Shown here in pieces: positions 1 through 64,000 of a stretch of 64,000 nucleotides of DNA (position 1 is the first letter of the stretch; each line of letters opens with the position of its first letter). The notes under the pieces are model-generated. The model saw nothing but the letters and a program-made list of their open reading frames with translations. It was not told where the DNA came from and searched no databases. Source of the DNA: Clostridia bacterium. Lineage in GTDB: Bacteria > Bacillota > Peptococcia > DRI-13 > UBA5745. The position numbers and the translations under genes were made by a program. The stretch is from positions 1 through 64,000 of the forward strand of contig JAHDMJ010000009.1 of the NCBI GenBank assembly GCA_018436095.1, written 5' to 3'.

Positions 1-152
1 CAGACGCACCGGCACAGGGAATTGTAAACTAGCGCACCGGTGCTGGTCCAGACGCACCGGCACAGGGAATTGTAAACTAGCGCACCGGTGCTGGTCCAGA
101 CGCACCGGCACAGGGAATTGTAAACTAGCGCACCGGTGCTGGTCCAGACGCA
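1..152. repeat. 48-bp tandem repeat, three perfect copies
   Basis: Three identical 48-bp units lie head to tail at 1-48, 49-96 and 97-144, followed by an 8-bp start of a fourth. The array probably continues to the left of the window. Each unit contains the palindrome GCACCGGTGC and a second GCACCGG, so each can fold into a small hairpin. There are no spacers, so this is a minisatellite and not a CRISPR array. No reading frame is apparent. Confidence 0.93.
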
Positions 153-593
153 TAATAGCGGCACGGGCAGAGTATAATTACGGCAAAGGAAGCCGGCAAG
201 CTGTAATGCCATTTAGTTTAGGCGCAATCAAAAAACGGAAAAAGGCAGGGTAGTGATCCCTGGGGTAGATTCTGTTCAATTTTTTCGGTTGTATGCAGAT
301 GCTTGCCGCCATCTGTACAGTTTTTTCGTTTGTGGGTAAATTGCAGGGTTTGCCAGGAGCAAGTTTAGCCAATTTCAGGCCAAATCGGTGCAATTTTTTC
401 CTTTGTGCGCAGAAGCTGGAGCTGCATTTTACACACAAACGCAAATAATGCTCACCCCGCCGCCGCCAATTGAATACAAACGAAAATTCTGCACAGAAAA
501 CGGCCTCACTGCCATACCCCAGCTACTATCCCCTTCACTAACCCCGTAGATTTAACACCTTTGCTTAACTGACTTGCGGTAGGAGGATGAGCC
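153..593. other. Gene-free stretch, mostly a hairpin-type dispersed repeat
   Basis: I find no convincing gene here. The 88-codon reverse frame at 178-444 lies across the repeat element and has no ribosome binding site worth the name. The stretch holds the dispersed repeat described at 249-531 and the uppP ribosome binding site (AGGAGG at 581-586). Confidence 0.6.
249..531. repeat. Dispersed hairpin repeat element, copy A (motif order R R R F F)
   Basis: Imperfect outer inverted repeats (249-267 and 515-531, sharing CTGGGGTA/TACCCCAG) enclose five short motifs. Three read in reverse orientation at about 272-292, 315-335 and 387-407 (G-N-N-CAATTTTTTC-N-TTTGT type). Two read forward at about 433-456 and 474-496 (ACAAACG...GC-N-CA type). 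Order, spacing and much of the sequence match 60184-60468, so the two are copies of one element that have since diverged. The motif frame is shared with the arrays near 21 kb and 62.7 kb. Confidence 0.75.
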
Positions 594-1427
594 TTGATTG
601 AAATATTGAAATCCATCATATTTGGTATTGTCCAGGGTATTACGGAATGGCTGCCTATCAGCAGCACCGGCCATATGATTCTGCTGGATGAATTTTTGAC
701 CCTTAATTTCAGCAAAACTTTTCTTGACACTTTCCTGGTGGTAATCCAGTTAGGGTCTATCTTGGCAGTGGTAGTTTTGTATTTTCAGAGACTTTGGCCT
801 TTCGGCAGCCAAAAAAGCCCCCGGGAAAAACGGGAAACCTGGTCTCTCTGGTTCAGAATTCTGGTGGGGGTCATTCCTTTAGGAATAACCGGGATATTGT
901 TTGAAGAGCAAATTAATACCTATTTGTATAATAGCCGGGTAGTAGCTTTGGCTTTGATTATCTATGGCATCTTGTTTCTGATTCTGGAACGGGGCCGGCG
1001 GCGTCCCACTATCACTACTATGGATGAGCTGGGCTACCGGACGGCCTTGCTTATCGGTATGTTTCAAGTGCTGGCTTTAGTGCCCGGCACTTCCCGGTCC
1101 GGCGCCACCATACTGGGGGCTGTCTTTTTAGGTTGCAGCCGCACGGTGGCCTCGGAGTTTTCCTTCTTTTTGGCCCTGCCTGCTATGGCCGGCGCCAGCC
1201 TGCTGAAACTTTTAAAAACGGGTTTGAGTTTTGGCTTTTTGGAATGGATGGTGCTGCTTACTGGCAGCTTGGTGGCTTTTTTAGTATCTCTGGTAGCCAT
1301 TAAATTCCTGCTGTCTTATATCCGCCGCCATGACTTTAAGGCTTTCGGCTATTACCGGATTGTTTTGGGTATTATTGTACTTCTCTACTTTCAGCTAACG
1401 GGCAATGTGCTGAATCAGGGTTTTTAA
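594..1427 (+). CDS. uppP: Undecaprenyl-diphosphatase (UppP/BacA)
   Basis: Integral membrane phosphatase that converts undecaprenyl diphosphate to the monophosphate, recycling the lipid carrier for peptidoglycan and wall polymer synthesis; this family can confer bacitracin tolerance. At 277 residues it has the normal family length. Two signature motifs are visible: EWLPISSTGH at residues 18-27 and PGTSRSG at 164-170. Several hydrophobic helices run throughout. The start is TTG at 594 with AGGAGG at 581-586. It is a single-gene unit closed by a strong terminator at 1439-1491. Confidence 0.96.
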   Translation: MIEILKSIIFGIVQGITEWLPISSTGHMILLDEFLTLNFSKTFLDTFLVVIQLGSILAVVVLYFQRLWPFGSQKSPREKRETWSLWFRILVGVIPLGITGILFEEQINTYLYNSRVVALALIIYGILFLILERGRRRPTITTMDELGYRTALLIGMFQVLALVPGTSRSGATILGAVFLGCSRTVASEFSFFLALPAMAGASLLKLLKTGLSFGFLEWMVLLTGSLVAFLVSLVAIKFLLSYIRRHDFKAFGYYRIVLGIIVLLYFQLTGNVLNQGF

Positions 1428-1438
1428 AAAGTAAGATC

Positions 1439-1491
1439 AGGGCGTGTCGCAAAACGTTAATTGTAAACGTTAGGCGATGCGCCCTTTTTTA
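1439..1491 (+). terminator. Rho-independent terminator after uppP
   Basis: A 12-bp stem pairs AGGGCGTGTCGC with GCGATGCGCCCT (two G-U pairs), has an inner AACGTT pairing, and is followed by a run of six T. It starts 12 bases after the uppP stop codon. Confidence 0.88.
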
Positions 1492-1557
1492 TTTTGTTTT
1501 AACAAGAAAACATCTTAAATATGGGGCTGCATTGCCGTTTGGCCCTAATCCGGGTAC

Positions 1558-1593
1558 AAAAAAAGACGGCTTCATACTGATATGCCGTCTTTT
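1558..1593 (-). terminator. Terminator downstream of purC (bidirectional)
   Basis: AAAAGACGGC (1561-1570) pairs with GCCGTCTTTT (1584-1593). On the minus strand the stem is followed by a T run (A run at 1558-1564 on plus), as expected for the end of the purC transcript. Confidence 0.85.
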
Positions 1594-1639
1594 GTGCTTT
1601 TTTTCGTTGCGGTTAATGCAACAGCCCCTGATCTTTTTA

Positions 1640-2317
1640 TTATCCGATGACTTTTGCCGAGAGGGTTAAGGGATCCAGCGCCTTACCTTCCTGGAAAACC
1701 CGCATGTTGCCGCCGGAAATCTCATCAATCAAGCAAACCTGGCCATTAACCCGGCCGAATTCCAGCTTGATGTCGTAAAGCTCCATGTCCAGTCTGGCCA
1801 GCTCATCCTTGATGATGCGGGCAATTTTTTTGGTCATGGCCGCAATTTCGTCATATTCGGCAGGGCTGAGGATATTAAGTGCAGCCAAGGCCTCCTGATT
1901 GATCAGCGGATCACCCCGGCCATCGTCTTTCAGCGTCATCTCCACATAATCGGGAAGAGCAGAGCCGGATTCAATGTAATCGCCATAACGCTTAATAAAG
2001 CTGCCCACCGCCCGAAAACGGCAGATGACCTCCAGTCCTTTGCCAAATATAGTGGCAGGAAGTACTGTCATCGTAGCTTTTTCCAGATCGGCGGCAATAA
2101 AGTGGGTCTTAATACCCTGGGCATTGATCAGTTTCATAAAATAAGCAGTCATACGGAGGCCGGCCTGTCCGGCGCCGGCAATGGACAAGCCTACGGTATT
2201 GGCGCCGGGATCAAATACACCGTTTTTCCCGGTTACATCATCTTTAAATTGCAGCAGATAATTGCCGTCCTCCAGTGCATAAACGTCTTTGGTCTTTCCT
2301 TTATAGGTCAGTTTCAT
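1640..2317 (-). CDS. purC: Phosphoribosylaminoimidazole-succinocarboxamide synthase
   Basis: SAICAR synthetase of de novo purine synthesis: ATP-dependent condensation of CAIR with aspartate in the cytosol. The 225 residues start with MKLTYKGKTKDVY, the family's ATP-binding N-terminus. They also contain FKDD followed by a K-N-G segment, GIKTHFI, the CRFRAVGSFIKRYG block and KLEFG ... DEIS near the C-terminus. It is slightly shorter than common PurC (about 235) and ends differently after DEIS (GGNMRVF), so it may belong to a divergent subgroup. No other pur gene is adjacent. A GGAAGGATG ribosome binding site lies about 8 bases before the ATG. Confidence 0.93.
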   Translation of the reverse strand: MKLTYKGKTKDVYALEDGNYLLQFKDDVTGKNGVFDPGANTVGLSIAGAGQAGLRMTAYFMKLINAQGIKTHFIAADLEKATMTVLPATIFGKGLEVICRFRAVGSFIKRYGDYIESGSALPDYVEMTLKDDGRGDPLINQEALAALNILSPAEYDEIAAMTKKIARIIKDELARLDMELYDIKLEFGRVNGQVCLIDEISGGNMRVFQEGKALDPLTLSAKVIG

Positions 2318-2356
2318 CTGAGATCATCCTTCCTCACAAAAATGCTCAATACAGCA

Positions 2357-2385
2357 ATTATACACTAAGTTACCATTAATGACAT
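2357..2385 (-). promoter_or_regulatory. Probable sigma-A promoter of purC
   Basis: On the minus strand a perfect TATAAT (plus 2357-2362) lies 17 bases downstream of ATGTCA (plus 2380-2385), about 40 bases ahead of the purC start. I see no purine riboswitch or clear PurBox nearby. Confidence 0.55.
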
Positions 2386-2419
2386 GATTCTAAAAAAGTA
2401 TACCTGATACCCATAAGTA

Positions 2420-2448
2420 AGAAAATTTTCCAGACTCGAAAATTTTCT
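2420..2448. promoter_or_regulatory. Interrupted palindrome, copy 1 (candidate operator)
   Basis: AGAAAATTTTC (2420-2430) and GAAAATTTTCT (2438-2448) are separated by 7 bases. Each arm contains the self-complementary GAAAATTTTC, so the site is a double palindrome. It lies directly upstream of a TATAAT at 2459-2464 that probably serves the thiamine-diphosphate enzyme. An almost identical element is found at 24960-24990 ahead of the sigma/macroglobulin operon. A shared regulator is a plausible reading; function is inferred. Confidence 0.55.
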
Positions 2449-2510
2449 ACTGAGGTGTTATAATGTTAAATAGTGGTGAACCAGCATAAAGAATGATGCG
2501 GAGGTGCAAA

Positions 2511-4235
2511 ATGAGAGGCGCAGATTTAATTGTAGAGCTTTTGATTCAGCATGGGGTAAAGCATATATTTGGTGTGCCCGGTGATACTTCTATGGCTTTC
2601 CATGATGCTTTGCGGCTGAGGCAAAAGGAGATTACCCATATTCTTTGCCGGGACGAGCGCCATGGGGCTTATGCCGCCGATGCTTATGCCAGGATGACCG
2701 GCCGGATTGGCGTAGTGGAAGTGCCCAGCGGCGGCGGAGCTTTGTATGTGGTGCCCGGTGTCAGCGAGGCTGATCTGTCGAATATTCCGTTGCTCTGTAT
2801 CGCCTCGGATATTACCATGTCCAGCGATGAGACCTATGCATTAACGGATTGTCATCAGGAAGCCCTTTTTGCAGCGGTGACCAAATGGAATACCAAGCTG
2901 CGCCTGCTATCAAAAATTCCCCAGATGATGCGCAAAGCCATCCGGGTAAGCACCTCCGGTTCCCCTGGCGCCGTAGCGCTGTCTTTCCCGGAAAATCTTT
3001 TGCGGGGAGAATACGACGGGAAACCCGAGGAGATTTACGGCAATCCCGGCCACGGACGCTTGGGCTATTTCCAAAATGATGCTGCCGACGAGGATGTGGA
3101 CCGGGCTATTGAGCTGATGAAACAAAGCAAGCGGCCGGTGGTGCTGGCCGGCGGCGGCGTTCATTTTTCCAAGGCCTATGACGAGCTGGTCCAGTTTGTG
3201 GAGAAATACAACATTCCCGTAGTCAGCTCCATCGACGGCAAAGGCAGTGTGGCAGAGACGAAGGATTATGCTTTGGGTACCATCGGGGCCAACGGCGGCT
3301 CTTTGGAGGCCAATGAAGTGATCAGCCAGGCTGACTTCATCTTCGTTTTAGGCTGTAAGCTGGATAACGTGACCACGGTAGGCAAGTCGATTTTTGCCGG
3401 CGGCGTCAAGATTCTGCAAGTGGATATCAACGAGCAGACCTTAGGCAATATTGCACCCATCAGCCAGGGTATCATGTGTGATATCCGTCATCTTTTAGTC
3501 AAGCTAAACAAGAAAGATTGCGGCATTGACCAAGAGGCCGCGGCAGCCTGGCAAAAGCTCTGGTCCGCCAAAAGGCAGGAAAAAATGGACCGCATTGCGG
3601 CAGATTACAATAAAGCCTCAGATTACGTAGTCGCCGCCAAGGTTTTCGGAGCTGTTGAGAAGTATACGGATGGTGAGGCTATATTTACCGGTGACGCCGG
3701 CACGCCCACGCCTTATATCGCTTCCTATATCAAAATGAAGCAGACCGGTAAGCATACGGTGATTCCCCGGGCTCACGGCGCTTTAGGCTATGCTATGGGA
3801 GCAGCCATAGGCGCCCAGGTGGCCAGGCCTCAATCCCGGGTAGTCAGTTTCTTTGGGGATGCCAGTTTTGCCATGACCATGGGAGAGCTGGAGACGGCAA
3901 AGCGCTTGAATCTGCCTATCGTATTTGTCAATTTCCAAAACAATAGCTATGGCTGGATCAAGACCATTCAGCATCTGTATTATGACCAGCAGTATTTCGG
4001 TGTGGACTTTTCGCCTATCGATACCGTCATGGTGTCTCAAGGCTTTGGTATAAAAGCGAAGAATGTAACAAAAAATGAGGATGTAGAAAGCGCCGTTCAG
4101 TGGGCTCTATCCTTGCAGGAGCCGGTGCTGCTGAACTTTGTTATTGAACCGCCGGATGCCTTTGTGCCGCCGGTGCAGCAATGGGAAGTGGATGCCAGGA
4201 AGGAGCCGGCAGACAGAAAGAAGCTTGTTTATTAA
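2511..4235 (+). CDS. Thiamine-diphosphate-dependent enzyme, acetolactate synthase-like
   Basis: Three-domain ThDP enzyme of the acetolactate synthase / benzoylformate decarboxylase superfamily, 574 residues from the chosen start. The N-terminal pyrimidine-binding domain has the catalytic Glu in CRDERHGAYAADAYAR (about residue 49). A central Rossmann-like domain follows. The C-terminal ThDP domain has the GD...NN motif (GDASFAMTMGELE ... FQNNSYGW, about 448-477). ATG at 2511 is preferred over 2493 because GGAGGTG (2500-2506) is correctly spaced to it. No ilvN, ilvC or other branched-chain gene is adjacent, so I do not call it ilvB; a role in catabolic decarboxylation or ligation is equally possible. 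It stands alone, after a candidate operator and a TATAAT at 2459-2464. Confidence 0.85.
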   Translation: MRGADLIVELLIQHGVKHIFGVPGDTSMAFHDALRLRQKEITHILCRDERHGAYAADAYARMTGRIGVVEVPSGGGALYVVPGVSEADLSNIPLLCIASDITMSSDETYALTDCHQEALFAAVTKWNTKLRLLSKIPQMMRKAIRVSTSGSPGAVALSFPENLLRGEYDGKPEEIYGNPGHGRLGYFQNDAADEDVDRAIELMKQSKRPVVLAGGGVHFSKAYDELVQFVEKYNIPVVSSIDGKGSVAETKDYALGTIGANGGSLEANEVISQADFIFVLGCKLDNVTTVGKSIFAGGVKILQVDINEQTLGNIAPISQGIMCDIRHLLVKLNKKDCGIDQEAAAAWQKLWSAKRQEKMDRIAADYNKASDYVVAAKVFGAVEKYTDGEAIFTGDAGTPTPYIASYIKMKQTGKHTVIPRAHGALGYAMGAAIGAQVARPQSRVVSFFGDASFAMTMGELETAKRLNLPIVFVNFQNNSYGWIKTIQHLYYDQQYFGVDFSPIDTVMVSQGFGIKAKNVTKNEDVESAVQWALSLQEPVLLNFVIEPPDAFVPPVQQWEVDARKEPADRKKLVY

Positions 4236-4273
4236 TAAAACCCCATTATTCCTTATATCTTGTGGGGCTTTGC

Positions 4274-4303
4274 TTGACAACGGGCTGCCGTCACTGCTAA
4301 AAT
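4274..4303 (+). promoter_or_regulatory. Sigma-A promoter of tyrS
   Basis: TTGACA (4274-4279), an 18-bp spacer and TAAAAT (4298-4303) lie about 90 bases before the tyrS start. The leader shows no T-box signature, which is unusual for a Bacillota aminoacyl-tRNA synthetase gene. Confidence 0.72.
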
Positions 4304-4390
4304 GACATTCATTGAGATTGAATCCGTAAACGCATTTATGCAGTGGATAAGCAGCTGCTTTTCTGCGCAAGCGGTTAATTGGAGGTAAGG

Positions 4391-5563
4391 ATGAACGCAG
4401 AACAAGTATGGGAAATCCTGAAAAGGGATAGTACCGGCATATATTCCGAGGAGGGTTTTAAAGAGAAGCTTTTCTCCGGCAAACCCATGAAGATTAAGCT
4501 GGGGGCAGACCCCAGCCGGCCGGACCTGCATTTGGGCCATTCCGTGGTATTAAGGAAATTAAAGCTTTTGCAGGATCTGGGCCACGAGATCATTTTTATC
4601 ATCGGTGATTTTACCGGTATGGTAGGCGATCCTTCAGGCAAGACAAAAACCAGGCCGCCCCTGACTTTTGAGGAAACCCGGCAAAACGGCCAGTCTTATT
4701 TAGAACAGGTCACAAAGATTCTCGACCGGGAAAAAACAAAAATCTGTTATAATTCCGAATGGCTGTCGGAAATGAATTTTGCCGACGTCTTACGGCTTTG
4801 CGGCAAATACACAGTGGCCAGGATTTTGGAAAGGGACGACTTCACCAAAAGGCTCCAGGAAAACCGGCCCATCGGCATGCATGAGCTGCTGTATCCTTTG
4901 ATGCAGGGCTATGATTCTGTAGCTTTAGCCTGCGATGTGGAGGTAGGTGGGACGGATCAGACCTTCAACCTTCTGGTAGGCCGGGAGCTGATGCGGGATT
5001 ACGATTTGCCGGCTCAGGAGGTAATCACCTTCCCCCTTTTGCCGGGCCTTGACGGCGTGGAGAAAATGTCAAAATCCCTGGACAACTATATTGGCATCAG
5101 CGAACCGCCGGAAGTGATTTTTGAAAAATGCATGAAGGTACCGGATAACCTTTTGGCCGATTATTTCCGGTTGACTACGGATCTGGATTTTGATCAGGTC
5201 ACCTCCTTGCTGGAAAAAGATATCCGGGAAGCCCATTTCCTTTACGCTGAGACTATCGTTACCATGTATTATAGCGGCGATGAAGCGGCGGAAGCCAAAA
5301 AGCGTTATATGACAGTGGCGGCCGGCGCAGCCCCCGAAAATATGCCGGAGTATAAGCTGGCGCAGGAAACCTATCCTTTGTGGAAGCTGGTGACCCTTAC
5401 CGGCCTGGCCGCCAGCAGCAGCGAAGCCCGCCGCCTGATCAGCCAGGGAGGCATAGCCCTTGACGGCGTGGTCTGCAAGGACCCGCTGCTGGAAATAGCA
5501 GGCGAAGGGGAGAAGCTGCTGAAGCGGGGTAAATCCAACTTTGCCAAGGCGGTTTTCCAATAA
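4391..5563 (+). CDS. tyrS: Tyrosyl-tRNA synthetase
   Basis: Class I aminoacyl-tRNA synthetase charging tRNA-Tyr; 390 residues. The HIGH motif appears as HLGH (residues 47-50), followed by the IGDFTGMVGDPSGK segment typical of TyrRS. GGTDQTFN and the KMSKS motif (EKMSKSLDN, about 226) complete the catalytic core, and a C-terminal S4-like RNA-binding domain is present (SSEARRLISQGGIALDG). ATG at 4391 is chosen because GGAGG at 4381-4385 precedes it. Its own promoter and terminator make it monocistronic. Confidence 0.96.
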   Translation: MNAEQVWEILKRDSTGIYSEEGFKEKLFSGKPMKIKLGADPSRPDLHLGHSVVLRKLKLLQDLGHEIIFIIGDFTGMVGDPSGKTKTRPPLTFEETRQNGQSYLEQVTKILDREKTKICYNSEWLSEMNFADVLRLCGKYTVARILERDDFTKRLQENRPIGMHELLYPLMQGYDSVALACDVEVGGTDQTFNLLVGRELMRDYDLPAQEVITFPLLPGLDGVEKMSKSLDNYIGISEPPEVIFEKCMKVPDNLLADYFRLTTDLDFDQVTSLLEKDIREAHFLYAETIVTMYYSGDEAAEAKKRYMTVAAGAAPENMPEYKLAQETYPLWKLVTLTGLAASSSEARRLISQGGIALDGVVCKDPLLEIAGEGEKLLKRGKSNFAKAVFQ

Positions 5564-5598
5564 GGCTGCAATAGCAAAATAACAACAGCAAATAGAAA

Positions 5599-5663
5599 GC
5601 ACCGCCTGACGGTAAGAAGTTCATTTCGTAAGAAGCAAACTTCAACTGGGGCGGTGTTTTTTT
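5599..5663 (+). terminator. Terminator after tyrS
   Basis: CACCGCC (5600-5606) pairs with GGCGGTG (5650-5656), an inner GAAGTT/AACTTC pairing extends the structure, and seven T follow at 5657-5663. Confidence 0.87.
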
Positions 5664-5686
5664 ATTGTTTTCGTATATAAAAATAT

Positions 5687-5715
5687 TTGCATATGCAAAA
5701 GTATTGTGATAATAT
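5687..5715 (+). promoter_or_regulatory. Probable promoter of the HD protein gene
   Basis: TTGCAT (5687-5692), 17-bp spacer, TAATAT (5710-5715). The -35 hexamer lies inside a perfect 14-bp palindrome, TTTGCATATGCAAA (5686-5699), which could be an operator. Confidence 0.5.
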
Positions 5716-5783
5716 CTTCAAAGAAATAGGCAATGAGAACAGGCAATTAGAGAATATACAAAGAAGATTGAAGGGTAGCCGGT

Positions 5784-7091
5784 ATGATTTTTCGGATGGA
5801 CCAATTGTTATCAAGCCTTTCTATGGGTTTAGACGCCGTAGAAGGGGAGCTTTTAGGAGCCACCACCAATCATGGCAAACGTATTTCTATTTTAGCGATT
5901 ATGATGGGCCGGCATTTGGGGTGGAATGACGATGACCTTATTGGCGTGGCAGGCTGTGCTTTGATGCATGATAATGCTCTTACGGAATATATTCTTTCCG
6001 AAAGACCGGAAGGCGCCCATGCTATGGATCACGGAGCCCATTGTTTAATAGGGGAAGAGAATGTTCTGTACTTTCCTTTCCCGTCAGACGTCAGGGGATT
6101 TGTTAAATATCATCACGAATATATGGATAAATCAGGCCCTTTCAAGATGGATGCGGCAAAAACCCCATTAGGGGCTCAGATTATTGCCGCCGCCGATGAT
6201 GTGGATGCCCGCTATCATTTGCAGCAGTTATCTCCGGCATCCCTCCCCGATTTGCGCAGCTTCATCAGCAGCAAAAGAGGCAGCTACTATACCTGCCTTG
6301 CCGCCGATGCTTTGTTGGCCGTCCTTGATGAGGATTTGCTGTTGTCTTTGCGGGATAAGCAGGTGGATAATACCTTTGGGCAAAAGATGCCCAAATGGGT
6401 CGTAAATATGCCTGCCGTGGACTTAATGAATATTGCCAAGGTGGTTGCCAGCATTACCGACTATAAATCGCAATATACCGCCAGGCACTCCCTGCAGATT
6501 GCTTACCGGGCCTATTGGATGGGCCTTTATTATGGCTTTTCCCGGGAGCAGTGCGCTAAAATCTATTTGGCCGCTTCCTTTCATGATATCGGCAAACTGC
6601 TTATTCCTGCGGCAATACTCGAAAAGCCCGGAAAGCTGACGGAGGAGGAGTTCGCCATAATTCAAAAGCATGCCTTTTGGAGCTATGCCATGCTTAAAGA
6701 TATAGAGGGCTTTGAGGAAATTTGCCGCTGGGCCGTTACCCATCACCGCAAGCTAAATGGCAAGGGTTATCCCCAGTTGCCCCAGTGCTATTTGGATATG
6801 GATTTTACCAGCAGGCTGATTGCTTGCATTGATATTTACCAGGCCTTGCGGGAAACCCGGCCTTATCACCGGGGCAGGAGCCATGAGGAAACAATAAGGA
6901 TTATGGGGTGGATGGCCAGCCATGGTGAAATCGATAGTCAAATTACAGAGGATATTGACCGTGTGATGGTTTTATTTAAAGACAGTCAAATGCCGGGGCC
7001 TGAGGAAGCAGATGCGCACTTTGGGCTGTCAAGCCAGTCAGCCGGGAAATTACCCTATCCAGGAATGGCTTTTCGGCCAGCCGGAAGTTGA
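5784..7091 (+). CDS. HD-GYP-like domain protein
   Basis: Soluble 435-residue protein with two HD-type halves. The C-terminal half is HD-GYP-like: SFHDIGKLLIP at about residue 265, then a THHRKLNGKGYPQ segment at about 322 that corresponds to the HH and GYP motifs. HD-GYP proteins usually hydrolyse cyclic di-GMP. The N-terminal half has ALMHDNAL and KYHHEYMDKSGPF, which look like a degenerate second HD domain. There is no sensor, receiver or membrane domain. ATG 5784 is used because an in-frame stop lies just upstream; the ribosome binding site (AAGGG) is weak, and ATG 5796 is an alternative. It is monocistronic as far as can be seen. Confidence 0.8.
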   Translation: MIFRMDQLLSSLSMGLDAVEGELLGATTNHGKRISILAIMMGRHLGWNDDDLIGVAGCALMHDNALTEYILSERPEGAHAMDHGAHCLIGEENVLYFPFPSDVRGFVKYHHEYMDKSGPFKMDAAKTPLGAQIIAAADDVDARYHLQQLSPASLPDLRSFISSKRGSYYTCLAADALLAVLDEDLLLSLRDKQVDNTFGQKMPKWVVNMPAVDLMNIAKVVASITDYKSQYTARHSLQIAYRAYWMGLYYGFSREQCAKIYLAASFHDIGKLLIPAAILEKPGKLTEEEFAIIQKHAFWSYAMLKDIEGFEEICRWAVTHHRKLNGKGYPQLPQCYLDMDFTSRLIACIDIYQALRETRPYHRGRSHEETIRIMGWMASHGEIDSQITEDIDRVMVLFKDSQMPGPEEADAHFGLSSQSAGKLPYPGMAFRPAGS

Positions 7092-7318
7092 GCCGGCGGC
7101 GGCAAATTGGGACGGGGCCGGTCTGGGCCGAGGCTTATTGCTCGACTGTTTGCTTAAGCTAATTGCTTAATTGCAGGCTTGTTACTCAGTTTGTTTGGAT
7201 AAGGGGGCTTCCGTCAGAGTACAAACTTGCAAGTTTGCACAAAGGAGGCTGTGCCGGGCTTCCCCTTCCCAAGTTGGATTTGGATATGAACCTATTCTAC
7301 GTATCCGGGCAAAAGAAA
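7092..7318. repeat. Intergenic stretch with a solitary copy of the dispersed motif
   Basis: The segment 7211-7232 is the reverse complement of 21079-21100 over 22 bases, and 7221-7241 carries ACAAACTTGCAAGTTTGCAC, a nearly perfect palindromic form of the forward motif. A weaker reverse-orientation relative is seen at 7171-7186. No gene is visible between the HD gene and the tRNA terminator. Confidence 0.6.
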
Positions 7319-7342
7319 AGCGCCAGAATTTAATCTGGCGCT
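7305..7342 (-). terminator. Terminator after tRNA-Glu
   Basis: AGCGCCAGA and TCTGGCGCT (7319-7342) form a perfect 9-bp stem with a 6-base loop. On the minus strand it is followed by a T-rich run (plus 7305-7318), just downstream of the tRNA. Confidence 0.82.
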
Positions 7343-7352
7343 GGATTTGTTA

Positions 7353-7427
7353 TGGTGACCCGTAGGGGAATCGAACCCCTGTTTTCGCCGTGAGAGGGCG
7401 ATGTCTTAACCGCTTGACCAACGGGCC
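7353..7427 (-). tRNA. tRNA-Glu (anticodon CTC)
   Basis: The reverse strand folds into a complete cloverleaf of 75 nt including an encoded CCA end. The acceptor stem is GGCCCGT with ACGGGTC, the anticodon stem TCGCC with GGCGA, and the loop CTCTCAC gives anticodon CTC, reading GAG. The T-arm GGTTCGATTCC is present. Confidence 0.93.
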
Positions 7428-7534
7428 GCTATGGCTGATTCGTGCGTTCAGCAGTAGTTATTATATAATGAGATTTAAGGTTTGTCAATTATGAATTATT
7501 TAGTTTAGTTTAATGGTGTTGTTAATTGTCTAAT

Positions 7535-8218
7535 TTAATTGCCGCCGCTGGGAAGAAAAGGCCGTAAAGCGCCGGCTACGGCGCTGATAGTCTGGGTTTG
7601 GAGCAAAATATTGCCGGGTCCCGTTACCACCGTATTAAAAATACCCTCGCCGCCGAAAAGCTTATTTTTCATACCGGGAACGGTGACAATATCTATGCTG
7701 CAGGTTTCGTCCATAACCGCCAGGTAACCGGTATCAATAATCATGGATTGGCCTTGTTCCAGTCGGTATTCGACGGCGTGGCCGTCGATTTCCACAAAGG
7801 CGGTGCCGTTGCCGGATAAGCGCTGCATAATGTAGCCCTCGCCGCCAAAAAAGGCGGTTCCTAAACGCTTCTGAAAAAAGAGGGAAAGCTCTACGCCGGT
7901 TTCCGCAGCTAAAAAGGCGGATTTTTGAACGACGATACCTTTTGAGGGAGTGATGTCGTATTGGCGAATGGTGCCGGGGAAGCTTGAGGCAAAGGCAATG
8001 AGTCCGGGGCCGCCTTCAGCGGTGTAGCGGTTTTGAAACATCGCCTCACCGGAAACCATACGGCCAAACATTTTGCCTAAGCCGCCGCCGGAGGTGGTTT
8101 CCATTTTCATATTGGGCGTCATCCAGCACATGGAGCCCCGTTCGGTGATCATGGTTTCCCGGTTTTCCAATTCACAGATGACTACGGGAAAGGGTTCGCC
8201 TTGGATTGAATATTTCAT
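7535..8218 (-). CDS. AIM24 / TIGR00266 family protein
   Basis: A 227-residue protein of the AIM24 (TIGR00266) family, all-beta proteins built of repeated beta-prism-like units; the biochemical role is unknown. Family hallmarks visible are the N-terminal segment with MITERGSMCWMTPNM, the GGEGYIMQRLSGNGTAFVE block and the later FGGEGIFNTVVTGPG block, which read as two related halves. There is no signal peptide or membrane segment, so it is probably cytosolic. AGGAGA is well placed before ATG 8216-8218. It is followed by tRNA-Glu on the same strand with no obvious terminator between them. Confidence 0.88.
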   Translation of the reverse strand: MKYSIQGEPFPVVICELENRETMITERGSMCWMTPNMKMETTSGGGLGKMFGRMVSGEAMFQNRYTAEGGPGLIAFASSFPGTIRQYDITPSKGIVVQKSAFLAAETGVELSLFFQKRLGTAFFGGEGYIMQRLSGNGTAFVEIDGHAVEYRLEQGQSMIIDTGYLAVMDETCSIDIVTVPGMKNKLFGGEGIFNTVVTGPGNILLQTQTISAVAGALRPFLPSGGN

Positions 8219-8319
8219 AATGTTCTCCTAACATTAGCATGATTTTTCTGTATTCTTCCATTTTATAGAGGCGGCCCGGTTCTGTCAATGCTTTAAGTTC
8301 GCGTCAAAATGCTGCAAGC

Positions 8320-8374
8320 GAAGGCTAAGCCGATTTCTGCCCCTTTGCCGGCAGCTAAACCAAGCTTAGCCTTC
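8320..8374 (-). terminator. Hairpin downstream of the SLH protein gene
   Basis: Perfect 11-bp inverted repeat, GAAGGCTAAGC (8320-8330) with GCTTAGCCTTC (8364-8374), loop 33 bases. It lies 22 bases past the stop of the SLH gene on the minus strand. It has no strong T run, so it may be an imperfect terminator or an mRNA-end stabiliser. Confidence 0.5.
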
Positions 8375-8396
8375 AGTGTGAAATAATGAGTGAAGT

Positions 8397-9575
8397 TTAT
8401 TGCTCCAGATATTCCAGGGCCCGATAGAGCACCGCCGCCATTTCTGCCCGGGTGGTGTAGCCCAGAGGATTGATTTTGCCGTCGTCGCCTACAATGAGTT
8501 TGGCCTTGACCAGAGTGGCGACAGCAGAGCGGGCGTAGGGGCTGATTGCCCTTTGATCGGAGAAGCCCAGCAAATCGCTGTCCGAGCCTGGGGCCAGATC
8601 TTTATTTTTGTAAGCAAAGATCCGCTGCAGCAGCGCCATCGTGTCCTGACGGCTGATGGGTTTGCGGGGCTGGAAATTGTCGCCGTCGCCTATGGCAATA
8701 CCCAGGGCTTTGGCAATACCCACAGCTTCATAATAATAGCTGTCCGGCGGCACATCGCTGAAGTTATCCGTAAAGGAAGCCTTCAAGTCAAAGGCCCGCA
8801 CCAGCATAGCGATAAAATCACAGCGGGTAATATTGGCGGCGGGAACGTATAAACGCTGGCCGATACCTTTAACCACGCCTTTTTCATAGAGGCCGTCTAT
8901 TACCTCCACTGCCCAGGAAAAACTGCCTTTTACGTCGTCAAAATATTTGGAGCTTTTTCTTTGGGACAGGGGAACTCCCGGCGCCTCGATGATTTCCACG
9001 ATAATATTATTGGTAGCGCCGGTTCCCGTATCGGGGGAGGCGCTATTGTTATTGTTATCGCCGCCGCCATTGCCGCCGCTACGCCGCTTTACGGTGGCTT
9101 CAAAAAGCCCGGTAGTCTGACTGATGCTGCCAACCTGATCCTGGCCGGCTATGCGGAAAATCTTCATCTGGGTCAGCGTAATCGGCAGAGGGTCGTTGCC
9201 TGTGTAGGTAAAGTAAAGCTTGCCTGCCTCAATCTTCTCACTGAAACGGTTGCTGCCGGCAAAGAAGCCTGTAGGCAGTATGCCTCCGGGGGTAGGTATG
9301 GCCCCTTGCTTTTTTAGGGCGCCGCTCAGTTCAAAACGGCTGAATTGCAGGTACTCTTCCGTGCCAATATCTAAGGAAAACTCAATGCCGGCGCAAGCTT
9401 CCTTAAGGGTTACAATCACGGTAATACTGCATTCCTTTGCGCCGGGAGACAGCAGGATTTCGCTGGGGGAGCTTTGAACTGCTTCCGCCTGCAAGGCCGG
9501 AGGATGCCAGGTCAGCAGGAGCCCGACTAAGCAGCAGAGCAGCGGAAGGGTTCTTGATTTCAAATATGCTGTCAT
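8397..9575 (-). CDS. Secreted cohesin-like protein with three SLH domains
   Basis: Surface protein of 392 residues. A signal peptide covers residues 1-30 (hydrophobic core followed by LQAEA). Residues about 35-165 form a beta-rich domain that resembles a cohesin (CAGIEFSLDIGTEEYLQFSRFELSG, later AGKLYFTYTGNDPLP). A Gly/Asn-rich linker spans about 166-190. Three S-layer-homology units follow at roughly 211-265, 271-322 and 335-388, each with the F-D-V / TRAE-type pattern. SLH domains bind secondary wall polymer, so the protein is anchored non-covalently outside the cell. The neighbouring gene ends in a dockerin, making a cohesin-dockerin pairing plausible. The cohesin assignment is by pattern only and less certain than the SLH call. 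Confidence 0.82.
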   Translation of the reverse strand: MTAYLKSRTLPLLCCLVGLLLTWHPPALQAEAVQSSPSEILLSPGAKECSITVIVTLKEACAGIEFSLDIGTEEYLQFSRFELSGALKKQGAIPTPGGILPTGFFAGSNRFSEKIEAGKLYFTYTGNDPLPITLTQMKIFRIAGQDQVGSISQTTGLFEATVKRRSGGNGGGDNNNNSASPDTGTGATNNIIVEIIEAPGVPLSQRKSSKYFDDVKGSFSWAVEVIDGLYEKGVVKGIGQRLYVPAANITRCDFIAMLVRAFDLKASFTDNFSDVPPDSYYYEAVGIAKALGIAIGDGDNFQPRKPISRQDTMALLQRIFAYKNKDLAPGSDSDLLGFSDQRAISPYARSAVATLVKAKLIVGDDGKINPLGYTTRAEMAAVLYRALEYLEQ

Positions 9576-9655
9576 AAGCCTACTCCTTTATCCATATGAA
9601 GGGGCATCTGCAGAGGCCCGAAGGCCCTGCAGATGAACCCCCAAACTGAAACCTG

Positions 9656-11971
9656 TTATTTCGTAAAATTCCTGAGGATCAGGATCAGGTCAGCTATGTC
9701 CACAACCTTATCGCCGTTGACGTCAGCCACCCGGCCGCAATCCTGAACATCGCCGTTCCAGGGATCCCATTGGTTATCGCCTTCTTTGCACTGGTAGTAT
9801 TTCTGGGCCCGGGCCAGGTCAAGCTCATCTATGGCGCCGTCCTGGTTCAGGTCGTAAATGGAATATACCACGTGCTTAACGATGTTGGTGGTAGCCGATT
9901 GAGGATTGTAGCCCCAATCAAGGAAGAACTCTTTGCCATTATCGTCTAAAGCCGCTGCTTTGATGTTGGTGATTTTTAAGGTGGCATCCCCCAAAGTGCG
10001 GCTGCCGAAGGCCAGCTTCAATAATTCCGTGGTGCCCGGGAAGCTGGAGCCCTGGGTATTGGGAGAAAGCAGGCGAATACTGCCTTTCCAGGTATTATCG
10101 TTAATTTTCGTAAAGATAATATCCTGGTTTTCCCTGTCGGACATGGCGTAGAAACCGTTGGCGGCTTCATAGCTGGGATTGTTTTTCAAAATAGTCAGGT
10201 CCACCTCAAATTCAATCAATATGTTCATCAGGCGCTCAGCCTGGCGCAAGGAGAACAGGTATTCCACCGGCTTGTTATTGGGGCTGGTGGCGGGGGCGGA
10301 AACACCAACCAGCATCTTGCCGCTCTCCACAAGTACCAGATTGTCTAAAGCGCTGGCCAGATCGGCTAAAGCTTTATCGTAATCCGTTTGCAGCAAATCT
10401 GTCTGAGCCATAGCTTCTTCCGCAGCGCTGAGGGCTGTCCTTAAAGCTTGCCAGCTTTCCGCCGTATAATCAGCTTCCGTTAAAGCCTTGGCAGCAGCAA
10501 TTTTGCCGGCCAGCCCGGAACGGTCCGTCACATACTCTTCATCACCGGCTTCGCCAAAGAGGTCTTTCAATATTTGGTTGGCCGTCATGTTGGCGTAGCC
10601 CTCCGGGTCCGTCAAATAGCCGCCCTCACCGATGTCCCAGGAGAATTTGCCGATGGTAGATTCGGTATTGCCGCCGGAGTCCCTTACATAATCAGGCCAG
10701 GTTTTGACGACTGGTGTATACCGCTGACTCCAAGCCGGGTAATACTTGGCCATGTACTCTTTTGCCAGCTCATAGGCTTCGCATTCCGTAGTGCCGGAGC
10801 CCTTGGGAGCAACGGCGCTGATCTGTACGCCGCCCCCATCTTTACCGGTCTTGCTGGCAGAGGGAGTAGAGTGCATGATGACCAGGCTGCCGTCTTCGCA
10901 CTTGCCCAGGCATATCCAGGTATGACCGCTCGTGCTGAAGATATCGCCGGGTTTGAAGTCCGCCGGCTGGATACTTTCACTATTGAGAGAGGGTACCCAA
11001 GAGCCGAAGCCCTTGTCTGCAAACATCTTGGCTTCCAACCTGGCAGAGGTTACATAGCCCTCGTTGCCGCTTTGGGTATTGGCGACATTGTAAACCAGCC
11101 AACCCATATAGCCGGAACAGTCGGTGCCTGCATAGTAGTATTGGTTGTAAGCCATGTGGGGATAGTAGCTCTTTGTCGGATCAGCATTGTTTCGATAAAC
11201 ATAATTTTCGTCCTGGGATTGGAAGAAATCCAGCCAGGTCTGATGTAAGCCGATGTTGGTGGCCTGGGGGCTTGAAGAGCCGCCGGGTGCCAATACCCCT
11301 TCATCCTGCCATTCCCAGGTGCCTCCAAAGATGTAAAGGCAGGTACCCACGGGGTTGAGGGCCGTGGCCAGCACGTTTTTCAGCGTTTTCCTGCCGGCAA
11401 CACCTTCTACCGGCGCCTGGTAAGGTTCGGCTACAAAAGTCAGAAACACGGCTTCCGCCGGGTTGCCGTAGACCTTTACGGTTTTGCCGGCAGCTAAGAC
11501 TCCCGGCTCCACGAGAGCGCCGCCGGCCTGGCTGGTGATGCTGTAAATTGCCGTATTATCGGTAAGTGCAATTTCCCGCCCGGCCACGTTGAGGGAGCTG
11601 TCGCTGAAAGAGTAGATAGCCCCGGTGGCCGCAGGCTGGGGAATACCGGCGGCAATGACCTTGCCGTTATGTTCTTCGTCATATTCCAGGGTGATGTCGA
11701 ATACATAGCCTTCCGCCAGCATATTGTTAATAGCGAAATCATTGTCGGGGGAAATTTTATAGGTCTCAACTTGTCCGTCAACGAAAAAATAATAAGAGAA
11801 GTTTTTCAGGTTTTCTATGCTGCCGCCTTTAGATGTAGCCGGAGTATTGTAGCCTGCTACGCCCAGGTACACAGCATTATTGAAGGTTGCCGTTTCTGCG
11901 GCGAAGCAGGGCAAGGCCCATGTCAAAAGGAAAACCAGAATTAAAAGGACAGACGCTAACCTTTTTTTCAT
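9656..11971 (-). CDS. Secreted NlpC/P60-like protein with FIVAR, cohesin-like and dockerin domains
   Basis: Large secreted protein, 771 residues from ATG 11971. That start is preferred over 11998 because GGAGGT lies just before it, inside the longer frame. A signal peptide ends near residue 25. In the middle, a cysteine-peptidase-like fold shows GTDCSGYMGWLVYN (Cys about 285) and SGHTWICLG (His about 350), as in NlpC/P60 cell-wall hydrolases. A FIVAR-type three-helix segment is at about 487-546 and a beta-rich, cohesin-like stretch at about 550-690. The C-terminus (about 706-771) has two calcium-loop repeats, DLNQDGAIDELDLARAQ and DVNGDKVVDIADLILIL, which define a type I dockerin. The long N-terminal region (26-250) is unrecognised. 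It lies 80 bases upstream of the SLH gene on the same strand, so co-expression is likely. Confidence 0.82.
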   Translation of the reverse strand: MKKRLASVLLILVFLLTWALPCFAAETATFNNAVYLGVAGYNTPATSKGGSIENLKNFSYYFFVDGQVETYKISPDNDFAINNMLAEGYVFDITLEYDEEHNGKVIAAGIPQPAATGAIYSFSDSSLNVAGREIALTDNTAIYSITSQAGGALVEPGVLAAGKTVKVYGNPAEAVFLTFVAEPYQAPVEGVAGRKTLKNVLATALNPVGTCLYIFGGTWEWQDEGVLAPGGSSSPQATNIGLHQTWLDFFQSQDENYVYRNNADPTKSYYPHMAYNQYYYAGTDCSGYMGWLVYNVANTQSGNEGYVTSARLEAKMFADKGFGSWVPSLNSESIQPADFKPGDIFSTSGHTWICLGKCEDGSLVIMHSTPSASKTGKDGGGVQISAVAPKGSGTTECEAYELAKEYMAKYYPAWSQRYTPVVKTWPDYVRDSGGNTESTIGKFSWDIGEGGYLTDPEGYANMTANQILKDLFGEAGDEEYVTDRSGLAGKIAAAKALTEADYTAESWQALRTALSAAEEAMAQTDLLQTDYDKALADLASALDNLVLVESGKMLVGVSAPATSPNNKPVEYLFSLRQAERLMNILIEFEVDLTILKNNPSYEAANGFYAMSDRENQDIIFTKINDNTWKGSIRLLSPNTQGSSFPGTTELLKLAFGSRTLGDATLKITNIKAAALDDNGKEFFLDWGYNPQSATTNIVKHVVYSIYDLNQDGAIDELDLARAQKYYQCKEGDNQWDPWNGDVQDCGRVADVNGDKVVDIADLILILRNFTK

Positions 11972-12389
11972 TGCTCTACCTCCTATTTTTGATTCCATCC
12001 AACACGCAACACCTTTAATTTAGACTTCTGCACTCAACCAACCTCCATTCAGCAATATTTTTTGACGGATGCTGCACCTCCTTTTGGCCAATAGCACAAA
12101 ACCACAATGCTTGTCCAATTCGAGAATCTGCCGCTTTTATTGCCAACCGTGAGTAGAGGGCATATGCTATTGCCATTTTTTTCTAGTAGCTTTATTATAC
12201 TATCATTCTCATTATTTTCAAAATTAAATTTATTTACAAAATTCTTTTAAAAGACTCGCGTTCTACTAATTTACTATTTTTCTAAAGCACAATAATGCAA
12301 CATTCGAGGGGGGATGCCTATGCTTGCGGTTAAAGGCAGGACAGCTGCTCAATGCTGACGTGTAATAAGCAGGTCAAGGAGGGTTTTCT
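11972..12389. other. AT-rich divergent intergenic region
   Basis: About 420 bases separate the divergent dockerin gene and the permease gene. I see a minus-strand promoter with a Fur-like site (12194-12221) and the permease ribosome binding site (AGGAGGG, 12377-12383). No small gene or riboswitch is recognisable. The dockerin transcript would have an untranslated leader of more than 200 bases. Confidence 0.5.
12194..12221 (-). promoter_or_regulatory. Promoter with Fur-box-like operator ahead of the dockerin gene
   Basis: On the minus strand TTGAAA (plus 12216-12221) and TATAAT (plus 12194-12199) are 16 bases apart. The spacer reads as three GATAAT-like hexamers (AATAAT, GAGAAT, GATAGT). These match a Fur box at roughly 14 of 18 positions and overlap both promoter elements. 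Iron-dependent repression is an inference from this match alone. Confidence 0.45.
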
Positions 12390-13685
12390 ATGATCTTTAA
12401 TTTACCGCCAATTTTTGCCCTGGTCCCATTGGTCTTATATATTGTTTTAGCTTTTAAAGATATTAATGCGGTTTTAAACGTGGTTATCTGCGTAATTTTA
12501 AGCGCAATTATGACGCAGCATTCCCTTTTGGAAATGGGCGGCGTAATTGCCGGTTCCCTAGGCTCCTTTTTAGGCATGATCGGTTTTATCATCATGCTGG
12601 GCTCCGCTTTAGGCGCAGTACTGCGCAAGACGGGAGTAGCCGAGCATATCGTTATGGCCCTGACCAATAAAATCGGTATTGATACTGAGAAAAAAGCTAT
12701 TTTATCCTGTATGGCCTGCTCGATTCTCTTAGTGTCTATGCTGGGCACCTTGGCCGGCGCCAACGCCATTATTGCGCCCATCGTTATTCCCCTGGTGGCG
12801 GCTATCGGCATAACGCCTTCCACCCTGGCCGCCGTATTATTCGGCTCCGGCATCACCGGGCTGTTTATTGGTCCTTATGCGCCGCCGGTGGTAACGTATA
12901 TGGAAATTACGGGCTTGCCTTACGGTACTTATTTAATCGGCGTAGGCCTGCCTGTGGCCATTTTGCTTTGGGTTGTTACATTCTTTATGGCCCAGCGGAT
13001 ACAGAAAAAGACGAAAGGCGTTTACAGCTACGATAATGTGGAAAAGCCCCGGCAAAACTATATGGCCGCCAAAGAGACAAAGCGGGCTACATTGACTTTT
13101 GCGGTAGCTTTGGCAGTTATGATCGTCTGGGGCATGTTCCTGAAGTATGGCTCCTCTTTCGCCATCGTTGTTATTTTTACGGTAGCTGTGCTGACGGGGA
13201 TTACCGGCGGCCAAAAACCCAGTGAATTATTTGAAACGATGATGGAAGGCGCCGGCCGCATGGTCTGGCTCTTTGTCATGTTTGTGCTCTTTGATCCTTT
13301 TATTTATTTCGTTTCGGAAGCCGGAGCTTTTGAAGCCCTGGTCGGCTATTTGCAGCCCTTGCTGCAATCCAACAGCAAGGTATTGTTCACCTTTATTGCC
13401 AGCATGACGGGTATCTTTGGCATTGGCGGCGCCGCCGTGGCTCAGGCGGTGGTAATGGATAATATGTTTGGCAGCCTGGCCCATGGCCTGGGCCTAAGTC
13501 CGACATTGTGGGGCTGCCTTATTCTTATCGGTTCCCAAATCACTTCCTTTGCTTATCCGGAAGCCGATATGCTGGGCCAAATGGGCCTGGCCCGCTCTAA
13601 AGATTTAAAGAACATGGTGAAATTCGGCTTGACCATAACTGCCGCTTCGGTAATCTTCTTGGTAGTCCGGTCATTCTTCGGCTAA
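12390..13685 (+). CDS. Ion-transporter-superfamily permease (NhaC/citrate/GntP-like)
   Basis: Very hydrophobic 431-residue membrane protein with about ten to twelve predicted helices and the two-halves layout of the ion-transporter superfamily. Gly/Ala/Pro-rich re-entrant-type segments include GTLAGANAIIAPIVIPL and GIGGAAVAQAVVMDNMFG. Members move Na+/H+, citrate, gluconate or related anions, and I cannot choose among them from sequence. AGGAGGG at 12377-12383 supports ATG 12390. A serine hydrolase gene follows after 26 bases, probably in one operon, which hints that its substrate could be a small amide or peptide. Confidence 0.7.
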   Translation: MIFNLPPIFALVPLVLYIVLAFKDINAVLNVVICVILSAIMTQHSLLEMGGVIAGSLGSFLGMIGFIIMLGSALGAVLRKTGVAEHIVMALTNKIGIDTEKKAILSCMACSILLVSMLGTLAGANAIIAPIVIPLVAAIGITPSTLAAVLFGSGITGLFIGPYAPPVVTYMEITGLPYGTYLIGVGLPVAILLWVVTFFMAQRIQKKTKGVYSYDNVEKPRQNYMAAKETKRATLTFAVALAVMIVWGMFLKYGSSFAIVVIFTVAVLTGITGGQKPSELFETMMEGAGRMVWLFVMFVLFDPFIYFVSEAGAFEALVGYLQPLLQSNSKVLFTFIASMTGIFGIGGAAVAQAVVMDNMFGSLAHGLGLSPTLWGCLILIGSQITSFAYPEADMLGQMGLARSKDLKNMVKFGLTITAASVIFLVVRSFFG

Positions 13686-13711
13686 ATCATGGCGGGGAAA
13701 GGAGGAACCTC

Positions 13712-14488
13712 ATGCTGGAAAAAGCCCTTCGGGAGTTTATCAAGGAAAACCAAGGGAATATTGGGGTGGCTTTTAAAAACCTCGATACGGGAGAAACCAT
13801 ACTGATCAATGAGGAGATGATTTTTCCCTCGGCCAGCTTAATTAAATTGGCGATTATGTCGGAAGCCATGAACCGGGTAAAAAAAGGCGGGATGACTCTG
13901 GAAGATGAGATTGTGGTGGAAGCCGCCATGATGACCGGGGGCGACGGCATCTTAAAAGAGCTGAAGCCGGGCCATGTCTTTACGCTGGAAGAAATAATAA
14001 CGCTGATGATCATCGTCAGCGACAATCTGGCCACCAATATTTTGATCGACAAAATTGGCATGGAGTCCGTCAACAGGCTTTGCCAAAGCCTGGGCTTGGG
14101 CGAAACAAAACTGCAGCGCAAAATGATGGATGCCCAGGCCAGAAAAGAGGGCAGGGAAAATTACACCTGTGCCAAGGATATGCTGGCCCTGCTGGAACTG
14201 ATCTATCGGGGAGGCAATGTGGATGCAGACTACAGCGCCCGTATGCTGGAGATTCTTAAAAGGCAGCAGGTTACCGGCAGGCTGCAGCTATATTTGCCGG
14301 AAGAGATAACCATTGCCCATAAAACCGGAGACTTGGACCTGCTGGAGCACGATGTGGGCATTATGTACCTGCCTCAATGCACTTGTATCCTTTGCGTACT
14401 TACCCACCGGACCCTCAGTAATAAGGAAGGCCGGGAGATTATAGGCAAAATAGCGAAGCTGGTTTACGATACTTATTCCCCCGCTTGA
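13712..14488 (+). CDS. Class A beta-lactamase-like serine hydrolase without signal peptide
   Basis: The 258 residues carry the serine beta-lactamase / DD-peptidase motifs: S-x-x-K as SLIK (Ser42, Lys45), SDN at about 101-103, and KTG at about 203. Spacing fits class A. Two points argue against a classic resistance enzyme. There is no export signal. The omega-loop region after GLGETKLQR reads MMDAQARKEGRENYT and lacks a clear E-x-x-L-N motif carrying the deacylating Glu166. It could be a cytosolic or unusually exported amidase or peptidase. An AAGGAGG ribosome binding site precedes ATG. It is co-transcribed with the permease upstream and closed by a terminator at 14504-14543. Confidence 0.75.
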   Translation: MLEKALREFIKENQGNIGVAFKNLDTGETILINEEMIFPSASLIKLAIMSEAMNRVKKGGMTLEDEIVVEAAMMTGGDGILKELKPGHVFTLEEIITLMIIVSDNLATNILIDKIGMESVNRLCQSLGLGETKLQRKMMDAQARKEGRENYTCAKDMLALLELIYRGGNVDADYSARMLEILKRQQVTGRLQLYLPEEITIAHKTGDLDLLEHDVGIMYLPQCTCILCVLTHRTLSNKEGREIIGKIAKLVYDTYSPA

Positions 14489-14503
14489 ATGAACTTAAAT
14501 AAA

Positions 14504-14543
14504 AAAGAGGCCAGCGCATTCTTCCCGCGCCGGCCTCTTTCTC
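14504..14543 (+). terminator. Terminator after the permease-hydrolase operon
   Basis: AAAGAGGCC-A-GCGC pairs with GCGC-C-GGCCTCTTT (one mismatch), with an A-rich run on the left and a short T run on the right, just after the hydrolase stop. Confidence 0.83.
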
Positions 14544-14599
14544 AATATTCTGCTCCAAATGCATATGAGTCTTTTATGCTTTGCTATGACAAATAAGGC

Positions 14600-14628
14600 C
14601 TGACAAGCCCAGAGGTTTGTGTTAAAAT
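14600..14628 (+). promoter_or_regulatory. Sigma-A promoter of the patatin-degV-gltX operon
   Basis: CTGACA (14600-14605), a 17-bp spacer and TAAAAT (14623-14628), each matching five of six consensus bases, about 60 bases before the patatin start. Confidence 0.65.
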
Positions 14629-14688
14629 TATCTATTATCATTTGCTTTATTTTGAATACTGGTTTGGTAAAGGAGTTTAACGGTTCTC

Positions 14689-15585
14689 ATGAATTCGAAC
14701 GGATTGATTTTGGAAGGCGGCGGTATGCGGGGAGTCTATACTGCCGGAGTCCTGGATTTTTTTCTGGAGCATGGCATATCCTTTGATTCCTGTTATGCAG
14801 TTTCCGCCGGCGCCTGCCATGGCTGCAGCTATCTGTCGGGACAGCAGGGCCGGGCCCTTCGGGTGACCGTGGATTATTTGGAAGACAAGCGTTACTGCAG
14901 TATATATAGCTTGCTGACCACCGGTGATATTTTTGGGGCGGACATGGCATATAACCAGATTCCCAACTACCTGGACCCCTATGACTATGAAGCCTTCAAA
15001 AAGAGGAAGACGAATTTCTACGTAGTGGTGACCAACTGCCGTACAGGACGGCCGGAATACGTGCCTGTGGAGGAGATGGTTGAGGGCCTGCTGGCCGTAC
15101 GGGCCTCCAGTTCCTTACCTCTGCTTTCCCGTATGGTAATGATCAAGGGAACGGAATATCTGGACGGCGGGATTGCCGATTCCATTCCGCTAAGGAAGTC
15201 TCAAGCTGACGGCCATGACAAAAACGTGGTGGTGCTTACCCAGGCGGTGGATTACCGCAAAAAGCCGAATAAACTTATGCCTTTTATCCGTATTAAATAC
15301 CGTAAATATCCGGCGTTGGTGAGGCAGATGGAGAGGCGGTATCAACACTACAACGAAACCCTGGATTATATAGCCCGGGAAGAAAAAGCCGGCCGCATTC
15401 TGGTGATCCGCCCGGGGAAACCTGTCAATATCGGACGGCTGGAAAAGGACCGCAATAAACTGATGGTGTTGTACCGGGAAGGCTATGAAGACGCCAAAGC
15501 CAAGCATCAGGATTTGATCGGGTTTTTATCTCCCCCATCCCCTGGGTCCCTGGCTGGGAAAGAAGAAAAGGAGAGTAGTTTATGA
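14689..15585 (+). CDS. Patatin-like phospholipase (YjjU/COG4667 type)
   Basis: Serine lipid acyl hydrolase, 298 residues. The oxyanion loop GGGMRG is at residues 10-15. The nucleophile elbow is AVSAGA with Ser39, an A-x-S-x-G variant of the usual G-x-S-x-G. The catalytic Asp is in DGGIADSIP at about 158. No signal peptide. AAGGAG lies rather far (14 bases) from ATG 14689, which may mean weak translation. Its stop overlaps the degV start in ATGA, so the two are translationally coupled. The pairing with a fatty-acid-binding DegV protein suggests release and handling of fatty acids, by context only. Confidence 0.9.
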   Translation: MNSNGLILEGGGMRGVYTAGVLDFFLEHGISFDSCYAVSAGACHGCSYLSGQQGRALRVTVDYLEDKRYCSIYSLLTTGDIFGADMAYNQIPNYLDPYDYEAFKKRKTNFYVVVTNCRTGRPEYVPVEEMVEGLLAVRASSSLPLLSRMVMIKGTEYLDGGIADSIPLRKSQADGHDKNVVVLTQAVDYRKKPNKLMPFIRIKYRKYPALVRQMERRYQHYNETLDYIAREEKAGRILVIRPGKPVNIGRLEKDRNKLMVLYREGYEDAKAKHQDLIGFLSPPSPGSLAGKEEKESSL

Positions 15586-16457
15586 CGGCAGATTATCAGA
15601 TTATGACCGATGCCACCGCAGACTTAACGGCGGAAGCCGCAGATGAGCTGGGGATAAGGGTGATTCCCATGGCTGTGGATATGGGGGGAGAGAGCTATAT
15701 TTTTGCTCCCAAAGGAGGCAACATTTCGATTGCCGAGTTTTATGACCGGTTGGTGGAAGGCGAGGTAGCCAAAACCTCTCAGATCAACGCCAGGGTTTAT
15801 CGCCAATATTTTGAAGAGGAGCTGAAACAAGGCCGGGACGTCATATACATCAGCCTCAGCTCCGGCCTCAGCGGCAGTGTTGGCGTAGCTATCGTCACAG
15901 CCCAGGAGCTCCGGGAAGAGTATCCGGACCGCAAGGTGATCTGCGTAGACTCTTTATGCGCTTCTGCGGGGGAAGGTTTGTTGACGTATACCGCCGTCCA
16001 AAAAAAGAGGCAAGGTATGACCCTGGGCCAGTTGGCGGCCTGGCTGGAGGAGCATAAGAAAAGCATGGCCCACTGGGTGGCGGTGGACGAGCTTAGCTAT
16101 TTGCAGCGGGGAGGCCGGATCAGTACAGCCGCCGCCGCCGTAGGCACCATGCTGAATATTAAGCCGATCATCCACATCAATGGGGAAGGCAAGCTGGTCA
16201 GCGTCAATAAGGTTCGGGGCAGAAAGAAATCTTTGGAGGTTTTAGCGGAGGCCCTGAAGGATAACCGCACTGACGGCCCTTCCGATCCCGTTTTTATTGG
16301 CTATGGCACGGCCTATGAGGACGCCGTTTATTTAAAGGAACTCATTATGGAAGGGGAAGGTCCTAAGGATGTCAGGCTTTTTGCCATAGGGCCGGTTATC
16401 GGCGCCCATACGGGTCCCAGTATAATTGCTGTTTTCTTTTTCGGTGATACCAGATAG
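15582..16457 (+). CDS. DegV family fatty-acid-binding protein (FakB-like)
   Basis: A 291-residue DegV/EDD-fold protein. Visible family motifs are IMTDATADL at the N-terminus, KTSQINARVYRQYFEE, the SLSSGLSGS lipid-binding loop and VDSLCASAGEGLL. DegV proteins bind a fatty acid and, as FakB, present it to the kinase FakA for phosphorylation. A FakA-type protein is encoded at 35732-37375 in this window. It overlaps the patatin gene by four bases and is followed 38 bases later by gltX. Confidence 0.93.
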   Translation: MTADYQIMTDATADLTAEAADELGIRVIPMAVDMGGESYIFAPKGGNISIAEFYDRLVEGEVAKTSQINARVYRQYFEEELKQGRDVIYISLSSGLSGSVGVAIVTAQELREEYPDRKVICVDSLCASAGEGLLTYTAVQKKRQGMTLGQLAAWLEEHKKSMAHWVAVDELSYLQRGGRISTAAAAVGTMLNIKPIIHINGEGKLVSVNKVRGRKKSLEVLAEALKDNRTDGPSDPVFIGYGTAYEDAVYLKELIMEGEGPKDVRLFAIGPVIGAHTGPSIIAVFFFGDTR

Positions 16458-16495
16458 CATTATAAAATTCATAAGTGAGACAAAAGGAGAAGGCT

Positions 16496-18190
16496 ATGAC
16501 TATGGATGCCAACCGGCAAAGCCGGCTTACCCCCGCAGAACGGGATACCCTGGCCCGGCGCTTATTTCCTCATATTGCTAAGCGGCCGGAAGAATATGAA
16601 GAGATCTATCCCCCAAGAGAGCTGCCCCAAGGGGCTTATGTGACCCGTTTAGGTCCCAGTCCTACGGGCTTTATCCATTTGGGCAACCTTTATGGCGCTT
16701 TGGCAGATGAGCGGCTGGCCCATCAAAGCGGCGGCGTTTTTATTCTCCGGGTGGAGGATACGGACAACAAAAGGGAAGTGCCCGGGGCTGTGGATTTGAT
16801 TATTTCTTCCCTGGCTTACTTTGGCGTAGAGTTTGACGAAGGGGCCACAGAAGGCGGGGATAAGGGGAATTATGGGCCTTACCGCCAGCGGCAGCGGGCG
16901 GAGTTATATCAAACCTTTGCCTGCCATCTGGTAAGGCAGGGCCGGGCTTATCCATGCTTTTGCACAGAAGAGGAACTGGCAGAGATCCGGGAGCGGCAGA
17001 CAGCGGCCAAAGAAAACCCGGGCTATTACGGTTCCTGGGCCAAGCACCGGGATTTGACCATGGCGGAGATTGAAGCCCGCTTAGAGGCGGGAGAGCCTTT
17101 TGTTATCCGTTTAAGATCTTTGGGAGATCCCCGGAAAACCTTTACGGTGGAGGACGGTATCCGCGGTCCCCTGACCATGCCGGAAAATGACCAGGACTTC
17201 GTGCTGTTGAAAGCCGACGGCATCCCTACCTACCATTTTGCCCATGTCATTGACGACCACTTCATGCGGATTACCCACATCCTGCGGGGGGAGGAATGGC
17301 TGGCTACCTTGCCTTACCACTGGGAACTTTTTCAGACCCTGGGTTTTGAACCGCCGGTATTTTGCCATACCACGGTGCTGATGAAGATGGAGGGGGAGAC
17401 AAAGCGTAAGCTGTCAAAAAGAAAAGACCCGGAATTGGGTCTTGATTACTACCGCCAGTTAGGCTACCTGCCGGCGGCGGTGCGCAGCTATTTGATGACG
17501 GTGCTGAATTCAAATTATGAGGAATGGCAGCTGGCTAATCCTGGCCGGGCTCTGACGGAATTTCCTTTTACCACGGAGAAAATGGGCAGCTCCGGCGCTT
17601 TGTTTGATCTGGACAAGCTGCAAAATGTCAGCAAGGATATCCTGGCCGGCCTGTCGGCTCAGGAAATATATGATTTTCTGATTGCCTGGTCGGCTTCTGA
17701 GGCTGCGGAAGCCCACGGCCTGCTGGCCAAAGATCCGGACTACGTCAAAAGAATTTTAAATATTGGCCGGGGCGGCGAAAACCCCCGCAAGGACCTGATT
17801 TATGGCCGGCAGATTCTGGAGTTTATCCGCTTCTTTTTTGATGAGTGGTTCAGCCGGGAGGATGAGTATCCCGAGCAAATACCCGCCGGCCTGGCCGTTA
17901 CGTTATTAAAAGAATATGCCTCAACCTACGATTGCGCAGACGATAATGGCCTTTGGTTTGACAAAGTAAGGGAATTGGGGGTTAAACATGGCTTTGCCCC
18001 CAAGCCTAAGGACTACAAGAAAAACCCGGAGGCCTACAAAGGCCATGTGGGTGACGTCAGCAGCCTCTTGCGGGTGGCGTTAAGCGGCCGCCGCAATTCC
18101 CCGGATCTTTGGGAGATCCAGCAAATCTTGGGCCAGGAAAGGACGAAAGCCAGACTGGCTCAGGCCGTAGAGGAATTAAGCAAACTTTAA
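16496..18190 (+). CDS. gltX: Glutamyl-tRNA synthetase, long form
   Basis: Class I synthetase charging tRNA-Glu. The HIGH-type motif is in GPSPTGFIHLGNLYGAL and the KMSKS-type motif is KLSKRKDPE. DTDNKREVPGAVDLI is the usual GluRS follow-up segment. At 564 residues it is longer than the standard 480-500, with an N-terminal extension of about 45 residues before the Rossmann core. Long GluRS forms occur in some Clostridia. ATG 16496 is chosen over the upstream GTG 16475 because AAGGAGA (16484-16490) fits it. The 3' end overlaps the convergent patatin gene by 15 bases. A matching tRNA-Glu is encoded at 7353-7427. Confidence 0.93.
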   Translation: MTMDANRQSRLTPAERDTLARRLFPHIAKRPEEYEEIYPPRELPQGAYVTRLGPSPTGFIHLGNLYGALADERLAHQSGGVFILRVEDTDNKREVPGAVDLIISSLAYFGVEFDEGATEGGDKGNYGPYRQRQRAELYQTFACHLVRQGRAYPCFCTEEELAEIRERQTAAKENPGYYGSWAKHRDLTMAEIEARLEAGEPFVIRLRSLGDPRKTFTVEDGIRGPLTMPENDQDFVLLKADGIPTYHFAHVIDDHFMRITHILRGEEWLATLPYHWELFQTLGFEPPVFCHTTVLMKMEGETKRKLSKRKDPELGLDYYRQLGYLPAAVRSYLMTVLNSNYEEWQLANPGRALTEFPFTTEKMGSSGALFDLDKLQNVSKDILAGLSAQEIYDFLIAWSASEAAEAHGLLAKDPDYVKRILNIGRGGENPRKDLIYGRQILEFIRFFFDEWFSREDEYPEQIPAGLAVTLLKEYASTYDCADDNGLWFDKVRELGVKHGFAPKPKDYKKNPEAYKGHVGDVSSLLRVALSGRRNSPDLWEIQQILGQERTKARLAQAVEELSKL

Positions 18191-19459
18191 CCATTGAAGG
18201 TACAGGGCAGCCAGCAGTTCACCGGGAAACACCGGGGCCAGGGCGATCCAGCGGGAGTTTTCCAGAATCTCCGGATCGTTTTCGATCTGCTCCGCCAGCC
18301 GTTTGGCTAATGCAGGCCGGCCGAAATGTTTGGGAAAGCCTTGATGGAGCAGATCGGCCAGGGAATCGGGCAAGGTCAAAGCCACGGTTTCCTCGGCCTT
18401 CTCTAAAATCTCTTTATCGAATTCTTCCAGCCGATACTCCTTCAAAGGATCAAGGCCAAAGATTTCGCCGGCGTTTTCCGCCCAGGCCAAAATCATATGT
18501 TCCTTAGCCGTTTTATTAAGCAGGCGGCGTCTCAGATAATAAAATAAGGTTTTAGAGGCCGGACGGCTATTGAGGAAAAAGGATTGGGGATTAATGTCGG
18601 TAAGAAAGGGCAGCTTGTCTTCCTGCACCAGGAAGGAGACAGCCAGATCTACGGCCGTACCGGCGGGGAAAGAATAGATTTGGCCATCCTGCCGGCCTAA
18701 AGCCCGCAAGGTTTGGAGATAGCCCAGCCGGGCATTGCGCCTGACCTGCTGGGGATTGAAGAAAAAGCTGTTGCCCAAATCCCAATGGCTGCGGATCAGG
18801 GTCAGGTTTGGCGTAGTTTGCAGCAGCTTTTTGTTGACCTTGCCGTAGGCGTTCAGATCCACGGCAATGATCTTTTCAGCCCCTTTTTCCAAAGCTAAGG
18901 ATATGGGCAGGTTGTCGTGGTAGCAGCCGTCTACATAATGCTTATCGCCGATCTTAAGAGGCTTAAAGGCAGGGGCCACGGAGCAACTGGCAAGTATATA
19001 GTTCAGGAGATCGCCCTGGGGAATATCTTCGGTGAATACCGTCAGGGGCTTGCGGTCGGTAAGGCAAACGGTTACCAAACCAAAATCAATAGGGGATTGG
19101 CGGATTTTTTCTTCATCTAAAAAGGGTTTGGCCACATCCAACAAACTGTGAATATCGGAGCCGCCGGCGGAGAGGAAGTTTTTGGCCAGGCCGGCGTAAG
19201 TGGACATGATGATTTTCGTGTAGGGATCGTCGTCAGCCGTATTGATGCCCAATATTTGCTTAAGGCCCAGGTTTTCCCAGAGATAAAAAAGGGTTTCATA
19301 AGAACCCATAACGATCATTGCGCCATTGACGGCGCCGATGGAAGTGCCGGTGATAATGTCGATAGGAATATCCATCTCCAGCAGAGCTTGCCAGACGCCT
19401 AGCTGAAAGGCGCCTCTGGCGGCGCCGCCGCTGAGGACCAGAGCGGTTTTTTGCTTCAT
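18176..19459 (-). CDS. Patatin-like phospholipase with C-terminal extension
   Basis: Second patatin-family hydrolase, 427 residues. GGAARG (residues 11-16) forms the oxyanion hole, GTSIG contains Ser40, and the Asp lies in VDGCYHDNLP at about 177. Residues about 290-427 are a helical extension with no recognised domain. No signal peptide. ATG 19459 is preferred to TTG 19465 because AAGGATGG is 6 bases away. It converges on gltX with a 15-bp overlap of coding ends and no room for a terminator between them. Confidence 0.88.
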   Translation of the reverse strand: MKQKTALVLSGGAARGAFQLGVWQALLEMDIPIDIITGTSIGAVNGAMIVMGSYETLFYLWENLGLKQILGINTADDDPYTKIIMSTYAGLAKNFLSAGGSDIHSLLDVAKPFLDEEKIRQSPIDFGLVTVCLTDRKPLTVFTEDIPQGDLLNYILASCSVAPAFKPLKIGDKHYVDGCYHDNLPISLALEKGAEKIIAVDLNAYGKVNKKLLQTTPNLTLIRSHWDLGNSFFFNPQQVRRNARLGYLQTLRALGRQDGQIYSFPAGTAVDLAVSFLVQEDKLPFLTDINPQSFFLNSRPASKTLFYYLRRRLLNKTAKEHMILAWAENAGEIFGLDPLKEYRLEEFDKEILEKAEETVALTLPDSLADLLHQGFPKHFGRPALAKRLAEQIENDPEILENSRWIALAPVFPGELLAALYLQWLKFA

Positions 19460-19603
19460 GATCAACCATCCTTTGAAAATCTTACTATCATCTTATTTCT
19501 TTGTCCGGCATAAGTCAACCGAACCTTGGTTTATTATGGCTTTGCCTTCTCGTTGACTAGCCGGACCAGAATCGTTAGAATAGTAGAAAAGCAAAAACGG
19601 AAA

Positions 19604-19661
19604 GCAAAAGCGGAAAAGGAAAAAGCAGGTAAGCAAAAGCGGAAAAGGAAAAAGCAGGTAA
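19604..19661 (+). repeat. 29-bp direct repeat upstream of the coiled-coil gene
   Basis: Two identical 29-bp units, purine-rich (19604-19632 and 19633-19661), sit just before the ribosome binding site AGGAGG (19672-19677). They would be translated as Lys/Arg-rich sequence if the longer frame from 19526 were used, but the ribosome binding site favours the later start, so they more likely lie in the leader. Confidence 0.85.
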
Positions 19662-19681
19662 GCCCGCTTGCAGGAGGCGCC

Positions 19682-20938
19682 ATGGCCTGGAAATTGTCCC
19701 TCTTTGGTTATCAGGAGAGCGAAGTAAACGAATACTTGCAGACCCTTTCTCAAGTCCGGGGAGCGGAAGTGGCCTCGCTTAGAGAAAAGGTCCGCTTGGC
19801 TATGGAGACCAACATTCGGCAGGATATCATATTAGCCGATTTACGCCGGGAAGCGGCAGAGCGAAAGAACCGCTTAAAGACTGTGGAGTCCCGGCTGATT
19901 CTTATTTACTACAGGATGCTGCTGAATCAAGGTTCGGAGGCCCGGGCCGGTACTGATTTTTTAGAACCGGAGATGGAGCGCTCTGAGGAATATTTGCGGC
20001 GGCTGGAGCAAAGAGAGCAAATTGCGGCAAAGGCAAGCAAGCGATTAAATGCTTTGCTTAAACAGATTGGCCGATGGGAGAAAGAAATGGAAAAACCAAA
20101 GAATTTTAATACCAGCTTATTGGGCGTGGCTCCAAAGGATTTGGAAGAATATTTGCTGCTTCGGGAAAAAAGTCATCAGGAAGCCATAGCGGATCTTTCG
20201 GAAAAGTTAAATCAATTGGAAAAAGCCATTGCTCTTCAGGGCGAAGAGATCAAGGCTTTGGGAGGCCTTTTTGAGCGGCCGGAAATGCAGAAGCCTTTCA
20301 TTGATTTAGCCGAGCGCTTTTTGCAGCGCTTTGAGCAATCTTTGGAGAATGTAGCCCGGGAAACCATAACCCAAAACAGAGCGGATCTGACGGAAAGAGA
20401 AAGGGAATGTGAGAGGCGGGAAAAGGAACTGCGCTTGCAGATTGCCCGTTGCCGCAGGAAGGTCAACACACTTTTGCGCAATTTGAATCAGCCACAAAAA
20501 GAGCAGTCTTTGCCGCCCTCCGCCGGTTTTTTTGGAGAGGCTCAGGAGGTTCTTGAAGAAGTTCAGGAGTCAGCGGATGCCGGGAGGAGAGAGGCGGCAG
20601 GTGCGCCCGCCGGGGCTGAAACGGCCGGGGCCGGAGAAAAAAACGCCGAGCCGGCCCGGAACTCCGCAACCGCTGGAACCGCTGGAACCGCTGGAACCAC
20701 CGCAACTGCTGAAACCACCGGAACCGCTGGAACCATCGGAATGGGCAGTATCACCGATATAGCCGATTCCCGGCAGAGCCTCAAGTTCCGCTATCTGCTT
20801 GGCAAGACAGCCGGCAGCGATTTGGCCGGCAATCAAGGGGAGCTGCTGATCAAGCAAGGCCAGGCTATCGGCCTGAAAGAGGCGGAGGTCATTTATCAGC
20901 AGGGGTTATTGGATCAGCTTGTCCGCTGTTTGGCATGA
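19682..20938 (+). CDS. DivIVA-like coiled-coil protein
   Basis: A 418-residue protein, mostly coiled coil. The N-terminus LSLFGYQESEVNEYLQTLSQ resembles the membrane- and pole-targeting head of DivIVA/GpsB proteins (G-Y-x-x-x-E-V-x-x-F/Y-L). A long charged helix with heptad character spans about 30-300. A Gly/Ala/Thr low-complexity stretch built from short GGAACC-type repeats is at about 313-351. A compact C-terminal piece (LLGKTAGSDLAGNQGELLIKQGQAI) resembles small beta-domains seen at the ends of other Clostridia proteins. A role in cell shape or division is a guess from the head motif. ATG 19682 is set by AGGAGG at 19672-19677. Confidence 0.6.
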   Translation: MAWKLSLFGYQESEVNEYLQTLSQVRGAEVASLREKVRLAMETNIRQDIILADLRREAAERKNRLKTVESRLILIYYRMLLNQGSEARAGTDFLEPEMERSEEYLRRLEQREQIAAKASKRLNALLKQIGRWEKEMEKPKNFNTSLLGVAPKDLEEYLLLREKSHQEAIADLSEKLNQLEKAIALQGEEIKALGGLFERPEMQKPFIDLAERFLQRFEQSLENVARETITQNRADLTERERECERREKELRLQIARCRRKVNTLLRNLNQPQKEQSLPPSAGFFGEAQEVLEEVQESADAGRREAAGAPAGAETAGAGEKNAEPARNSATAGTAGTAGTTATAETTGTAGTIGMGSITDIADSRQSLKFRYLLGKTAGSDLAGNQGELLIKQGQAIGLKEAEVIYQQGLLDQLVRCLA

Positions 20939-21070
20939 ATTGAGCATGAATTTAACAGCGCCATGATATACGGCAGTATTGCCGGGCACAGCCCTGTGAC
21001 ACAAGGCGCTGCTGCTCCCATGGCGATTTTGCGCAAACATATAAGTTTGCTTATGAGTTGATAGCATTAT

Positions 21071-21317
21071 GCTCAAAATTGCAAGTTTGTACTCTGACGG
21101 AAACGATTCTGTGCAAAATTGCAAGTTTGTAAAGGCCTTTAGCTATAATAATCCAGTTTTTAGCCTGTTTTTGGGCTAAAAATGGCCAAAAAGCAGTGAA
21201 CTGACCGGACAAACTTGCAATTTTGCACAGTTAGCTTCTGTAAATGCTAACAAACCTGCAATTTTGCTCAGTTAGCTTCTGCAAATGCTAACAAACTTGC
21301 AATTTTGCTCAGTTAGC
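21071..21317. repeat. Hairpin repeat cluster B1 (R R, hairpin, F F F)
   Basis: Two reverse copies of the motif (21071-21090 and 21111-21130, each ending CAAAATTGCAAGTTTGT) are followed by a central hairpin (TTTTTAGCC 21157-21165 with GGCTAAAAA 21174-21182). Three forward copies then start at 21209, 21250 and 21291, in tandem at an exact 41-bp period and each ending CAGTTAGC. The whole can fold as one long imperfect hairpin. Confidence 0.85.
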
Positions 21318-21336
21318 CCAGCCAATAGCCCAAACC

Positions 21337-21684
21337 GAGGGCACTGAAAAGCCGCAATCCGTATAGTGGCTAAAATCGGATTCGCTGTTTCCAATTGCTC
21401 AAAAATCGAAGTTGTGTGACGGCAAGCAGGAGATTTTACCTATTTTCGCTTTCAGATGCTCAAAAATCGAGGTTGTGTGACGGATTAGAGGGCAGTTTTT
21501 CCTAATCTGAGCCAATTTAAAGGAAATAGTGCAACACAACTTCGATTTTTGTGCAGTTAGCCTTTGCTTTTAGCCTAAATTTGATGTCCGCTGCAACACA
21601 ACTTCGATTTTTGTGCACCTCGCCCGATTTGCCGGCCGGCTTTTTCAGTGCCCTCCAACAAACCTGCAATTTTGCAAAGTTAGC
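21337..21684. repeat. Hairpin repeat cluster B2 (R R, F F) with outer inverted repeats
   Basis: Outer inverted repeats GAGGGCACTGAAAAGCCG (21337-21354) and its complement with one extra base (21637-21655) enclose two reverse motifs (21397-21417, 21458-21478) and two forward motifs (21534-21561, 21596-21616). Here the core is TCGA instead of TTGCAA. A further forward copy with the TGCAA core lies just outside, at 21658-21684. Confidence 0.85.
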
Positions 21685-21745
21685 AGTGCCAAGGCATGCT
21701 GCAGCAGATCAGAATAGAGCTGTTGATTAAGCAAAAATCAAAAAC

Positions 21746-21797
21746 CGTTTCACCGGATAGCTGATCTGTTATCAAGCAGCCAATGAAACGGTTTTTT
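21746..21797. terminator. Bidirectional terminator in the repeat region
   Basis: AAAAACCGTTTCA pairs with TGAAACGGTTTTT around a 34-base loop, with T runs in both directions. It could end the coiled-coil gene transcript on plus and the F420-ligase-family transcript on minus. Confidence 0.78.
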
Positions 21798-21879
21798 CGT
21801 ATTTATTAATTTATTAGTGAGACTCATTATGGCAGTGGCATGAACACTCATGTTCCCTGGCCATCAGGTGCCATGCCGC

Positions 21880-22012
21880 TGCTATGCGAATATCGCGCCG
21901 CTGTCAGCCAGACGTGGTGCCGCCGCTATGCGAATATCGCGCCGCTGTCAGTCAGACGTGGTGCCGCCGCTTTGCGAATATCGCGCCGCTGTCAGACATG
22001 GTGCCGCCGCCA
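21880..22012. repeat. 44-bp tandem repeat, about three copies
   Basis: The GC-rich unit containing GCGAATATCGCGCCGCTGTCAG recurs with an exact 44-base period (TGCGAATATCG at 21885, 21929 and 21973). The last copy is 4 bases shorter. It sits immediately downstream of the minus-strand gene ending at 22023. GCGAATATCGC and its neighbours can form small hairpins. Confidence 0.88.
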
Positions 22013-22022
22013 TGATTCGCCA

Positions 22023-23207
22023 TTATGATGCGTAGTTGTCGAAGTAGCCCTGGATCAAAATAACCGGCGTACCCTTGTCGCCGCTGCCGCTGGTCAGGTC
22101 GCAGAGGCTGCCTAAAAGATCCGTTAGCTGCCGGGGGGTGGTGCCTTCGCTTACCATGTTGCCTACAAGATTATTTTCCTTGGACTTAATAGCATGTATC
22201 ATGGCCTCTTTGGCGGCGTCGCCGGCCAGGTCCTTAAATTCTGTGTCGGCCAGGTATTTCATTTTGATTTCATTGGGGGTGCCGCACAGGCCGGGAGTAT
22301 AGGCCGGAGAAACCACCGGGTCTGCCAACTCCCAGATTTTGCCCACAGGGTCTTTGAAAGCGCCGTCGCCGTATACCATGACCTCTACCACTTTGCCTGT
22401 AAGGGCTTTCAGCCTTTGCTGAACGGCGTCAACTACTTCCTGGCCCCTTTCCGGAAACAGCTTGACCGTTTCCTCGGTAGCCTTATTTGAACCTAAAAGA
22501 CCGTAGCGGGAATTGAAGCCGCTGCCGTCAATCGGCTGATTGAGAATCTGGTCCAGGGTGATGACAGTCTTGGCGCCGGCTGCCTGCAGCAGGCGTTTGG
22601 AACGGCTCCGGGTATGAATATCAGCGGCAATAACCACATCTGTATGCTCCAAAATCTTGCAGGGGTCGTTGGAGAAGATAAAGGAGATTTTGCCTTCTTC
22701 CGCCTGCTCTTTATAAAAGCTGACGTAATCAATGCCGGTAAAAGGATGAATGCATTTTTCGCCGAAGATACGGCGGAAATCCTCTTCCATAAGGGTATCC
22801 GTATAAGGATTGATGCCTTTCTCATCCAGCTCTTCCAGACTGACTAAATGGTTGCCCACCTCGTCGGCAGGATAGCTGAGCTGCAAGGTCAATTTTTCCA
22901 CGCCTTTAGCAATACCCTTCAGCAGTAAGGAAAAACGGTTGCGGCTGAGGATGGGGAACAAAAGCCCCACATGGCCGCCGCCGGTCAAGGCCTTGATATG
23001 AGTTGCAATTTGATCTGTAGTAGCGTAATTATTTTGGGAACGGGCGACAATGGACTCGGTAATTCCCACCACATCCCGATCCCGCAGCATAAAGCCTTCC
23101 GATTCCCAGGCTGCTTGTAATGAATCTACAACAATTGTGACTAAATCGTCCCCCGGCTTAATAATAGGGGTACGGATGCCACGGGCTATAACTCCGGTAG
23201 TTCTCAT
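22023..23207 (-). CDS. F420-0:gamma-glutamyl ligase (CofE) family protein
   Basis: A 394-residue protein of the CofE family (F420_ligase domain), which in F420 producers adds glutamate to coenzyme F420-0. The N-terminal RGIRTPIIKPGDDLV segment and the VVGITESIVARSQNNY block are typical. Later come the VVIAADIHTRSRSK, MVYGDGAFKDPVGKIWE and GTPNEIKMKYLAD segments. It is longer than archaeal CofE (about 250) and belongs to the Bacillota version, whose true substrate is unknown because these organisms generally lack F420. No other F420 gene is visible here. GAGGTGAGG precedes ATG 23205-23207. Confidence 0.82.
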   Translation of the reverse strand: MRTTGVIARGIRTPIIKPGDDLVTIVVDSLQAAWESEGFMLRDRDVVGITESIVARSQNNYATTDQIATHIKALTGGGHVGLLFPILSRNRFSLLLKGIAKGVEKLTLQLSYPADEVGNHLVSLEELDEKGINPYTDTLMEEDFRRIFGEKCIHPFTGIDYVSFYKEQAEEGKISFIFSNDPCKILEHTDVVIAADIHTRSRSKRLLQAAGAKTVITLDQILNQPIDGSGFNSRYGLLGSNKATEETVKLFPERGQEVVDAVQQRLKALTGKVVEVMVYGDGAFKDPVGKIWELADPVVSPAYTPGLCGTPNEIKMKYLADTEFKDLAGDAAKEAMIHAIKSKENNLVGNMVSEGTTPRQLTDLLGSLCDLTSGSGDKGTPVILIQGYFDNYAS

Positions 23208-23355
23208 AACCTCACCTCATCATTGAAAATCTCCCGCACTTATTTTAATCGAAAAGAAGAAAAAGGTAAACCGTTGATTTAGTATACATTCTTTATTTAT
23301 TCATTAGGCAGGAATATGGAAATAAATGTAAAATATTATAAGGAGGAAAGAGCAT

Positions 23356-23364
23356 ATGTCATAA
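23356..23364 (+). other. Two-codon micro-ORF with strong ribosome binding site
   Basis: AAGGAGG (23340-23346) is placed 9 bases before ATG-TCA-TAA, encoding only Met-Ser, 18 bases ahead of comM. It could be a minimal leader or standby ribosome site for comM, or chance. There is no evidence of function beyond the spacing. Confidence 0.3.
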
Positions 23365-23381
23365 ATTAGCGGGAGGGGCAG

Positions 23382-24935
23382 ATGATTGCAAAAATTTACG
23401 CTTTTACGCTGTTGGGCTTAGAAGCTTTGCCGGTAGAAGTGGAGGCCGGGATTTACAACGGCTTGCCGGATCTGACGGTGGTGGGGCTGCCGGACACGAT
23501 GCTGCGGGAAAGCCGGGAGCGGGTGCGTTCAGCCATTGTGAGCTCAGGCTACCAATGGCCCAGCCGCCGGATGCTGGTAAATCTGGCGCCGGCCCATTTG
23601 CGCAAGGAAGGCAGCGGCCTTGATTTAGCGGTGGCTGTTAGTCTGCTGAAGGCTTCCGGCCAGTTGCCGGGCCTTGATACGGGTAAGCTGGTTTTTGCCG
23701 GGGAATTATCTTTGGACGGCACGCTGAGAAGCAGCAGGGGCATTTTGCCGGCTGCGTTGTCCATGGAGCTATGGCCGGAAAAAATACTGGTTGTCCCGGC
23801 AGTCAACCAGGGGGAGGCCGGACAAGGCAGCAACCGCACCTTAGCTTTATCCTCATTAAGCGAGTTGAGAAATTCCGCCGGCTGGCGGCGCAGGTTGCAA
23901 GAAGTTGACCAAAGGCCTTTTCAACCCCAAAAAGTCATGGCTGATCCTGCCGCCGCCGGTTTGCCGCCGCCGTTAAGTACTGAGCCGATTTCACAATGGG
24001 ATCTCTCCAGGGTCATCGGCCAAAATAAGGCCAGACGCAGTTTAGAGCTGGCGGCGGCCGGCAGTCACAATTTGCTGCTTTTGGGACCGCCGGGCAGCGG
24101 CAAGAGTCTTTTGGCCAAATGCTTGCAAGGTATTCTGCCGCCCTTGGGGGGTGAAGAAATGCTGGAGGTTAACCGTATTTACAGCGCTGCGGGCCTTTTG
24201 ACCCCGGAGATGCCCTGGGTAAGCCGCCGGCCCTTTCGCAATCCTCACGCCTCCATTACCAGAGCCGGTCTTTTGGGCGGGGGAAACCCTTTTCGTCCCG
24301 GGGAAACCAGTCTGGCTCACCGGGGCGTCTTGTTCATCGATGAGCTGCCGGAAATGAACAGAGGCTGCTTGGAAAGCCTCAGGCAGCCCTTGGAAGAGGG
24401 AACGCTGACCATCAGCCGTAGCTGGGGCAGCATTACCCTGCCGGCCAAAATTCAATTGGTGGCCAGCGCCAACCTTTGTCCTTGCGGCTATTTTGGAGAC
24501 CGGCGGAAAAAATGCCGCTGCCGGGATGACGAGATAAGGCGCTATCAGAACCGTTTTTCCGGACCGTTATTGGACCGGATGGATATTATCGTCAATGTGC
24601 CCAGGCTTGAAGCGGCAAGCCTCCATAGCGGCAGCCGGTTTCAGGAGCCCTCTGCTGCAGTGGCGGCCAGAGTTGCTGCGGCGCGGCAAAAACGTCAAAC
24701 AGGGGCGGCCCGGGGGGAATACAGCTTGGAGAAACTGCAGCAGCAGCTAACGAAAGCAGGGCGGTCCTGGGCTCTGGGTGCTTATGAAAATCATCAGCTT
24801 ACGGCCCGGGGCTATTACCGTCTGCTGCTGTTAGCCAGGACCATTGCCGACCTGGCGGGGGAAGAAGGGATAAATGCCGCCTTTTTGGCGGAGGCTTTGG
24901 AATACCGCCGGGGCCCCGAAGGTTTTTCTTGTTGA
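23382..24935 (+). CDS. comM: ComM/YifB family AAA+ ATPase (Mg-chelatase-like)
   Basis: A 517-residue ATPase. The N-terminal ChlI-like domain starts MIAKIYAFTLLGLEALPVEVE and includes GLPDTMLRESRERVRSA. The AAA+ core has Walker A GPPGSGKSLLAK at about 235 and Walker B GVLFIDELPE. A zinc-type CPCGYFGDRRKKCRC stretch is followed by the C-terminal Mg_chelatase domain. In naturally competent bacteria ComM is a branch-migration helicase that helps incoming DNA integrate. dprA, often its neighbour, begins at 63037 here. The start has GGAGGGG just upstream. Confidence 0.93.
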   Translation: MIAKIYAFTLLGLEALPVEVEAGIYNGLPDLTVVGLPDTMLRESRERVRSAIVSSGYQWPSRRMLVNLAPAHLRKEGSGLDLAVAVSLLKASGQLPGLDTGKLVFAGELSLDGTLRSSRGILPAALSMELWPEKILVVPAVNQGEAGQGSNRTLALSSLSELRNSAGWRRRLQEVDQRPFQPQKVMADPAAAGLPPPLSTEPISQWDLSRVIGQNKARRSLELAAAGSHNLLLLGPPGSGKSLLAKCLQGILPPLGGEEMLEVNRIYSAAGLLTPEMPWVSRRPFRNPHASITRAGLLGGGNPFRPGETSLAHRGVLFIDELPEMNRGCLESLRQPLEEGTLTISRSWGSITLPAKIQLVASANLCPCGYFGDRRKKCRCRDDEIRRYQNRFSGPLLDRMDIIVNVPRLEAASLHSGSRFQEPSAAVAARVAAARQKRQTGAARGEYSLEKLQQQLTKAGRSWALGAYENHQLTARGYYRLLLLARTIADLAGEEGINAAFLAEALEYRRGPEGFSC

Positions 24936-24959
24936 CATTCGTTAAAATGCTAAAAGGTA

Positions 24960-24990
24960 AGAAAATTTTCCTGCAATCGAAAAATTTTCT
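24960..24990. promoter_or_regulatory. Interrupted palindrome, copy 2 (candidate operator)
   Basis: AGAAAATTTTC (24960-24970) and GAAAAATTTTCT (24979-24990), separated by 8 bases, repeat the element at 2420-2448 almost exactly, including the TAAG-type flank on the left. It lies 109 bases before the ECF sigma gene. The shared element may mark genes under common control; alternatively it is a small dispersed repeat. Confidence 0.55.
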
Positions 24991-25098
24991 GTCGATGCGT
25001 TACAAAAAGAAGGGGAGATATGATATTCTGTATTGAAAGAGCATGGAACAAAAAGCAGAAGATGATCATCTTGAATATAGAATAGCAGGAGGGCAGAT

Positions 25099-25593
25099 AT
25101 GGCTTTAAATGATGAGGAATTAGCCTTGGTTGGTCAATTGCTGGAAAAAAAGCAGATGTATTATCGCCTGGCCTATTCCCTTACAGGAAATGAAGCCGAC
25201 GCTTTGGATGCAATTGCCCAAACAACGCTGCAGGTAGTTGAAAAAATTCATACTTTACGCTCAAAGGAAGCGTTTTTGTCCTGGAGCAAGCGGATATTGG
25301 TTAATGTCTGCCGGGAATTTTGGCGTAAAAACCCGAAGACGCTGCCCATTGAGGAAGCCTTAGCGGCAGAAGGCGGCTGCGGTCTGGCCATCGAAGAAGA
25401 ATTAATGCTGCGCCAATACATCTGTCAATTGCCGGAGATTCACCGGGAAGTCATTCACCTGCGCTTTTATCTCGACTATGAATATAAGGAAATTGCCAGA
25501 ATACTGGAGATTCCGGAAGGGACGGTAAAGTCCCGGTTGAGCCGGGCTTTGGAGACGCTAAAGCAACAAATGGGAGGCGCTTTGCATGAATAG
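25099..25593 (+). CDS. ECF-type RNA polymerase sigma factor
   Basis: A 164-residue sigma-70-family factor of the extracytoplasmic type. Region 2 spans about 15-80 (YYRLAYSLTGNEADALD ... KEAFLSWSKRILVNVCREFWR). Region 4 spans about 105-160 (LPEIHREVIHLRFYLDYEYKEIARIL, then GTVKSRLSRALETLKQQM, a helix-turn-helix). Such factors are held by a membrane anti-sigma protein until an envelope signal arrives. The next gene overlaps by 8 bases and encodes a membrane-anchored macroglobulin, not an ordinary anti-sigma protein. AGGAGGG precedes ATG 25099. Confidence 0.92.
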   Translation: MALNDEELALVGQLLEKKQMYYRLAYSLTGNEADALDAIAQTTLQVVEKIHTLRSKEAFLSWSKRILVNVCREFWRKNPKTLPIEEALAAEGGCGLAIEEELMLRQYICQLPEIHREVIHLRFYLDYEYKEIARILEIPEGTVKSRLSRALETLKQQMGGALHE

Positions 25594-28500
25594 AATCGAT
25601 AATTTCATGGCAGCCGAAAAAGAACGGCTGGAAAAAATCGCAGCTCCCGCCCTTTACGATCAGGTAGTGGAAGAAGCGCTGCTGGCGGCGGGGCTCTCTG
25701 CAGAAGAGATCAAAAAGGCCCTGGCTGCCAAAGAAGAGGAGCCTGCCGCCCAGCCCCTGTTTAGAGGCGGAAAGGAAGCTAAGGAACAGAGGCCGGAGTT
25801 TAAGCTGCCTGCCGTAAAGAAAAAACAGCGGCTTTGGCTAGGGGCTGTGGCTGCTTGCGCTGTCTTACTGTTGGGGATGAGTTCTTTTTTGCCTCTGGCC
25901 CGGGAGGTTTCTCTGCCCAAAGAGCTGCCCCAAAGCTTTAAAGGCGTGATTTCGATTACGCCTACGCTGGCAGACGGCAGCCTGGTCAATCCCGCCGGCA
26001 GCTTTCTCATCACATCCACGGAGGCCCTGCCTAAGGAGCTGGTAGAAAAAGCTCTTATTGTGGAGCCCGCCTTCGATTATGAGCTGTCAGGCAAAAAAGG
26101 CGGCAAAGAATACGAATTAATCCCTGTGGAGCCTTTGGAAGAAAACAGCGTTTACCGGATTGCTTTTGATCCGGAAAACAGCCTGGCGGACCTGGGGGCC
26201 AGAGGTTCTTATACCTGGGCTTTTCAGACCCAGGCCTCCTTCCGGCTGACAGGGACCCTGCCCCGCTCCAATACATCGATGGTGCCGGTCAGCACTACTT
26301 TGGAGCTGTATTTTACGGCGCCGCCGGATAAAGCGGCAATAGAAAAAGAAGTGACCTTTACGCCGGAAATACCGGGAACCTGGCAAATTGAGCAAAATAA
26401 GGCCCTTTACTTGCCCTCGGCTCCTTTAGCTTATAAGACCATTTATGAGGTGGATATTCCCCAGGGACTGCAGCCGGCAGGGGGCGGCAGCAAAACTCCG
26501 GAAGGCCTGAAGGTGGTTTTTCAGACGGAAGGGCCGGAGAATCATCCTGAGGAAAATTCCTATTTTGGCCTCCAGGGACAAAATCTCTCCTTCCGTACAG
26601 GGGAGGAGCCTTACGTCCAATTTTATTACAACGACTGGGCTGCCGCCGAAAAGGACCCGGCTCCCCAGGTTAAGGCAGACGTCTATGCTTATAGCGGCAG
26701 CGATCAATACCAGGCTGCCCTTATCGAAAAAATGCAAACCCGGGACTGGCTGTCTTTTGACCGGGAAAACATGGTTGTCACCGAGGGCTTAAATCTTCTT
26801 TCCAGCTTCAATCTGACGGGACAGCAGATTGATTATTCCTGGTATCTGTATTTTCCTGAAAGTCTGCCCACCGGTTTTTATTTGGCGGAGCTTTCCCTGG
26901 AGGGCCAGACCTGCCAGCTGCTGTTTCAGGTAACGGATCTCAGCGTTTACTTGTCCGCCAATGAGGAGGAGGCTCTGCTTTGGATCAACGATTTGGCTAC
27001 GGGGCAAGCAGCCGCCGGCGCCCAGGTAAGGACCGGCAATGAGACAAAAAAAATCATTGCCGACAGCCAGGGCCTGGCTTATATAGAAAGCCTGCCTCCT
27101 GAAGACGGAGTCCGGATTTATGATATCCGCAGCCAGGAAAAACAGGTTTTGCTGGCGGATAAAGATTGGGGCTTCGGTTATCCGCAACGCCAAAAATGGC
27201 AGGAAGAAAGGAAGATCCAGAAAGCTTACTGGAATTACCTTTATGTAGACCGGCCCCTTTACCGGCCCGGGGATACCCTGTATTTCTTCGGCCTTATCGC
27301 TCCCCGGGATGAAAAGGCTGACGAAGTAAAAGAGGTAACGCTGCGGCTGGAAACTTATCTGGCGGATAAAACCATCAAGCAGACCTGCAGCGTCAGCGGC
27401 GACGTCCTGCAAGGCAGTTTCTCTTTGCCTGTATTGCCGCCGGGATATTATAGCCTCAGCATGTATTTGGAGGATGCCTATATTTGCGGCAGTACTTTCC
27501 AGGTGGCTATTTACGAAAAGCCGGCCTATCAGTTGACCCTTGCCGCCGACAAGAAAGCGGTGATGAAGGGCGATACGGTGCAGTGGACGGCCGCCACCAG
27601 CTTTTTTGACGGTACGCCTTTAGCGGAGCAAGCTATCTCCTTTTCCGGTACGGCCATTGAGTCGGGCCGGACCATCACTTCGGATTTCAACGGACGCATT
27701 CAATTTACGACGAAGGCTGACGGCGGCAATATTTACGGCTTGCTGGGCAATGATTACGTTTCGGCCATGGCCCGGCTGCCGGAGATAGGAGAAATCTACA
27801 GAGACAGCTATGTTACCGTATTCACCAGCGATCTGGAAATTACGGGCCGGGTACAAAGGACTGCATCGGAGACCGGTGAGTTTACCATCGATCTTAAAGC
27901 TTTTGATGTGGACTTAAGCCGCATTACCGATTGGGAAGGGGATTTGCAGGATCAGGCTTTGGCGCCTTACGGCGGCGGCCTGGTCATGGAGGCTGCCTTA
28001 ATACGCCAGTATTGGCATAAGATAGAGGCGGGCCAGAAATATAACCCCTATAGCAAGCAAATGGAGCCTGTGTATGATTATCGTCTGGAAGAAATTCCGG
28101 AAGATACATTGCATTGGACCTACGATGGTTCCGGAGAGCAGACTTTCCGCGGCCAATTGGCTTATGACGATGGCTACCAGCTGGCGATTTCCTTTAAGGA
28201 CCGTTCGGGCCGGGAGGTCAAACGCCTGTTCTATTTGCCGCCGGCTCAAACGCTTTCCCAGGAGACTAACCCTTATATTTATCACTGGCTTTGGATCCAA
28301 AAGGATGATGGCAAAGCACACTGTCTTTTGGGGGAAGAGGCTACTTTCAAGTTGTATGAAGACCAGGTTCCCTTGCAGGGGGAAGGCCGGTACCTCTTTT
28401 TCAAAGCCCGGGAAAAAATCAAGGATTATCTGGTAAGTTCAGAAAATGCCTATAGCTTCCGTTTCAGTAACGAAGATATTCCCGGCGCCAATATAATGGC

Positions 28501-30757
28501 CGTGTATTTTGACGGCCGCAAGTATTTGCCGGCGGCTTATTCGGCTCAAGCTACCATGGACCCGGCTGAAAGAGGCCTTAATGTCGAAATCAAAACCGAT
28601 AAGGAACAATACCGGCCCGGCGAGACGGTGGTCATGGATTTGAAACTCACCGATGCCGCCAACCGGCCGGTGGAGGGGGTTATCAGCCTTAATCTCATTG
28701 ATGAAGCTCTGCTTTCCGTTCAGGAGCAATGGGTCAACATGGGCTGGCAGGTGTTTTTAGGGAATCTGTATGATTTCAACTACAAGACGACTCTGAGCCA
28801 TCCCGACGGCAGCGGCGGCAATATGGCTGAGGGGGGCGAAGGAGATGGCTACCGGGAAGAATTCAGGGACACCGTGATTTTCCGTACGCTTTATACGGAC
28901 AAAAACGGCCTGATTCGCACAGAGTTTACCCTGCCCGATAATATCACCACCTGGCGGGTGGTTTGGCAGGCCTATAAGCCGGATATTTGGGCCGGCAGCG
29001 GTTCGGCTGCTATCCCCGTCAGCTTGCCCTTTTTTACGGATATCCGTTTTAACGGTCCTATTCTGGATCAGGACGAACCCATACTCGGCTTGCGTTCGGC
29101 AGGCACCCTTATCAGCCAGGAGAGTTCTTTGCCGGTAGAGTGGACGGTCAACATCCCCGAGACGGGATTCAGCCGGACACTGTCGGGCCCGGCTTTTAGC
29201 TGGCAGGAGCTGTCTTTGCCGGCCATGGCGGCAGGGGATTATACGCTGCAGGTCCACAGCAAATATGATAATCACAGCGACAGCGTTACCCAGCTTTTCC
29301 ATGTGGTTAAAAGCCGGCAAAGCTATACTGCCCGCGAAGAGGTGGTTTTGGAAAACAATTACCTGCCTCTGGGGGATGAGGAGGGCATGACGACGGTGGT
29401 TTTCAGCGACCGGGCCAGAAACCAGGCTTTGCAGGGCCTGCACCTGCTGGCGGATCAGGCCTCCGTAAGGGTAGAACAGCGGCTGGCAGCTCTGGAAGCC
29501 AGAGCATTGCTGAAAAAGCATTTCCAGATTGATTGGTGGAATACCACCGAGTCAGCCGTCAAAGAGGAACAGGAGCAAATTCTGCGCTATCAAAACCCGG
29601 ACGGCGGTATTGCCTTTTTGCCCTACGGCCAATCGGATATTTACACCAGCATTTGGGCGGCTGCCGCCGGCGGCCGGTATTTTTCCCGGGATGCTTTGGC
29701 TATGTATTTTATGGACTTATTGGAGAATGGAGCGGACACGGGCATCGATCCAACCATGGCCTTGTGGGGAGCGGCAGCCAGCGGCCAGCCGGTGCTGTCC
29801 CAGATCCGTCAGGCTTTACAGGAAAACCGTTATCAAGGGCAGGAGCTTACCGGCAAACAACAGTTGAATTTGGTCTGCGCCTTGATTTTTGCGGGCAGCG
29901 GCAATGAAGCCCTCGGTTATGCTCAAAACTTAGTGGCTGTCTGGGCCGAGGATTTGGGCGGCGGTCTTTACCGGGCTGCCGTCAGCGACGACAGAACGGC
30001 AATCCTGGAGGCCACAGCCCAGATGGCGGTGGTGGCGGCAGTTCTTGATCTGCCGGAAAGCGCCGGGCTTTACCGCTACCTATTGGAAAACCCCAGTGAA
30101 AAAGAGTATTTTCTGTTGGAGCAATTGATTTACTTACGCGCAGCCTGCGAGAAGATCGGCGATACCGCCAGCTTTACTTATACGTTGGACGGGGAAGAAA
30201 CCACGGTGGATTTAACGAAAACCCTCAGCTATACCTTATTATTGACACGGTCACAGCGGCAGTCCATCAGCATCGGCCAGGTCAGCGGTTCCATCATTGC
30301 CGAATCCCAATACCAAAAACCGGGCTATCCTGAACCCGCCCCTAACGCCGCCGAATATCTGCAAATCAGCCGCAGCTACCGGGTCAGCAATCAGGAAAAA
30401 TGGAGCCTGCCCATGAACGGCAAGATTCAAGTCGTCATTGATTACCGCATTGACGCCTCGGCCCCCGACGGCAGCTACAATATTGTTGATTATTTGCCTA
30501 CAGGTTTACGTTACGTCACTTTGGACTTGCAGCAAAAACCAGAGGGGTCTTATCCCAATGTCTGGCTCTTGAAGGAAGAGGGTAACCGGCTGACCTTCGG
30601 GCTATATAAGGGCCAGGAGGCTCTGGAAGGCAGGCTGCAATACTCGGTGCGGGTGGCTATGCCCGGCAGCTATCTGGCGGAACCGGCTACGCTGGTCCAT
30701 TCCCGCCTGGCCAATCAAATGGCGGTCACCGCCGCCGGCAGAGTTTATATTCATTAG
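25586..30757 (+). CDS. Membrane-anchored alpha-2-macroglobulin-like protein in anti-sigma position
   Basis: Very large protein of 1723 residues. Residues 1-80 are a charged, helical, probably cytosolic segment. One transmembrane helix follows at about 82-103 (LWLGAVAACAVLLLGM), and the rest lies outside the cell. An Ig-like entry domain is at about 115-225. Macroglobulin domains include RPLYRPGDTLYFFG near 555 and QYRPGETVVMDLKLTDA near 1007. The A2M core is near 1103 (GLIRTEFTLPDNITTWRVVWQA), followed by a helical thioester-domain-like region near 1320-1515 with QNPDGGIAFLPYG. The thioester motif C-x-E-Q is absent. Family members trap or sense proteases. There is no lipobox and no pbpC neighbour. 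Its 8-nt overlap with the sigma gene suggests the N-terminal segment is the sigma-binding part. Confidence 0.85.
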   Translation: MNRIDNFMAAEKERLEKIAAPALYDQVVEEALLAAGLSAEEIKKALAAKEEEPAAQPLFRGGKEAKEQRPEFKLPAVKKKQRLWLGAVAACAVLLLGMSSFLPLAREVSLPKELPQSFKGVISITPTLADGSLVNPAGSFLITSTEALPKELVEKALIVEPAFDYELSGKKGGKEYELIPVEPLEENSVYRIAFDPENSLADLGARGSYTWAFQTQASFRLTGTLPRSNTSMVPVSTTLELYFTAPPDKAAIEKEVTFTPEIPGTWQIEQNKALYLPSAPLAYKTIYEVDIPQGLQPAGGGSKTPEGLKVVFQTEGPENHPEENSYFGLQGQNLSFRTGEEPYVQFYYNDWAAAEKDPAPQVKADVYAYSGSDQYQAALIEKMQTRDWLSFDRENMVVTEGLNLLSSFNLTGQQIDYSWYLYFPESLPTGFYLAELSLEGQTCQLLFQVTDLSVYLSANEEEALLWINDLATGQAAAGAQVRTGNETKKIIADSQGLAYIESLPPEDGVRIYDIRSQEKQVLLADKDWGFGYPQRQKWQEERKIQKAYWNYLYVDRPLYRPGDTLYFFGLIAPRDEKADEVKEVTLRLETYLADKTIKQTCSVSGDVLQGSFSLPVLPPGYYSLSMYLEDAYICGSTFQVAIYEKPAYQLTLAADKKAVMKGDTVQWTAATSFFDGTPLAEQAISFSGTAIESGRTITSDFNGRIQFTTKADGGNIYGLLGNDYVSAMARLPEIGEIYRDSYVTVFTSDLEITGRVQRTASETGEFTIDLKAFDVDLSRITDWEGDLQDQALAPYGGGLVMEAALIRQYWHKIEAGQKYNPYSKQMEPVYDYRLEEIPEDTLHWTYDGSGEQTFRGQLAYDDGYQLAISFKDRSGREVKRLFYLPPAQTLSQETNPYIYHWLWIQKDDGKAHCLLGEEATFKLYEDQVPLQGEGRYLFFKAREKIKDYLVSSENAYSFRFSNEDIPGANIMAVYFDGRKYLPAAYSAQATMDPAERGLNVEIKTDKEQYRPGETVVMDLKLTDAANRPVEGVISLNLIDEALLSVQEQWVNMGWQVFLGNLYDFNYKTTLSHPDGSGGNMAEGGEGDGYREEFRDTVIFRTLYTDKNGLIRTEFTLPDNITTWRVVWQAYKPDIWAGSGSAAIPVSLPFFTDIRFNGPILDQDEPILGLRSAGTLISQESSLPVEWTVNIPETGFSRTLSGPAFSWQELSLPAMAAGDYTLQVHSKYDNHSDSVTQLFHVVKSRQSYTAREEVVLENNYLPLGDEEGMTTVVFSDRARNQALQGLHLLADQASVRVEQRLAALEARALLKKHFQIDWWNTTESAVKEEQEQILRYQNPDGGIAFLPYGQSDIYTSIWAAAAGGRYFSRDALAMYFMDLLENGADTGIDPTMALWGAAASGQPVLSQIRQALQENRYQGQELTGKQQLNLVCALIFAGSGNEALGYAQNLVAVWAEDLGGGLYRAAVSDDRTAILEATAQMAVVAAVLDLPESAGLYRYLLENPSEKEYFLLEQLIYLRAACEKIGDTASFTYTLDGEETTVDLTKTLSYTLLLTRSQRQSISIGQVSGSIIAESQYQKPGYPEPAPNAAEYLQISRSYRVSNQEKWSLPMNGKIQVVIDYRIDASAPDGSYNIVDYLPTGLRYVTLDLQQKPEGSYPNVWLLKEEGNRLTFGLYKGQEALEGRLQYSVRVAMPGSYLAEPATLVHSRLANQMAVTAAGRVYIH

Positions 30758-30786
30758 GATTTAGTTTAGGATAACGGATAAAAAAT

Positions 30787-31893
30787 ATGACGAACAGGAT
30801 AGGGAATAAATTGAAGGGCCGGCGGGCGCTGCCGGTCCTGATCCTGCTTTTGGCCGTTTTGCTCCTCTTGGTTCGCTTGACCGCCTTGGCCCAAGCAGGC
30901 CATAGCGGCACCGGGGCAGGAGACAACGGCAATGGCGTCAATAGCGGCGGTGACGGTGCTGGCGGCTTTAGCGAGGGCGGCAGCGGCGCCGGGGGTGCCA
31001 GAAGCGATACGGCAGACAGTACAGACCCTGGCGCCGCTCTTGCTGCTCCTGCCGGCAATCAGCCTCCTGCCGAGATCATCGATACCGGCCAGCACCTTAA
31101 CCGCCGTCAAATGGAGGAGGCCCTGGCTATGGCGAAGGAAGAACGCTGGGCCATTCATTTAAAAGACGGGGCGGAGGGGGGGCGTATCCGCTGCCTGACC
31201 CTGCCCCACCATTTGCCGGCGGCCGGATTAACCATCCATGCCTTGGAAGAGTTGGCCGGCCGGCGGCAAAAACCCGGCGTTATCATTCTGATGGGGCCAA
31301 ATCATCAAAATATCGGTCCTGCCGCCGCTGTGACCTCCGCCGTCTGGCAGACGGCCTATGGCAGGGTAGAGCCTCAAAAAGAAATTATTGCCGCCCTGCT
31401 CCGGGAGGGCTTGGCGGCAGAAGCCTTGGAATGCTTTCCCCAAGAGCACAGCTTAGGTATGGTTATTCCCTGGCTGGCCAAATTTTTGCCGGACACGCCG
31501 GTTGTGCCGCTGCTTTTTCATTATCAATACCCAATGAAGGATCTGGAAAAGCTCCTTGGGGTATTGGAGCCTTGGCTGGAAGAGGATGGACTGCTCTTGG
31601 TTTCCGTGGATTTTTCCCATCACCAAGAGGCTGATGAGGCAGCCAGGCATGATGAGAAAACTGCCCAGCTCCTCGAAAAAGGTGATTGGCGCACCCTGGC
31701 CGGCTTAAGCAGCGATTATCTGGACAGTCCTACCCTGGTGGCCGCTATGGTCCGCTATAGCCTTGACCGGAAGCTGACCGGGCCGGCGGTCTTGGCCCAT
31801 ACCAATACCGGGCGGCTGACGGGGATAGCCGGCCAGGAGGTTACCAGTTATTTTGTATTAGCCTATACGGAAAAGGAGGCGGAGGAGCAGTGA
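30787..31893 (+). CDS. MEMO-family (AmmeMemoRadiSam B) protein with N-terminal membrane anchor
   Basis: A 368-residue protein of the MEMO1 / AmmeMemoRadiSam system protein B family. The N-terminal hydrophobic helix (about 14-35) and a long Gly/Ser/Asp-rich linker (about 36-95) precede the MEMO domain. Within it are LTLPHHLPAAGLTIHALEEL, MGPNHQNIG, PQEHSLGMVIPWL and VSVDFSHHQEA, the conserved His-rich positions that can bind metal. Bacterial homologues are usually cytosolic and sit beside AMMECR1 and radical-SAM genes. Here neither is present and the domain appears to be outside the cell. It starts 29 bases after the macroglobulin gene, with a weak ribosome binding site, and overlaps the next gene by four bases. 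Confidence 0.85.
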   Translation: MTNRIGNKLKGRRALPVLILLLAVLLLLVRLTALAQAGHSGTGAGDNGNGVNSGGDGAGGFSEGGSGAGGARSDTADSTDPGAALAAPAGNQPPAEIIDTGQHLNRRQMEEALAMAKEERWAIHLKDGAEGGRIRCLTLPHHLPAAGLTIHALEELAGRRQKPGVIILMGPNHQNIGPAAAVTSAVWQTAYGRVEPQKEIIAALLREGLAAEALECFPQEHSLGMVIPWLAKFLPDTPVVPLLFHYQYPMKDLEKLLGVLEPWLEEDGLLLVSVDFSHHQEADEAARHDEKTAQLLEKGDWRTLAGLSSDYLDSPTLVAAMVRYSLDRKLTGPAVLAHTNTGRLTGIAGQEVTSYFVLAYTEKEAEEQ

Positions 31894-32657
31894 CCTTTCC
31901 CATATTGGAATTTGACGATGCAAGAGAAGCCATTATTGAGCCGGGCCGGGCTAAAGGACCGGCGGAGCTGCCGCCAAATGTGCTGCTTTGTTTTTTTAAG
32001 GATGTATTGGAGAAGCTGGAAGGAGAGGGCAAGCTGAAGGTCTGCCATATCCACCCCACGGAAAACGGACCCAACAAGCTATACGCCTTAGAATGGGAAG
32101 GCTGTACTTTAGGGGTTATGCACCCCGGCTGCGGCGCTTCTTATAGCATATTGATGGAGGAGCGTTTAATTGCCTGGGGAGCAAAACGGATAATAGCCTG
32201 CGGCGGCGCCGGCGTTTTGGTGGCTGACAGGCCTGTAGGCGCTTTGATGGTGCCGGAAAGGGCGGTGCGGGATGAGGGCGCCTCTTACCATTACCTGCCC
32301 CCCGGAGAGGAAGTGGTCTTATCGGCAGCGGGGGTTGAATGCATTTGCCAAAGCCTCACCGCTAAAGGCTATGCCTTTAGCCGGGTCAAGACCTGGACCA
32401 CCGACGGCTTTTACCGGGAAACCAAAAAACGCAAGGAACGCCGGTTAGCTCAAGGCTGTACAGCCGTGGATATGGAGTGTGCGGCTTTAGCGGCGGTAGC
32501 CCTTTTCAGGGGAGTGGATTTTGCCCAGCTTCTTTATAGCGGCGACAGCCTGGCCGGTCCCCTTTGGGATAACCGGGGCTGGATGGAGCAGAAGGAATTG
32601 CGGGAGCAAGTGTTTTTCCTGGCCGCCGGAGCCTTGGCTGCTTGGAGTAATGCCTAA
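31890..32657 (+). CDS. Uridine/purine nucleoside phosphorylase family protein
   Basis: A 255-residue member of the PNP/UDP phosphorylase family (phosphorolysis of nucleosides to base and ribose-1-phosphate). MHPGCGASYSILMEERLIAWGAKRIIACGGAGVL matches the phosphate and base-binding core. TTDGFYRE and VDMECAALAAVA are the substrate-pocket segments, with the M-E pair contacting ribose. The start GTG 31890 overlaps the MEMO stop (GTGA), so it belongs to the same operon. Substrate preference cannot be read from sequence. Confidence 0.88.
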   Translation: MTFPILEFDDAREAIIEPGRAKGPAELPPNVLLCFFKDVLEKLEGEGKLKVCHIHPTENGPNKLYALEWEGCTLGVMHPGCGASYSILMEERLIAWGAKRIIACGGAGVLVADRPVGALMVPERAVRDEGASYHYLPPGEEVVLSAAGVECICQSLTAKGYAFSRVKTWTTDGFYRETKKRKERRLAQGCTAVDMECAALAAVALFRGVDFAQLLYSGDSLAGPLWDNRGWMEQKELREQVFFLAAGALAAWSNA

Positions 32658-32719
32658 GGTGACGATTGGCATTCCTGCCGGGAAGTAATGCCTGAATAGT
32701 ATCGATTGGCATTACTTCC
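32647..32719 (+). promoter_or_regulatory. Repeated hairpin between phosphorylase and membrane protein genes
   Basis: AGTAATGCCT...GATTGGCATT occurs twice in direct order (32647-32673 and 32685-32713). The second copy is extended to a perfect 12-bp inverted repeat, GGAAGTAATGCC (32681-32692) with GGCATTACTTCC (32708-32719), directly abutting the next -35 hexamer. There is no T run, so an operator is as likely as a terminator. Confidence 0.55.
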
Positions 32720-32748
32720 TTGCATCATCAGGCATTAAATAGTATACT
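32720..32748 (+). promoter_or_regulatory. Promoter of the membrane protein/rubredoxin gene
   Basis: TTGCAT (32720-32725), 17-bp spacer, TATACT (32743-32748), 24 bases before ATG 32772. The -35 begins at the last base of a 12-bp inverted repeat, so binding there would block the promoter. Confidence 0.62.
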
Positions 32749-32771
32749 TATTCCAGAAATGGAGTGGTTCT

Positions 32772-33962
32772 ATGCCCGGCGAAGCAGTCATCAGGGGTGT
32801 GTTTTTTTTCATGGCTTACGCCTTTCTGGGATGGATGATAGAGTGTTGTTATGTGCGGGTATTGGATGGGGAATGGGTCAACCGCGGTTTTTTGCACGGT
32901 CCTTTTCTTCCGGTTTACGGTTTCGGCGGCATTATCATTATTTATATCCTGCAAGGAGTCAGCGGCAATCCTGTCTTGCTCTTTACCGCTTCTTTTTTCT
33001 TGCTTTCGCTGCTGGAATACACAGCGGGATGGATGCTGGAGAGAGCCTTTAAGATTAAATGGTGGGATTATTCCCAGTACAAATTCAATCTGTCCGGCCG
33101 GGTGTGCCTGCTGAATTCCCTTTATTGGGGAGTCCTGGGCGTAGTAGTAATGAAGCTTGTCCATCCCGGATTGGCCAAGCTGGCAAGTCTTTTTTCTTCC
33201 CAGCGGCAGCTAATGATCATAAGCCTATTTCTGTTTTATTTCTTTTTGGATTTGGCTGCCTCCTTGCGGCGGGCCGCCGATTTCGGCAAGGTGATTCAAG
33301 AGTTGGAAGCTTATGCTGAAAAGCTGGAGCGGGAAATCGGAGAAAGACAAAGGAAATACGAAGAAAAAATTCAGGAATACGAGAGAAACAAGCAGCTTTA
33401 CCGGGAAAAATGGCGCCGGGGCATCGATGAGGCTAAGGCCCAGCTTTTGCATAATTTGACGGCCCAGGGAGAGAGCCTCCAGAAAAAAATCGAACAGGCT
33501 AATGAGGACTTACGGGTTGCCTTAAGGCTTTTAAAAGGAGAATTAGCGGCGGCAGCCAACCAAAAGGAAAGAGCGGTCAAGCTTTCCTATAGCCGCTTTT
33601 ACCGGGATATCCGCCAGCTTCTAGAAGGAAAACGGGAGTCTTCCCAACATCGCAGCATGAGAAATCTTCTGCGTATCTTTCCCACTCTTTCTCCTGCCGC
33701 CGGACGGTTTCCGGCCAGGGAGCTGTGGCTGGAAATCAAAAATATAATCAAGAAAGAATATTACAGTATTTCCCAGGAAATAAATGGAGGAGGTGAAGAA
33801 ATGAAAAAGTATGTTTGTACAGCATGCGGGTATGTCTATGATCCGGAGGTAGGTGATGCCGACAGCGGTATTGCTCCCGGCACGGCTTTTGAAGACATTC
33901 CTGAGGATTGGGTTTGCCCTCTCTGCGGCGTCGGCAAAGATATGTTTGAAGTCCAGGAGTAA
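32772..33962 (+). CDS. Membrane protein (putative ABC-transporter type IV domain) with coiled coil, in frame with rubredoxin
   Basis: The open frame encodes 396 residues. Residues 1-165 hold about five membrane helices with the features of the PF06541 family ([46 protein letters not shown]). This is a Bacillota membrane family of unknown function, annotated as putative ABC-transporter type IV. A charged coiled coil spans about 175-270. No stop codon separates this from rubredoxin, which forms residues 344-396 (from Met344). The ribosome binding site of rubredoxin is translated as GGGEE. Either a true fusion is made, or a stop was lost: a TAA sits one frame away at 33781-33783. Confidence 0.72.
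33801..33962 (+). CDS. Rubredoxin (internal start within the longer frame)
   Basis: Small electron carrier of 53 residues with one Fe bound by four cysteines: [10 protein letters not shown] near the start and CPLCGVGKD near the end, with the usual [20 protein letters not shown] between. An excellent ribosome binding site (GGAGGAGGTGAAGAA) ends directly at ATG 33801, which is why I believe rubredoxin is made as a separate protein. The codons also continue in frame from the upstream membrane-protein gene. Likely partners are oxygen- or peroxide-reducing enzymes; none are adjacent. Confidence 0.9.
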
Positions 33963-33982
33963 ACCAGGAATTATAGGTTATA

Positions 33983-34037
33983 AAATCCGGCTGCCCCAGG
34001 CGGGAACAAATCAACCGCCCGGCAGCCGGATTTTTTC
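33983..34037 (+). terminator. Terminator after rubredoxin
   Basis: AAAATCCGGCTGCC (33983-33996) pairs perfectly with GGCAGCCGGATTTT (34022-34035), followed by more T. Confidence 0.92.
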
Positions 34038-34041
34038 TAGT

Positions 34042-34071
34042 TGCAATTACCTACCAAAATGAAATATACTG
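34042..34071 (+). promoter_or_regulatory. Promoter of the beta-CASP RNase gene
   Basis: TTGCAA (34042-34047), 18-bp spacer, TATACT (34066-34071), 37 bases before ATG 34108. Confidence 0.58.
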
Positions 34072-34107
34072 ATCATATTGATTCAATCTTGTTGAAGGAG
34101 GGGCCTT

Positions 34108-35721
34108 ATGCGTGTTCAATTTTTGGGGGCTGCCCAGACGGTTACCGGTTCCTGTTTTATGGTGGATACCGAGAAAAGCCGTTTTCTGATAGACTGCGGA
34201 ATGTTTCAGGGAAGTAAGGCAATCAAGGAATATAACTATGGAGACTTTAGCTTTTCCGTTAAAGATATCGATTTTGTATTGTTGACTCACGCCCATGTGG
34301 ATCATTGCGGTTTGTTGCCTAAGTTGTACAAAAAAGGCTTCACGGGTAAAACCTATGCCACAGTACCAACTAAGCAGCTTTGCAGCGTGGTTTTGCCCGA
34401 CAGCGGCTATATCCAGGAAAACGAGGTGGAGCGCAAAAACCGCAAGCTGGCCCGGACAGGCCAGGAGCTTTTGGAGCCTATTTATACGGCCCAGGATGCC
34501 ACAGACTGTCTGAAATATATTGAGGGCAAGCCTTTTCGCCAGGCTATACAAGTCAGCGAGGACGTCAGGATTGTTTTTCAGGAAGCCGGTCACCTTTTAG
34601 GTGCGGCAATCATCGAAGTCTTTGTCTGGGAAAAGGGCAAAGAGACAAAGATCGTCTTCAGCGGCGATTTGGGCAATGTCAATCAAAGCATTCTTAAAGA
34701 CCCGGCTTTGATCGACTCTGCTGATTATGTAGTAATGGAATCCACTTACGGCAACAGGATTCATTTGGACGCCAAAGACAAGGTGAACCTGCTGGCTCAG
34801 GCAGTCATTGATACTTTGGCCAAAGGCGGCAACCTGGTGATCCCCTCTTTTGCGGTGGAGCGCACCCAGGATATCGTTTACACTCTGAAAATATTAATGG
34901 ATGACGGCAAGATTCCCAAAACCGACATATATATTGATAGCCCCATGGCAGTAGCGGCCACGAAAGTTTTTATTGAGCATCCGGAATGCTATGATGACGA
35001 AGCTATTGCCGAAATGGAAGGAGCTCATGCCGCCAGCTTGTTTGAAGATAAAAATATTCATTATGTGCAAAGCGTAGAAGAATCAATGAAGGTCAATCAA
35101 ATTAAGAAAGGCGCCATCATTATATCTGCCAGCGGCATGTGCGAAGCCGGCAGAATAAAACACCATTTAAAGCATAATCTATGGCGCCGGGAATCTATGG
35201 TTCTTTTTGTAGGTTATCAGGGTGAAGGCACTCTGGGCCGCAGAATTGTAGAGGGAGAAAAGAAGGTCAGAATCCACGGCGAGGAGATTGCCGTAGAAGC
35301 GGAAATCCGTGAAATACCCAGCTTTTCCGCCCATGCCGATCAGCTCGGCTTAATGGATTGGATAAAGAGCTATAATAAGGTTTTGCCAAAACAGGTTTTT
35401 TTGGTTCATGGCGAAAGAGAAGCCATCGAAACGTTAAAGAGAAAAATCGAGAACGAAGCCGGCTTACCGGTGCTGGTGCCGGAAATGGGCGTGGAGTACG
35501 ATCTCGAAAAGATACGCCCTGAAGTGGTCAAGCTGATCAAGCTGCTGCCGGAAGAGCGGGTGCTGCGGGCAGAGCTTAACGAAGCTTTCGACGTCATTCG
35601 TGAACAAGTCAACATAATTGCCAGGATACCCGGCCAGAACCGGAAGACTCTTGAAGTAATGCTTGCCAAAATTAAGGATATAGAAAATGAGTTGGCAACC
35701 ATTAATCAAAACCATAATTGA
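34108..35721 (+). CDS. Metallo-beta-lactamase / beta-CASP RNA-processing nuclease
   Basis: A 537-residue protein of the MBL-fold RNA specificity factor type. The MBL domain carries THAHVDHCG, the zinc-binding H-x-H-x-D-H motif, at about residues 69-77. Further ligands are in the EAGHLLGAA and FSGDLGN segments. A beta-CASP insert with MAVAATKVFIEHPE and SASGMCEAGRIKHH is followed by FSAHADQ and VHGE motifs of the RMMBL region. Such enzymes are mostly RNases; the exact substrate is open. AAGGAGGGG precedes ATG. The fakA start region overlaps its last codons. Confidence 0.9.
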   Translation: MRVQFLGAAQTVTGSCFMVDTEKSRFLIDCGMFQGSKAIKEYNYGDFSFSVKDIDFVLLTHAHVDHCGLLPKLYKKGFTGKTYATVPTKQLCSVVLPDSGYIQENEVERKNRKLARTGQELLEPIYTAQDATDCLKYIEGKPFRQAIQVSEDVRIVFQEAGHLLGAAIIEVFVWEKGKETKIVFSGDLGNVNQSILKDPALIDSADYVVMESTYGNRIHLDAKDKVNLLAQAVIDTLAKGGNLVIPSFAVERTQDIVYTLKILMDDGKIPKTDIYIDSPMAVAATKVFIEHPECYDDEAIAEMEGAHAASLFEDKNIHYVQSVEESMKVNQIKKGAIIISASGMCEAGRIKHHLKHNLWRRESMVLFVGYQGEGTLGRRIVEGEKKVRIHGEEIAVEAEIREIPSFSAHADQLGLMDWIKSYNKVLPKQVFLVHGEREAIETLKRKIENEAGLPVLVPEMGVEYDLEKIRPEVVKLIKLLPEERVLRAELNEAFDVIREQVNIIARIPGQNRKTLEVMLAKIKDIENELATINQNHN

Positions 35722-35731
35722 GGTGACACAA

Positions 35732-37375
35732 TTGAACAATCAGACCATCAGCGGTGAGAAATGGGCGGAAATGATCAGGGCAGCCAGCCGCTACCTGGAG
35801 CACCGTAAAAGCATTGTGGATGCCCTTAATGTTTTTCCGGTGCCCGACGGCGATACCGGTACCAATATGAGCCTGACACTGCAGTCGGCAGCCCGCAATC
35901 TGGATCAGGTAAAGAGCGAGGAGCGCAACCATTTTGGGGCTAGGGCCGAGGCCATGGCTCAAGGCGCTTTGTTGGGAGCCAGGGGCAACTCCGGCGTTAT
36001 CTCTTCTCAGATTCTGTCGGGCTTTGCCTCTGTTTGCCGGGAAAAAGCGGAAATAGACGGCGCTACTTTTATTGAGGCCATGGATGCCGGCGTCAAAGCT
36101 GCTTATAAAGCGGTGATGAAGCCCGTTAAAGGCACTATTCTGACGGTGTCGGAAGGGGCAGTGGCCGGCGGCACTCAAGTACTGGAGCAGGGGATTACGG
36201 ATATTGAAGCCATTATCGCCGGAGCGGCGGCAGAGGCCCTAAAGGCCCTGGAGCTGACGCCCACCATGCTGCCGATTTTAAAGCAAGCCGGTGTGGTTGA
36301 TGCCGGCGGCCAAGGCTTTCTCTTTATTCTGGAAGGCTTTTTAGCTTGCCTGAGAGGGGAGGTTCTGGAAGGAGAGAGCACTGCGGCTAATCCTACCCTG
36401 GCTGCTTCCGATGATGATGTGGAGAATCTGATGGTGGAAGACCAGCTTATGAACCCTGGTGAGATCACTTTTGGTTACTGTACGGAGTTTGTTATTAAAG
36501 ACAAAGAAGGACAAATCGATTTAGATAAAATCAGAGATTATCTCAATACTCTGGGGGATTGCGTGCTGGTAGTGGGCAATCCCAGTGTCTGCAAAGTCCA
36601 TGTTCACACCAATGAGCCCGGCAAGGCCTTGGATTTTGTCACGCCTATGGGCAGCCTGCATAAAATGAAGATTGATAATATGCGGGAGGAGGCGGAGAAA
36701 AAGGAGCGGCTGGAGGATAAAAAAATCGGCTTGATTGCCGTGGCTTGCGGCCCCGGCATCGAAGAGGTATTCAAAAGCCTGGGCGTCCACAGAATCGTTA
36801 CCGGCGGCCAGACCATGAATCCCAGCACCCAGGATTTTGTGGAAGCGATCAACAGCTTGTCCGCCAGGGAAATCATTATCCTGCCCAACAACGGCAACAT
36901 TATTTTAGCGGCGGAGCAGGCAGCTAAGGTCTCCGGCGGTATTGTCCATGTGGTGCCCACGAAAACGGTACCTCAAGGTATCGGCGCACTGCTGGCTTTC
37001 AATGAGGAAGAGACCGGCGGCGAAAACAGCCGCCGTATGAAGGAGGCCGCAAGCAAGATCATTACCCTGGAGGTCACTTATGCGGTGCGGGACGCCAATT
37101 ATGAGGATCACGAAATCAAAAAGGGCCAGATCCTCGGCATGGTGGACGGCAAATTAGCTTTAACTGCTAAGGATTGCCGGGAAGGGGTATTAAAGCTATT
37201 TGAAAATGCTATCAAGCAGGATCATGAGCTGGTAACCATCTATTACGGCCAGGATACCAGCGAAGAGGAAGCTACAGCCTTAGGTGAAGAAATTGCCGCC
37301 GTTTATGATTGGGTGGACATTGAGATTCACGCCGGCGGCCAGCCATTATACTTTTATTTAATTTCCCTGGAATAG
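35732..37375 (+). CDS. fakA: Fatty acid kinase subunit FakA (DAK2/DegV-associated kinase)
   Basis: A 547-residue kinase with an N-terminal DAK2 (DhaL-like) ATP-binding domain: NVFPVPDGDTGTNMSLTL (metal-binding Asp residues), GARGNSGVISSQIL and KPVKGTILTVSEGA. Middle and C-terminal FakA regions follow (VVDAGGQGFLFILEG, YCTEFVI, GNPSVCKVHVHTNEPG, HAGGQPLYFYLISLE). With a DegV-type FakB it makes acyl phosphate from exogenous fatty acids. TTG 35732 is chosen over the frame opening at 35687 because GAGGTGA (35720-35726) precedes it. It starts 10 bases after the RNase stop, so the genes are probably co-transcribed. Confidence 0.92.
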   Translation: MNNQTISGEKWAEMIRAASRYLEHRKSIVDALNVFPVPDGDTGTNMSLTLQSAARNLDQVKSEERNHFGARAEAMAQGALLGARGNSGVISSQILSGFASVCREKAEIDGATFIEAMDAGVKAAYKAVMKPVKGTILTVSEGAVAGGTQVLEQGITDIEAIIAGAAAEALKALELTPTMLPILKQAGVVDAGGQGFLFILEGFLACLRGEVLEGESTAANPTLAASDDDVENLMVEDQLMNPGEITFGYCTEFVIKDKEGQIDLDKIRDYLNTLGDCVLVVGNPSVCKVHVHTNEPGKALDFVTPMGSLHKMKIDNMREEAEKKERLEDKKIGLIAVACGPGIEEVFKSLGVHRIVTGGQTMNPSTQDFVEAINSLSAREIIILPNNGNIILAAEQAAKVSGGIVHVVPTKTVPQGIGALLAFNEEETGGENSRRMKEAASKIITLEVTYAVRDANYEDHEIKKGQILGMVDGKLALTAKDCREGVLKLFENAIKQDHELVTIYYGQDTSEEEATALGEEIAAVYDWVDIEIHAGGQPLYFYLISLE

Positions 37376-37390
37376 GGCGGAGGGAGCTCA

Positions 37391-37858
37391 TTGTTTCACG
37401 TGGTTTTATGTATGCCGGAGATTCCGGCCAATACCGGCAATATCAGCCGGACTTGTGCTGTCACCAATACAGTTTTGCATTTGATTAAGCCCCTGGGGTT
37501 TTCTTTGGAGGACAAATATTTAAAGCGGGCGGGTCTGGATTATTGGGATTTGTTGGACATACGGGTTCACGAATCCCTGGCGGACTTTTTGCGTCTTCAT
37601 GGGAAAGAAAAACTCTGGCTGGTGGAAACAGCCGGTAGTCGGCGCTATGATGAAGCGTCCTACCCTGAAGACTCTTTTTTTGTCTTCGGCCAGGAGACGA
37701 AAGGTTTGCCGAAGGAATTTATTGAAGCGTACAGCTCTTCCGTAGTGCGGGTACCCATGCGGCCGGACCCGAAGGCCCGCTCGCTGAACTTAAGCAATAC
37801 GGTGGCCCTTGTCTTATTTGAGGGATTGCGGCAGCAGGGCTTTCCCGGTCTTGTCTGA
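37391..37858 (+). CDS. trmL: tRNA (cytidine(34)-2'-O)-methyltransferase, SPOUT family
   Basis: A 155-residue SPOUT methyltransferase that 2'-O-methylates the wobble base of certain leucine tRNAs using AdoMet. Motifs: PEIPANTGNISRTCAVTN at the N-terminus, FVFGQETKGLP (knot glycine loop) and MRPDPKARSLNLSNTVALVLFE (the trefoil-knot C-terminus). TTG 37391 has GGAGGGAG upstream. It lies 15 bases after fakA in the same operon. Confidence 0.94.
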   Translation: MFHVVLCMPEIPANTGNISRTCAVTNTVLHLIKPLGFSLEDKYLKRAGLDYWDLLDIRVHESLADFLRLHGKEKLWLVETAGSRRYDEASYPEDSFFVFGQETKGLPKEFIEAYSSSVVRVPMRPDPKARSLNLSNTVALVLFEGLRQQGFPGLV

Positions 37859-37894
37859 GAGCGAGGCCGGCCGATGCGGAAGGAGGCGGCCAAA

Positions 37895-37930
37895 ATGTAC
37901 AAAATTTTGTACAACCGCAATGCCGCCTAA
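37895..37930 (+). CDS. 11-codon micro-ORF (MYKILYNRNAA)
   Basis: AAGGAGG (37879-37885) lies 9 bases before ATG 37895, and the frame MYKILYNRNAA ends at TAA 37928-37930. The first half coincides with a perfect 18-bp palindrome, TGTACAAAATTTTGTACA (37896-37913), and AGGCGGC/GCCGCCT flank it. It could be a leader peptide, an operator or a terminator-like hairpin after trmL. Coding function is unproven. Confidence 0.3.
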   Translation: MYKILYNRNAA

Positions 37931-37933
37931 AAA

Positions 37934-37972
37934 GAAAAAAACCTGGCCGGCTAAAAGCCAACCAGGGGAATC
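37934..37972 (-). terminator. Terminator after tRNA-Arg
   Basis: On the minus strand CCTGGTTGGCT pairs with AGCCGGCCAGG (two G-U pairs), followed by a run of seven T and further T-rich sequence. Confidence 0.83.
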
Positions 37973-37980
37973 AACTAAAA

Positions 37981-38055
37981 TGGTACGCCAGAGAGGAATC
38001 GAACCTCCGCACCCGGCTCCGGAGGCCGGTGCTCTATCCACTGAGCTACTGGCGC
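37981..38055 (-). tRNA. tRNA-Arg (anticodon CCG)
   Basis: The reverse strand gives a full cloverleaf of 75 nt with encoded CCA. The anticodon stem CCGGC/GCCGG holds loop CTCCGGA, anticodon CCG, reading CGG. The acceptor GCGCCAG pairs with CTGGCGT (one G-U pair), and the T-loop GGTTCGATTCC is present. Confidence 0.93.
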
Positions 38056-38119
38056 AGGGTGGATGGGAACAAAGGGAATTATAACATGATCGGACAGGAA
38101 TGTAAAGGGGGAGAATGTT

Positions 38120-39388
38120 ATGACGGCAACGAATAATTCATCTTGGATCAAGGATATAAATTTAGCTGCCTTAGGCAAAGAAAAAATTGATTGGGTATGG
38201 CAAAGCATGCCGGTGATGAGGATGATCGCCGAGGATTTTGAAAGGAGGCAGCCTTTTGCCGGCATGAAGGTTTTAATCTGCCTGCACCTGGAGGCTAAGA
38301 CCGCTTGCTTGGGTCTGGCCATGCAGGCCGGAGGCGCCGTAGTGACGATGACCGCCTCCAACCCCCTTTCTACGCAAGACGATGTTTGTGCCGCTATGGT
38401 GAAGGCCGGTTTAAAAGTTTTTGCCAGACATGGGGCCAGCGCCGAGGAATATGCCCAATGCCACCGCTTGGCTTTGGAAGCCGGTATACCGGATTTATTT
38501 ATCGATGATGGCGGCGATATCACCACCCTGCTGCACAGCCAATACAGCTGCCACCTGGAGGGGATTTTGGGAGGCTGTGAAGAGACAACCACCGGAATTC
38601 AGCGGTTACGGGCCATGGCTAAAGACGGAGCCCTCAATGTACCGATGGTTGCCGTAAACGACGCCAGGATGAAATATCTTTTCGATAACCGCTATGGCAC
38701 CGGTCAATCGGTCTGGGATGCGATTATGAGCACCACCAATCTGGTAGTGGCCGGCAAAACTGTGGTGGTGGCCGGCTACGGCTGGTGCGGCAAAGGCGTG
38801 GCCCTGCGGGCCAAAGGCTTAGGCGCCAAGGTCGTAGTAACGGAAATTGACCCGGTGAAGGCCATTGAGGCTTGGATGGATGGTTTCCAGATTATGACCA
38901 TGGATCAGGCTGCCCCTTTGGGCGATTATTTCATTACCGTTACCGGTATCAGCGACGTTATCGTGGGCAGACATATGGCAAAGATGAAAGACGGAGCTAT
39001 ACTGGCTAACGCCGGCCATTTTGACGTAGAAATCAGCAAGCCTGATCTGGCTGCCTTAGGCCAGGGCCCCCGGCGAATTAAACCCAATATTGACCAATAC
39101 GAGGATCAGAAGGGTAAACGCCTTTATTTGTTGGGAGAGGGCCGGTTGGTGAATCTAACCTGCGGCCTTGGCCATCCGGCGGAGGTTATGGATACCTCTT
39201 TTGCCACTCAGGCATTATCTCTGCTATATTTAAAAGAAAATCAGGGCCGGCTGCCCAAGGCCGTGCTGCCGGTGCCGGCAGCTATCGATAACCAAATTGC
39301 CGAATATAAGCTGGCTGCCGCCGGTTTTAGTATCGACCGTTTGACAAAAGAGCAAAAAGAGTATCAGGAAAGCTGGGTAGTTGAATAA
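38120..39388 (+). CDS. S-adenosylhomocysteine hydrolase family protein (AdoHcyase)
   Basis: A 422-residue NAD-dependent hydrolase that splits S-adenosylhomocysteine (or a close analogue) into homocysteine and nucleoside. Seen are HLEAKTACL, SNPLSTQDDVCAAM, the DDGGD catalytic region, GGCEETTTGIQRL, the NAD loop VVAGYGWCGKGVA, and ANAGHFDVEI with the C-terminal GLGHPAEVMDTSFATQAL. It lacks the approximately 40-residue insert of eukaryotic and many bacterial enzymes, so it is the short archaeal/Thermotoga type, some of which prefer S-inosylhomocysteine. GGGGGAG precedes ATG 38120. The next gene begins two bases after its stop. Confidence 0.92.
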   Translation: MTATNNSSWIKDINLAALGKEKIDWVWQSMPVMRMIAEDFERRQPFAGMKVLICLHLEAKTACLGLAMQAGGAVVTMTASNPLSTQDDVCAAMVKAGLKVFARHGASAEEYAQCHRLALEAGIPDLFIDDGGDITTLLHSQYSCHLEGILGGCEETTTGIQRLRAMAKDGALNVPMVAVNDARMKYLFDNRYGTGQSVWDAIMSTTNLVVAGKTVVVAGYGWCGKGVALRAKGLGAKVVVTEIDPVKAIEAWMDGFQIMTMDQAAPLGDYFITVTGISDVIVGRHMAKMKDGAILANAGHFDVEISKPDLAALGQGPRRIKPNIDQYEDQKGKRLYLLGEGRLVNLTCGLGHPAEVMDTSFATQALSLLYLKENQGRLPKAVLPVPAAIDNQIAEYKLAAAGFSIDRLTKEQKEYQESWVVE

Positions 39389-39390
39389 AA

Positions 39391-42378
39391 ATGGCGAAAC
39401 ACTCCACTGCTTGGGTTTTTTTAGATCTGGAAACCACCGGCCTTAAACCCGACCGGGATAAAATTATGGAGATCGGCTTAGTACGCTACAATGAAGAGGG
39501 GGAAAGGCTGACCTGGCAGCAGCTTGTTAATCCTGCTCTAGCCCTCGACCCTTTCATCAGCCGGTTAACGGGGATTAGCGATGAGATGCTGGCCGATGCT
39601 CCCCCTTTAGCCAGGATCAAAGATGAAGCGGCAGAATTATTGGCCGGCGCCACTATCGTAGCCCATAGTGCCGCCTTTGATGTAAGTTTTCTGGAGCAGC
39701 AGCTAGGCATCAAGCCGGAGCAGATTTATGTTATTGATACTATTGAAATGGCTAAGGTTCTTTATCCCGGTCTGCGTTCTTACAGCCTGAGAAGTTTGAC
39801 CAGAAATTTTCAACTGCCGATTTTACCCGGCCACCGGGCTCTGGAAGATGCTCTGGCTTTGGAGCAGCTATTTCTTCTTCTGGCAGCCAAAGCCGCCAGC
39901 CTGCCTGCTTCAGTACTGGAGCAGGTTCTTATGGCTTTTGGCGGCCAGGAACGGGGTATGGTCAGCTTTTTTGCGGAGCTTTTGCTGGGCCGGCAACCGG
40001 CTTGGCTTGCGGAGGCTTTAAAAAGCCGGCAAAACCAAGATCTGAATCTTGAAGAAGCCATGGCAATCGCCGGCTTGGACAGCGAAGGCCGCTGGGAGCA
40101 GGAGGCGGAGGGACAGAGATCGGTATTCGGCTTAGAATCTGCCAATGAAGACAGCGCTGCCATAGCCAAACGGGAAAGGGAGGAGCAGGCCTTAGCCCGG
40201 GAATTTTGGGCTCAAGGCCACATGGCTAAGATTTTATCCCCCGGCGGCGCCCTGGCTGGTCAAAAGGAGAATTTTCAGTACCGGCCCGGCCAGGTGGAAA
40301 TGCTGGAGGCTGTGGCCCGGGCCTTTGCCAGTTCCCGGTATTTGATGGCGGAGGCTCCTACGGGTATCGGCAAGTCCTTAGCTTATCTGATTCCGGCCTT
40401 GTGTTGGGCCAAAGCTACCGGCCAGCGGGTGGTGGTGGCCACTCATACCATAGCCTTGCAAGAACAATTGTTCGCCAAGGATGTAACTCTTTTAAAAGAA
40501 GTGCTGCCCTTTCCTTTTCGCAGTGCTCTGCTGAAAGGCAGAGGCAATTATCTTTGCTTAAACCGGTTCCGGCAAGTTCTTAATCAAGGCAAAGACTTGA
40601 TTTGGGGCGAGCGGGTTCTGCTGGCCCGGCTGACCTTATGGCTGGCGGAAGGAGCCAGAGGAGATCAGGATGATATTCATCTTTTAGGACCGGAACGGGA
40701 ATGGTTTGCCCAAATGGCTTCCTCACGGGAAACCTGCCAGGGTAATCAATGCCCTCACTATCGGCAATGTTTTTACCAAAAGGCAAAGCAAGAGGGGGCC
40801 GCTGCTCAGTTGGTCATCGTTAACCACGCTCTGTTGCTGGCCGGGGCCAGGCTGGGGGAAGGGGTAATACCGAAAGCCGCCTTTTTGATTATTGATGAAG
40901 CTCATCACCTGGAAGAAGAGGGGACAAAGCAGTTTACCGACGTTTTTTCCCTTTTGGAATACGAAAAAAAATTGCAGCAGCTCCACAAGCGGCGGGACGT
41001 TTTTGGCCGGCCCGGCTTTTTGCAGTACCTTAAAGAGTACCGCCAGCAAGGCTTTGCGGCCCTGGAGGCCATAGAGCCTTATTTGGAGCAGATGGAAAAG
41101 CAGATTAAAGCCGTCATGCGCCGGATCAACAGCCTGCAAGGGATACTGCAAAACAGCACTTTGCCGGAGGTTTTCCGCATCAAGCCCGGCAACCCCAGAG
41201 GCACGAATCTTCAAGGCCTGCTGACGGACCTGGATAATTTGCTGATCATGGCCGGTGAGCTGAAAGAGACGATTATCAATCTGGGCCGGCTTCTCGAAGG
41301 GGATGAGGGCAAAAAGTTTGAGGAAACCTGGCTGAAGCAACAATTGATGCTTTTTGAGGGCGTTTGCGGCGAAACGGAGTTGCTGGAACGTTTTCTGGCC
41401 GGAGTAGAGCAAAGAATCATCAGAAAAGAACCGGCAATTAGCCAGAAAGTCATAAATCAAGAATTAACGGTTAACAATATAGATGCGGAAGCGTCGGTTT
41501 ACTGGATCCAGCGGGAGCTGCGGCAAAACGATATTTCTCTTTGCCTGACGCCTCTTAATACAGCCTCCTGCTTTCAGCAATATCTCTTTAATGAAAAAGA
41601 ATCGGTTATCCTGACTTCTGCCACTCTTAGCGTCAACGGCGGCTTCGAATATTGCCGCCAGCAGCTAGGTATTGATCCGGAGCTTTTGGACACCAAGCTA
41701 CTGTCCTCACCTTTTAATTATGCCCAGCAGGTGCTGCTTTTGTCGGATAAAGATCTGCCGGATCCCTCCAAAACGGCAGATTCCGCCTATAATCTGGCTT
41801 TAGCCCGCTCCCTGGAAGTTTTGCTTTCAGCCTGCGGCGGCCGTTCTATGGTGCTTTTTACTTCCCACAAGCAGTTGCGGGCTATGTACGAGGCTTTACA
41901 GCAGCCTCTGCTTTTAATGGGCTTAGAGCTCTTTGCCGACGGTCTAAACGGCAGCCGCAGTACGTTGCTGGATGAGTTGCGCACCAATGAAAAAGCCGTG
42001 GTTTTTGGAGCCAATACCTTTTGGGAAGGGGTGGACCTGCCCGGTTTATTTTTGACCTCTCTGCTGATTGTCCGCTTACCCTTTACCCCGCCGGGACAGC
42101 CGCTGATTGAGGCCAGGACGGAGAACCTCGAAAAAGAAGGGAAGGATCCCTTTTATCATTATAGTTTGCCTCAGGCCGTTTTGCGCTTCAAGCAAGGCTA
42201 CGGCCGGCTGATTCGTACAGCGGAGGATTGGGGAGTAGTGGTGATTTTGGACAACCGGGTGATCAACAAGCGCTACGGACAGATTTTTTTACGGTCCCTG
42301 CCCGATAGCCGCTGCTTTGGCGGCTCCCCAAAGCTGCTGGCGGAAAAAATCAAAGAATGGAAAAATAGATTTCTTTAA
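39391..42378 (+). CDS. dinG: DinG-type helicase with N-terminal DEDDh exonuclease domain
   Basis: A 995-residue bifunctional DNA repair protein. The exonuclease domain (about 1-165) shows VFLDLETTGL (DEDD motif I), VAHSAAFDVSF (motif II) and GHRALEDAL (motif III). The superfamily-2 helicase part has Walker A APTGIGKSLAYLIPA at about 323-337 and the DEAH box IIDEAHHLEEEG. Four cysteines between them (NYLCLNRF, then C-x4-C-x5-C) match the iron-sulfur cluster of XPD/DinG helicases. The exonuclease fusion is typical of Bacillota. It is two bases behind the hydrolase gene, probably translated by coupling, as no separate ribosome binding site is clear. Confidence 0.94.
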   Translation: MAKHSTAWVFLDLETTGLKPDRDKIMEIGLVRYNEEGERLTWQQLVNPALALDPFISRLTGISDEMLADAPPLARIKDEAAELLAGATIVAHSAAFDVSFLEQQLGIKPEQIYVIDTIEMAKVLYPGLRSYSLRSLTRNFQLPILPGHRALEDALALEQLFLLLAAKAASLPASVLEQVLMAFGGQERGMVSFFAELLLGRQPAWLAEALKSRQNQDLNLEEAMAIAGLDSEGRWEQEAEGQRSVFGLESANEDSAAIAKREREEQALAREFWAQGHMAKILSPGGALAGQKENFQYRPGQVEMLEAVARAFASSRYLMAEAPTGIGKSLAYLIPALCWAKATGQRVVVATHTIALQEQLFAKDVTLLKEVLPFPFRSALLKGRGNYLCLNRFRQVLNQGKDLIWGERVLLARLTLWLAEGARGDQDDIHLLGPEREWFAQMASSRETCQGNQCPHYRQCFYQKAKQEGAAAQLVIVNHALLLAGARLGEGVIPKAAFLIIDEAHHLEEEGTKQFTDVFSLLEYEKKLQQLHKRRDVFGRPGFLQYLKEYRQQGFAALEAIEPYLEQMEKQIKAVMRRINSLQGILQNSTLPEVFRIKPGNPRGTNLQGLLTDLDNLLIMAGELKETIINLGRLLEGDEGKKFEETWLKQQLMLFEGVCGETELLERFLAGVEQRIIRKEPAISQKVINQELTVNNIDAEASVYWIQRELRQNDISLCLTPLNTASCFQQYLFNEKESVILTSATLSVNGGFEYCRQQLGIDPELLDTKLLSSPFNYAQQVLLLSDKDLPDPSKTADSAYNLALARSLEVLLSACGGRSMVLFTSHKQLRAMYEALQQPLLLMGLELFADGLNGSRSTLLDELRTNEKAVVFGANTFWEGVDLPGLFLTSLLIVRLPFTPPGQPLIEARTENLEKEGKDPFYHYSLPQAVLRFKQGYGRLIRTAEDWGVVVILDNRVINKRYGQIFLRSLPDSRCFGGSPKLLAEKIKEWKNRFL

Positions 42379-42482
42379 ACTGGAAAAAAATAAGACACAA
42401 ACCTTATTATGTGTTAAACTTAATAAAGGTATTTTACCTTATACAAACCAGCTATATAGTACAGAATAAGGAGGATATAAAT

Positions 42483-43133
42483 TTGGACCGCAAAAAATGG
42501 CCCATTGCGGCGGAAGCTTTTCCCTTTGTTGTTCCGCTGGCTGTTTTGGCCATCATATTTTATTACTTTATCGGCTATTACCTTTGGCTTTTGCCGGCAG
42601 CCCTGGCCCTTTTCGTTTTATTCTTTTTCCGCAATCCCAAGCGGCAGGGGGAAGCCGGCGAAAAAGAGCTTTTATCCCCGGCAGACGGCAAGGTAATGTT
42701 TGTAGGGGAGATCCCTGAGGAAAAGGAGTTCCTGGGAGGTCCGGCCCTCAAGATCAGTATTTTTCTTAACATATATAATGTCCATATCAACCGCAGCCCC
42801 ATCGAAGGCAAAGTTGAGCATGTAAGATATAGAAAAGGCCAATTCATTCCGGCGTTTAAAAGTCACGCTTCAGAAATCAACGAACGCAATTATCTTGGTC
42901 TGACCGTTGGCGCAGAGAAACAAAAAGTCCTGCTGGTGCAGATTGTAGGCTTTGTGGCCCGGCGGGTGGTCTGTTGGAGCCGGGTGGGTGAACATTTACG
43001 GCAGGGGGAGCGTTTCGGCTTGATGAAGTTCGGCTCCTGTGTAGAGCTATATTTGCCGCCGGGCACTGAACTTTATGTTAAGCCCGGCGACAAAGTTAAA
43101 GCCGGCCTTACCAAATTGGGGAGGTTACCCTGA
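42483..43133 (+). CDS. psd: Phosphatidylserine decarboxylase, short (PSD-A) type
   Basis: A 216-residue membrane-associated pyruvoyl enzyme converting phosphatidylserine to phosphatidylethanolamine. Two hydrophobic segments lie at the N-terminus. SPADGKVMFVGE, NIYNVHINRSP and FKSHASEINERN are the conserved core, and the self-cleavage site is in MKFGSCVELYLP (between Gly and Ser), giving the pyruvoyl group. TTG 42483 is chosen because AAGGAGG stands just ahead; the frame opens earlier at 42411 without such a site. It overlaps pssA by one base (TGATG). Confidence 0.95.
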   Translation: MDRKKWPIAAEAFPFVVPLAVLAIIFYYFIGYYLWLLPAALALFVLFFFRNPKRQGEAGEKELLSPADGKVMFVGEIPEEKEFLGGPALKISIFLNIYNVHINRSPIEGKVEHVRYRKGQFIPAFKSHASEINERNYLGLTVGAEKQKVLLVQIVGFVARRVVCWSRVGEHLRQGERFGLMKFGSCVELYLPPGTELYVKPGDKVKAGLTKLGRLP

Positions 43134-43666
43134 TGGAACAGCATGAAAAAAAAGCCAGGCCCAATAAAATGATTTTCATTCCTAATGCTGTTACCATGAT
43201 CAACCTGGCATTGGGTTTTATTTCTTTGTTTTTGACCATGGAAGGGATGTATCATGAGGCGGCTTACGCTATCTTTGGCGCGATGATCATGGACAGCATG
43301 GACGGCCGGCTGGCCCGGCGCTTTCAGGTGGTCTCCGAATTCGGCAAGGAGCTGGATTCCCTTTCCGACTTGGTATCCTTTGGCATAGCCCCGGCCCTTT
43401 TGGCTTATGCCATGAAACTTTACCACTGGGGCCACCGGGGACTGTTAGTGGCGGTAGTTTTTGCTTTGTGCGGCGCTTTCAGGCTGGCCCGCTTCAATGT
43501 CATTAATGTTAAGACGTACTTCGTGGGCGTACCGATCACTTTTTGCGGGCCCATTCTGACTTTATCCCTGCTGTTAAGCAAATGGATTGATTACCGGGTC
43601 TATCCGGTGCTGGTGATCATTCTGGGCTATCTGATGGTCTGTAATTTAAAGGTACCGAAGTTTTAA
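43133..43666 (+). CDS. pssA: CDP-diacylglycerol-serine O-phosphatidyltransferase
   Basis: Membrane enzyme making phosphatidylserine, the substrate of the preceding psd product. The 177 residues include about five to six helices and the CDP-alcohol phosphatidyltransferase signature: DSMDGRLARRF followed by GKELDSLSDLVSFG, matching D-G-x2-A-R-x8-G-x3-D-x3-D. A GGGGAGG ribosome binding site lies within the end of psd. Two hairpin terminators follow (43709-43736 and 43756-43805). Confidence 0.95.
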   Translation: MEQHEKKARPNKMIFIPNAVTMINLALGFISLFLTMEGMYHEAAYAIFGAMIMDSMDGRLARRFQVVSEFGKELDSLSDLVSFGIAPALLAYAMKLYHWGHRGLLVAVVFALCGAFRLARFNVINVKTYFVGVPITFCGPILTLSLLLSKWIDYRVYPVLVIILGYLMVCNLKVPKF

Positions 43667-43755
43667 GGGTGAGGCGGCTGGTTTTTTAGGTCAGCCGTAA
43701 AATAGAAATAAACCCGGGAGGCGCCCGGGATTTCAAATGAATAGTTCAAACCGGC

Positions 43756-43805
43756 AAAAAGCAATGCAGCCACCGCCCATAAGGGGGTGACTGCATTGCT
43801 TTTTA
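43756..43805. terminator. Strong bidirectional terminator between pssA and the feo operon
   Basis: AAAAAGCAATGCAG (43756-43769) pairs with CTGCATTGCTTTTT, with an inner CACC/GGTG pairing and A/T tracts on both sides. It separates convergent psd-pssA and feo transcripts. A smaller CCCGGG hairpin at 43709-43736 precedes it. Confidence 0.9.
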
Positions 43806-43814
43806 TATAGATGG

Positions 43815-43985
43815 TTAATGAGGATGGCAGGAATCGGAATTCGGACAATGGCTGCAGCCGCAGCCGCAACCGCTCTTGTGGTTCTTGCGGTCTCTGACCT
43901 GTTTGGCAACCACCAGAAGAACTAAGGAAAATACGATAGTTGCACCAATAATGGTAGGCAAGTGTTGAGAGAGGGACGTTAACAT
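43815..43985 (-). CDS. FeoB-associated Cys-rich membrane protein
   Basis: A 56-residue protein starting MLTSLSQHLPTIIGATIVF. One transmembrane helix spans about 10-27, then a basic stretch (KQVRDRKNHK), then a cysteine-rich tail with CGCGCSHC and a final SDSCHPH. This architecture matches the small FeoB-associated Cys-rich family found beside feoB in Bacillota; the tail probably binds iron. AAGGAGGTG precedes ATG 43983-43985. It is the last gene of the feo operon, 12 bases after feoB. Confidence 0.9.
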   Translation of the reverse strand: MLTSLSQHLPTIIGATIVFSLVLLVVAKQVRDRKNHKSGCGCGCSHCPNSDSCHPH

Positions 43986-43997
43986 AGCAACACCTCC

Positions 43998-46163
43998 TTA
44001 TTCTGCGACGGCGGAAGCCACAGGCTTCACCGGATGCTCCTGTTCCTGATATTTGTTTTTACGGAAGAGGAAGTAAACGAAAAGAACTAAAGCGGCAACA
44101 CCCAGAACCGTACCGATACCGAAGCCGGCGCCGGTAAAGAGCAGGCCAAGCTGATAAACGATCAAAGAGATGAGGTATGCAAAGCCGCACATGTATCCGA
44201 TGGCAAACCAGGTCCATTTGGCACTGTTCATTTCCCGCCGGATGGCGCCCATAGCGGCAAAGCAAGGGGCACAGAGCAGGTTGAAAATCATAAAGCTGTA
44301 AGCGCTGAGCTGAGTGAAATCCGCTGCCAAAAGGCTCCAAATTTCGGCGCCGTCTTCGGAAACTTCAGCAAAGTTGTAAAGGACGCCGAAGGTACCCACA
44401 ACATTTTCTTTGGCGATCAACCCGGTAAAGGTAGCCACAGCACCTTGCCAGTTGCCAAAACCCAGGGGGCTGAACAGGGGAGCGACTACGCCGCCGATGG
44501 CTGCCAGCAGGCTGCCGTTGTTGTCTTCCACCATGCCGAAGCCGCCGTCGGCAAAACCAAAAGCCTGCAGGAACCAGAGGACTACGGAGGCCGTCAAAAT
44601 CACGGTACCGGCCCGTTTGATAAAGCTCCAGCCCCGTTCCCAGGTAGCCCGCAGTACGTTGGAAGCGGCAGGGACGTGATAGGCGGGTAATTCCATGACG
44701 AAGGGGGCGGGATCGCCGGCAAAAAGCTTTGTCTTCTTTAAGATAATACCGGAAATAATCACAGCACCCACACCGATGAAATAGGCGGATACCGCTACCA
44801 GACCGCTGCCGCCGAAAAGAGCGCCGGCAAATAAGGCGATAATAGGCATTTTAGCGCCGCAGGGGATAAAGCCGGTAGTAATGATAGTCATTTTGCGGTC
44901 TCTGTCGTTTTCGATGGTACGGGAAGCCATGATGCCGGGAACGCCGCAGCCGGAGGCAACCAGCATAGGGATAAAGCTTTTGCCGGAAAGGCCTACCTTG
45001 CGGAAGATCCTGTCCATGATAAAGGCCACCCGGGCCATGTAGCCCACATCCTCCAGAATGGAAAGGAGCAGGAAAAGCACCAGCATCTGGGGAACAAAGC
45101 CCAGAACAGCGCCGACGCCGCTTACGATGCCGTCTACCACCAAGCCGGTAAGCCAGGCGGCCATGCCCATGGATTCCATCCATTGGCCGAGATTGCCGAC
45201 GATCATTTCACCAAATAATACATCATTAGTCCAGCCGGTAAGGAAATCGCCAACGGTACCGATAGCAATGGTATATACCACCCACATGATGGCGGCAAAA
45301 ATCGGCAGAGCCAAAATACGGTTAGTAACGATGCGGTCGATCTTATCGGAGGTGGACAGGCTGTGCTTAGCCGCTTTTTTGCGGACGGCGCTGTCCATAA
45401 TTTTATTAATATAAGCATAACGTTGGTTGGTGATGATACTTTCGGCATCGTCGTCCATTTCCTGCTCGCATTCCCGGATATGGGTCTCTACAGAACTAAG
45501 CCGGTCAGGGCTTAACTTCAGCTCCTGCTGGATCATATCGTCCCGTTCAAAGAGCTTAATGGCATACCAGCGCAGATTTCTCGCTTCCACCAGGTCTTTG
45601 ATCACTTCCTCGATATGAGCAAGAGTATGCTCTACGCTGCCGGTAAATACATGGGGCAGGTTTCTTTCTTTGCTTTCCTGAGCCAAAGCCAGGGCCTTTT
45701 CCGCCACAGCCAGGCTGCCTTCGCCTTTAAGGGCGCTCATCTCCATGACTTCGCAGTCCAAGGCGGCAGCCAGCTTGCCTAAATCAATACGGTCGCCGTT
45801 TTTGCGGACCAGATCGATCATATTGACGGCTACAACTACAGGAATGCCCAGCTCAATGAGCTGAGTGGTCAGATAGAGATTTCGCTCAATGTTGGTACCG
45901 TCTATAATATTGATAATAGCGTCAGGCTTTTCCTTTACCAGGTAAGCACGGGCTACCGTTTCCTCCAAGGTGTAAGGAGAGAGGGAGTAGATGCCGGGCA
46001 GGTCCTGAATTAAGACTTCTTTATGCCCTTTGAGCTTGCCCTCCTTTTTCTCCACGGTAACGCCGGGCCAGTTGCCCACGTATTGGTTACTGCCGGTCAA
46101 ATTGTTAAACAGGGTGGTTTTGCCGCTGTTTGGATTGCCGGCAAGTGCAATTTTCCAGTTCAT
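43998..46163 (-). CDS. feoB: Ferrous iron transport protein B
   Basis: Inner-membrane Fe(II) transporter of 721 residues. The N-terminal GTPase domain carries GNPNSGKTT (G1), a Thr-containing switch (GVTVEKKEG), DLPG (G3) and NMID (G4), followed by a helical linker domain. The C-terminal part has the Gate domains with MARVAFIMDR, SGCGVPGIMASRT and PCGAKMPI. Length is normal. Two feoA genes precede it and a Cys-rich gene follows, giving a complete Clostridia-style feoAAB operon. Confidence 0.97.
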   Translation of the reverse strand: MNWKIALAGNPNSGKTTLFNNLTGSNQYVGNWPGVTVEKKEGKLKGHKEVLIQDLPGIYSLSPYTLEETVARAYLVKEKPDAIINIIDGTNIERNLYLTTQLIELGIPVVVAVNMIDLVRKNGDRIDLGKLAAALDCEVMEMSALKGEGSLAVAEKALALAQESKERNLPHVFTGSVEHTLAHIEEVIKDLVEARNLRWYAIKLFERDDMIQQELKLSPDRLSSVETHIRECEQEMDDDAESIITNQRYAYINKIMDSAVRKKAAKHSLSTSDKIDRIVTNRILALPIFAAIMWVVYTIAIGTVGDFLTGWTNDVLFGEMIVGNLGQWMESMGMAAWLTGLVVDGIVSGVGAVLGFVPQMLVLFLLLSILEDVGYMARVAFIMDRIFRKVGLSGKSFIPMLVASGCGVPGIMASRTIENDRDRKMTIITTGFIPCGAKMPIIALFAGALFGGSGLVAVSAYFIGVGAVIISGIILKKTKLFAGDPAPFVMELPAYHVPAASNVLRATWERGWSFIKRAGTVILTASVVLWFLQAFGFADGGFGMVEDNNGSLLAAIGGVVAPLFSPLGFGNWQGAVATFTGLIAKENVVGTFGVLYNFAEVSEDGAEIWSLLAADFTQLSAYSFMIFNLLCAPCFAAMGAIRREMNSAKWTWFAIGYMCGFAYLISLIVYQLGLLFTGAGFGIGTVLGVAALVLFVYFLFRKNKYQEQEHPVKPVASAVAE

Positions 46164-46231
46164 TGGTTTGACTCCTTTCTGGGTTAGTATCAGCTAACTA
46201 CAGGTCTTAAAAAATAGCGGATTTACCGCTT

Positions 46232-46453
46232 TTATTGAATCTCGATCATTTCAGCGTCGGCTTTGCGAATACTGAGCTCATAGCCCCGCAGGTTTAACTC
46301 CAGAGGGTCGCCTAAAGGAGCGACTTTACGAATCTGAATTTCCACTCCTTTCGTGATGCCCATATCCATGATCCGCCGCTTTACCGGCCCATCGCCGTGG
46401 AGTTTTGCCACAGTGACCTTGTCGCCTACCTTTGCATCCTTCAGTGTTTTCAT
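46232..46453 (-). CDS. feoA: FeoA-like protein (second copy)
   Basis: A 73-residue SH3-like beta-barrel protein that works with FeoB: MKTLKDAKVGDKVTVAKLHGDGPVKRRIMDMGITKGVEIQIRK-type layout with the R-x-x-D-M-G-I-x-x-G core. A GGAGGAT ribosome binding site precedes it. It lies between the other feoA and feoB, with 68 bases to feoB. Confidence 0.93.
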   Translation of the reverse strand: MKTLKDAKVGDKVTVAKLHGDGPVKRRIMDMGITKGVEIQIRKVAPLGDPLELNLRGYELSIRKADAEMIEIQ

Positions 46454-46465
46454 TTTCCATCCTCC

Positions 46466-46681
46466 TTAAGATATCATGATTCTATTGGCCATAGTTTTGT
46501 CCAGGGCAATCCGGCTATTTTTCACTTGCATAATGAGGCTGCCGCCCATTTCATTAACCACCATCACCGTACTGTCCACCACAAAACCCAGCTCCGCCAA
46601 ATGGCGGCGTATTTCATCTTTGCCGGTAATTTTACGAATTGTTACGCTTTCACCGGTTTTTGCCATCGTTAAAGGCATCAT
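46466..46681 (-). CDS. feoA: FeoA-like protein (first copy)
   Basis: A 71-residue FeoA-domain protein (VTIRKITGKDEIRRHLAELGF, then VVNEMGGSLIMQVKNSRIALD). It differs clearly from the downstream copy, so the pair is an old duplication. It is the first gene of the feo operon, with GAGGAGG upstream of ATG 46679-46681. Confidence 0.92.
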   Translation of the reverse strand: MMPLTMAKTGESVTIRKITGKDEIRRHLAELGFVVDSTVMVVNEMGGSLIMQVKNSRIALDKTMANRIMIS

Positions 46682-46765
46682 GGCTTCCTCCTCGCTTAAA
46701 AAAGCTATTGGGATACAGGTTTTTTCTTTCTTACAATATTAGCCGCTGCTAACACCTTGCATAAG

Positions 46766-46798
46766 TAGTTTACCATGACTAACTTCCATTGTAAACTA
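46766..46798 (-). promoter_or_regulatory. feo operon promoter with overlapping inverted repeat
   Basis: On the minus strand TTTACA (plus 46790-46795) and TAAACT (plus 46767-46772) are 17 bases apart. They are embedded in a perfect 8-bp inverted repeat, TAGTTTAC/GTAAACTA (46766-46773, 46791-46798). A metal-responsive repressor could bind here; the site is not a classic Fur box. Confidence 0.48.
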
Positions 46799-46835
46799 TA
46801 TTTTTTTACGTTTCTAAAATTCTTAAAACGATAAA

Positions 46836-46869
46836 TAACCGGGCGGCTCTAAGAGCCTAATCCCGGTTA
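46836..46869 (-). terminator. Terminator after the TIGR04086-like gene
   Basis: TAACCGGG pairs with CCCGGTTA, with inner GGCTCT/AGAGCC. On the minus strand a T-rich tract follows. Confidence 0.72.
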
Positions 46870-46903
46870 GACGTTTGCGTTTTTCCGTTTTTAAGGCAGG
46901 GTT

Positions 46904-47275
46904 TTAAATTCTGCTGGGGGACAGGACGGTACCGATAATACTGCCCAGAATTCCGGCCAAAAGAGCGATGCCGGATTTAATAAGCAAATGGCTGCCGATA
47001 ACTCCCGGCAACTGCAGCAGCAGGCCCAGCAGGGTCAGGATGCCCAGCACAATGAAGCAGATGGCCAAGCCGTGAAAAAGGCCGCGGCTTTCAGCGATCC
47101 GGGAGGCTGTTACGGAGCCTAAAAGGAAGGAGACGAAAAGCAGCCAATAGCTGAATCTGGCCAGGCTGGCCGTGGCTACCGGCGCCAGCAGATAAAAAAT
47201 GCTGCCTAAAAACGTAAGCAAGAGTATGCTGAGAAAGGTCACGATGAGACCTTTGATCAAAGGACGGATCTGCAT
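46904..47275 (-). CDS. TIGR04086-type four-helix membrane protein
   Basis: A 123-residue hydrophobic protein with four predicted membrane helices (around 8-30, 40-60, 68-90 and 95-118). Size, helix pattern and the polar SRIAESRG turn fit the TIGR04086 family of Clostridia, which has no known function. ATG 47273-47275 is preferred to the longer frame opening at 47308 because an AAGGGG site lies about 9 bases ahead of it. It is transcribed divergently from folE. Confidence 0.7.
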   Translation of the reverse strand: MQIRPLIKGLIVTFLSILLLTFLGSIFYLLAPVATASLARFSYWLLFVSFLLGSVTASRIAESRGLFHGLAICFIVLGILTLLGLLLQLPGVIGSHLLIKSGIALLAGILGSIIGTVLSPSRI

Positions 47276-47384
47276 AAAAATCAACCCCTTTTTAATATCC
47301 TGTTGCAATTTATGCTGGATGAAGGTAAATTAGACGAAGAATACTAAAACAAAGCATCAATGTCTTGGGCAAAAGGAGAAAAAC

Positions 47385-47957
47385 ATGGACGAACAAAAAA
47401 TTAAAGAAGCTGTTACGATGTTTTTAACAGCTATCGGTGAAGACCCGCAGCGGCCTGGTTTGGCGGAAACTCCCGACCGGGTGGCCAGAATGGTACGGGA
47501 GGTGTTCGCCGGCATTGGCAGCGATCCCAAAGAGCATTTGGCCAGGATATTTGAGGAAGACCATGAGGAATTGGTTCTCGTCAGCAATATACCAATGTAT
47601 TCTTTTTGTGAGCATCACTTGCTGCCCTTTTTCGGCAAAGCTCATGTGGCATATATCCCGCATAAAGGCAAGGTTACCGGCATATCCAAGCTGGCCAGGG
47701 TTGTGGAAGGCTACAGCCGGCGGCCGCAGATTCAGGAGCGCCTGACAGGCCAGGTGGCCGATGCCATTATGGAAATGCTCAATCCTTATGGCGTTATGGT
47801 TGTTATTGAGGCGGAGCATATGTGCATGACCATCCGCGGCGTCAACAAGCCCGGAGCCAAGACTACCACCTCCGCCACCAGAGGTATATTCCGCAAGGAT
47901 GCCGCCAGCAGGGCGGAGGCTTTAGCATTAATCAAGAAGGAGTCGTCGCAGACATGA
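47385..47957 (+). CDS. folE: GTP cyclohydrolase I (FolE type)
   Basis: First enzyme of tetrahydrofolate and pterin synthesis, turning GTP into dihydroneopterin triphosphate. The 190 residues contain [19 protein letters not shown], the zinc ligand site [10 protein letters not shown] (about residue 74), [16 protein letters not shown] and [20 protein letters not shown] lies before ATG 47385. It overlaps surE by four bases. No other folate gene is adjacent. Confidence 0.97.
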
Positions 47958-48718
47958 ATATTTTATTATCCAATGATGACGGTATTGATTCGGCAGGGGT
48001 GCGGACCCTGGCAGAATTTTTGGCCCCTTGGGCCAATGTTTGGGCTTGCGTACCCAAAGTCCAGCAAAGCGGTACCGGCCATGGCATTACCGTTCGGGAT
48101 AGCCTCCGGGTAAGAGAGGAAGAGATGGCGGGAGTAAAAAAGGCCTGGAGCGTGGAGGGCAAGCCGGCGGATTGTGTAAAAATGGCTTTGTTAACCTTGG
48201 TGCCTGAGACAGTGGATTTGGTGATTTCCGGCATCAACGAGGGGGCTAATTTAGGTACCGATACCCTTTATTCCGGGACGGTGGCTGCCGCCATGGAAGG
48301 CGCTTTCAACGGTATTCCCGCTATGGCTGTTTCCCTGGCCGTAGGCGAAAAACCTTGGGATTTTCAGCCGGCGGCTCAAATAGCCGCCACGCTGTACCGG
48401 CGCTGGGAGGCAGGAGTGCTGCCCATAGCTCCTATGTCGATTCTCAACGTGAATGTGCCCAACCTGCCTCTTGATCAGATAAAAGGCTACAAGCCGGCCC
48501 GTTTGGGAATTCAGCATTACAGCGATTCTTATGACCTTCTGGAGGAAGCGGAAGATTACCGGAAGTTCTGCTTGCTGGGGGAAAGAATCCCCTGCCGGGA
48601 GATGGATTTGACTCTGGATACGGCGGCTATCCGCCACGGCTATGTAGCTTTGACGCCTATATCCGTGGACCGGACGGATTATGCCTTATTGAAAGAAATC
48701 GAAAAATATTTTGAGTGA
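47954..48718 (+). CDS. surE: 5'/3'-nucleotidase SurE
   Basis: Metal-dependent nucleoside monophosphatase of 254 residues. The N-terminus is [19 protein letters not shown] with the metal-binding Asp pair. [39 protein letters not shown] and NVNVPN are the remaining SurE blocks. The longer open frame from 47822 lies inside folE; the real start is ATG 47954, with AAGGAG at 47937-47942 and ATGA overlap with the folE stop. Confidence 0.96.
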
Positions 48719-48736
48719 GTATGATGGAGGCCTTGA

Positions 48737-50104
48737 TTATCCCTGCACTTTGTAAATGCCTGTGCGGTAGCTGTCCAGGCCGGCTTTAATCCAGCCGGCA
48801 CTGTGGCGGCGGATTAAAATGAGGTTCAGCAGGGCATTGGTGACGAAGGATACAACATAAGCTGCGCAAACGCCGGCAGAATAATCGGCAAAGCTCACCG
48901 TAAAGTACCAGAGGCAAGCCAGCCTTAGGCTGCAACTGATCAGGGTATTGATACTGCCCTGGACCACCAGGCCCATGCCCTGAAGAATGCCGGAGGATAG
49001 CTGAGAAAGCCAGAGAAAGAGCCCGGCAGGGGCCAGCCACTGAATCAAAGGTCCGGCTTCTTCCACACGAAAGAGGAAGGAGGCCAGCGTAGGGCCGAAA
49101 TAGAATAGAAAAATGGAAATGGGGATACCGATCAGCAAAGTCAGGCCCAAAGCCTGAATGATCCGGCGGGTCATCAGGTTATAGTCCCGGCGGGCTTGAG
49201 CTTCGGCAATAGTAGGAATAATGGCGGTGGAGACAGAGGAAGTAAGGATAGCGGGAATATTCAGCAACGGAAAGACTACGCCGGTGATCTGGCCGTAGAA
49301 GGCGGCGGATTGGGAGGCGTTAAGGCCCAGAGCCAGCAACCGGGCCGGCAGTACCATGGCTTCGGCGGCGCCGGAGGCGGAAAGCAGCAGCCGGGTTACG
49401 GTCAAGGGCAGGCCGAAGCGGTAAATGGCTTTGGAGACTTCTTTTGAAGGCCGCCTTAGCAGGCTGCGTTCCCGGGTTTGGCGGCTGAAACGCCACCAGA
49501 GATAAAGGAAGCCGGCAAACTCGCTGCACAATACCCCGGCGGCCATTGCGATCAGCATCCAATGCAGGCCATAGGGGGCTGCCAGCCAAGCCAGGCCCAG
49601 ACCGGTGACTACCCGGGTAATTTGTTCAATAAGCTGGGCGCCCGCCGTGGGCCGCATATCCCTGTTGCCTTGAAAATAAGCCCGGATGGCAGATGAAACT
49701 GCGATCAACAAAAGACTGGGCAACAGCAGCAAAAAAGGGGGAATTACCCGGGGATCCTGGTAAAGGTAACGCATAAGAGCGGGGCTGACCAGGATCAGAA
49801 ACCCTGTTACCACAGAGGTGGAGAGGGTCAGCAGAGTTTCAGCCATCCGCAGCAGGCTGCGGCTGTCGCCGGTTGTGTCCAGCTCACGGTATTCCGGCGT
49901 CAGGCGTACGATAGCGGCGGGAATGCCGGCACAGGTCAATACCATGGCCATAGTATAGAGGGGATAGACCATGTTGAATATGCCGATGCCCTCCGTACCG
50001 ACGATCCGCACGATGACGATCTGATAAAAAAAACCCAAAGCTTTTACAATGACGCCTGCGCTCATTAAAGTAAAAGCGCCGCTGATAAAATTTTGCTCCG
50101 TCAT
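48737..50104 (-). CDS. SpoVB/MurJ-like polysaccharide flippase
   Basis: A 455-residue membrane protein of the MVF/MATE-like lipid-flippase superfamily, closest in pattern to SpoVB: FISGAFTLMSAGVIVKALGFFYQI at the N-terminus, then GTEGIGIFNMVYPLYTMAMVL, RAYFQGNRDM and PLLNIPAILTSSVSTAIIP, with 12-14 helices. SpoVB acts in spore cortex synthesis, but paralogues serve other envelope polymers, so sporulation cannot be concluded. ATG 50102-50104 is preferred (GAGGGCGG upstream). The longer frame to 50170 would add a polar N-terminus not seen in the family. Convergent with surE. Confidence 0.85.
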   Translation of the reverse strand: MTEQNFISGAFTLMSAGVIVKALGFFYQIVIVRIVGTEGIGIFNMVYPLYTMAMVLTCAGIPAAIVRLTPEYRELDTTGDSRSLLRMAETLLTLSTSVVTGFLILVSPALMRYLYQDPRVIPPFLLLLPSLLLIAVSSAIRAYFQGNRDMRPTAGAQLIEQITRVVTGLGLAWLAAPYGLHWMLIAMAAGVLCSEFAGFLYLWWRFSRQTRERSLLRRPSKEVSKAIYRFGLPLTVTRLLLSASGAAEAMVLPARLLALGLNASQSAAFYGQITGVVFPLLNIPAILTSSVSTAIIPTIAEAQARRDYNLMTRRIIQALGLTLLIGIPISIFLFYFGPTLASFLFRVEEAGPLIQWLAPAGLFLWLSQLSSGILQGMGLVVQGSINTLISCSLRLACLWYFTVSFADYSAGVCAAYVVSFVTNALLNLILIRRHSAGWIKAGLDSYRTGIYKVQG

Positions 50105-50321
50105 AATTCCGCCCTCATTTCCTTCGCCAATAGCCGTTAATAAACAATATGAAGGGAATTTAGCGGCCATGACCCCGTAAAAATAAAAAAATCTAGTCTT
50201 TTTAACTGGTACAAGAAGGATTTTCTGCTTTCGTGGTTAATTTACAATCTTATGAGCTTTTATCTGTATTATCACAGATTTTGCTGATCGCTATTTCATT
50301 TCAATTGAGGAGGGTTTGGTT

Positions 50322-52358
50322 TTGAGAGTCTACACGAGTAAACAACTGCGGAACGTTGCTATTTTATCCCACGGTGGAGCCGGAAAGACCTCTTTGGTAG
50401 AGGCTATGCTATTTGATGCAGGCCATACCAACCGTTTGGGCAAGACGGATGACGGTACCACGGTCACCGACTATTTGCCGGAGGAAATCAAACGCAAGGT
50501 TACTGTAAGTACTACCCTTGCCCCGGTGGAATGGAAAGACTGCAAGATAAATGTTTTGGATTCCCCAGGCTATGCCGACTTTATCGGCGAAGTAAAAAGC
50601 GCCATGCGGGCCTGCGACAGCATGGTCATGGTAGTGGACGCCGTAGGCGGCATCGAAGTCATGACCGAAGTCCATTGGGAAGCTGCCGACGAGGTCAGCC
50701 TGCCCCGTTTTGTTTTCTTAAATAAGCTTGACCGTGAAAACGCTAATTTCTACAAAGTGGTGGAAAGCCTGCGGGAGCGTTTCGGCAATAGAGTTGTGCC
50801 GTTGACCCTGCCCATCGGCGCCGAAGATAAATTAAGCGGTGTAGTGCATATTTTGCAAAACAAGGCTTACAAATACGAAAACAATAAGGCTGTGGAGATC
50901 CCTGTGCCTGACGACCTTAGCGCCGATATCGAAAAATATCGGGACGCGATGATGGAGGCCGCTGCTGAGGGCGACGACGAGCTGATGATGAAATATCTGG
51001 ACGGCGAGCTGCTGAGTGACGAGGAAATTATTATCGGTCTGCAAGCCGGCGTCAAAAACGCTAAGGTAATCCCCGTATACTGCGGTTCTGCCACCAAGAA
51101 TATCGGTGTGCAGCAGTTGATGGACGCTATTACCTGTCTGATGCCGTCCCCTATCGACGTCTATGGTGAGGAAATCACCAAAGGGCCTTTGACGGCCATC
51201 GTTTTCAAAACCTTAGCCGACCCCTTTGTAGGCAAACTCAGCTATCTGCGGGTGATTAAAGGCACCTTGAAAGCTGACTCCACCATTCACAATATGACGA
51301 AAGAAAAAGACGAGCGCTACGGCGCCTTGCTGGTACCCCGGGGCAAAGCCCAGGACAACGTGGCGGAAGCCCAGGCCGGCGATATCGTAGCCATAGCCAA
51401 GTTCCTGGATGTATCCATCGGCGATACCTTGGGCGAAAAGGGCAAAACAGAAATTCAGCCCGGCGTGGAGTTCCCGGAACCCACCTTCTCCGTAGCCGTC
51501 AGCGCCAAATCCAGAAACGACGAGGATAAGATGGCCGGCGCCATCAACAAGATGGTAGACGAAGATCCTACCCTGAAATTTGTCAAAAATCCCGAAACGA
51601 AAGAAAGCGTACTCACCGGTATGGGCGAGACCCATCTGGACATCGTTATTGACCGCTTAAAGACAAAGTACGGCGTGGAAGTCACCACCAAGACTCCCAG
51701 AGTACCTTACCGGGAAACTATCCGGGGCACCGGTGAAAATGAATACAAGCATAAAAAGCAATCCGGCGGCCACGGCCAATACGGTCATGTTAAGCTGCGC
51801 TTTTATCCTTTGACCGAAGGAGACTTCGAGTTTACGGAAACCATTTTTGGCGGTTCCGTGCCGAAAAACTATCATCCTGCCGTAGAGAAGGGCGTCCGGG
51901 AAGTCATGACTGAAGGCGTTTTGGCAGGTTACCCCATGACCCAGATCAAAGTGGAGCTTTTTGACGGCTCTTACCATGATGTAGATTCTTCGGAAATGTC
52001 CTTCAAGATTGCGGCTTCCCAGTGCTTTAAGAAGGGCGTCGAGAAGTGCAAACCCGTACTGATGGAGCCTATCCAGTATGTGGAGGTTCATGTGCCGGAT
52101 CAATACATGGGCGATATCATCAGCGACTTAAATGGCAAACGGGGCCGCATCCTGGGCATGGAGCCCCATGGCAAATGGCAGGTGGTCAAGGCCATGGCTC
52201 CCCTCAGCGAAATGTACCGCTACGCCATCGATCTGAAATCCATCACCCAGGGCCGGGGCTATTTCTCCATGAAGTTCGATCATTATGAGGACGTTCCCGG
52301 CATGGTGGCTCAGGGCATTATTGCCGAATACCAGAAGATGAAGGAAGACAAAGAATAA
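50322..52358 (+). CDS. Elongation factor G-like GTPase
   Basis: A 678-residue, five-domain EF-G-related GTPase. Switch and nucleotide motifs are divergent: G1 is SHGGAGKTSL instead of AHIDAGKTT, G3 is DSPGYADF and G4 NKLD. The domain IV to V segments (RGTGENEYKHKKQSGGHGQYGHV, GKRGRILGMEP) are complete. Such EF-G-like proteins coexist with the main EF-G, which is normally encoded beside rpsL/rpsG. Here no ribosomal gene is nearby, so this is the accessory type. TTG 50322 is chosen for the GAGGAGGG site 7 bases upstream. Confidence 0.9.
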   Translation: MRVYTSKQLRNVAILSHGGAGKTSLVEAMLFDAGHTNRLGKTDDGTTVTDYLPEEIKRKVTVSTTLAPVEWKDCKINVLDSPGYADFIGEVKSAMRACDSMVMVVDAVGGIEVMTEVHWEAADEVSLPRFVFLNKLDRENANFYKVVESLRERFGNRVVPLTLPIGAEDKLSGVVHILQNKAYKYENNKAVEIPVPDDLSADIEKYRDAMMEAAAEGDDELMMKYLDGELLSDEEIIIGLQAGVKNAKVIPVYCGSATKNIGVQQLMDAITCLMPSPIDVYGEEITKGPLTAIVFKTLADPFVGKLSYLRVIKGTLKADSTIHNMTKEKDERYGALLVPRGKAQDNVAEAQAGDIVAIAKFLDVSIGDTLGEKGKTEIQPGVEFPEPTFSVAVSAKSRNDEDKMAGAINKMVDEDPTLKFVKNPETKESVLTGMGETHLDIVIDRLKTKYGVEVTTKTPRVPYRETIRGTGENEYKHKKQSGGHGQYGHVKLRFYPLTEGDFEFTETIFGGSVPKNYHPAVEKGVREVMTEGVLAGYPMTQIKVELFDGSYHDVDSSEMSFKIAASQCFKKGVEKCKPVLMEPIQYVEVHVPDQYMGDIISDLNGKRGRILGMEPHGKWQVVKAMAPLSEMYRYAIDLKSITQGRGYFSMKFDHYEDVPGMVAQGIIAEYQKMKEDKE

Positions 52359-52395
52359 GTCCGGTGGCATACTAATACAGCGCAATCAGAAAAAC

Positions 52396-52447
52396 AAAAC
52401 CGCCGTCAGGCTTATCCGTAGACCCTTACGGAACCGGCGGCGGTTTT
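52396..52447 (+). terminator. Terminator after the EF-G-like gene
   Basis: AAAACCGCCG (52396-52405) pairs with CGGCGGTTTT (52438-52447), with an inner CCGTA/TACGG-type pairing. Confidence 0.85.
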
Positions 52448-52508
52448 ATCTTAAGCCCTGGTGATATACTATGGGCAATGATGTGGTAATGGAATGGAGG
52501 CGGTGGAG

Positions 52509-53603
52509 ATGATGGAAAATAACATAAGCAGTGTTTCCGCCGGCAAAGGTGAGCGCCTGATCTACCTGGATATGATGCGGATATTCGCCACATTTACGGT
52601 AATTGTCCTGCATGCTTCCGCCGAGCACTGGCTGGAGGTGCCGGTTAGCAGTTATCAGTGGCAGGTTTTTAATATCTATAACAGCTTTGTCCGGTTTAAT
52701 GTGCAGCTTTTCGTCTTGATAAGCGGAGCTTTGTTTTTGGATAAAGCCGTCAGCATCAAGAAACTATACACGAAAAACATTTTGCGGCTATTAACGGCAT
52801 ATATAGTCTGGTCCTCCATCTATGCTTTAGTGTATGCCTATTTCGGCGGCGGCTTCCCAGGCGGCTTCCGGGCCATTGTGGTGTATTTGGTAAAAGCCCT
52901 TATAAATAGCCATTACCACTTATGGTATGTGCCGATGATCATCGGTGTTTATATGATGGTACCTATACTGCAACCGATTGCCCAGAATAAGGACTGTAAG
53001 AATATTTGTCGCTATTTTTTAATTTTATTTTTGCTTTTTGGTATTCTTAAGCCTAGCGTATTTGCCTTTCAATTCCCTTACAAAGAGACCTTGTCCAACC
53101 TTTCCAATGTTATCAACGTTGCGTCGGCGGCTGGCTGGCTGGGTTATTTAGTCTTAGGCTATTATTTAAAAAAATATGACATGAGCCGCAGTCATAGAAA
53201 TCTGCTTTATTTATCAGCGGCGGCAGGATATATTTTCACTGCCGCTGCCAGCAGTTATTTATCGCTGCAAACCGGCAATGCTACGTCGTTCTTTACCTTT
53301 TCTTTTTCCCTAAGCAGCTTCCTCAGCACCGCCGCCTGCTTTGTCTTTTTTAAATACGAAGTGGCAAAAATACAGCTTAGTGATAAGCTTATTGCCATCA
53401 TCGCCAGGATGTCGAAAAATATGTTCGGTTTATATCTTATTCATGCCATGGTTTTAAGGGTACTGCTTGCCCTGGGCTTAAGCGGCCTGACCTTTAATGC
53501 GGCAATATCCGTGCCTTTTGTTTCCCTGGTGGCCTTTGCTGTCAGCTATATTCTGGTGGAATTGATCGCCAAGATTCCCTTGCTGAATAAATATATTATT
53601 TGA
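52509..53603 (+). CDS. Acyltransferase 3 family membrane protein
   Basis: A 364-residue protein with about ten membrane helices. The family signature YLDMMRIFATFTVIVLHAS contains the catalytic-type His and lies in the first helix. HLWYVPMIIGVYMMVPIL is the second conserved block. Such enzymes add acetyl or succinyl groups to surface polysaccharides or peptidoglycan. GGAGG at 52496-52500 supports ATG 52509; the frame opens slightly earlier. A TraX-like gene follows on the same strand. Confidence 0.9.
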   Translation: MMENNISSVSAGKGERLIYLDMMRIFATFTVIVLHASAEHWLEVPVSSYQWQVFNIYNSFVRFNVQLFVLISGALFLDKAVSIKKLYTKNILRLLTAYIVWSSIYALVYAYFGGGFPGGFRAIVVYLVKALINSHYHLWYVPMIIGVYMMVPILQPIAQNKDCKNICRYFLILFLLFGILKPSVFAFQFPYKETLSNLSNVINVASAAGWLGYLVLGYYLKKYDMSRSHRNLLYLSAAAGYIFTAAASSYLSLQTGNATSFFTFSFSLSSFLSTAACFVFFKYEVAKIQLSDKLIAIIARMSKNMFGLYLIHAMVLRVLLALGLSGLTFNAAISVPFVSLVAFAVSYILVELIAKIPLLNKYII

Positions 53604-53691
53604 GACTGAGGAGTGAAGCGGCATCGAAGAAGAGAGGGCTGAACAAAACAAGCAAAAAATCATTACCGCCAATGGCCTGAAAGCCATTGCT

Positions 53692-54393
53692 ATGGTTACC
53701 ATGCTTATTGACCATACGGCGGTAGCTTTGCCTATGCCCTATTTTCTTTATGGCCTGCTGCGTTTTATCGGCAGGATCGCGGCGCCGATCCTGTTTTTCT
53801 TTATTGCCGAGGGGTACCACCATACCGGCAATAAAAACAAATACATGATGCGCTTGGCCGCTTTTGCCGCCGTCAGCTATATCCCTTTCGTCTGGTTCAT
53901 GAAGGGTAATTTGCCAAACGGCAATAACTGGCTGACCCTTAATGTGATTTACACCTTGCTTATAGGCTTTTTGGCTCTGCGGGCCAAGAGAGAAATAGAA
54001 CAGCCAGGGCTGAAAACTACAGTTATTTTGGTGCTGCTTTGGCTTTCCTTACCCGGCGATTGGTCCTATTTAGCGGTTCTCTATATTTTGGCTTTTGATC
54101 ATTTCAGAGGAGATTTTAAAAAGCAAGCCTATGCCTATTGCGCTATTACGCTGATCAGTATGATACCGGAGCTGTCCTATCCTGTTGTTTGCTTACTTAA
54201 CAGCCAGCCTATGATTCAACAAAATTTGGCTATCGGCATTATTAACCTGGGCCGTTTTTTGCCTATAGGCTTGCTTTACCTATATAACGGTCAAAAAGGC
54301 GGCGGCGGCAAATGGGCCCAATGGGGGTTTTATGTTTTTTATCCTTTTCATTTAATCATTTTATGTATAATCAGGGCTTTGCTGAATGGTTAA
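53692..54393 (+). CDS. TraX family membrane protein (start uncertain)
   Basis: At least 233 residues, hydrophobic, with the TraX hallmarks MLIDHTAV, RFIGRIAAPILFFFIAEGYHHT and NGNNWLTLNVIYTLLIG. TraX of F plasmid acetylates pilin; chromosomal homologues are of unknown role. The family normally has an L-K-x-I-A-x-x-x-M-x-x-D-H motif, and codons for LKAIA lie upstream of the first ATG (53692), so that ATG truncates the conserved helix. GAGGAGTG at about 53608-53615 points to an initiation codon near ATC 53623. It probably shares an operon with the acyltransferase. Confidence 0.78.
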   Translation: MVTMLIDHTAVALPMPYFLYGLLRFIGRIAAPILFFFIAEGYHHTGNKNKYMMRLAAFAAVSYIPFVWFMKGNLPNGNNWLTLNVIYTLLIGFLALRAKREIEQPGLKTTVILVLLWLSLPGDWSYLAVLYILAFDHFRGDFKKQAYAYCAITLISMIPELSYPVVCLLNSQPMIQQNLAIGIINLGRFLPIGLLYLYNGQKGGGGKWAQWGFYVFYPFHLIILCIIRALLNG

Positions 54394-54432
54394 TAGGTAC
54401 GGAAGTAAAAATACGGGAGGTTTAATCTTTAT

Positions 54433-55665
54433 ATGGGTGACAATACTTTGCCTTATGTTTTTTTAATAACTATTTTAGTGGCTTTCTCCGCCTACTTCTC
54501 AGCCACAGAAACGGCCTTTTCTTCTTTAAATAAAATAAGGATTAAAAACATGGCGGAAAGCGGCTCGAAAAAAGCTGCTCTCGTCCTTAGGCTCTCGGAA
54601 AACTATGATGAGCTGCTATCAACAATACTCGTCGGCAACAATATCGTAAATATTGGTACGGCATCAATAGCTACCGTTTTATTTTTGAATTATTTTCATA
54701 ATGCGGGAGCAACTATCTCAACGATAGTGACAACGGTTGTTATTCTTATTTTTGGCGAAATATCCCCTAAAAGCTTAGCGAAAGAGTCTCCCGAAAAATT
54801 TGCCATGGCTTCAGCCCCCGTCCTTCGGCTCTTGATTATTCTTCTCACCCCCATAAATGCTTTCTTTTTTTTGTGGAAGAAGCTGCTTTCTCAATTATTT
54901 AAAACTGCCGATAATCGAAAGATTACGGAAGAAGAGTTACTTACTTTTGTGGAAGAAGCCGAACAGGAGGGGGCTATCGGTGAGGAAGATAAAAAGTTGA
55001 TTCATAGCGTGATCGAGTTTAACGATAGTAAAGCCATGGATATCTTAACGCCCCGGGTAGATGTATATGGACTGCCTGGCCATGCCGCCAAGGAGGAAAT
55101 TACCGCTTTGTTTTTGGAATCTGGCTACTCCCGGCTTCCTGTATTTGAAGGCAATATCGATAATATTGTTGGTGTAATTCATTTATGGGATTTTTTTAAC
55201 CTTATGATGAAAGGCGACAAAGAGCTAAAGGATATTATTGCAAAAGCTGTCCACGTGCCACCCACCACGAAAATCAGCGATTTATTAGCATATTTGCAGA
55301 GCGAAAAAAGCCATATAGCTGTGGTTTCAGACGAATACGGCGGTACGGTAGGCATTATAACTATGGAAGATATTCTTGAAGAGCTGGTAGGCGAAATCTG
55401 GGATGAGCATGACGAAGTCATTGAAGAGTTTATAAAATTAGATGAAGGCGTTTATCGGGTTCTTTGCTCCGCCGATCTTAATAAATTTTTGGCTTTTTTT
55501 AATGTCATAGGGGATTTTGACTCCACTACCGTGGGCGGCTGGATCCGGGAGCTGCTGCAAAAAATACCGAAAAAAGGCGACAGCTTCATTTATGAAGGGT
55601 TAAAGGTAACTGTTACGAAAACTGATCGAAGGCGCACATTGGAATGTGTGATTTCGGTAAATTAG
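54433..55665 (+). CDS. CNNM/CorC-HlyC family membrane protein (DUF21, CBS pair)
   Basis: A 410-residue protein. The DUF21 membrane domain (about 1-175) has FSATETAFSSLNKIRIKN and GEISPKSLAKE. A CBS-domain pair (about 200-320) has DILTPRVDVYGL and HIAVVSDEYGGTVGIITMEDILEELVGEI, and the C-terminal CorC_HlyC domain ends near 408. Relatives export Mg2+ or Co2+ or protect against metal excess; older annotation as hemolysin is misleading. GGGAGGT precedes ATG. The DNA becomes visibly more AT-rich from here. Confidence 0.93.
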   Translation: MGDNTLPYVFLITILVAFSAYFSATETAFSSLNKIRIKNMAESGSKKAALVLRLSENYDELLSTILVGNNIVNIGTASIATVLFLNYFHNAGATISTIVTTVVILIFGEISPKSLAKESPEKFAMASAPVLRLLIILLTPINAFFFLWKKLLSQLFKTADNRKITEEELLTFVEEAEQEGAIGEEDKKLIHSVIEFNDSKAMDILTPRVDVYGLPGHAAKEEITALFLESGYSRLPVFEGNIDNIVGVIHLWDFFNLMMKGDKELKDIIAKAVHVPPTTKISDLLAYLQSEKSHIAVVSDEYGGTVGIITMEDILEELVGEIWDEHDEVIEEFIKLDEGVYRVLCSADLNKFLAFFNVIGDFDSTTVGGWIRELLQKIPKKGDSFIYEGLKVTVTKTDRRRTLECVISVN

Positions 55666-55746
55666 TAGACTAAGCCGAAGGGAAGCAGTTGCTTTTGAAA
55701 TCTCTGCTTTCATGGCTGGTTTATATGGTGAAAGGAGGGAGGAATA

Positions 55747-56310
55747 TTGCTGTTATTTCTGACCTTCGTTGAAAAGGAAGAAGATAAACAAATACTCGAG
55801 AAAATATATTACCAATACAGAGAGCCTTTATTTTATGTTGCTAAGAATATTCTAAAAGACCACCATTTGGCAGAAGATGCTTTGCAGAACATGTTTATTA
55901 AATTAGCCCGATATTTAAAAAAGGGCAATCTGCCTACTCAAGATAAAATAGGCTCTTTTTTAGCAGTGATGATCAAACATACCGCTATTGATCTTCACCG
56001 CCAGCAATGGCGGCAGAGGGAAACCCTGGAGATAAGTGAAGAGGTTTTTCCCCAATCCGCCCACTCAGTCTTGCCGGGACCGGAGGAGATATTGCTGAAC
56101 CAGGAAGCTTACCGGCAAGTAGCGGCCTTCATCAGAACCCTATCTCCTGATCACCAAAAGGTTCTTTTCTTGCGTTATTTTTGTGAAAGGACGGAGCAGG
56201 AGATCGCTGATTTATTAGAAATTAAAAGGGAATTGGTGAATTCGCGGCTTTTTAAGGCCAGAAATAAATTAAAAGAAATATTGGCCAAGGAGGGGGAAAA
56301 GAATGAATGA
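55747..56310 (+). CDS. RNA polymerase sigma factor, ECF-like
   Basis: A 187-residue sigma-70-family protein. Region 2 spans about 15-85 (ILEKIYYQYREPLFYVAKNILKDHHLAEDALQ ... FLAVMIKHTAIDLHR). Region 4 spans about 120-180 (LSPDHQKVLFLRYFCERTEQEIADLL, KRELVNSRLFKARNKLKEIL). TTG 55747 is the start, with GGAGGGAGG upstream. Its end overlaps the anti-sigma gene by 8 bases, exactly as in the sigma-macroglobulin pair at 25.6 kb. Confidence 0.9.
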   Translation: MLLFLTFVEKEEDKQILEKIYYQYREPLFYVAKNILKDHHLAEDALQNMFIKLARYLKKGNLPTQDKIGSFLAVMIKHTAIDLHRQQWRQRETLEISEEVFPQSAHSVLPGPEEILLNQEAYRQVAAFIRTLSPDHQKVLFLRYFCERTEQEIADLLEIKRELVNSRLFKARNKLKEILAKEGEKNE

Positions 56311-57034
56311 ATCATTGTTTGATGAAACATTGGATATTATGTTGAAAAAAGCCCTCTGCGAAGAAAGCCTCCTGTTCGAAAAAGAATTAGAGGAAGCCCA
56401 GGTTTTGGCGGCTCAGCAGCCGGTAAAGTTTTCTCTTGAACATGAAGGGAAAATGCGGACTTTCTTTAAAAAAGAATCGATGCGCAATAAGAAACTTTAT
56501 CAGCGGCGCTGGATCCAATTAGCCGCTGCCTGCATTCTCATCTTCCTTTGCTTAGTTGCAGCAAGCCCTCCGGTCAATGCCGCCCGAAACCCGATTGTCC
56601 GGTTTTTTGCAGTAATTCGGGAAAAGAGTATTAGCATCCTGACGCCAGATCAAGGAGAAGCGGGCAATCTCGAAGGAGTCGAGAATCCGGCAGAAAACCT
56701 ACAGGTGCAAGCTCGTTTAGGCTATGTACCGGAAGGTTACCTGCTTCAGGATGTTCAGGACTTAAACGGGATGTATTGGATGATTTACGAAAAAGCAGAT
56801 GGTTCATCGATTACTTTGGGCCAGTTTCCAGAGCAGGCCGCCATGGAGATGGATGGAGAGGACAGCGAGATCAAAGAAATATATCTGGGAGAAAACTCGT
56901 ATCTTTTGTCCCATAAAGAGAATCAATATATTGTCGCTTGGATTTTTCAAGATTATAAGTTTAATTTGATTCTTGCAGGGGATAGCGATGAAGAAGAAAT
57001 CAAAGAAATTTTAAAAAATATCATTTATTTTTGA
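56303..57034 (+). CDS. Anti-sigma factor-like membrane protein with DUF4367-type domain
   Basis: A 243-residue single-pass protein. A cytosolic helical part (1-68) contains a basic patch before one membrane helix (about 70-92, WIQLAAACILIFLCLVAAS). The extracellular part (about 130-243) looks like DUF4367 (LGYVPEGYLLQDVQDLNGMYWMIYE, later ILAGDSDEEEIKEILKNI). This family is commonly encoded after ECF sigma factors and regulates them. The 8-bp overlap with the sigma gene ensures coupled synthesis. Confidence 0.85.
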   Translation: MNESLFDETLDIMLKKALCEESLLFEKELEEAQVLAAQQPVKFSLEHEGKMRTFFKKESMRNKKLYQRRWIQLAAACILIFLCLVAASPPVNAARNPIVRFFAVIREKSISILTPDQGEAGNLEGVENPAENLQVQARLGYVPEGYLLQDVQDLNGMYWMIYEKADGSSITLGQFPEQAAMEMDGEDSEIKEIYLGENSYLLSHKENQYIVAWIFQDYKFNLILAGDSDEEEIKEILKNIIYF

Positions 57035-57056
57035 TTTTCCGGTAATTATAGCCTCT

Positions 57057-57091
57057 TTTATTTCGTTATATATTATAGATAGCGAAATAAA
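57057..57091 (+). promoter_or_regulatory. Inverted repeat touching the ribosome binding site of the next gene
   Basis: TTTATTTCG (57057-57065) and CGAAATAAA (57083-57091) form a 9-bp stem. Its right arm runs into AAAGGAGG of the secreted-protein gene. It may be a transcription operator or an RNA hairpin that limits ribosome access. Confidence 0.45.
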
Positions 57092-57104
57092 GGAGGTCTT
57101 TTTT

Positions 57105-57542
57105 ATGAGGATGAAGGTTCGTTTTTCCGCAACGATAGCTTTTCTGTTGGGATGTTTTTTCTGGAGTTCTTTGTTGCCGGCACCTGTACAAGCTGTGGGA
57201 GGCATAATTACGCCCTTTTGGAATGTGGCGCAAACCGTTGTACAAAATATGACAGTAGACAATGATGGCAAGGCCAGTATCACTGTTTCTCTTAAGGCGA
57301 ATTCCTCGGAGTGCGATGAGATTAAGGCCACAGTGAAACTGCAGCAAAATAGTGGACAGGGCTGGGGGACTTTAGCTACTTTTAGCGGTTCCAGTCAGGG
57401 GTCTCTTTTCACTCTCAGCAAGACTTACTATATTGGCCGGGGGGCAGAGTATAGAATTGTCTCTGTATTCAGTCTATATAAGAACAGTGTTCTGGTGGAA
57501 ACCGTTGAAGCAAAGCCCTATTACTATGGGAGGTATGAATGA
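57105..57542 (+). CDS. Small secreted beta-rich protein (DUF6147-like)
   Basis: A 145-residue protein with a clear signal peptide (about 1-30, ending LPAPVQA). The mature part is beta-rich (VQNMTVDNDGKASITVSLKANSSECDEIKATVKLQQ ...), reminiscent of DUF6147-type exported proteins of Clostridia; this match is tentative. AAAGGAGG precedes ATG 57105. As the first gene after a sigma/anti-sigma pair it could be a target of that sigma factor. Confidence 0.68.
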   Translation: MRMKVRFSATIAFLLGCFFWSSLLPAPVQAVGGIITPFWNVAQTVVQNMTVDNDGKASITVSLKANSSECDEIKATVKLQQNSGQGWGTLATFSGSSQGSLFTLSKTYYIGRGAEYRIVSVFSLYKNSVLVETVEAKPYYYGRYE

Positions 57543-57581
57543 GAGGATGTGGCTGAAAGTATATTGAGGAGGTGATTGCTT

Positions 57582-57614
57582 ATGGCGTGGCAAGCCCATA
57601 ATACTATTGATTAG
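57582..57614 (+). CDS. 10-codon micro-ORF (MAWQAHNTID)
   Basis: GAGGAGGTG (57566-57574) is well spaced to ATG 57582, and the frame MAWQAHNTID ends at TAG. It sits between two small genes. A strong ribosome binding site is its only support; it could be a leader peptide or the remains of a gene. Confidence 0.35.
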   Translation: MAWQAHNTID

Positions 57615-57635
57615 GTAAAGAGAGGGATTAGCCCA

Positions 57636-57938
57636 ATGATAAAAACAATAACCATCGATGGAGTCAATTATGAAATCATGTCCATGAATACCGACGAAAG
57701 AGGTGGCATTTCTATTGAGATTTATGTCCATACGGCAGAGCAAGCGGAAGGAATCGGGCAATTGTTTGAAGCGGCAAAACAAAATAAGCAAGTTGCCGTT
57801 TATGCAAACCATGAGGAGTTAAGCCAAATGGTTGATATTGTCGCTATTACCTCCTGCATTAACAGAGAACAACCTGACAAAAACGACCATGGCCAAGTAA
57901 CATTTCTTTTAAATTGGGATGATCCCTGCTTATCTTAA
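57636..57938 (+). CDS. Small protein of unknown function
   Basis: 100 residues, beginning MIKTITIDGVNYEIMSMNTDE and rich in acidic and Gln residues; no signal peptide, membrane helix or Cys motif. It looks like a small alpha/beta protein. AGAGAGGG lies before ATG 57636. I do not recognise the family. It is flanked by micro-ORFs with strong ribosome binding sites. Confidence 0.6.
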   Translation: MIKTITIDGVNYEIMSMNTDERGGISIEIYVHTAEQAEGIGQLFEAAKQNKQVAVYANHEELSQMVDIVAITSCINREQPDKNDHGQVTFLLNWDDPCLS

Positions 57939-57962
57939 GCAGAAATGGAAGGAAGGAGTCAG

Positions 57963-57980
57963 ATGATGATATATAGGTAA
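57963..57980 (+). CDS. 5-codon micro-ORF (MMIYR)
   Basis: AAGGAG (57953-57958) precedes ATG-ATG-ATA-TAT-AGG-TAA. Too short for a domain; listed because it is one of three such units in 460 bases. Confidence 0.22.
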   Translation: MMIYR

Positions 57981-58018
57981 TTAAACGCGCTAAATATCAA
58001 TAGTAGGAGGGGATTCCG

Positions 58019-58045
58019 ATGTTTTATAGAATATACGTAAATTGA
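58019..58045 (+). CDS. 8-codon micro-ORF (MFYRIYVN)
   Basis: AGGAGGGG (58005-58012) precedes ATG 58019; the peptide MFYRIYVN ends at TGA. Hydrophobic/aromatic composition resembles short signalling or leader peptides, but nothing else supports a function. Confidence 0.28.
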   Translation: MFYRIYVN

Positions 58046-58103
58046 ATAATTTATTTCTGTGAAGCCACAAATAATTGTCTAAATAAGAACGGAGAGTTTA
58101 CTC

Positions 58104-58859
58104 GTGAAAAAAATATTGACGATAGCGATTACAATGATTTTATGTGTTCTCAGTTCGCTTCCGGTGATTGCATCACCAACCGAATTGCCAATTGAACTGA
58201 CAAAGCATCAACAATTATTTGATAAGTTTAATATTGATATTGCAGCGTATGTTGAAATCGATAATCGTTTAAATGAAAAGTATGGAACTGAGTTTAGGCT
58301 TGGGTTGGATGAGACATTGAGATTTAAGCAGACATTGGCAAAAATAGAAGGATTGCCGGAGCCTACAATGGAAGACTTATTAAGAGACCTGCCTTCTCCA
58401 GTAGAATATGAAAAAGGCGGACTCGAACATGCAGTTAGAATATCTTCAAGCCAGTCGGCTGCAAATAAGGCTAAGCAAGATTTGCTTTACTCTTCTGATG
58501 ACAATATGCCATTTTCGTTATCTCGGGCAACATTACCTGTTACTAAAATAGGAACCACTACGCTTAATCACTCGACATACGGCAGTAGCGTAAACCCAAT
58601 CAAATGCGAAATATCAGGCAATATAGAATTGGTTGACCAGCAAGGTTTTATTTGGAATTCAGTTACATCTGGCTATGCTGTTGGCCATAATATTCACCGC
58701 ACAGTAGGCTATCAAGATAGTGGATATACGTGGTCACCTGTTGATTTCAAAAGATCAATAGAAGTAAGATTCATTGGGGATATTATAGATCTTATTAATA
58801 TGAGAATGCTGGCCTCAAATGTGTACACATATAGCTTGTTTTTTGTAGCGCAACAGTAA
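58104..58859 (+). CDS. Secreted protein of unknown function
   Basis: A 251-residue protein with a signal peptide (MKKILTIAITMILCVLSSLPVIAS), then a helical acidic region with ELTKHQQLFDKFNIDIAAYVEIDNRL and a beta-rich C-terminal half (KIGTTTLNHSTYGSSVNPIKCEISGNIELV). One Cys in the mature part. GTG 58104 with GGAGAG ahead. The gene is markedly AT-rich compared with the left half of the window. Family not recognised. Confidence 0.72.
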   Translation: MKKILTIAITMILCVLSSLPVIASPTELPIELTKHQQLFDKFNIDIAAYVEIDNRLNEKYGTEFRLGLDETLRFKQTLAKIEGLPEPTMEDLLRDLPSPVEYEKGGLEHAVRISSSQSAANKAKQDLLYSSDDNMPFSLSRATLPVTKIGTTTLNHSTYGSSVNPIKCEISGNIELVDQQGFIWNSVTSGYAVGHNIHRTVGYQDSGYTWSPVDFKRSIEVRFIGDIIDLINMRMLASNVYTYSLFFVAQQ

Positions 58860-58866
58860 ATTATCT

Positions 58867-58913
58867 GCGCACCTAATCTGGAGTTCTGCTCAAGCCCTTC
58901 AGATTAGGTGTGC
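58867..58913 (+). terminator. Hairpin after the secreted protein gene
   Basis: GCGCACCTAATCTG (58867-58880) pairs with CAGATTAGGTGTGC (58900-58913), 14 bp with one G-U pair. There is no T run after it, so termination is uncertain. Confidence 0.55.
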
Positions 58914-59217
58914 ATGTTAGATTCGAGTGGTACTTTTATGAAAAAGCGTTTTCATATTTACCATACTTAATTTATTTGTCACTAACAGCATTGTGTGTAA
59001 AAATTATTATATTTTATATAGGCACTAATGCGTATGGTAGTGATGAAAACATAAATGTTTCAAAATTTATGGGTATAAGTTTAAAGTTTCTGATCAACCG
59101 GTATGCAGACGGCGTAAGCAAATTCTACAATGTGTTTGGCAAGCCCTTCGGAGACATAACCCTGCAAACTCCGTGTTTAAGGTCTGCTTTTCGGGGTTAA
59201 AAATTTTGACCCAGTCA
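58914..59217. other. AT-rich intergenic stretch before tRNA-Trp
   Basis: A 96-codon frame opens at GTG 58910 (to 59200) with some hydrophobic character. It starts inside the hairpin, lacks a convincing ribosome binding site and shows no recognisable family, so I do not call it a gene. It may be decayed coding sequence. Confidence 0.4.
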
Positions 59218-59246
59218 TTGACAGGAAGATTATAAACCTGTATAAT
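59218..59246 (+). promoter_or_regulatory. Consensus promoter of tRNA-Trp
   Basis: TTGACA (59218-59223), 17-bp spacer, TATAAT (59241-59246): a perfect sigma-A promoter 12 bases before the tRNA. Confidence 0.92.
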
Positions 59247-59258
59247 ATGGCGATGTAC

Positions 59259-59331
59259 AGGGGTATAGCTCAACTGGTAGAGTAGCGGTCTCCAAAACCG
59301 TTGGTTGTGGGTTCGATTCCTACTGCCCCTG
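59259..59331 (+). tRNA. tRNA-Trp (anticodon CCA)
   Basis: 73-nt cloverleaf. Acceptor AGGGGTA pairs with TGCCCCT, the anticodon stem GCGGT/ACCGT holds loop CTCCAAA (anticodon CCA), and the T-loop GGTTCGATTCC is present. The CCA end is not encoded, unlike the other two tRNA genes in the window. Confidence 0.95.
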
Positions 59332-59336
59332 CTAAA

Positions 59337-59374
59337 AAAGATATCTTCCGTTAAAGGGAGATATCTTTTTTTGC
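59337..59374 (+). terminator. Terminator after tRNA-Trp
   Basis: AAAGATATCT pairs with AGATATCTTT around an 11-base loop, followed by T7. Confidence 0.88.
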
Positions 59375-59380
59375 TTATAA

Positions 59381-59767
59381 ATGCAGCAAGCTGTCCGGTG
59401 GTTTCATCAGAAATGGGGTATTCCCAAGAGTGCTTATATCGAAAGTATGGTGGAATGCTTTAACAATACTTCTGCTGTCCCACAGTGGTACATTGTTTTT
59501 AATGGGGAAGCTATTATTGCGGGTATCGGAGTAATTGTGAATGATTTTCACGACCGAAAAGATTTAACGCCGAATATTTGTGCAGTTTATGTGGATGGGG
59601 CATATCGCAATCAGGGTATTGCCGGAGAAATGCTTCAATTTGTTTGTGATGACTTTATGACAAAAGGAATAGATACCCTTTACTTGGTTATAGATCATAC
59701 ATCATTTTATGAAAGATATGGATGGGAATTTTTTGTATGGTTCGAGGCGACGGAGAACCAGATATAA
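59381..59767 (+). CDS. GNAT family N-acetyltransferase, probably N-terminally short
   Basis: A 128-residue acetyltransferase-like protein. NICAVYVDGAYRNQGIAGEML is the acetyl-CoA binding motif A (R/Q-x-x-G-x-A), and TLYLVIDHTSFYERYGWEFF is motif B. Relatives start about 10 residues earlier before the WFHQKWGIP segment. Here a stop codon lies directly before ATG 59381 and no ribosome binding site is present, just behind the tRNA-Trp terminator. It may be a truncated remnant left by an insertion or rearrangement at the tRNA. Confidence 0.65.
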   Translation: MQQAVRWFHQKWGIPKSAYIESMVECFNNTSAVPQWYIVFNGEAIIAGIGVIVNDFHDRKDLTPNICAVYVDGAYRNQGIAGEMLQFVCDDFMTKGIDTLYLVIDHTSFYERYGWEFFVWFEATENQI

Positions 59768-59854
59768 TGAAAATGTACATTCATAGGATGTAGTAGCAAA
59801 TTTTATTCTGCTGTTTTAGCATTACAAAGTAATATTAAAGGGAGTATCCAAGCT

Positions 59855-60169
59855 ATGATCGATGAACATATCATTGAAAGTTTCCATGCTATGTGGGATA
59901 GCTTTCCTGGAATCGCAAGGTTAATAGGCAGAGAACACCAAATTATTGCCTCTAATAAAAAGGCGGAAGATGCTGGCTTTATTAGGGGATGCTGCTGCGC
60001 AAAAATAGGAAAACCGGAAATACACAAAGGCTGCCTGGCACACAGAATGTTTCAGACAATGGAAGCTCAGTTGGATTGTCCCTCTGAAGGCAAAGTGAGA
60101 GGCTGGGTTCCAGTTCAAGGTCATGATGATTTATCTGTCCATTTTACTTTGATTGTTCCTGAAAAGTAA
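59855..60169 (+). CDS. Small Cys-rich PAS-like protein
   Basis: 104 residues. The N-terminal two thirds look PAS-like (SFPGIARLIGREHQIIASNKKAEDAG) and carry a cysteine cluster, GCCCAKIGKPEIHKGCLAHRM, plus a later LDCPSEG. Five cysteines and several histidines suggest metal or redox sensing; this is inference. There is no output domain, so it could be a single-domain sensor. AAAGGGAG lies ahead of ATG 59855. Confidence 0.6.
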   Translation: MIDEHIIESFHAMWDSFPGIARLIGREHQIIASNKKAEDAGFIRGCCCAKIGKPEIHKGCLAHRMFQTMEAQLDCPSEGKVRGWVPVQGHDDLSVHFTLIVPEK

Positions 60170-60183
60170 CCTCCAGTTTATCG

Positions 60184-60468
60184 GCCACCGGGCAGCTTTT
60201 GTTCAATTTTTGCGGTTGTATGCGGTTTCGGGCGCCCGCCTGTACAATTTTTTCGTTTGTACATGATTTGCATGCTGGCTCAGAGGTAATTTAGCCAAAT
60301 TCAGGCCGATTCTGTGCAATTTTTGCGGTCGCGCGGTAAAAGCCTCTTTGCATTTCACCTACAAACGCATTTTTTGCTCACCCGAACCCGCCAATTTTCA
60401 TACAACCGTAATTTTTGCACAGGCGGGGTCAGAGCCGGCAGCGCCGCAGCACCGTCGCTGCCCGGCGG
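60184..60468. repeat. Dispersed hairpin repeat element, copy C (R R R F F)
   Basis: Same architecture as 249-531. Reverse motifs lie at 60200-60220, 60241-60261 and 60314-60332, and forward motifs at 60361-60382 and 60400-60421. They are enclosed by a 12-bp inverted repeat with one mismatch (CCACCGGGCAGC 60184-60195; GCTGCCCGGCGG 60457-60468). It fills the 311-base gap between the Cys-rich gene and the CPBP gene; no gene is visible in it. Confidence 0.78.
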
Positions 60469-60481
60469 GCGCCCCAGTTAA

Positions 60482-61279
60482 TCAGTTAGATGCCGCCAAA
60501 CGGTTGATGCAGAACAAGGTTACAATTGAAACAAGAACCAGGGCAGCATTTGCGGCAATGGTTCCCGCCCAAGTCATAGTCAGGGTGCCAAAGATGGGGG
60601 ATGTCGCATTGAACATGGTGTGAAATAACACGCACATAAACACACGGCCTTTTCCTGATATTCTGTAGATTGCCCCGTAGAAAAACCGAAAGGCTGTCAA
60701 TTGCACTGCAAACATCCAAAAGTCAATAAGCCCCTCATAGTGATTCGTTCCAGGAATAAAGAAAAGGGGGATATGCCATAAAATCCATATGACTCCAACA
60801 GAAACAGACGATAAAACAAAACCATATTTTTTCTCAAGTTCAGGCTGCAATACATACATCCAGCCGGCTTCCTCCAAGCCGCCAATAATAAGGTTACCGG
60901 GCAGGGCAAGGAAGACCGTATAGAATGGAAGCGCTATTTTCTCAGGGCCTGAAACTGCGAGATGTATTAAAAAATACAGGGCAAGCCCTGCAACAACGTA
61001 GAAATATAGAGATATATTGTTTTTAGCGTAGAAAACAGTGTTCAACCATTCTTTAAAATCCGCTATTTTATTATTTTTTTTTAGAACGATATATGAAGCA
61101 ATGGCAGGAGATAAAATATAGACTGCAAAAGGAATATTCATTCCGAAGTCCTGTAGTGAGCGAACCCAATTGTGAACCGAATATCCGAATTGTCCAAGAG
61201 CAATCAAAGCACCTGACACAAGATAGGCTAGACAAAATGTCAGCGCGGTAAATTGTACTATGATTTTTTGGTCCGTCAC
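60482..61279 (-). CDS. CPBP family intramembrane protein
   Basis: A 265-residue membrane protein with about eight helices. CPBP/Abi motifs are visible: EEAGWMYVLQPEL (motif 1, E-E-x-x-x-R with the Arg position replaced by Met), VIWILWHIPLFF (motif 2) and MCVLFHTMFNATSP (motif 3). Active CPBP proteins are membrane-embedded proteases; loss of the Arg leaves activity uncertain. It reads towards repeat copy C. The ATG is at 61277-61279. Confidence 0.85.
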   Translation of the reverse strand: MTDQKIIVQFTALTFCLAYLVSGALIALGQFGYSVHNWVRSLQDFGMNIPFAVYILSPAIASYIVLKKNNKIADFKEWLNTVFYAKNNISLYFYVVAGLALYFLIHLAVSGPEKIALPFYTVFLALPGNLIIGGLEEAGWMYVLQPELEKKYGFVLSSVSVGVIWILWHIPLFFIPGTNHYEGLIDFWMFAVQLTAFRFFYGAIYRISGKGRVFMCVLFHTMFNATSPIFGTLTMTWAGTIAANAALVLVSIVTLFCINRLAASN

Positions 61280-61523
61280 AATTTCTTCACCTCACATTTT
61301 GAAATACGCCTTAATGGCTACAATTATATGCCATTATTCCTATTAAGGCAAAATTATAATCCACTGCTTTGTATAACGGAATTCCGGGAAGTCAGGCTTC
61401 ATTTATGTACCAATGGCAATAAGATTTGTGCTCTATAGCGCAATTTGGTATAATCAAGCATATTGACTGCCTAATCATGCTAAAAGCAAATTTCAGGCAA
61501 TTGGATTTCGAAAGGAGTTCCCT

Positions 61524-62465
61524 GTGGTCTATTATGATGAAACAATGCAGCTTCTTCGGCTGCAAGTCGAACAAAAAAAGCATAAAGAGTCCAAGCTGAA
61601 AGATTTATATATCCAACGGGAGTCATTGCGTAGCAAAGTTGATGCCCTTAAAAAGTATAAGCTGGATGAAGAAGCCGATGTTGACCGCCTGGAAGGCCAT
61701 AGCTTAACGGTTTTCTTTTACAGAGTCATTGGTAAAATGGATGAAAAGTTGGATAAAGAGCGGGAAGAAGCCTATGCTGCCAGCGTTAAGTATGATGTTG
61801 CCGCGGGTGAACTTTATGCGGTGGAGGAAGATATCAAAGGCTACGAGGCAGAGCTTCGGAAACTGCGGGGATGCGAGCAGCAATATGAGCAGGCCCTGAA
61901 GGATAAGTTGGAAGCTATTAAATCCCTGGGTAATCAAGATGCGGAGGAAATTCTCCGGACGGAAGATCGTATCTCCTATCTGGAGGGGCAGATTAAAGAA
62001 ATGCAAGAAGCCCTTGGGGCCGGCCAGGCAGCTCTTGAGACTGCTGATGGAGTTCTATCCAGCCTTAATAGTGCGGAAGGATGGGGCACTTGGGATTTGC
62101 TGGGCGGCGGGCTGCTGTCGGATATGATAAAGCATGGCCATTTGGATAAAGCCCAGCAGCAGGTTGAGCATTTGCAGGTGCAATTGCGCCGTTTTAAAAC
62201 AGAGCTGACCGATGTGAGGATTTCTGCGGATATGCAAGTCAGCATTGATGGTTTTTTATTCTTTGCGGACTATTTTTTCGACGGCTTGTTTGCGGATTGG
62301 GCTGTCCTGGATAAAATTAATCAATCCCAAGCTCAGGTACAGAATACCAAAAGCCAGATCCAACATGTTATAAGTCGTTTAACTGCCATGTTTATCGCTG
62401 CTGATGAAAACCTGGAAAATGAAAAGACAGTACTGAATGATTTAATTACGAAGGCAGCAATATGA
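61524..62465 (+). CDS. Coiled-coil protein of unknown function
   Basis: A 313-residue soluble protein, nearly all helical, with long coiled coils at about 5-45, 75-175 and 215-235. A short non-coiled patch with GWGTWDLLGGGLLSDMIKHGHLDKA lies at about 190-210, and a C-terminal helical part at 270-313. No signal or membrane segment. AAAGGAG precedes GTG 61524. I do not recognise a family. It ends before a terminator at 62520-62546. Confidence 0.68.
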   Translation: MVYYDETMQLLRLQVEQKKHKESKLKDLYIQRESLRSKVDALKKYKLDEEADVDRLEGHSLTVFFYRVIGKMDEKLDKEREEAYAASVKYDVAAGELYAVEEDIKGYEAELRKLRGCEQQYEQALKDKLEAIKSLGNQDAEEILRTEDRISYLEGQIKEMQEALGAGQAALETADGVLSSLNSAEGWGTWDLLGGGLLSDMIKHGHLDKAQQQVEHLQVQLRRFKTELTDVRISADMQVSIDGFLFFADYFFDGLFADWAVLDKINQSQAQVQNTKSQIQHVISRLTAMFIAADENLENEKTVLNDLITKAAI

Positions 62466-62519
62466 AATTGTGAATTTAACCAATGAGACCAATGCAATCA
62501 ATGCAATCAATGGAAGCCG

Positions 62520-62546
62520 GCGGGCGTCTCATAATGAGGCGTCCGC
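62520..62546 (+). terminator. Terminator after the coiled-coil protein gene
   Basis: GCGGGCGTCTCAT pairs with ATGAGGCGTCCGC (13 bp with G-U pairs, very short loop), followed by a T-rich tract. Confidence 0.75.
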
Positions 62547-62636
62547 TTTATATTTATATGTAGAGGGGAAGAAAAGAGAGGCTTAATAGCAGTGAGCTCT
62601 GTCAGTAGCACTTTACCGGTCTGGTGTGGGCCGCTC

Positions 62637-62920
62637 GGCTGCTCCTTTGGAAAACGTGCAAAAATGCAGGTTTGTTAGCGTTCACAGTGGCTAACTGAGC
62701 AAAAATGCAGGTTTGTTAGCGTTTGAAGACTAGTTTTCGGCTGTGGCCAGTCGCTTTTGCCTATATCTAGTGCTGCGGCGAGGAAGTACACTCTATTCCG
62801 ATGGGGCGACACACTTTAAACTTGAAATTTTGCACAAAAACAACGGGACAGCAGATACAAAGTTGAAATTTTGCTCAGTTAGCTGCCGCAAATAACCGCT
62901 AACCTGCAATTTGAGCAGCT
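62637..62920. repeat. Hairpin repeat cluster D (R R, F F)
   Basis: Two reverse motifs with an ATGCAGG core (62656-62680 and 62690-62721, both ending GTTTGTTAGCG) face two forward motifs with a TTGAAA core (62816-62835 and 62857-62883, the second ending CAGTTAGC). A further partial forward copy lies at about 62899-62917. Short outer pairing GCTGCTC/GAGCAGC frames the cluster. The core differs from all other clusters while the motif ends are conserved. Confidence 0.8.
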
Positions 62921-62976
62921 TGTCACTGCCGCCCCCTTGCCCCGGCGTAATAGCGGAAAGCCGGCTCAATAATGCC

Positions 62977-63005
62977 TTGCAATAATTGGTATAATATGGT
63001 ATATT
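62977..63005 (+). promoter_or_regulatory. Promoter of dprA
   Basis: TTGCAA (62977-62982), 17-bp spacer, TATATT (63000-63005), 31 bases before ATG 63037. Confidence 0.6.
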
Positions 63006-63036
63006 TAAGCCATGACCAGTCAAGGAAGGAGAATTT

Positions 63037-64000
63037 ATGGAGCCGGCGGAGAAAATGTGTTGGATGGCGCTGCAAAAAGAGATAAATGGCGATATTTACC
63101 CTATAGCGGAGAAATTAACTGCTTATTACGGAAACTTGACAGAATTTTGGCAAAGGAAAGATAGTATAGCTTTACCGGAGCTGTCTGAGACGATGCGGCA
63201 GAAGCTTATTTTAGCCCGGCAGCATTGCAGCCCCCAGCAGCTTTGGGAGGAGTGCAGCCGCAAGAAGATAGGTGTGGTCTGCTGTTTGGAGGAAAGCTAT
63301 CCCAAAGAGTTGTTGCATTTTTCCGGCTATCCGGTTATTCTTTATTATTATGGCCGGCAAGAGCTGTGGCATCAGCCCGCAGCTTCCATTGTCGGTAGCA
63401 GACGCTCCACTGCCTATGGCCGGAAGCTGGCTGAGGAGTTTGCCATTGCTTTGGCCCGGGCCGGATTCTGTATTGTCAGCGGCATGGCCAAAGGCATTGA
63501 CGCCGTTGCTCATGAAGGGGCGTTAGCTGCGGGCGGAGACTCTATTGCCGTATTAGGTTGCGGGGTAGATGTGCCCTACCCGCCGGAGAACCGCAGGCTA
63601 TACTGGCGGCTGTGGGAGGAAGGCTTGATTATTAGCGAGTACTTCCCGGGATCAAAGCCTTTGTCTTGGCATTTTCCCCAGCGCAACCGGCTGATCAGCG
63701 CTTTAGGCCGCTTTTTGCTGCTGGTTGAAGGGGAGGCCAGAAGCGGCGCTCTGATTACCTGCCAGTGGGCTGCCGACCAAGGCAAAGATGTTTGGGCTTT
63801 GCCCGGGCCGGTCACAAACCCCTCCAGCATTGGCCCTTTGCAATTGATTCAAGACGGCGCCCAGCTTGCAATTACGCCGGAGGATATATTAAGAGCCTAT
63901 TTGCCTCCGTCTTACGGAATAATGGCAGCCGGCCATCAAAAAGAAAAAAGGAAACCGGACCAGGGGGATTGCCGAAAGGCAAACCCATATTCAAATCGAA
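63037..64000 (+). CDS. dprA: DNA processing protein DprA (partial, leaves the window)
   Basis: 321 codons are visible without a stop, so the gene continues past 64000. The N-terminal helical region (about 1-80) precedes the Rossmann-like DprA core: SIVGSRRSTAYGRKLAEEFA (about 118), GFCIVSGMAKGIDAVAHEGAL (about 148), VLGCGVDVPYPPENRRLY, FPQRNRLISALGRFLLLVEG and SGALITCQWAADQGKDVWALPGP. DprA loads RecA on incoming single-stranded DNA during transformation. AAGGAGA precedes ATG 63037. In many relatives it follows comM; here comM is 39 kb away. Confidence 0.95.
   Translation, partial: MEPAEKMCWMALQKEINGDIYPIAEKLTAYYGNLTEFWQRKDSIALPELSETMRQKLILARQHCSPQQLWEECSRKKIGVVCCLEESYPKELLHFSGYPVILYYYGRQELWHQPAASIVGSRRSTAYGRKLAEEFAIALARAGFCIVSGMAKGIDAVAHEGALAAGGDSIAVLGCGVDVPYPPENRRLYWRLWEEGLIISEYFPGSKPLSWHFPQRNRLISALGRFLLLVEGEARSGALITCQWAADQGKDVWALPGPVTNPSSIGPLQLIQDGAQLAITPEDILRAYLPPSYGIMAAGHQKEKRKPDQGDCRKANPYSNR

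Follow-up and report, generated by a model that had tools for sequence, protein, structure and literature searches.

Inverted end-sites and phased centres on a helical length ladder in a repeat family of two Clostridia genomes

Insertion sequences of the IS21 family are delimited by TG...CA termini, a short target duplication and repeated end-sites. The ends of IS21, and also those of Mu and Tn7, hold several transposase sites (L1/L2 and R1/R2), and their DNA is wrapped on a transposase tetramer (PMC10122671). The lengths of the internal eliminated sequences (IESs) of Paramecium and Blepharisma follow a ~10-bp (10.2-bp) periodicity, which has been read as DNA looping within a transposase-like complex (PMC3464196, PMC9942856). 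Short transposons based on IS50/Tn5 are described, in the papers that cite Goryshin 1994 (PMC3464196, PMC3660474), as needing the right helical phase between their ends. Here we report a bacterial repeat family from a Clostridia bacterium (assembly GCA_018436095.1) and from a sister species, in which inverted sites are spaced along a ladder of ~10.2-10.8 bp, in both species and in unrelated centres. The starting point was a window of 64,000 nucleotides, the whole stretch of DNA that was analysed (contig JAHDMJ010000009.1, positions 1 to 64,000), in which a preliminary description had noted a dispersed motif with constant ends.

The motif is far above chance frequency, as that description had supposed. 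The pattern TTTTGCNCAGTTAGC (at most one mismatch) has 159 matches in the 3.7-Mb genome against a single match for the reversed control pattern, and in the window, where 0.38 matches to ACAAACNTGCAATTTTGC (at most three mismatches) would be expected, 13 occur, a number reached by 0 of 100 shuffles. The TTCGA form, ACTTCGATTTTTGTGCAGTTAGC (at most three mismatches), has 80 genome matches and 0 in the control. The frame of the motif is a 21-bp site, ACAAACYTGCAATTTTGNNCA, and the proposed arrangement of reverse copies followed by forward copies is the rule across loci. The picture of constant ends around an exchangeable core holds for the frame, which is common to the sites, but the variation in the core mostly reflects different element families, and GTTAGC, counted earlier as part of the motif, is the spacer of the 41-bp arm only.

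The repeat family is restricted to one genus. Among 60 relatives searched, the pattern clearly exceeded background only in one genome of the same genus (18 matches versus 0). When the extended end sequence was scanned against 84,980 species, a set in which the window's own genome was possibly masked, it matched the same-genus genome again, the MAG 'Clostridia bacterium SM1-B15.1' (the sister species) and also returned one lone single-site match in a Nitrospirae MAG (L202). No match to the repeats was found in phage, plasmid and viral collections, and an Rfam search identified only tRNAs in the window and none at the motif loci. Both genomes are incomplete drafts, the sister being a MAG, and several contigs start or stop inside repeats. 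The array loci were examined as stretches around motif matches; those of the window's genome come from among the matches listed and form a large sample, not a census.

The focal locus at 20939-21684 lies between two convergent genes, one at 19526-20938 (+, no Pfam match) and one at 22023-23207 (-, F420 ligase family). It had been taken for a single locus with a single core, but it is two nested elements, a TTGCAA array broken by a separate 319-bp TTCGA element. The features of this locus, followed by the two other places in the window, are:

21030-21678, no strand: array A, with TTGCAA core; a centre flanked by two inverted arms, in which 21-bp sites recur every 40/41 bp
21030-21050, - strand: weak, degenerate site (2.8 bits) at the outer end of the 40-bp arm
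21070-21090, - strand: site ACAAACTTGCAATTTTGAGCA of the 40-bp arm (33.9 bits)
21110-21130, - strand: inner site ACAAACTTGCAATTTTGCACA of the 40-bp arm (38.1 bits)
21131-21208, no strand: centre of 78 bp, in which A/T runs recur at ~10-bp intervals (z=11); inner site distance d=96
21209-21229, + strand: inner site of the 41-bp arm, then GTTAGC spacer
21250-21270, + strand: site of the 41-bp arm
21291-21311, + strand: site of the 41-bp arm
21328-21336, + strand: left flank GCCCAAACC of the inserted element, an imperfect 9-bp target duplication (7/9)
21337-21655, no strand: IS1182-type MITE of 319 bp with TTCGA core, inserted at the array's ACAAACC
21337-21350, + strand: left inverted end GAGGGCACTGAAAA of the 319-bp MITE
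21396-21417, - strand: TTCGA site
21457-21478, - strand: TTCGA site, 61-bp spacing
21534-21555, + strand: TTCGA site, inner distance 77
21596-21617, + strand: TTCGA site, 62-bp spacing
21642-21655, - strand: right inverted end TTTTCAGTGCCCTC of the 319-bp MITE
21656-21664, + strand: right flank CAACAAACC of the inserted element, imperfect target duplication
21658-21678, + strand: site at the outer end of the 41-bp arm, shifted away by the 319-bp insertion
62655-62877, no strand: second array, with sites at 62655 (-), 62696 (-), 62816 (+) and 62857 (+); d=117
7165-7241, no strand: third place, with one site at 7221-7241 (+) and a degenerate partner at 7165-7182 (-)

The second array mixes TGCAT and TTGAAA cores. 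Other repeats lie around the focal locus: ~2.8 tandem copies of a 44-bp G+C-rich unit (96% matches) just downstream of the element at 21874-21995; a T-ended 26-bp inverted repeat, AAAAACCGTTTCA...TGAAACGGTTTTT, between the convergent genes at 21740-21796, which is absent from the terminator scan list; and 9/18-bp tandem repeats CCGGAACCGCTGGAACCA at 20656-20741, within ORF 19526-20938, which encode a low-complexity stretch.

The basic unit in the sister species is 118-186 bp long: a TG...CA element that occurs in both orientations and has inverted ends, TGNGCAAAATTGCAAGTTTAAAGTGTC, conserved over 26-28 bp. We found 82 of these, and 81 belong to one homology family with a median core identity of ~0.67. 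Right outside TG...CA stand 4-bp direct repeats, mostly AAAA or TTTT (z=5.1 versus shuffled partners), with a per-base match of 0.57/0.77/0.68/0.55 and only 0.14 at the fifth base; the usual duplication is AAAA in a GGAAAATG-like target. Because elements of either polarity have AA or TT flanks on both sides (18 and 12; target-oriented polarity is 22:21), the 4-bp repeat is a target duplication; the alternative that it forms part of the element was rejected on the same ground. One sister element is missing from the orthologous site of the window, beside a tRNA gene, and element positions common to both species seem to be separate insertions, not clear orthologues. Of 62 elements that could be placed, a single one overlaps a large ORF and 21 lie at convergent gene pairs, compared with 48/331. 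As is typical of MITEs, the elements are short, non-coding, high-copy, dispersed and intergenic, with terminal inverted repeats and target duplications of 4 bp (sister species) or 9 bp (IS1182-type). The array elements of the window's genome, array A included, have no clean target duplication. Some sister elements (L214, L099, L100) are directly followed by GTTAGC, the 41-bp arm spacer of the window's genome, which is a possible clue to the construction of the arms. Another subset (at loci such as L254, L234 and L103) lies in a longer common flank, approximately GTTAACGTCTGCAARCCTTGGAAAA / AAAATGRYC, suggesting that these copies may have inserted into a further repeated sequence.

The larger class of elements has inverted ends GAGGGCACTGAAAAAGTC and 9-bp target duplications. 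These GAGGG-ended elements are mostly 191-196, 233-235 or 318-327 bp long, most have 8-9-bp direct repeats, and at least 11 perfect 9-bp duplications were found over both species. A genome of the same order carries a 1730-bp IS with ends GGGGCCACTGAAAAAGT/GAGGCCACTGAAAAAGT, which encodes an IS1182 transposase (E 9e-104) and is flanked by a perfect 9-bp duplication. The ends of this IS are nearly identical to those of the GAGGG-ended MITEs, and an autonomous parent for these ends is thereby found at the family level. The element at 21337-21655 has its ends and duplication size in common with the IS1182 element, as an IS1182-derived MITE should, and copies of this type are plainly mobile. The window's genome retains a broken IS1182 transposase in two frames (L136:1399-2489; C4 near 168970), and no matching inverted ends were located for it. 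IS1182-type MITEs often sit at the ACAAACC of an array site (L009, L022, L023, L039, L042 and window position 21337), and this MITE family appears to target the array family. The distance from the IS1182 end to the first site varies by ~7 bp, whereas the spacing between sites keeps its phase; the phasing therefore belongs to the sites and not to the IS1182 ends.

Inner-site distances in the window's genome are 87, 95-98, 106-108, 117-118, 129, 136-138, 148 and 160 bp, and an unbiased pattern search that admitted any gap of 60-121 bp returned adjacent pairs only at 87, 96-98, 108-109, 116-119 and 136-138. When centres were collapsed by homology, 21 quasi-independent lengths between 80 and 200 were left, with a best period of 10.2 (R=0.76, p<=5e-5; 0 of 20,000 Monte Carlo draws were as good). 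Lengths in the sister species are 118-120 (3 elements), 130-131 (6), 139-142 (44), 150-153 (24), 161-162 (4) and 186 (1), the classes 121-129, 132-138, 143-149 and 154-160 are empty, and elements hold within 1-2 bp of their class despite ~33% sequence divergence. In the TTCGA family, distances are mostly 66-67, 75-78, 98, 117, 127 and 137-140, with a site spacing of 61/62. Spacings of 63, 168 and 196 and the sister length of 186 are off the ladder. One absolute phase is common to nine groups of unrelated centres (R=0.87, p=0.0006); centres were grouped post hoc and copies are related, and this p-value and those for the A/T register below serve as guides.

A second regularity is found within the centres. 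A/T periodicity is visible in single centres of most families, and the centre in the window is one of them. Whether measured from the left or from the right site, the A/T phase agrees among ten centre groups (period 10.3; family-level R 0.89/0.88, p ~4e-4 each). It also agrees between the species, at about 8.0/8.1 and 7.6/7.6 (the latter in the sister), and the register is unchanged after trimming 20 bp off each edge. The conserved property is helical spacing together with A/T register, which these genomes display along with dispersal, inverted ends, both target duplications and the absence of one element from an orthologous site.

We consider it somewhat probable that the motifs mark the ends of non-autonomous mobile elements (MITEs) and that a short, phased loop of DNA brings the two ends of each element into synapsis. 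We infer the loop synapsis, the binding protein and the transposase, and the process may be pictured as follows. A DDE-type transposase would bind the ends and join them across only ~90-160 bp of DNA, a loop that would be about as short as the DNA persistence length, or shorter, and in which free twist would be prevented. Since so short a loop would be unable to twist freely, centres would consist of whole helical turns, and the elements that persist would be those with both ends on the same helix face. The fixed register of the A/T runs, one every ~10 bp, would then mark DNA that is bent into the loop or wrapped by protein. In the window's genome, the ends would have grown into arms by the addition of sites 40/41 or 61/62 bp apart, near whole turns, and some site pairs are carried inside the IS1182-type MITEs (GAGGGCACTGAAAAAGTC ends, 9-bp duplication). 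The parent transposase of the TG...CA ends was not found in either genome, both of which are incomplete. Matches to the rve domain in both genomes are IS3-like only, the IS21 transposase has 0 matches in either genome, IS21 loci elsewhere in the order are without these ends, and no long pairs of TG...CA ends around a gene occur at the sister loci. IS3 and IS21 elements were rejected as the parent because their ends do not match.

The ladder might instead be purely mutational, with centres of ~10-bp repeats gaining or losing whole copies and no looping involved, an explanation that we find unlikely. Sister centres contain a 10-bp repeat, TGTATTTGGC, whose copy number correlates with length (r=0.41), and in one centre family of the window's own genome a 21-bp step corresponds, by eye, to the loss of a repeated GGCTAAATT segment; length steps probably do arise by mutation of 10-bp repeat copy number. 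However, unrelated centre families without that repeat have the same absolute phase and the same A/T register to both ends, and lengths stay close to their class at the ~33% divergence given above. We give rather low credence to the view that the arrays are now protein sites used by the host (for nucleoid wrapping, looping, local gene control or a BIME-like role), with phase kept for that function and not for transposition. The multi-site arms are in phase and have a strong A/T register, the elements are intergenic and, in the sister species, lie more often at convergent gene pairs, and the arrays are without clean target duplications, all of which would suit such a role, but target duplications flank the simpler elements of the sister species whichever way these are oriented, the IS1182-type copies move, and position is not fixed, as the sister element missing at its orthologous window site shows. 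A further, doubtful reading is that the family could be a bacterial transposon type with multi-site ends, wrapped as one helically phased nucleoprotein body with sites, spacers and centre all in one 10-bp register, and possibly retained as a chromosome-structuring site after transposition stopped.

Very improbable, in our judgement, is an origin as REPIN/REP-like or RNA hairpin elements, although the inverted groups are foldable as one long RNA hairpin (predicted for 21060-21320 of the window, z=-7.7). The preliminary description was right about a dispersed, mobile-like repeat family in inverted groups, but its REPIN-like logic finds no support: the RAYT-type (Y1) transposase domain PF01797 has 0 matches in the 98.5% complete genome, the loci have no Rfam match, and DDE transposition fits because of the 4-bp or 9-bp target duplications. 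The hairpin itself can be drawn for each locus on paper, but there is a systematic difference between an element's two ends. Cores had been said to agree within a locus, but in the TTGCAA family left-right identity is 0.860 versus 0.859 for shuffled pairs (p=0.41), and the loci L019, L020, L039 and L040 each mix TTGCAA and TTGAAA cores. Between the two ends of a single sister-species element, 5.59 of 10 variable columns match, versus 6.19 when ends are shuffled; because this is less than in shuffled pairs, the left end of each element is distinct from the right. Selection for a hairpin was rejected on these grounds, arms being non-concordant within loci and sister ends anti-concordant, and the suggested local homogenisation finds no support in the same comparisons.

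If synapsis through a phased loop is correct, these genomes contain a natural helical-twist experiment in bacteria, with dozens of diverged elements in two species, intermediate lengths nearly all missing, and a bend register written into unrelated centres. The twist and bend limit on short transposons would become testable from genomes, loop-constrained MITEs could be recognised elsewhere, and attention would be directed to a candidate transposase with repeated end-sites. In the open-licence literature, to which our search was confined (subscription papers were outside its scope), we came across no bacterial MITE for which a length ladder had been reported. The IS1182-family MITEs are alike in their GAGGGCACTGAAAAAGTC ends, 9-bp duplications and same-order IS1182 element, but here the interior consists of unrelated TG...CA sites, as a pair or as an array. 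REPINs and BIMEs are similar as intergenic, high-copy, inverted groups of short conserved sites, and differ in that our family has no RAYT, has target duplications and has two unlike ends. The ends of several sites recall the IS21 family, and the extra-site arms resemble IS21, Mu and Tn7 ends; the TG...CA termini, short target duplication and repeated end-sites are shared by resemblance only, and the repeats are 23 bp apart in IS21 compared with 40/41 or 61/62 here, where neither genome has an IS21 transposase. The IS50/Tn5 experiments, as the citing papers relate them, used designed constructs, whereas this is a natural genome-wide population. The IESs have a similar length ladder and the same looping logic as we propose, but they are eukaryotic, mostly unique-copy and removed by a domesticated piggyBac transposase, while our repeats are bacterial and form a family, with ends conserved over 26-28 bp, arms of several sites and A/T runs in phase.

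What the first reader, a model, noticed from the sequence alone, without database searches (positions are those of the whole stretch)
25099..30757. Alpha-2-macroglobulin fused to a putative anti-sigma segment, paired with an ECF sigma factor
The macroglobulin gene overlaps the ECF sigma gene by 8 nt. The ordinary sigma/anti-sigma pair at 55747-57034 shows exactly the same 8-nt overlap. The macroglobulin carries about 80 cytosolic N-terminal residues, one membrane helix at 82-103 and some 1600 extracellular residues, and it has neither a lipobox nor a thioester motif. Bacterial macroglobulins are known as protease traps. This layout suggests instead a sensor: cleavage or conformational change outside would free the sigma factor inside. 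I know of no described system of this form.
Basis: partly seen in the sequence, partly recalled or inferred. Interest (0 to 1): 0.85.

Follow-up and report, generated by a model that had tools for sequence, protein, structure and literature searches.

The report
Macroglobulin sensor tethering a sigma factor
A giant cell-surface protein of the macroglobulin family (in animals these are protease traps) carries on its inner end a short domain that very probably holds a gene-switching sigma factor in check, so that an event outside the cell could switch on production of the same surface protein.

Summary
In detail: an ECF sigma gene (25099-25593) overlaps by 8 nt a 1723-residue membrane-anchored macroglobulin (A2M; 25586-30757). 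Comparative tests support the anti-sigma reading. (1) In 22 related A2M genes an ECF sigma gene (in two, its decayed remnant) lies directly upstream; the 21 of types A and B carry 55-149 cytosolic residues, 33 homologues without one at most 46. (2) The window's N-terminal segment is homologous to the N-termini of standalone RsiV/DUF4179-type anti-sigma factors, partners of its sigma's closest relatives (profile-profile P 1.8e-7). (3) It is more constrained (omega 0.03) than linker (0.42) or ectodomain (0.11). (4) Two unrelated ECF modules joined this A2M family independently (AU tests), probably a third. (5) All 13 readable type A loci have GGAAC about 55 nt before the sigma gene; in the window's genome the strict motif is intergenic only there, suggesting the circuit mainly controls its own operon. 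The missing thioester is family-wide (Cys to Arg), so it does not itself indicate sensing. Trigger and release are inferred. No description was found in the literature searched. New variant of the ECF sigma/transmembrane anti-sigma kind.

The parts
25045..25071 (+). ECF-type promoter GGAAC-N17-CATCT, probably recognised by the sigma factor itself
   Evidence: GGAAC at -51 to -63 in 13/13 readable type A loci, -10 part in 10/13; transcription not measured
25099..25593 (+). ECF sigma factor (type A), RBS aggaggg at 25087-25093
   Evidence: Pfam Sigma70_r2, r4_2; clade next to sigmas paired with DUF4179 anti-sigma factors
25586..25593 (+). 8-nt overlap of sigma and A2M reading frames
25586..30757 (+). 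membrane-anchored alpha-2-macroglobulin-like anti-sigma factor, 1723 aa
   Evidence: Pfam, PDB profile match to YfhM
25586..25726 (+). anti-sigma segment, residues 1-47
   Evidence: homology to RsiV/DUF4179-type N-termini; omega 0.03
25727..25825 (+). variable linker, residues 48-80
   Evidence: omega 0.42
25829..25894 (+). membrane helix, residues 82-103
   Evidence: hydropathy
25895..30754 (+). A2M ectodomain, residues 104-1723
28826..28870 (+). invariant AExGGEGxGxR stretch (residues 1081-1095) just before the PF00207 domain, where a bait region would be expected
   Evidence: invariant columns of A1; role inferred
29465..29479 (+). remnant of the thioester motif, VRVEQ (residues 1294-1298), Arg in place of Cys
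30787..31893 (+). exported Memo-like protein, conserved neighbour of A2M, probably same operon
   Evidence: Pfam Memo 3.5e-18; conserved downstream in most loci with or without sigma

Best explanation
The A2M protein is the transmembrane anti-sigma factor of the ECF sigma factor encoded just upstream. Its cytosolic residues 1-47, an RsiV/DUF4179-type sigma-binding segment, hold the sigma factor at the membrane (inferred from homology, co-occurrence and selection). Its 1600-residue A2M ectodomain takes the place of the usual sensor domain. A change in the ectodomain, most likely proteolytic cleavage or binding of a ligand, would expose the anchor to stepwise proteolysis (a site-1 cut, then an RseP-like cut in the membrane) and release the sigma factor (inferred by analogy with RsiV). 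The sigma factor then transcribes its own operon, sigma-A2M and probably Memo, from the GGAAC-N17-CATCT promoter (conservation shown, transcription not). The output is mainly more of the same surface protein, so the system would work as a self-replenishing sentinel or shield. My estimate: anti-sigma role 0.9, autoregulation 0.85, trigger by cleavage or conformational change 0.45. The figure below is for anti-sigma role plus autoregulation.
For: Segment length separates loci with sigma (55-149 aa, 21 loci) from loci without (4-46 aa, 33 loci). HMM of ten standalone anti-sigma N-termini ranks seven of 14 type A segments above all 627 decoys; hhalign P 1.8e-7. Closest conventional sigma relatives are paired with DUF4179 anti-sigma factors. 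Residues 1-47 omega 0.03 against 0.42 in the linker and 0.11 in the ectodomain. Two unrelated ECF modules coupled to the same A2M family: one origin rejected for sigma (p-AU 9.3e-6) and for A2M (2.1e-5). Conserved ECF-type promoters: GGAAC in 13/13 type A, GTAAC-N16-CGTT in 3 type B loci. Only intergenic strict motif hit in the genome is this promoter. Type A sigma close orthologues and type B sigma close orthologues occur only beside A2M. M50 and signal peptidase present.
Against: The type B and f122 segments are not demonstrably homologous to known anti-sigma domains. Two f2 genomes keep the segment although their sigma gene has decayed. The region where a variable bait would be expected is invariant, which argues against a general protease bait. 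Regulon inference rests on motif searches and could miss weak promoters.
Confidence: 0.82

Rival explanations
1. Feedback without a specific trigger. The A2M is first of all a surface protein (inhibitor or envelope scaffold); its anti-sigma domain matches synthesis to demand, because the amount of anchored, intact A2M titrates the sigma factor.
For: Regulon seems limited to its own operon; sigma-free relatives evidently function without signalling; the operon partner Memo is shared by both kinds.
Against: Does not by itself explain why a large ectodomain rather than a small one carries the segment; overlaps with the best explanation and differs only in the trigger.
Confidence: 0.3
2. The sigma factor has another, unlinked anti-sigma factor; the A2M segment has a different role, such as recruiting sigma to the membrane or targeting.
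For: Other anti-sigma genes exist in these genomes; f2 keeps the segment after sigma decay.
Against: Homology of the segment to anti-sigma N-termini, its loss or absence in all sigma-free homologues, no other conserved partner of this sigma.
Confidence: 0.08
3. Gene order is accidental: two ordinary neighbouring genes with no functional link.
For: Each gene family alone is common.
Against: Recurrence over several families and two independent couplings, selection on the segment, conserved promoters.
Confidence: 0.01

Closest known systems
SigV-RsiV, lysozyme-sensing ECF sigma/anti-sigma pair (Bacillus subtilis, Clostridioides difficile)
   Same: Related sigma clade, homologous short N-terminal sigma-binding segment, single TM, extracellular sensor, autoregulated overlapping gene pair (PMC6066255)
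   Different: No DUF4179 or DUF3298; the ectodomain is a 1600-residue A2M; trigger unknown; the window's protein has no evident signal-peptidase site after the TM
RsgI anti-sigma factors of Clostridium thermocellum (SigI systems)
   Same: Transmembrane anti-sigma factors with large, exchangeable ectodomains; release by RseP-like proteolysis (PMC12203970 abstract)
   Different: SigI and RsgI_N are other families; ectodomains there are carbohydrate-binding or enzymatic; no A2M
Bacterial alpha-2-macroglobulins YfhM/ECAM and SaA2M
   Same: Homologous ectodomain (profile match up to 8.2e-13), anchored to the cytoplasmic membrane
   Different: Those are lipoproteins with a CLEQ thioester and no cytosolic domain (PMC4498604); here Arg replaces Cys and a TM helix with a cytosolic segment is the anchor

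Membership tests
ECF sigma factor | Sigma regions 2 and 4 without region 3 | tested here: met
   Sigma70_r2 and Sigma70_r4_2 over cut-off, 164 aa
ECF sigma factor | ECF-type promoter upstream of the sigma gene (autoregulation) | tested here: met
   GGAAC-N17-(C/T)ATC conserved in sequence; transcription not measured
RsiV/DUF4179-type transmembrane anti-sigma factor | Short N-terminal sigma-binding segment before a single TM | tested here: met
   hhalign P 1.8e-7 over 41 columns; TM from residue 83
RsiV/DUF4179-type transmembrane anti-sigma factor | DUF4179 domain after the segment (and DUF3298 in RsiV) | tested here: not met
   No DUF4179 or DUF3298 in P0002; hence works like an RsiV but is not filed as one
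RsiV/DUF4179-type transmembrane anti-sigma factor | Binds and inhibits the cognate sigma factor | not testable with these tools
   No complex model could be run
Bacterial alpha-2-macroglobulin | MG, BRD and A2M domains in order | tested here: met
   MG2, A2M_BRD over cut-off, A2M/PF00207 and bMG3 just below; profile match to YfhM
Bacterial alpha-2-macroglobulin | CxEQ thioester (type with covalent trapping) | tested here: not met
   GxRx(E/D)Q in nearly the whole family
Bacterial alpha-2-macroglobulin | Lipoprotein anchor | tested here: not met
   VAAC lies inside the TM behind 87 residues and is not conserved among orthologues

The most novel reading that the evidence does not exclude
A thioester-free A2M acts as a signal receptor rather than a trap: proteolytic attack on, or binding to, the ectodomain is read through the membrane by an anti-sigma domain, and essentially the only output is replacement of the A2M itself. 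Bacteria would have built this self-renewing sentinel at least twice from unrelated sigma modules.
Probability: 0.4. Interest if true: 0.85.

Novelty: new variant of a known kind. Interest (0 to 1): 0.77.

Why it matters
Bacterial macroglobulins have been suggested to be protease traps, a role hard to square with members lacking the thioester. An A2M that carries the anti-sigma domain of its own sigma factor offers a transcriptional readout of what the ectodomain senses, so the question what thioester-free A2Ms do becomes testable with a promoter-lacZ strain. It also adds a very large ectodomain type to the ECF anti-sigma repertoire and provides a natural series of gain, retention and decay of a sigma/anti-sigma module on one orthologous protein.

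Tried and rejected
Pfam scan of the N-terminal 110 residues: no anti-sigma family; the DUF4179 model starts after this segment in the standalone proteins, so an HMM was built from their N-termini. Homology of the type B segment with RsiV-type, ZAS-type or neighbouring anti-sigma N-termini: not convincing. Regulon search with strict and relaxed motifs: no excess over the reversed-motif control. Relatives of the A2M in viral contigs: none. The genome-contig scan returned one close relative. Defence-system models: no match. Literature on A2M with ECF or anti-sigma: nothing relevant in titles and abstracts returned. The first shuffle test for the promoter used a wrong window and was redone. The first sigma tree held a truncated window sequence and was redone. 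Programmed frameshift as an explanation for the f2 sigma genes was dropped: region 2 is missing in all three frames.

Full report
What is there. The window comes from a Clostridia-like genome (one close relative is titled 'Clostridia bacterium isolate SM1-B15.1'). An ECF sigma gene (25099-25593, 164 aa) overlaps by 8 nt the gene of a 1723-residue protein (25586-30757) with Big_5, MG2 and A2M_BRD domains over cut-off and bMG3 and A2M domains below it. A profile of the family matches the E. coli and Salmonella A2M structures (best E 8.2e-13). The protein has 82 residues before one membrane helix, no convincing lipobox (VAAC at 88-91 lies inside the helix and is not conserved) and no CxEQ motif.

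Relatives. Searches of the order, class and phylum gave a large orthologous family. An ECF gene lies directly upstream in seven genomes of the window's family f1 and seven of family f34 (type A), and in one genome of f5 and four of f8 (type B). A decayed type B sigma remnant sits in place in two f2 genomes (region 4 only). A third, very divergent ECF gene lies upstream of A2M in one f122 genome, G306. The other members have no sigma gene beside them. In several sigma-free genomes (f3, f4, f6, f7) A2M follows asd or aspartokinase genes, and in f8 the sigma gene lies between asd and A2M, the same syntenic slot with and without sigma. Several f34 genomes also carry a shorter A2M paralogue without sigma. 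Of 19 A2Ms of a different subfamily none has an adjacent sigma gene.

The N-terminal segment tracks the sigma gene. In the 21 type A and B loci the part before the membrane helix has 55-149 residues. In 33 sigma-free homologues it has at most 46, taking the longest possible start codon (rank test p 4e-10, not corrected for kinship). The single f122 locus has 35. The f34 paralogues and the conserved neighbourhoods serve as controls.

The type A segment is an anti-sigma domain by homology. The closest conventional relatives of the window's sigma (L144-L147, about 41% identity) are each followed by a DUF4179-type transmembrane protein; L148, with DUF4179 and DUF3298, has RsiV architecture. An HMM built only from ten such N-termini puts seven of the 14 type A segments above every one of 627 decoys (best E 1.4e-4; rank test p 1.8e-10). 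Profile-profile comparison gives P 1.8e-7 and 94% probability over 41 columns. The shared pattern is a charged helix, a proline after (E/A)(A/I/V), and a second helix before a basic stretch and the membrane. Between the window and L031, residues 1-47 are 98% identical (omega 0.03), the linker 44% (0.42) and the ectodomain 82% (0.11). A second pair gives the same order (0.05, 0.48, 0.17); a third, more distant pair has a saturated linker and a less constrained segment (0.32), so the strength of constraint varies. The type B segment shows no clear relationship to known anti-sigma domains.

Independent origins. Type A sigmas form one clade next to L144-L147; type B sigmas lie elsewhere in the ECF tree. 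Holding A and B together is rejected for sigma (p-AU 9.3e-6) and for A2M ectodomains (2.1e-5). Type A A2Ms form one clade spanning f1 and f34; type B may be one gain with losses (one clade not rejected, p 0.17). Long branches make the placement of G306 unsure. The same surface protein was thus wired to unrelated sigma modules at least twice.

Promoter. Upstream of all 13 type A sigma genes whose upstream sequence could be read there is GGAAC at -51 to -63, in ten followed after 17 nt by (C/T)ATC. Among eight non-redundant loci 8/8 share it, while the best 5-mer in 3000 shuffles reached 6/8. Three type B loci have GTAAC-N16-CGTT instead. In the window's genome the strict motif occurs four times and only once outside a gene, at 25045-25071. 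Strict and relaxed motifs are no more frequent than the reversed control. This fits an autoregulated operon with few or no other targets, though motif searches cannot exclude targets with weaker promoters.

Ectodomain. The thioester cysteine is replaced by arginine, GxRx(E/D)Q, in nearly every member with or without sigma. Loss of covalent trapping is therefore a family trait and no sign of sensing. The stretch just before the A2M domain carries an invariant AExGGEGxGxR; if this is the bait-region equivalent, it is not the variable bait of a general trap. Most type B and sigma-free members have a signal-peptidase-like AxA site after the membrane helix, which in sigma-free members may mean a cleaved signal peptide; the window's protein lacks it.

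Mechanism. Shown by sequence: gene order, overlap, homology of the segment, selection, promoter conservation. Inferred: binding and inhibition of sigma; release by regulated intramembrane proteolysis as in RsiV, where signal peptidase cuts first and RasP second (PMC6066255); conformational change on cleavage as in E. coli A2M (PMC4498604). An RseP-like M50 protease and a signal peptidase I are present, as in most bacteria. The most economical reading is a loop in which damage to, or engagement of, the A2M raises its own synthesis.

Novelty. I found no description of an A2M with an anti-sigma domain (only openly licensed papers, judged from titles and abstracts). ECF sigma/transmembrane anti-sigma pairs with exotic ectodomains are known, so this is a new variant of a known kind.

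Noticed in passing
30787-31893: An exported Memo/AmmeMemoRadiSam-B-like protein (TM or lipoprotein anchor) directly follows A2M in most loci, with or without sigma; its role outside the cell is unknown.
   Followed up: partly
32772-33962: A putative ABC_trans_CmpB membrane domain is fused through a coiled-coil-like stretch to a rubredoxin domain.
   Followed up: no
28826-28870: Invariant AExGGEGxGxR stretch just before PF00207 in the A2M, where a variable bait region would be expected.
   Followed up: partly
L039:11040-11400 and L052:5300-5990: Sigma gene upstream of A2M decayed to a region-4 remnant in two genomes of one genus, while the A2M keeps its N-terminal segment.
   Followed up: yes
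L127-L131: A second, shorter A2M paralogue (1090-1371 aa) without sigma in several f34 genomes; in three of those aligned the thioester position no longer reads GxRxEQ.
   Followed up: partly
L126:3395-8908: Third, very divergent ECF sigma upstream of an A2M with a 35-residue cytosolic segment (G306, one genome only).
   Followed up: partly
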